A stretch of 10,255 nt of DNA from Chloroflexota bacterium (GTDB lineage Bacteria; Chloroflexota; UBA6077): positions 1 through 10,255 of the forward strand of contig JAMCTB010000082.1 of assembly GCA_023380955.1 (NCBI GenBank), written 5' to 3'. Under the pieces are notes generated by a model. The model was not told the DNA's origin. It saw only the letters and a program-made list of their open reading frames with translations, and did not search any database. The first letter of the stretch is position 1. Each line of letters opens with the position of its first letter. Made by a program: the position numbers and the translations under genes. This document shows, piece after piece, positions 1 through 10,255 of this stretch.

Positions 1-306
1 GCCCTCTTCCGGGTGGTCCAGGAAGCGGTAACCAACATCGCCCGCCACGCCGAGGCGGAGAACGTGGTCATCAGCCTAGATTTCTCTCAGGCCGCGGTGG
101 TGATCGAGGTGGAGGACGACGGCAAGTGCTTCGACCTGACGGCCATCTCCCGAACCGCCGACAGGGGGCGAGGGCTGGGGCTGATGGGGATGCGAGAGCG
201 TGTGGCGCTCTTCTCGGGCGTTCTCACCGTGGAGACCTCCCCCGGCGCGGGCACTCAACTGCGGATCGAGGTTCCGCTAGAAGGGACCAAGAATGGGCAA
301 GATTAG
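1..306 (+). CDS. Sensor histidine kinase, NarX/DegS type, C-terminal ATPase part (5' end outside window)
   Basis: The frame is open from base 1, so the start codon and sensor region lie upstream. The visible 101 residues are the HATPase_c domain of an HPK7 (NarX/DegS/LiaS-like) kinase, which binds ATP and phosphorylates its partner regulator. The N box is seen as FRVVQEAVTNIARHA, the G1 box as VEDDGKCFDL, and the G2 box as GRGLGLMGMRERV, followed by the usual SxPGxGTxLRIEVPL ending. In G1 the residue after DDGK is Cys where most relatives have Gly, a mild oddity. The stop overlaps the start of the response regulator by 14 bases, so the two are very likely translationally coupled. The sensed signal cannot be judged because the N-terminus is missing. 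Confidence 0.93.
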   Translation, partial: ALFRVVQEAVTNIARHAEAENVVISLDFSQAAVVIEVEDDGKCFDLTAISRTADRGRGLGLMGMRERVALFSGVLTVETSPGAGTQLRIEVPLEGTKNGQD

Positions 307-949
307 GGTACTGATCGTCGACGACCATGCCATCTTGAGGGAGGGCATTCGGGCGCTTCTCAGCCTCTATCCGGACATCGAGGTGATCGGAGAGGCGGGC
401 GAAGGCCTGGAGGCCATCAACAAGACCCGGCAGTTGACCCCCGACATCGTCTTGATGGACATCGCCATGCCCGGCCTGGGCGGCCTCGAGGCAACCCTGG
501 AGATCCACAAGCAGAGCCCCAACAGCCGTGTGGTGATCCTGACGCAGCACGACGACAGCGAGTACATCTTCCCCATCCTGAAAGCCGGCGCCTCGGGCTA
601 CGTGCTGAAGAAGGCGGTGGGGACGGAGCTGGTGGCCGCCATCCGGGCCGTGCACGAGGGCGGCTCCTTCCTCTACCCCTCGGTGGCCAGGGCGGTGATC
701 GAGGGCTACATCCAGAGGGGCGAGGACGCTTCCGAATCCAGCTACGACCGGCTGACCGATCGGGAGAAGCAGGTGCTGAAGCTGATCGCCGAAGGGCGCA
801 GCAACCGGGACATCGCGGACATGCTGAGCCTCAGCGTCAAGACGGTGATCGCCCACCGGGCGAACCTGATGGAGAAGCTGAATATCCACAACCGGACGGA
901 GCTGGTGAAGTACGCCATCCGCAAGGGGCTGATCGCGGTGGACGCGTAG
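293..949 (+). CDS. NarL/FixJ-family response regulator
   Basis: This is a complete 218-residue regulator of normal family length. The receiver domain spans about residues 4-120, with the acidic pair D10-D11, phospho-acceptor D56 in VLMDIAMPG, switch T84 and conserved K106. A LuxR-type helix-turn-helix occupies about residues 152-212 (LTDREKQVLKLIAEGRSNRDIA, then SVKTVIAHRANLMEKL). The start ATG lies inside the kinase gene, with a purine-rich AGAAGGG about 7 bases upstream. By family knowledge it is phosphorylated by the adjacent kinase, dimerises and binds DNA at target promoters. Its targets are not shown; the nearby respiratory block is only a guess. An intrinsic terminator follows 16 bases after the stop. 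Confidence 0.96.
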   Translation: MGKIRVLIVDDHAILREGIRALLSLYPDIEVIGEAGEGLEAINKTRQLTPDIVLMDIAMPGLGGLEATLEIHKQSPNSRVVILTQHDDSEYIFPILKAGASGYVLKKAVGTELVAAIRAVHEGGSFLYPSVARAVIEGYIQRGEDASESSYDRLTDREKQVLKLIAEGRSNRDIADMLSLSVKTVIAHRANLMEKLNIHNRTELVKYAIRKGLIAVDA

Positions 950-965
950 AGGACCTCACCCCCTA

Positions 966-999
966 CCCCCTCTCCGAAGCGGAGAGGGGGTCTTCTTTT
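966..999 (+). terminator. Intrinsic terminator of the kinase/regulator operon
   Basis: A perfect 11-base-pair stem (966-976 with 980-990, CCCCCTCTCCG / CGGAGAGGGGG) has a 3-base AAG loop and is followed by TCTTCTTTT. It ends the two-component operon. The preceding bases 955-965 (CTCACCCCCTA) resemble the tail of the repeat at 1000-1035 read backwards, so this terminator was probably built from a dispersed repeat. Confidence 0.8.
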
Positions 1000-1035
1000 C
1001 CCTCTCCCCCTGGGAGAGGGTCAGGGTGAGGGCTG
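1000..1035 (+). repeat. 36-base hairpin-plus-tail dispersed repeat, copy 1
   Basis: A 9-base-pair stem CCCTCTCCC / GGGAGAGGG with loop CCT is followed by the tail TCAGGGTGAGGGCTG. A second copy lies in the opposite orientation inside murE (8289-8324). The two agree at 33 of 36 positions and differ only in the three loop bases. Confidence 0.85.
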
Positions 1036-1040
1036 TGGCG

Positions 1041-1060
1041 TCAAAGGGGCCTGGCCCCCT
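1041..1060 (-). terminator. Possible weak terminator of the aminotransferase gene
   Basis: Read on the minus strand, a GGGGC-CAG-GCCCC hairpin lies just after the aminotransferase stop and is followed by only TTTG. The stem is short and the T-run poor, so termination may instead depend on other factors or on the convergent hairpins beyond it. Confidence 0.35.
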
Positions 1061-1066
1061 AGACAT

Positions 1067-2233
1067 CTACCTCTTGATCGCCTTGATCGCCCCGTCGATC
1101 CGCCGCAGGGCCTCTCGCAGGTTGGGCAGGGAGTTGGCGTAGGAAATCCGCAGGTAGCCGTCGCCTGCATCGCCGAAGGCGGTTCCAGAGAGGCTGGCAA
1201 CCCCCGCTTCGTGGAGCAGGTAATGTGCGAACTGCTTCGACGGCATCCCCACCCGAGTGACGTTGGGAAAGGCGTAGAAGGCGCCGGCCGGCCAGCGGCA
1301 GCTTATCCCCTCGATGGAGTTGAGCCCCTCCACCACCACCTTCCGCCGCTCGGTGAACTCCGCCACCATCTTCGCCACGTCGGGTTCCGCCTGGGGACAG
1401 GCCAGGGCAGCCCGCTGGATGAAGGTGGGGGTGCAGGAGACGCTGTTGTTCACCAGCCGGACGAAATGTATGACCAGGGACGGGGGCACGATGCCAAATC
1501 CCAGCCGCCAACCCGTCATCGCGTAGCTCTTGGAGTGGCCATCCAGGATTATTGTCCGCTCCGCCATACCAGGGAAGGTGGCGATGCTGACGTGGCTGCC
1601 CTGGTAGAGGATACGGCGATAGACCTCATCCGACAGCACCCAGAGGTCGTGCTTCACCGCGAGGGCGGCTATCTCCTCCAACTGGGAGGGAGGAACGACA
1701 CCCCCCGTGGGGTTGTGAGGGGAGTTGAGGATCAGGAGAGTGGTCCTCGGGGTGATCTTGGAGCGCAGCTTCTCCAGGTCGATCCCGAAGTCCCGCTCCT
1801 CCCGCAACTCCAGGGGAACCGCCTTGGCGCCCACGAAGTCGATCATCGACCGATAGATGGGGAAGCCCGGGTCGGGGTAGATCACCTCGTCCCCTTCCTC
1901 GGCCAGGGCCAGAATGGTAAAGAACATGATGGGCTTGGCGCCCGGGGTGACGATCACCTGGGACGCATCCAACGCCATGCCTCGGCTCTTGGACGCCTCG
2001 GCGGCGATGACTTCGCGAAGTTCCGGCAAGCCTTGAGACGGACCGTAGTGGGTGAAGCCCTCGTCCAGGGCCTCCTTGGCGGCCGCTGTAATGGCGGGGG
2101 GAGTGTCGAAATCAGGCTCCCCGATCTCCAAATGGATGACGCTTTTTCCCTGTGCCTCCAGGGCTCGCGCCTGCGCGAGCACGTCGAAGGCGGTCTCCAT
2201 GCCCAACCGATCCATCTTACCTGCTATTTTCAT
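1067..2233 (-). CDS. PLP-dependent aminotransferase, class I/II (aspartate aminotransferase-like, subgroup Ig)
   Basis: The product is a 388-residue cytosolic fold-type I aminotransferase that moves an amino group between an amino acid and a 2-oxo acid through pyridoxal phosphate. Visible residues are: IGEPDFDTP near 37-44; YPDPGFPIYRSM near 119-130; N174 in NSPHNPTG; D202 and Y205 in SDEVYRR; the Schiff-base Lys K235 in HSKSYAMTGWR; and the carboxylate-binding R362 in LRISYA. The frame stays open upstream to 2410, but ATG 2233 is chosen because AGGAGG lies 8 bases before it and the family begins about here. The exact substrate (Asp, Ala, Tyr or others) cannot be assigned from sequence; relatives include AspC-like and MalY/PatA-like enzymes. 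It is transcribed alone and divergently from the cytochrome block. Confidence 0.95.
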   Translation of the reverse strand: MKIAGKMDRLGMETAFDVLAQARALEAQGKSVIHLEIGEPDFDTPPAITAAAKEALDEGFTHYGPSQGLPELREVIAAEASKSRGMALDASQVIVTPGAKPIMFFTILALAEEGDEVIYPDPGFPIYRSMIDFVGAKAVPLELREERDFGIDLEKLRSKITPRTTLLILNSPHNPTGGVVPPSQLEEIAALAVKHDLWVLSDEVYRRILYQGSHVSIATFPGMAERTIILDGHSKSYAMTGWRLGFGIVPPSLVIHFVRLVNNSVSCTPTFIQRAALACPQAEPDVAKMVAEFTERRKVVVEGLNSIEGISCRWPAGAFYAFPNVTRVGMPSKQFAHYLLHEAGVASLSGTAFGDAGDGYLRISYANSLPNLREALRRIDGAIKAIKR

Positions 2234-2256
2234 CGCCTGTGCCCTCCTGGCGCGCG

Positions 2257-2285
2257 ATTCTAACACCTTGCGTATTCTGAGGCCA
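2257..2285 (-). promoter_or_regulatory. Candidate promoter of the aminotransferase gene
   Basis: On the minus strand, TAGAAT (2257-2262) matches the -10 consensus at five of six bases and is about 24 bases upstream of the start codon. The -35 hexamer at 17-base spacing (TGGCCT, 2280-2285) is poor. This is a consensus match only. Confidence 0.3.
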
Positions 2286-2393
2286 CCCTCTTTCCTTTCA
2301 CGGGTCCGGACAGAGTTCCAGACGCGTGGGAAATAGGGTGTATGCGCTGCCGGATTAGTATCTTCTGCCGATTCCCTGGATCGTTCCAAAGAG

Positions 2394-2507
2394 TACAATG
2401 GTGCTACCAAAAGGAAATGGTGGTGGTCCCCTCGAAGGAGAGAGGTAGACCACCGGCTCGGTAGCAGCCTTCCAACTCAGTGTCGAGGCCCAAGCCCCAG
2501 GGCTTGG
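2394..2507 (+). promoter_or_regulatory. Structured leader upstream of the small membrane protein gene
   Basis: Three paired elements precede the gene at 2522. The outer 7-base-pair stem joins TGCTACC (2402-2408) to GGTAGCA (2460-2466). Within it, GGTGGTC (2422-2428) pairs with GACCACC (2448-2454), and inside that CCTC (2430-2433) can pair with GAGG (2442-2445), leaving an 8-base purine loop. A separate perfect hairpin CCAAGCCC-CA-GGGCTTGG (2490-2507) ends 3 bases before the AGGAGG ribosome binding site. A possible -10 box TACAAT (2394-2399) would start transcription near 2406 and clip the outer stem, so the true promoter may lie further upstream. I do not recognise a named riboswitch class here. 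Confidence 0.35.
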
Positions 2508-2521
2508 AGAAGGAGGTCACG

Positions 2522-2947
2522 ATGATCACCAAACACGTTGGCGGCGAAGTCGTCAAGGGCGGCATCTACTGGAGCATGAGCGCGGGAGAGTTCGTCTCGG
2601 TCCCTAGAGAGGGCGGGCGGTTGGCCGGAAGCATGCAGGACAGCTACCTCAGGGCACCCCTTCCGGTGGTGCTGGTGGTGGGTCCCATCATGGGCCTCGC
2701 CTTCGCCATCTTCCTCCCGCTGTCTGGTCTGCTGGTTCTGGTACCCTTCCTGGCCGACAAGCTGCGCGGGGCACTGATCCCCAGCGCGGCCCACGCGGCG
2801 GCAGGCACTACCTTGCAGCCGGGCATCTCCTACCTGGAGCCCCGACCCCGGACGGCCCCGGAGGAGCGACCCACCGAAACGCCGGAACAGGGCAAGCTGG
2901 TGGACCTGGCCAAGGAGATCGCCGAAAAAAGGTGGCAAGACAGGTAG
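2522..2947 (+). CDS. Small membrane protein of unknown function, upstream of the cytochrome genes
   Basis: This is a 141-residue protein I do not recognise. The N-terminal ~43 residues are polar and begin MITKHVGGEVVKGGIYWS. They are followed by a hydrophobic stretch at about 45-78, broken by Pro/Gly and long enough for one long or two short membrane helices. A Pro/Glu-rich linker (about 104-122) and a charged amphipathic end (KLVDLAKEIAEKRW) complete it. There are no CXXCH motifs, cysteines or obvious catalytic residues. ATG 2522 is chosen over the in-frame GTG at 2480 because AGGAGG sits 5 bases upstream, and the GTG lacks a site and falls in hairpin-forming leader. It is co-directional with the cytochromes, 142 bases away, but a terminator-like hairpin lies between, so membership in the same operon is uncertain. 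Confidence 0.75.
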   Translation: MITKHVGGEVVKGGIYWSMSAGEFVSVPREGGRLAGSMQDSYLRAPLPVVLVVGPIMGLAFAIFLPLSGLLVLVPFLADKLRGALIPSAAHAAAGTTLQPGISYLEPRPRTAPEERPTETPEQGKLVDLAKEIAEKRWQDR

Positions 2948-2958
2948 AGGGGAAAGCT

Positions 2959-2986
2959 GTAGAGACGCGACAGGTCGCATCTCTAC
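2959..2986. repeat. 28-base palindromic repeat (GTAGAGACGCGAC type)
   Basis: GTAGAGACGCGAC and GTCGCATCTCTAC flank a 2-base centre, with one mismatch between the 13-base arms. Palindromes starting GTAGAGACG are a familiar kind of short dispersed intergenic repeat in several GC-rich and cyanobacterial genomes (from memory). It sits 12 bases after the stop of the small membrane protein. No second copy was found in this window. Confidence 0.65.
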
Positions 2987-3028
2987 CCGTGGAGTGAACA
3001 ACCAGATCTAGAGGGCAGACCCGATGAT

Positions 3029-3077
3029 GGGGCGCCGAGGGGCTCTGAGGACGGAGCCCCCGGCGCCCCTTTTGTTT
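3029..3077 (+). terminator. Strong terminator-like hairpin in the leader of the multiheme cytochrome gene
   Basis: GGGGCGCCGAGGGGCTC (from 3029) pairs with GGAGCCCCCGGCGCCCC (to 3069) around a short loop, with one bulged base, and is followed directly by TTTTGTTT. It has all marks of an intrinsic terminator. It ends only about 12 bases before the cytochrome's start codon at 3090 and overlaps the cytochrome's ribosome binding region. It could end the upstream gene, with readthrough or attenuation controlling the cytochrome. Confidence 0.8.
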
Positions 3078-3089
3078 GAGGGAGAGAGC

Positions 3090-4520
3090 ATGCAAGCAAA
3101 GATGCTGCTTCGGACGAAGAGGTCGGTGGAGAGACGCTTGGCCGTCGCCCTGGCCGTCGTGGCTGTTGCAGTGGCGATCGCCTTTGCCTTCATAGGAATG
3201 GCTCTCGCAGAACCCAATCAGCAACCCAAGACCACCCACGAGTTGCAGGGCAGGGAGAACTGCCTGACCTGCCACCCGGTTGGAGGCGGCGTGAAGCCAT
3301 CGCCGGCCAATCACGCCTCCTACAGCAACGCCACCTGCCTCGGATGCCACCCCGTCGCTGGCGCTGCGCCGGCAGCAGCCGCGAAGCCCCCGGCGCAGCC
3401 CACCACACCGCCGGCCGAGCCGTCGCGACCCGCGTCCCCGGCCGCACAGGCCCCGGCGCCATCGCCCCCCGCCACTGCCCAACCCTCCAGCCCTCTGGAG
3501 CAGTTGGGGGGAGAGACCAGCAAACCGGTCCCGCCCGCCTCCGCCGCGCCGGCGCCATCCTGCATCGATTGCCACAAGAACCCCGGCCTCTCGATGGCCC
3601 TGGGGAACGGGGATAAGCTGAGCCTTACCGTGAATGAGGCCGACATGAACCAGTCGGTTCACCAGGGCAAGCTGAGCTGCACCGACTGCCACAGCCGCAT
3701 CACCGGCTTTCCCCACAAGAAGGTTCAGTTCAACAGCAGACAGGAGTACTCCATCGCCCAGTACGAGGCGTGCAAGCGGTGCCACTTCGCCAACTACACC
3801 AAGACCCTGGACAGCATGCACTACAAGGTGATGGCTTCCGGGAACCAGAATGCCCCGCTCTGCACCGATTGCCACGGCTACCACTCCGTGTCGATTCCCA
3901 ATGAGCCGCGCACCAAGATCTCACTGAGCTGCGGCAAGTGCCACACCGACGTCTACGAGACCTACTCCAAGAGCGTCCACGGCGCAGCCTTGATGAACGG
4001 CGGGAGCGCGGACGTGCCGGTGTGCACCGACTGTCACGGCGCTCACGTCATCAGGGATACCAGCTCAGCCTCTTTCCGCAACAACACGCCCGAGATGTGC
4101 GCCAAGTGCCACTCCGATGCGACGATGATGGGCAAGTACGGACTGTCGCCCAACGTCTTCAAGACCTACGCCCAGGACTTCCACGGCGCGACGGTGAGCC
4201 TGACCAAGCGCCAGAGCGGGGACAGTTGGACCGCCAAGGCCGTCTGCTCCGACTGCCATGGTGTCCACAACATCAAGTCCTTCAAGAACGAGGAGCCGGC
4301 CCAGGTCAGGCAGGACGTGATGGTCGCCTGCCAGAAGTGCCATTCCGACACCAGCAACAACTTCCCTGAGGCCTGGATGGGCCATTACCAGCTCAGCCTG
4401 GAGAAGACCCCTCTGCCCTTCCTGGTGAGGTCCTTCTACTGGGTCATGATCCCCTTCATGCTCGTGGGGCTGCTGCTCCACATCGTCGTCGACCTCTGGC
4501 GCATCGCCAGGAATCGGTAA
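3090..4520 (+). CDS. Undecaheme c-type cytochrome, exported and C-terminally membrane-anchored
   Basis: The product has 476 residues with 11 CXXCH heme-binding motifs, at Cys 58, 83, 158, 197, 228, 258, 281, 312, 337, 386 and 414. The N-terminus is a Sec signal: basic region, hydrophobic core about 18-38, and a likely cleavage after ALA at residue 40. The first two motifs form a small head, separated from the other nine by a Pro/Ala-rich linker (about 91-156). Further His residues (SVHQG, SMHYK, SVHGAA, DFHGAT, GHYQL) look like distal heme ligands, suggesting mostly bis-His hemes as in cytochrome c3/NapC/c554-like proteins. A single helix at about 449-470 with a basic end anchors it, leaving the hemes outside the cytoplasmic membrane. 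ATG 3090 is chosen because GAGGGAGAGAG lies just upstream; the frame extends to 3024 but that stretch is the terminator hairpin. Inferred role: electron transfer with the cytochrome b encoded 14 bases downstream. Confidence 0.92.
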   Translation: MQAKMLLRTKRSVERRLAVALAVVAVAVAIAFAFIGMALAEPNQQPKTTHELQGRENCLTCHPVGGGVKPSPANHASYSNATCLGCHPVAGAAPAAAAKPPAQPTTPPAEPSRPASPAAQAPAPSPPATAQPSSPLEQLGGETSKPVPPASAAPAPSCIDCHKNPGLSMALGNGDKLSLTVNEADMNQSVHQGKLSCTDCHSRITGFPHKKVQFNSRQEYSIAQYEACKRCHFANYTKTLDSMHYKVMASGNQNAPLCTDCHGYHSVSIPNEPRTKISLSCGKCHTDVYETYSKSVHGAALMNGGSADVPVCTDCHGAHVIRDTSSASFRNNTPEMCAKCHSDATMMGKYGLSPNVFKTYAQDFHGATVSLTKRQSGDSWTAKAVCSDCHGVHNIKSFKNEEPAQVRQDVMVACQKCHSDTSNNFPEAWMGHYQLSLEKTPLPFLVRSFYWVMIPFMLVGLLLHIVVDLWRIARNR

Positions 4521-4534
4521 GGGAGGGAACGGAT

Positions 4535-5308
4535 ATGAAAGCCGAATATCAGGGACAAACCCGGGCGCCTGAATACTTCGTCCGCTTCAGCCCCAGCCAG
4601 CGGGCGGAACACCTGTTTATGATGATCTCCTTTACCGCCCTGGTGGTAACCGGATTGCCGCAGAAGTTCTTCGGCTCCGGCTGGGCTCAGACCATCATCC
4701 TGGCCCTGGGCGGGATCGAGACCACTCGGCTGGTCCACCGGGGCTTCGCGATACTGTTCTGCCTGGAGGCCCTGTACCACGGGGCCTTCATCGCCCGACT
4801 GATAGTGACGGGCCGCTTCGTCCCCAGCATGATACCCGGACTGAAGGACGTAGCCGACGCCCTGCAGTGCTTCAAGTACTGCATCGGGGCCTCCTCCGTG
4901 TACCCCAGGTTCGATCGCTTCGATTTCCGCCAGAAGTTCGAGTATTGGGGTGTGGCCATGGGCGGGGTGATCGTGATCCTCTCGGGGCTGATGCTGATGT
5001 TCCCCGCCCAGGTGACCCATCTGCTCCCAGGGGCCTTCGTGCCGGCGGCCAAGGAGATGCACGGTGGGGAGGCGATCCTCGCCTTCTCGGTCATCGTGGT
5101 CTGGCACATGTACGGGGCTCACTTCAACCCCCTGCGCTTCCCGGGTGACCTCACCATCTTCACCGGCAAGATGTCGCGGGAGCAGATGATCGAGGAGCAC
5201 CCCCTGGAGTATGCCCGAATCATGGGGATCACCCAGGAAGAGGAGAAGCACGAAGAGGCGAAGAGGCCCCAGACGGCCATACTGGAGCGGCACATCCCGA
5301 TCCAGTAG
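4535..5308 (+). CDS. Membrane cytochrome b (formate dehydrogenase gamma / b561-like), quinone-linked partner of the multiheme cytochrome
   Basis: This 257-residue integral membrane protein has four hydrophobic segments, near 25-45, 65-90, 137-158 and 177-197. Candidate heme b ligands are H26 (QRAEHLFMM), H68 (RLVHRGFAI), H176 (KEMHGGEA) and H191 or H196 (VVWHMYGAH), the pattern of FdnI/b561-like diheme cytochromes. The polar C-terminus after about 200 is cytoplasmic-looking and rich in Glu and Lys. GGGAGGG lies 7 bases before the ATG, and the gap to the cytochrome c gene is 14 bases, so the two are surely co-transcribed. By family knowledge such proteins pass electrons between quinone and a periplasmic partner. 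The direction (quinol oxidation or quinone reduction) is not decided by the sequence. A perfect terminator palindrome follows. Confidence 0.9.
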   Translation: MKAEYQGQTRAPEYFVRFSPSQRAEHLFMMISFTALVVTGLPQKFFGSGWAQTIILALGGIETTRLVHRGFAILFCLEALYHGAFIARLIVTGRFVPSMIPGLKDVADALQCFKYCIGASSVYPRFDRFDFRQKFEYWGVAMGGVIVILSGLMLMFPAQVTHLLPGAFVPAAKEMHGGEAILAFSVIVVWHMYGAHFNPLRFPGDLTIFTGKMSREQMIEEHPLEYARIMGITQEEEKHEEAKRPQTAILERHIPIQ

Positions 5309-5352
5309 AGGTTCAGAGAGACTCCGAACCCCGGGTCGCGGGGAAAGGTGCA

Positions 5353-5386
5353 GGGGCCGGCAGCGCTGCCGGCCCCGTTCTCTTTG
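5353..5386 (+). terminator. Intrinsic terminator of the cytochrome operon
   Basis: A perfect 24-base palindrome (5353-5376, GGGGCCGGCAGC and its complement) is followed by GTTCTCTTT. It lies 45 bases after the cytochrome b stop and separates the respiratory block from the protease gene. Confidence 0.8.
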
Positions 5387-5476
5387 GGAGTCGGGGCGTT
5401 CCCGCCCCCGGGCGGGTCGCGGGCGGCGCCTATCGCATACTGGAGGGCTGAATGGTAATATTCCGCTCGATTCCCG

Positions 5477-6487
5477 ATGAAGGGTTTGAAGCTGATGGTG
5501 GCGAACTGGCTGGAATACGCCGGGCTGGCGATTGTCTACTCGCTGCTGGCCGCGGCTATCCTGGAGGCCCTCCTCCACCTCTGGCAGGTGCAGGACCCGC
5601 CCCTCGCCCTGGGGTTTCGGCTGTCGATCCTGGTCATCCCACCCTTGGCCCCCATCATCTTCTCCCTCCTCGGCCCGGGGTGGGGCTCGGAGCCCTTCCG
5701 CCAGCAGACCGCGCTGCTGGAGCTGCGCCGCTGGCTGGGGCCGGAGCCCAGCCTATCCCACTCGGGTTGGGCCCTGCTGCTGGCCGTCGTCGCCGCCACC
5801 ACCCTGCTGTCGATCGGCCTGGAGGCGGACGGCTATCTGCGACGGCCGGCGCGCCGGGCGCACGGGTCCCAACCTTCGCTCCCCCTGCCCGCCGATCTCA
5901 AGCTGGCCCTAAAGAGGCTGGCCGACGAAGGAATAGCTCCCTTCCCCATCCTGTTGGTGGATCGGCGGGACCCGGCCGCCTGCACCGCCGGCCTCCGGCA
6001 GCCAACCATCCTGCTGTCCACGGGGCTGGTGGAGATGCTGGACCAGGATGAGCTGGAGGGGGTGCTGGCCCACGAGATGGCCCACGGGAGGCGGCGGGAC
6101 AACTGGCTGGGGTGGCTCCTCTTCGGCCTGCGGCTGTCTTCTTTCTACAACCCGGTGGCCCTGCTCGCCTTCCACCAGATCGGCCACGACATGGAGAGGA
6201 TCTGCGACGCCGAGGCCGGGCGGCTGACCCGCAAGCCGGTCGCTCTGGCTTCGGCCCTCCTGAAAGTCCACCAGGCCTCTCGGGCATCGACCCAGACCGC
6301 GCCGGGTTGGTCGCGACGGGTCGGGAGAAAGGCCGTCGCCCTGGAGAATCGGGCTCGAAGGGCGCTGGTAGAGGACCGAATAGAGCGGCTCCTTCACCCG
6401 GAAGCGGTGGCTCGGGTCAGCTACCCGGGCCTGCGGCTCGGATTGGCGGTGGTGGTCGCGGTGGGATTGGCGTATCTCGTGGTCTAG
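5477..6487 (+). CDS. M56-family (BlaR1-like) membrane zinc metalloprotease
   Basis: A 336-residue protein with hydrophobic segments near 12-34, 46-66, 97-115 and, after the catalytic region, 318-336. The zinc site is HEMAH at 199-203, preceded by QDELEGVLA, with likely third ligand E240 in DMERICDAEA; that HExxH...ExxCD spacing is typical of M56 rather than M48. The segment LGWLLFGLRLSSFYNPVALLAF matches the hydrophobic stretch between these motifs in the BlaR1 family. Unlike BlaR1/MecR1 it has no penicillin-binding sensor domain, so it would be a bare protease module. ATG 5477 has no ribosome binding site; ATG 5495 (residue 7), with GAAGGG 10 bases before it, may be the real start. No BlaI-type repressor is nearby. 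Substrate and signal are unknown. Confidence 0.85.
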   Translation: MKGLKLMVANWLEYAGLAIVYSLLAAAILEALLHLWQVQDPPLALGFRLSILVIPPLAPIIFSLLGPGWGSEPFRQQTALLELRRWLGPEPSLSHSGWALLLAVVAATTLLSIGLEADGYLRRPARRAHGSQPSLPLPADLKLALKRLADEGIAPFPILLVDRRDPAACTAGLRQPTILLSTGLVEMLDQDELEGVLAHEMAHGRRRDNWLGWLLFGLRLSSFYNPVALLAFHQIGHDMERICDAEAGRLTRKPVALASALLKVHQASRASTQTAPGWSRRVGRKAVALENRARRALVEDRIERLLHPEAVARVSYPGLRLGLAVVVAVGLAYLVV

Positions 6488-6523
6488 CCGGCCGCCCTAA
6501 TAGATGACAAGAGGCTCCCAAGA

Positions 6524-7126
6524 ATGCGGGAGATCACGCTGAAAACCAGGGTTCGACATCTCGCCCGTGAGCTGCCAGGCATCCTCGCGCCCCTGGTGGT
6601 GACGGTGGTCGCGGCGGTGCTGCTGCTGCGTGTGCTGAACCTCGTGCCCGACTATTGGCAGCGGCTCATAGCCGGCCCCCCGCCTGCCCTGCCCGTCCTC
6701 AGCGAGCGGCTGGAGTTCCCCAGCCTCGAGGCAGCGGAGAGGGAGCTGCGGGTGAGGATCGCCACCCCCAGCTACTTTCCCTCCACCCTGATCTGGCCGC
6801 CCGCTTCCATCCGGGGGCAGCGGGAGCCCGCACGGGTCGCCTCCCTGCTCTTCCTCTCCTCCGACGGCCAGCAGGCCCTGCAGGTCCGGGAGCTCTTCTC
6901 ACCCGGGGAGGAGCTCCCCTTCCCCATTCCCGAGCCGATGGAGGTGCTGGAGCGGAGAGATGTGCCGGTGAACGGGGCTGCCGGCCGGTTGCTAATCGGT
7001 CGGGGACAGGGGGGAGGACAGGTGAACCAGCTTCGATGGCACGCCAACGGGGTTCACCTGGTGGTGACCACCATCTACTCGCCCGAGGAGCTGCTGCGGA
7101 TCTCCGAGAGCATCCACCCGGAGTGA
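6524..7126 (+). CDS. Membrane-anchored protein with DUF4367-like C-terminus
   Basis: A 200-residue protein with one N-terminal transmembrane helix (about 19-41) after a basic start (KTRVRHLAREL), so the bulk should lie outside the membrane. The exported part has a segment FPSLEAAERELRVRIATPSYFP and ends LRWHANGVHLVVTTIYSPEELLRISESI. The pattern of a tryptophan-containing strand followed by EELLxIxESI resembles DUF4367-type domains, often seen in membrane-bound anti-sigma-factor-like or sporulation-linked proteins. That match is from memory and only partial. AAGAGG lies 9 bases before the ATG. It is 36 bases after the M56 protease gene, so the two probably form an operon; it might be the protease's substrate or partner, which is inference. 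Confidence 0.7.
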   Translation: MREITLKTRVRHLARELPGILAPLVVTVVAAVLLLRVLNLVPDYWQRLIAGPPPALPVLSERLEFPSLEAAERELRVRIATPSYFPSTLIWPPASIRGQREPARVASLLFLSSDGQQALQVRELFSPGEELPFPIPEPMEVLERRDVPVNGAAGRLLIGRGQGGGQVNQLRWHANGVHLVVTTIYSPEELLRISESIHPE

Positions 7127-7140
7127 GCCGCCCGCCAAAC

Positions 7141-7170
7141 GTGGGGCAGGGTCTCGTGCCCCGCCCCTAC
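7141..7170. repeat. Single-hairpin GTAGGGGC repeat, inverted relative to the 75-base elements
   Basis: GGGGC (7143-7147) pairs with GCCCC (7163-7167), continuing inward as GGG/CCC past one A-C mismatch to a 5-base loop. Read on the minus strand it starts GTAGGGGCGGGGC, like the left half of the 75-base double-hairpin elements at 7416 and 9618. It lies 14 bases after the stop of the DUF4367-like gene. Confidence 0.6.
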
Positions 7171-7265
7171 AGCTGTCACAATCACCGTGGCGGAGCACTA
7201 GCGGTCTAGAACCACGAAACTCGTTGCAGATGAGTCAAGTTTTCAGGCGGCGAGTCTGGCGCGGT

Positions 7266-7336
7266 TCACGCGGAGGCGCGGAGACGCGGAGACGCGGAAG
7301 ATACATAATCGTCGGCTTCTCCGCGTCTCCGCGTGA
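7266..7336. repeat. Inverted repeat built on an 8-base tandem unit (GCGGAGAC)
   Basis: Bases 7266-7299 hold several tandem units of GCGGAGAC or close variants. The right arm 7320-7336 is the reverse complement of 7266-7282 with one mismatch. The AT-richer centre (AAGATACATAATCG) would be the loop. The whole stretch 7127-7543 has no convincing gene. It holds this repeat, the hairpin at 7141, a small GAGGC-GAA-GCCTC hairpin at 7373-7385 and the 75-base element at 7416. Confidence 0.75.
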
Positions 7337-7415
7337 GCCTACACCGTCTCGGCGCGTACAACTCGTCGGTCTGAGGCGAAGCCTCGTTAGTACTCCGCCA
7401 CGAAGGTTTAGAGAT

Positions 7416-7490
7416 GTAGGGCAGGGCGCTCTGCCCTGCCGCCGGCCTGTCATCGCCACGCGGGCGGTGGGGCACAGGGCCCCACCCTAC
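7416..7490. repeat. 75-base double-hairpin palindromic element, copy A
   Basis: The element is bounded by GTAG and CTAC. It has two hairpins with 8-base-pair stems and 5-base loops: GGCAGGGC-GCTCT-GCCCTGCC (7420-7440) and GGTGGGGC-ACAGG-GCCCCACC (7466-7486), separated by 25 bases. Copy B at 9618-9692 has the same length and the same hairpin offsets. It lies between the convergent DUF4367-like and murE genes. Confidence 0.85.
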
Positions 7491-7543
7491 GTATCAAGAC
7501 CACCGTGGCGGACCACCAAGCCCTGGATCCCGCGGCGGCACCC

Positions 7544-9190
7544 CTACTCGGGCCGATCCGCCCGGTACCCCAGCTCCGCGAGCAGCCGCCGGGCCACCTC
7601 AGCGTCGTTCCACGGGACCAGCTCCGCGCCGATAACCTGGCGCCGCTCGTGCCCCTTGCCGGCCAGCAGCACCGTGTCGCCCCGGCGAGCCCGGTGGAAG
7701 GCCTCACGGATCGCCTCCTCCCGGTCGGCGATCTTCAGGTAATGCTCGCCCTCTCGCCATCCCTCGGCCCGGGCCCCCTCGGCGATCCGCTCAGCGATCT
7801 CCAGAGGGTCTTCGAAGCGAGGATCGTCCACGGTGAAGAGGCCGAAGTCTGCCACGGTGGCCGCGATTCTGCCCATCTCACCCCGGTTGCCGGGGTCCCT
7901 CTCGCCGGCCAAGCCGAAGAGGACGAACAGCCTCCCCGGCGTCGTCGGTCTGAGGGTGCCAAGAACCGTCCGGAGGGCCTGGGGGGTATGGGCGAAGTCG
8001 ACTATCACGGTGAAGGGCTGGCCGCCATCGACCCGCTGCATGCGGCCGGGCACCGAGTCCACCAGGGCCATCGCCTGGCGGATCTGCTCGAGACTCGCCC
8101 CCTGGCTCAACCCCACGGCCGCGGCCGCCAGCCAGTTGTACACGTTGAAGCGTCCGGCCAGCCGCGATTCCACCTCCACCGCGCCCGAGGGCGTGGCCAG
8201 GGTGAAGCGGGAGCCGCCCGGCAGCAGCCGCACGTCGGCCGCCGTCACGAAGGAGTCCCGGATACCGAGTGCTGAGTGCTCAACGCTCCAGCCCTCACCC
8301 TGACCCTCTCCCAAAGGGAGAGGGGAACTCATCTCCGCGTCGCCCCTTCGCCCCATCGCCCCGTCTCCCCGTCTCCCCGTCGCCCCCTCGATCCCGTACC
8401 AGATCACCCGAGCCCTGGTCGCCGCGGCAAGCTGCGGGGAGTGGGGATCGTCGGCGTTCAGCACCGCCACCTTCTCGACCCCTTTGTCCACCGCCCTGTC
8501 CAGCAGGGCGAACAGCTTTGCCTTAGCCCGCAGGTAGCTCTCCACGGAGCCGTGGAAGTTGAGATGCTCGGGGCTCAGGTTGGTGAACACCGCCGCATCG
8601 AACTCACAGTGGAGCAGACGATCGAGCGCCAGGGCGTGGGAGCTGGACTCCAGCACGGCGTAATCGATCCCCTCATCCACCATCTGCCGCATCAGCCCCT
8701 GAACCTCCACCGGCTCCGGCGTGGTGTGCTGGGTGTCGTTGTGGCTGATCCGCCCTCCCACCTTCACGTCGGCGGTGGTGATGAACCCGGTCTTATGACC
8801 CATGGCCTCGATGATCGCGCTCACCAGGTGGGTGGTGGTGGTCTTGCCGTCGGTGCCGGTCACCCCCACGACCCGCAGCCGGCGGGCTGGGTAGCCGTAG
8901 AAGGAGGCCGAGAGGTCGGTCAGAGTCCTGCGGGCGTCGGGCACCTGAACCAGGGGCACCCCCTCGGGGATGTGCACCGAGGGATTCTGGGTGACCACGG
9001 CGGCAGCGCCCCGACGGAGGGCATCCGGGATGAAGGCGGATCCATCGACGTGGAAGCCCGGCAGGGCTACGAACAGCTCTCCCGGCTTCACCAGACGGGA
9101 ATCGTAGGCGATGCCCGTCACGGTCGTGTCCTGGTCCCCCAGCAGTCGGGCCTCGGGCAACTCCCTCAAGATCTCGCGCAACGTCGGCAT
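7544..9190 (-). CDS. murE: UDP-N-acetylmuramyl-tripeptide synthetase (MurE)
   Basis: MurE adds the third amino acid to UDP-MurNAc-L-Ala-D-Glu in the cytosol, using ATP. All three Mur ligase domains are present in 548 residues. The N-terminal domain has YDSRLVKPGELFVALPG. The central domain has the P-loop GVTGTDGKTTTT with K116, the segments ESSSHALALDR and FTNLSPEHLNFHG, and the likely carbamylated Lys K223 (YLRAKAKLF). The C-terminal domain has VDFAHTPQAL, GLAGERD, the specificity motif DDPR (455-458) and AGKGHE. The usual DNPR motif of diaminopimelate-adding enzymes reads DDPR here. Residues about 268-312 are extra, encoded by dispersed repeats; without them the length would be about 503, normal for the family. 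The start is supported by GAGGTG 4 bases upstream and an extended -10 box at 9238-9246. No murF, mraY or ftsI lies beside it. Confidence 0.94.
   Translation of the reverse strand: MPTLREILRELPEARLLGDQDTTVTGIAYDSRLVKPGELFVALPGFHVDGSAFIPDALRRGAAAVVTQNPSVHIPEGVPLVQVPDARRTLTDLSASFYGYPARRLRVVGVTGTDGKTTTTHLVSAIIEAMGHKTGFITTADVKVGGRISHNDTQHTTPEPVEVQGLMRQMVDEGIDYAVLESSSHALALDRLLHCEFDAAVFTNLSPEHLNFHGSVESYLRAKAKLFALLDRAVDKGVEKVAVLNADDPHSPQLAAATRARVIWYGIEGATGRRGDGAMGRRGDAEMSSPLPLGEGQGEGWSVEHSALGIRDSFVTAADVRLLPGGSRFTLATPSGAVEVESRLAGRFNVYNWLAAAAVGLSQGASLEQIRQAMALVDSVPGRMQRVDGGQPFTVIVDFAHTPQALRTVLGTLRPTTPGRLFVLFGLAGERDPGNRGEMGRIAATVADFGLFTVDDPRFEDPLEIAERIAEGARAEGWREGEHYLKIADREEAIREAFHRARRGDTVLLAGKGHERRQVIGAELVPWNDAEVARRLLAELGYRADRPE
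8289..8324 (-). repeat. 36-base hairpin-plus-tail dispersed repeat, copy 2 (inside murE)
   Basis: On the minus strand this reads CCCTCTCCC-TTT-GGGAGAGGG and then TCAGGGTGAGGGCTG. It is identical to copy 1 at 1000-1035 except for the three loop bases. It is translated as part of MurE. No T-run follows, so it should not terminate murE transcription. Confidence 0.88.
8341..8388. repeat. 8-base tandem repeat, six copies, inside murE
   Basis: The six consecutive units on the plus strand are CGCCCCTT, CGCCCCAT, CGCCCCGT, CTCCCCGT, CTCCCCGT and CGCCCCCT. Six units total 48 bases, so the frame is preserved, and three units give the 8-residue protein period GATGRRGD / GAMGRRGD. Confidence 0.85.
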
Positions 9191-9237
9191 GCGACACCTC
9201 GGAAACGACGCTCAGCCGTATATTCGCGGCTTCGACT

Positions 9238-9246
9238 ATTCTAGCA
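9238..9246 (-). promoter_or_regulatory. Candidate extended -10 promoter element of murE
   Basis: On the minus strand this reads TGCTAGAAT: an extended -10 (TGn) plus TAGAAT, which matches five of six consensus bases. It is about 48 bases upstream of the murE start. No good -35 box is seen at 16-18 bases, which an extended -10 can tolerate. Confidence 0.45.
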
Positions 9247-9461
9247 CGCCCCCTGCCACGAACCGGGCCTACCCCCTCCATCCACCCCGCCCAGCATCAT
9301 CAAGCTACAAGCGTAACCGAACTGAAACTAGATAGCCAGGAGAATCACTGTAGACTTCACCTGTGTCTGCCGATTCAATAGTTGAGACCTTATTCCCTGT
9401 CGGGCGACGCGACTCCGGCCGCGACCAGAAAGCCGGCCGGGGAGAGTGCAGAGGGCGATTG

Positions 9462-9605
9462 ATGGAGATCCGCGAGATCGATGAGGCTCCTGGTAGGGTT
9501 CGAGTGGAGGTAGCGGAAATGCGGGCGTCGTACTACGCTATGGCCCAGTTCTACGCCGCCGCGACGGCTCTGGTGCTGCTAGGCCTGGCCCTCTGGAGGC
9601 TCTAG
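9462..9605 (+). CDS. Small single-helix membrane protein, 47 residues, unknown function
   Basis: The frame could start as early as GTG 9363, but ATG 9462 is preferred because GAGGG lies 6 bases before it and the residues before it are Arg/Gly-rich and unlike protein. The resulting 47-residue product has a polar, acidic N-terminal half (MEIREIDEAPGRVRVEVAE) and a C-terminal membrane helix (about 24-46) ending WRL. I recognise no family. It is divergent from murE, and a 75-base palindromic element follows 12 bases after its stop. The 271 bases between it and murE hold the murE promoter candidate and otherwise nothing I can name. Confidence 0.5.
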   Translation: MEIREIDEAPGRVRVEVAEMRASYYAMAQFYAAATALVLLGLALWRL

Positions 9606-9617
9606 CCGGCCGTTCCT

Positions 9618-9692
9618 GTAGGGCAGGGGTTCATCCCCTGCCGCCCGGCCCTCGCCGCCACGCCGACGGCGGGGGACAAGCCCCCGCCCTAC
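9618..9692. repeat. 75-base double-hairpin palindromic element, copy B
   Basis: The element is bounded by GTAG and CTAC. Its hairpins are GGCAGGGG-TTCAT-CCCCTGCC (9622-9642) and GGCGGGGG-ACAAG-CCCCCGCC (9668-9688), with a 25-base spacer. The spacer agrees with copy A at 17 of 25 positions. Both stems stay fully paired although three stem positions differ from copy A. It sits between the ends of the small membrane protein and lutC-like genes. Confidence 0.85.
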
Positions 9693-9711
9693 GCCACGGA
9701 ATTGCTGACGG

Positions 9712-10255
9712 CTAATCCCGGTACAGCAGCACGTGTAGCTCCTTGGGACCGTGCATCCCCAGGGTCAACTGCATCTCGATGTCGGAAGTCCGGCTGGGCC
9801 CGGTGATGATCACCAGGTTCGAGCTTCGCCTGGCCAGATCGGGGCCGTCGTCGGCTAGCCAATCTTGCATGGTTGGATAGAGGCGAGACACCGGTAGGAC
9901 GGCCAGGTGCACCGGTGGCAGCAGGGAGGCCACCCGAGAGCGCCCCGGGCCCGACGCCACCACGAGGCTGCCGGTATCGGCGAGACCGGCGACGACCCCG
10001 CTCAGCCCCATCCCCAGCAACGCCAGCCTCTCCAGGGTCCTCTGGTGGTTCTCGTCGTTGGGCACCTCCCCCGGCACCATCTCTATCCCCGCCTGCCGGA
10101 GTCTATCCCCCAGCCCTGGGCAGCCGATCTCAGCCTCGTCCCACGATGACTCGGTTCCATCCTGTGTTGGCGAATTCGGCGTTGTGTTGATGGTGGTCGG
10201 TTGGTGGCTGGGAAAGCATGTTCCCCTGGCTGCCCCTTTCGGGGCAGCTTGATCC
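9712..10255 (-). CDS. LutC/YkgG-type LUD-domain protein (5' end beyond window)
   Basis: The C-terminal half is a clear LUD domain: GLSGVVAGLADTGSLVVASG, then RVASLLPPVHLAVLP and a closing IITGPSRTSDIEMQLTLGMHGPKELHVLLY. Relatives are LutC of the lactate-utilisation LutABC complex and stand-alone LUD proteins; the catalytic role of LutC is not settled. An ATG exists at 10080, but clear homologous-looking sequence (SSWDEAEIGCPGLGDRLRQAGIEM) continues before it and the frame is open to the window edge, so the gene is treated as partial. The residues before that segment (a Thr/Pro/Asn/Gln-rich stretch near 10160-10200) do not look like the usual LutC N-terminal half. No lutA or lutB partner is in the window. 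Confidence 0.85.
   Translation of the reverse strand, partial: DQAAPKGAARGTCFPSHQPTTINTTPNSPTQDGTESSWDEAEIGCPGLGDRLRQAGIEMVPGEVPNDENHQRTLERLALLGMGLSGVVAGLADTGSLVVASGPGRSRVASLLPPVHLAVLPVSRLYPTMQDWLADDGPDLARRSSNLVIITGPSRTSDIEMQLTLGMHGPKELHVLLYRD

Follow-up and report, generated by a model that had tools for sequence, protein, structure and literature searches.

Whether usable protein sequence can come from selfish repeats has been an open question since the description of the Rickettsia elements, and it is raised again by a 10,255-nucleotide stretch of DNA (the window, meaning the whole stretch analysed) from an uncultured Chloroflexota bacterium. A sequence-only reading of the window had noticed that murE carries, at 8255-8389, an in-frame patchwork of three dispersed repeats in a variable loop region, with the reading frame and the Mur motifs intact on both sides. 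How did this segment arise, and why is it retained? The best explanation, to which we assign a probability of about 0.8, is recurrent in-frame insertion of dispersed micro-repeats that are kept where a loop or linker tolerates them.

Membership of the window protein in the MurE family follows from two findings. Its match to TIGR01085 (MurE) scored 487.2 bits, above the curated cut-off of 257.3, and covered residues 21-537, and the Pfam domains Mur_ligase, Mur_ligase_M, and Mur_ligase_C are present. The insert is flanked by Mur domains on both sides within an uninterrupted 548-codon frame, and the intactness claimed earlier was thereby verified. Structure modelling, a check proposed in the sequence-only reading, yielded a standard MurE fold (AlphaFold2; mean pLDDT 81.1, pTM 0.82), whose best fold matches in the PDB were the MurE-like PAP11 and MurE enzymes. 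Residues 271-309, located between strands 261-267 and 314-323, had pLDDT values below 50, and the insert segment is a predicted disordered loop. An example of a tryptic peptide expected from the translated protein is GDAEMSSPLPLGEGQGEGWSVEHSALGIR.

The limits of the insert (Table 1) were set by comparison with loop-less relatives and are uncertain by a few codons; they agree with the interval noted earlier. In the alignment the window protein is 43 residues longer at this point than the shortest relative, P0027. Read in coding order, the insert consists of the 8-base array, the hairpin repeat, and two 7-base units. TRF reported a 24-base row over the same array (8330-8390, score 73), and the hairpin is 89% complementary over 45 nt to its second copy. 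Exact tandem 8-mers were observed 19 times in the window vs. 0.23 in shuffles of the window, and exact tandem 7-mers twice vs. 1.1. The array and the hairpin exceed chance, and the 7-base pair alone is within chance; support for the heptamer therefore comes from the 7-residue periodicity of the loops of relatives, described below. Two of the three repeats first claimed thus stand on the window by themselves. That they are dispersed holds for the hairpin (968-988 and 997-1041) and for the octamers, which gave separate TRF rows downstream of murE at 7268-7298 and 7318-7334; for the heptamers searched, no second pair besides 8267-8280 was found within the window.

Table 1. Positions of murE, its insert, and related repeats in the window.
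Feature	Position	Strand	Basis
murE, UDP-MurNAc-tripeptide synthetase, 548 aa	7544..9190	-	ORF listing, uninterrupted 548-codon frame
In-frame insert, MurE residues 270-314	8249..8383	-	Alignments vs. loop-less relatives
8-base tandem array, coding strand GACGGGGA-like, reads roughly EGATGRRGDGAMGRRGDA	8338..8390	-	TRF score 71, 6.6 copies
Hairpin repeat, stem about 8304-8325, reads SPLPLGEGQGEGWS	8283..8327	-	Inverted match to 997-1041
7-base unit, two copies, coding strand AGCACTC (GAGTGCT), reads about EHSAL	8267..8280	-	Sequence search
Second hairpin copy, between response-regulator gene and aminotransferase gene	997..1041	+	Inverted-repeat search
Related hairpin stem CCCTCTCCGAAGCGGAGAGGG, same intergenic gap as 997-1041	968..988	+	Repeat search
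8-base arrays ACGCGGAG and inverted copy, apparently non-coding gap downstream of murE	7268..7334	.	TRF, inverted repeat

The gap that holds the second hairpin copy was delimited by ORF ends at 949 and 1067. A further dispersed family is represented in the window by a 77-nt direct repeat (TGTAGGGCAGGG...CCCTACG) at 7415-7491 and 9617-9693, with 75% identity and apparently outside genes; the 7415-7491 copy sits within an inverted repeat at 7387-7519 with 63-nt arms. At 3024-5308 a cytochrome b561-type gene comes after a multihaem cytochrome c gene, and the two are likely an electron-transfer pair. Towards the 3' end of the b561-like gene, a tandem of CGAAGAGG (5251-5267) reads KHEEAKR, a peptide that resembles HEGHEEARR in the MurE loop of P0016.

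The insert also differs from its surroundings in composition. GC contents at the three codon positions were 0.69/0.62/0.71 in the insert vs. 0.71/0.47/0.89 in the rest of murE; the codon-position pattern of the gene is missing from the insert. As to the terminal inverted repeats and target-site duplication of a MITE, the flanks of the filled site show only an imperfect likeness, TCCCGGATACC at 8256-8266 vs. TCCCGTACC at 8392-8400. The same insert was found in P0002 (representative of a cluster of 3 sequences, on a 2418-base contig) with two substitutions, I263M and G298S. The window gave no match to Rfam at gathering score, and a known RNA element was rejected on this basis.

We compared the segment among relatives over P0001 residues 263-328. 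The clade was defined as the window protein and its 33 nearest hits (P0001-P0034), bounded by a drop in identity from 66-67% to about 50%; the outside set consisted of 87 proteins among the best 120 of 6040 MurE hits. Within the clade the segment was 23-74 residues long and exceeded 26 residues in 30/34 proteins (26 or fewer in P0010, P0012, P0027, and P0034). Outside, it was 24-25 residues in 86 of the 87 listed proteins and 34 in P0050. The sequence-only reading had named conservation of these residues in distant MurE proteins as evidence against itself, and the short segment outside the clade speaks the other way; an ancestral long loop that was later lost was rejected for the same reason. 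With P0027 as reference, 30/32 clade proteins from P0001-P0033 had an insertion of at least 4 residues at position 271, a count that includes the window's own MurE and its near-twin P0002 and leaves 28 further relatives; P0034 was omitted because of a divergent C-terminus in the alignment. No other internal point in P0001-P0033 had an insertion of at least 4 residues relative to P0027; P0018 also has a longer N-terminus. As a control, the aminotransferase from the window showed an internal insertion of more than 2 residues in 0/60 clade rows (P0122-P0181, the window's own included; 60 of the best 120 hits). Extra residues at the MurE loop range from none to 51 relative to P0027. Outside the loop P0031 and P0032 share 96% identity; inside it they have 15 vs. 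36 residues, a difference of 21, and loop sequence and length differ also in the close pair P0013/P0018. The earlier description of a variable loop region was thus borne out, with the same point lengthened across the clade, content that differs between members, and low model confidence over residues 271-309. A scan of genome contigs found at least 80 murE loci, the best identity being 49% among the matches listed.

The content of these loops resembles the window repeats. Hairpin-type peptides (PLPLGEGxGEG or SPLPRGREGQG) occur in the MurE loops of P0001/P0002, P0006, P0016, and P0020, an octamer-type peptide (GDGETGRRGE) in P0019, and 7-residue repeats such as TQNSELSTQHPAPSTQNSELSTQHSF in P0028. 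Periodicity was measured in 28 of 32 loops, those with at least 12 residues. Self-matches at lag 7 numbered 93 vs. 58.2 +/- 7.2 in shuffles, a value reached by 0/1000 shuffles, and the result held when P0001 was left out (90 vs. 54.5). At lag 8 the 63 self-matches did not differ significantly from shuffled loops (55.4 +/- 6.8; 143/1000) and exceeded all of 1000 draws of stretches from other parts of the proteins (mean 37, maximum 55). In a tree of the loop-removed proteins, the hairpin carriers fell in three well supported subclades, each with non-carriers, and repeated gain of the hairpin would be a simpler reading than early gain followed by many losses. The encoded peptides suggest that the loops of relatives are repeat-derived at the DNA level as well, and one MurE point appears to have been filled repeatedly with different repeats.

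Among 400 genomes of the phylum, one (G095) contained the sole clade-level MurE (75% identity); four matches had E values of 1e-80 or better, the others having 41-51% identity. No further clade-level MurE was found among 16 genomes of the order of G095 or 29 of its class. The MurE of G095 itself has no insert. The 21-base hairpin core occurs in this genome in 50 exact copies vs. 0 for a reversed control pattern, and by a codon-GC rule 27 of the 50 lie in coding-like ORFs. These 27 were read as GEGQGEG (21), PHPxPLP (3), LTLTL (2), and RVRVR (1). The GEGQGEG frame was used by 21/25 in-gene copies of the variant with four open frames (G variant), a bias with a binomial p of about 1e-9 if frames are equal and copies independent; many genic copies share longer composite contexts, and they are therefore not all independent events. 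The TAACCC variant places a stop in the GEGQGEG frame, so its absence from the 21 GEGQGEG copies is not evidence. The bias could also stem from insertion or from copy lineage instead of selection.

Pfam matches flank or span the hairpin insert in 13 G095 genes. These genes encode a NuoL-type subunit (C-terminal match below cut-off), a Liv-type permease-ATPase fusion, two ABC exporter-like proteins, HypF (two copies), a DUF2298 protein, a RecF/SMC-like protein, PriA, Mfd, an AIRS-domain protein, a metallophosphatase, a BcrAD-type activator, and a GltD-like oxidoreductase (match after the insert below cut-off or partial). In DnaE a hairpin copy follows the OB domain. Under a laxer rule, 30/50 copies were in coding-like ORFs, and for 22 of these neither ORF end was closer than 45 residues; N-terminal cases among the in-ORF copies may be wrong starts. 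The same rule placed 4/53 copies (1/23 and 3/30) from six other Chloroflexota genomes in coding-like ORFs, these 53 being the listed places out of 212, and the difference from G095 was significant (Fisher p 1.2e-8). Gene invasion as a general trait of the hairpin was accordingly rejected. A result that speaks against the preferred reading came from a 400 kb sample of G095: although 85-92% of the sample is coding, called genes held just 10 of the 35 hairpin pieces detected (nhmmer E up to 0.1), in 4 genes and N-terminal in two of them, and the other 25 lay outside. A palindrome with pieces on both strands is counted twice here.

Of the other repeats in G095, the octamer GTCKCCCCGTCKCCCC had 0 copies, doubled GACGCGGA had 5, and three-unit heptamer arrays of one pattern numbered 2. 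Four matches to PF01797 (Y1 transposase family) were found, and the flanks examined at these four loci contained no exact or relaxed hairpin. Across the phylum the hairpin core is patchy, present in 66/400 genomes with up to 61 copies; hairpins in G095 are mostly TGACCC (38/50), those in G030, G083, and G040 nearly all TAACCC (TGACCC 6/133). At L099:552-2552 in G095, a BPD_transp_2 permease and an ATPase (ABC_tran, BCA_ABC_TP_C) are encoded in a single ORF and are separated by repeat peptides of the octamer and hairpin types. Liv permease and ATPase are usually separate genes, and a repeat may have fused the two here.

In PriA, the linker between the 3'-binding domain and the helicase is probably another variable segment that repeats have filled in this clade. 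Its length is 25-94 residues in G095 (L113) and 12 near relatives (P0242-P0253), ordinary (25-36) in 9/13 and long in G095, P0242, P0248, and P0251. Repeat-like peptides (GDAETRRHGDAETRRRGEGRGEG) were seen in the linkers of G095, P0242, P0243, P0244, and P0251, and the hairpin-like peptide recurs in G095 and P0242. In the next 21 relatives the linker was 31-35 residues in 20, and 98 in P0268. The alignment covered 33 of the best 120 listed hits, obtained with a query that began about 170 residues ahead of the likely start. Judging from G095 and an identity gap, these near relatives would belong to the MurE clade.

Insertion of micro-repeats into tolerant sites would proceed as follows. Dispersed micro-repeats, namely a REP-like hairpin and tandem arrays of 7- and 8-base units, would have spread in this Chloroflexota clade and land both within genes and between them. 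Copies that shift the frame, carry a stop, or hit the fold would be lost, and those that lengthen a loop or linker by a multiple of three bases free of stops would persist. The 7- and 8-base units tested encode an identical peptide in all three frames of one strand, so tolerance of such arrays depends only on length modulo three and orientation. Each of the three heptamers tested lacks stops in just one orientation, and four of the six hairpin frames are open; whether an insertion survives thus depends on its length, its orientation, and where it lands. The MurE loop between the two strands would be such a tolerant site, filled, lengthened, and refilled several times, with slippage perhaps extending the tandem arrays, and the outcome would be a predicted disordered loop with no conserved sequence. 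Variation of MurE at a loop and of PriA at a linker fits purging elsewhere. We infer translation and tolerance of the loops, with purging rather than benefit as the force at work.

Benefit is the core of one alternative, in which a long disordered loop helps MurE through partner docking, regulation, or crowding, and selection prefers the SPLPxGEGQGEG frame. The shared frame of the in-gene G-variant copies in G095 (21/25 in one of four open frames) is what such selection would leave, and 30/34 clade proteins retain some extra residues. However, sequence and length vary even within P0031/P0032 and P0013/P0018, and P0010, P0012, P0027, and G095 manage without the loop. A frame bias is also expected if the LTLTLS and ERVRVR frames are merely harmful, and the copies share contexts. 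We consider a useful loop improbable, though it is the alternative we take most seriously.

Low-complexity drift, in which local slippage and random changes enlarged the loop, its likeness to repeats being a GC-rich coincidence, would account for a 7-mer pair that is within chance, and slippage can extend tandem arrays in place. It does poorly with the hairpin, which is the same 45-nt element as 997-1041 (89%), whose 21-base core is high-copy in G095 with 0 for the reversed control, and whose peptide has counterparts in three MurE subclades as well as in the PriA proteins of G095 and P0242; we regard drift as very unlikely. An assembly or binning artefact, with repeats collapsed or wrongly joined, deserves mention since repeats are a classic cause of misassembly and MAG labels in the clade are unreliable (aminotransferase homologues are labelled Sphingomonadaceae and Bacteroidetes). 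It is scarcely credible in view of the intact murE frame on both sides, the in-frame lengthening of this point in the 28 further relatives, and a second assembly (P0002) that has the insert with two substitutions. The sequence-only reading had itself raised misassembly, and its view of repeats inserted into a MurE loop is supported by our analysis and extended by the clade-wide variation and by the in-frame hairpins in other genes of a relative.

Repeat insertion in tolerant sites can be compared with known systems. RPEs of Rickettsia are described as palindromic, dispersed elements of about 150 bp that lie in frame within unrelated protein genes and encode a conserved peptide (PMC10969869). 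Like them, the repeats studied here are inserted in frame in protein-coding genes (MurE and the G095 genes). Unlike them, the window hairpin is about 45 nt rather than a palindrome of about 150 bp with a conserved peptide, though one peptide frame does dominate in G095, and the elements form a patchwork of a hairpin with tandem 7-/8-mers in which one loop is varied across a clade. The MurE case works like RPEs and is not a member of that family; to RPEs it adds the patchwork composition, the clade-wide variation at one point, and the frame preference. GTAG/CGTC REPs are reported as short palindromes, mostly intergenic with some intra-ORF, many of these in genes for DNA synthesis or repair, and recB of two Xanthomonas species was struck at about the same site (PMC3733652). 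The hairpin is likewise a short palindrome with copies inside ORFs. A REP is defined by a 20-40 bp palindrome with terminal GTAG/CGTC, and the hairpin at 8283-8327 has neither tag on either strand; further unlike REPs, tandem 7-/8-mers take part. As to the association of REPs with a Y1 tyrosine transposase (RAYT), no link was seen at the four G095 loci. Tandem heptamers are known as STRR in cyanobacteria (PMC2670836, PMC4748335) and as TAACTGA repeats in Beggiatoaceae, the latter spread in the genome with some in ORFs; their forward orientation is described as having stops in all frames, and they are mainly intergenic and, in ORFs, mostly peripheral (PMC4679880). A comparable dispersal of head-to-tail heptamers may exist in our case, in which the two window units are within chance, the 7-residue periodicity lies in relatives, and G095 has 2 three-unit arrays of one pattern; unlike TAACTGA repeats, the array here is internal, sits in a loop of an essential enzyme, and is joined to other repeats. 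In the literature searched, no intragenic micro-repeats of this kind were described in Chloroflexota.

The MurE loop of this uncultured Chloroflexota bacterium provides a natural record of stray DNA turning into protein-coding sequence, with about 30 natural alleles on a common scaffold that are seemingly built from different repeats. More tentatively, and with the odds somewhat against it, we propose that several unrelated micro-repeat families may act as a genome-wide supply of disordered segments that repeatedly fill the same loops and linkers of core enzymes, MurE and PriA among them, under selection for a single hydrophilic frame, and that neighbouring genes may even be fused in this way. 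With the natural MurE alleles and the probable PriA site, it can be tested directly how well inserts are tolerated, which frame is preferred, and how fast segments are gained and lost.
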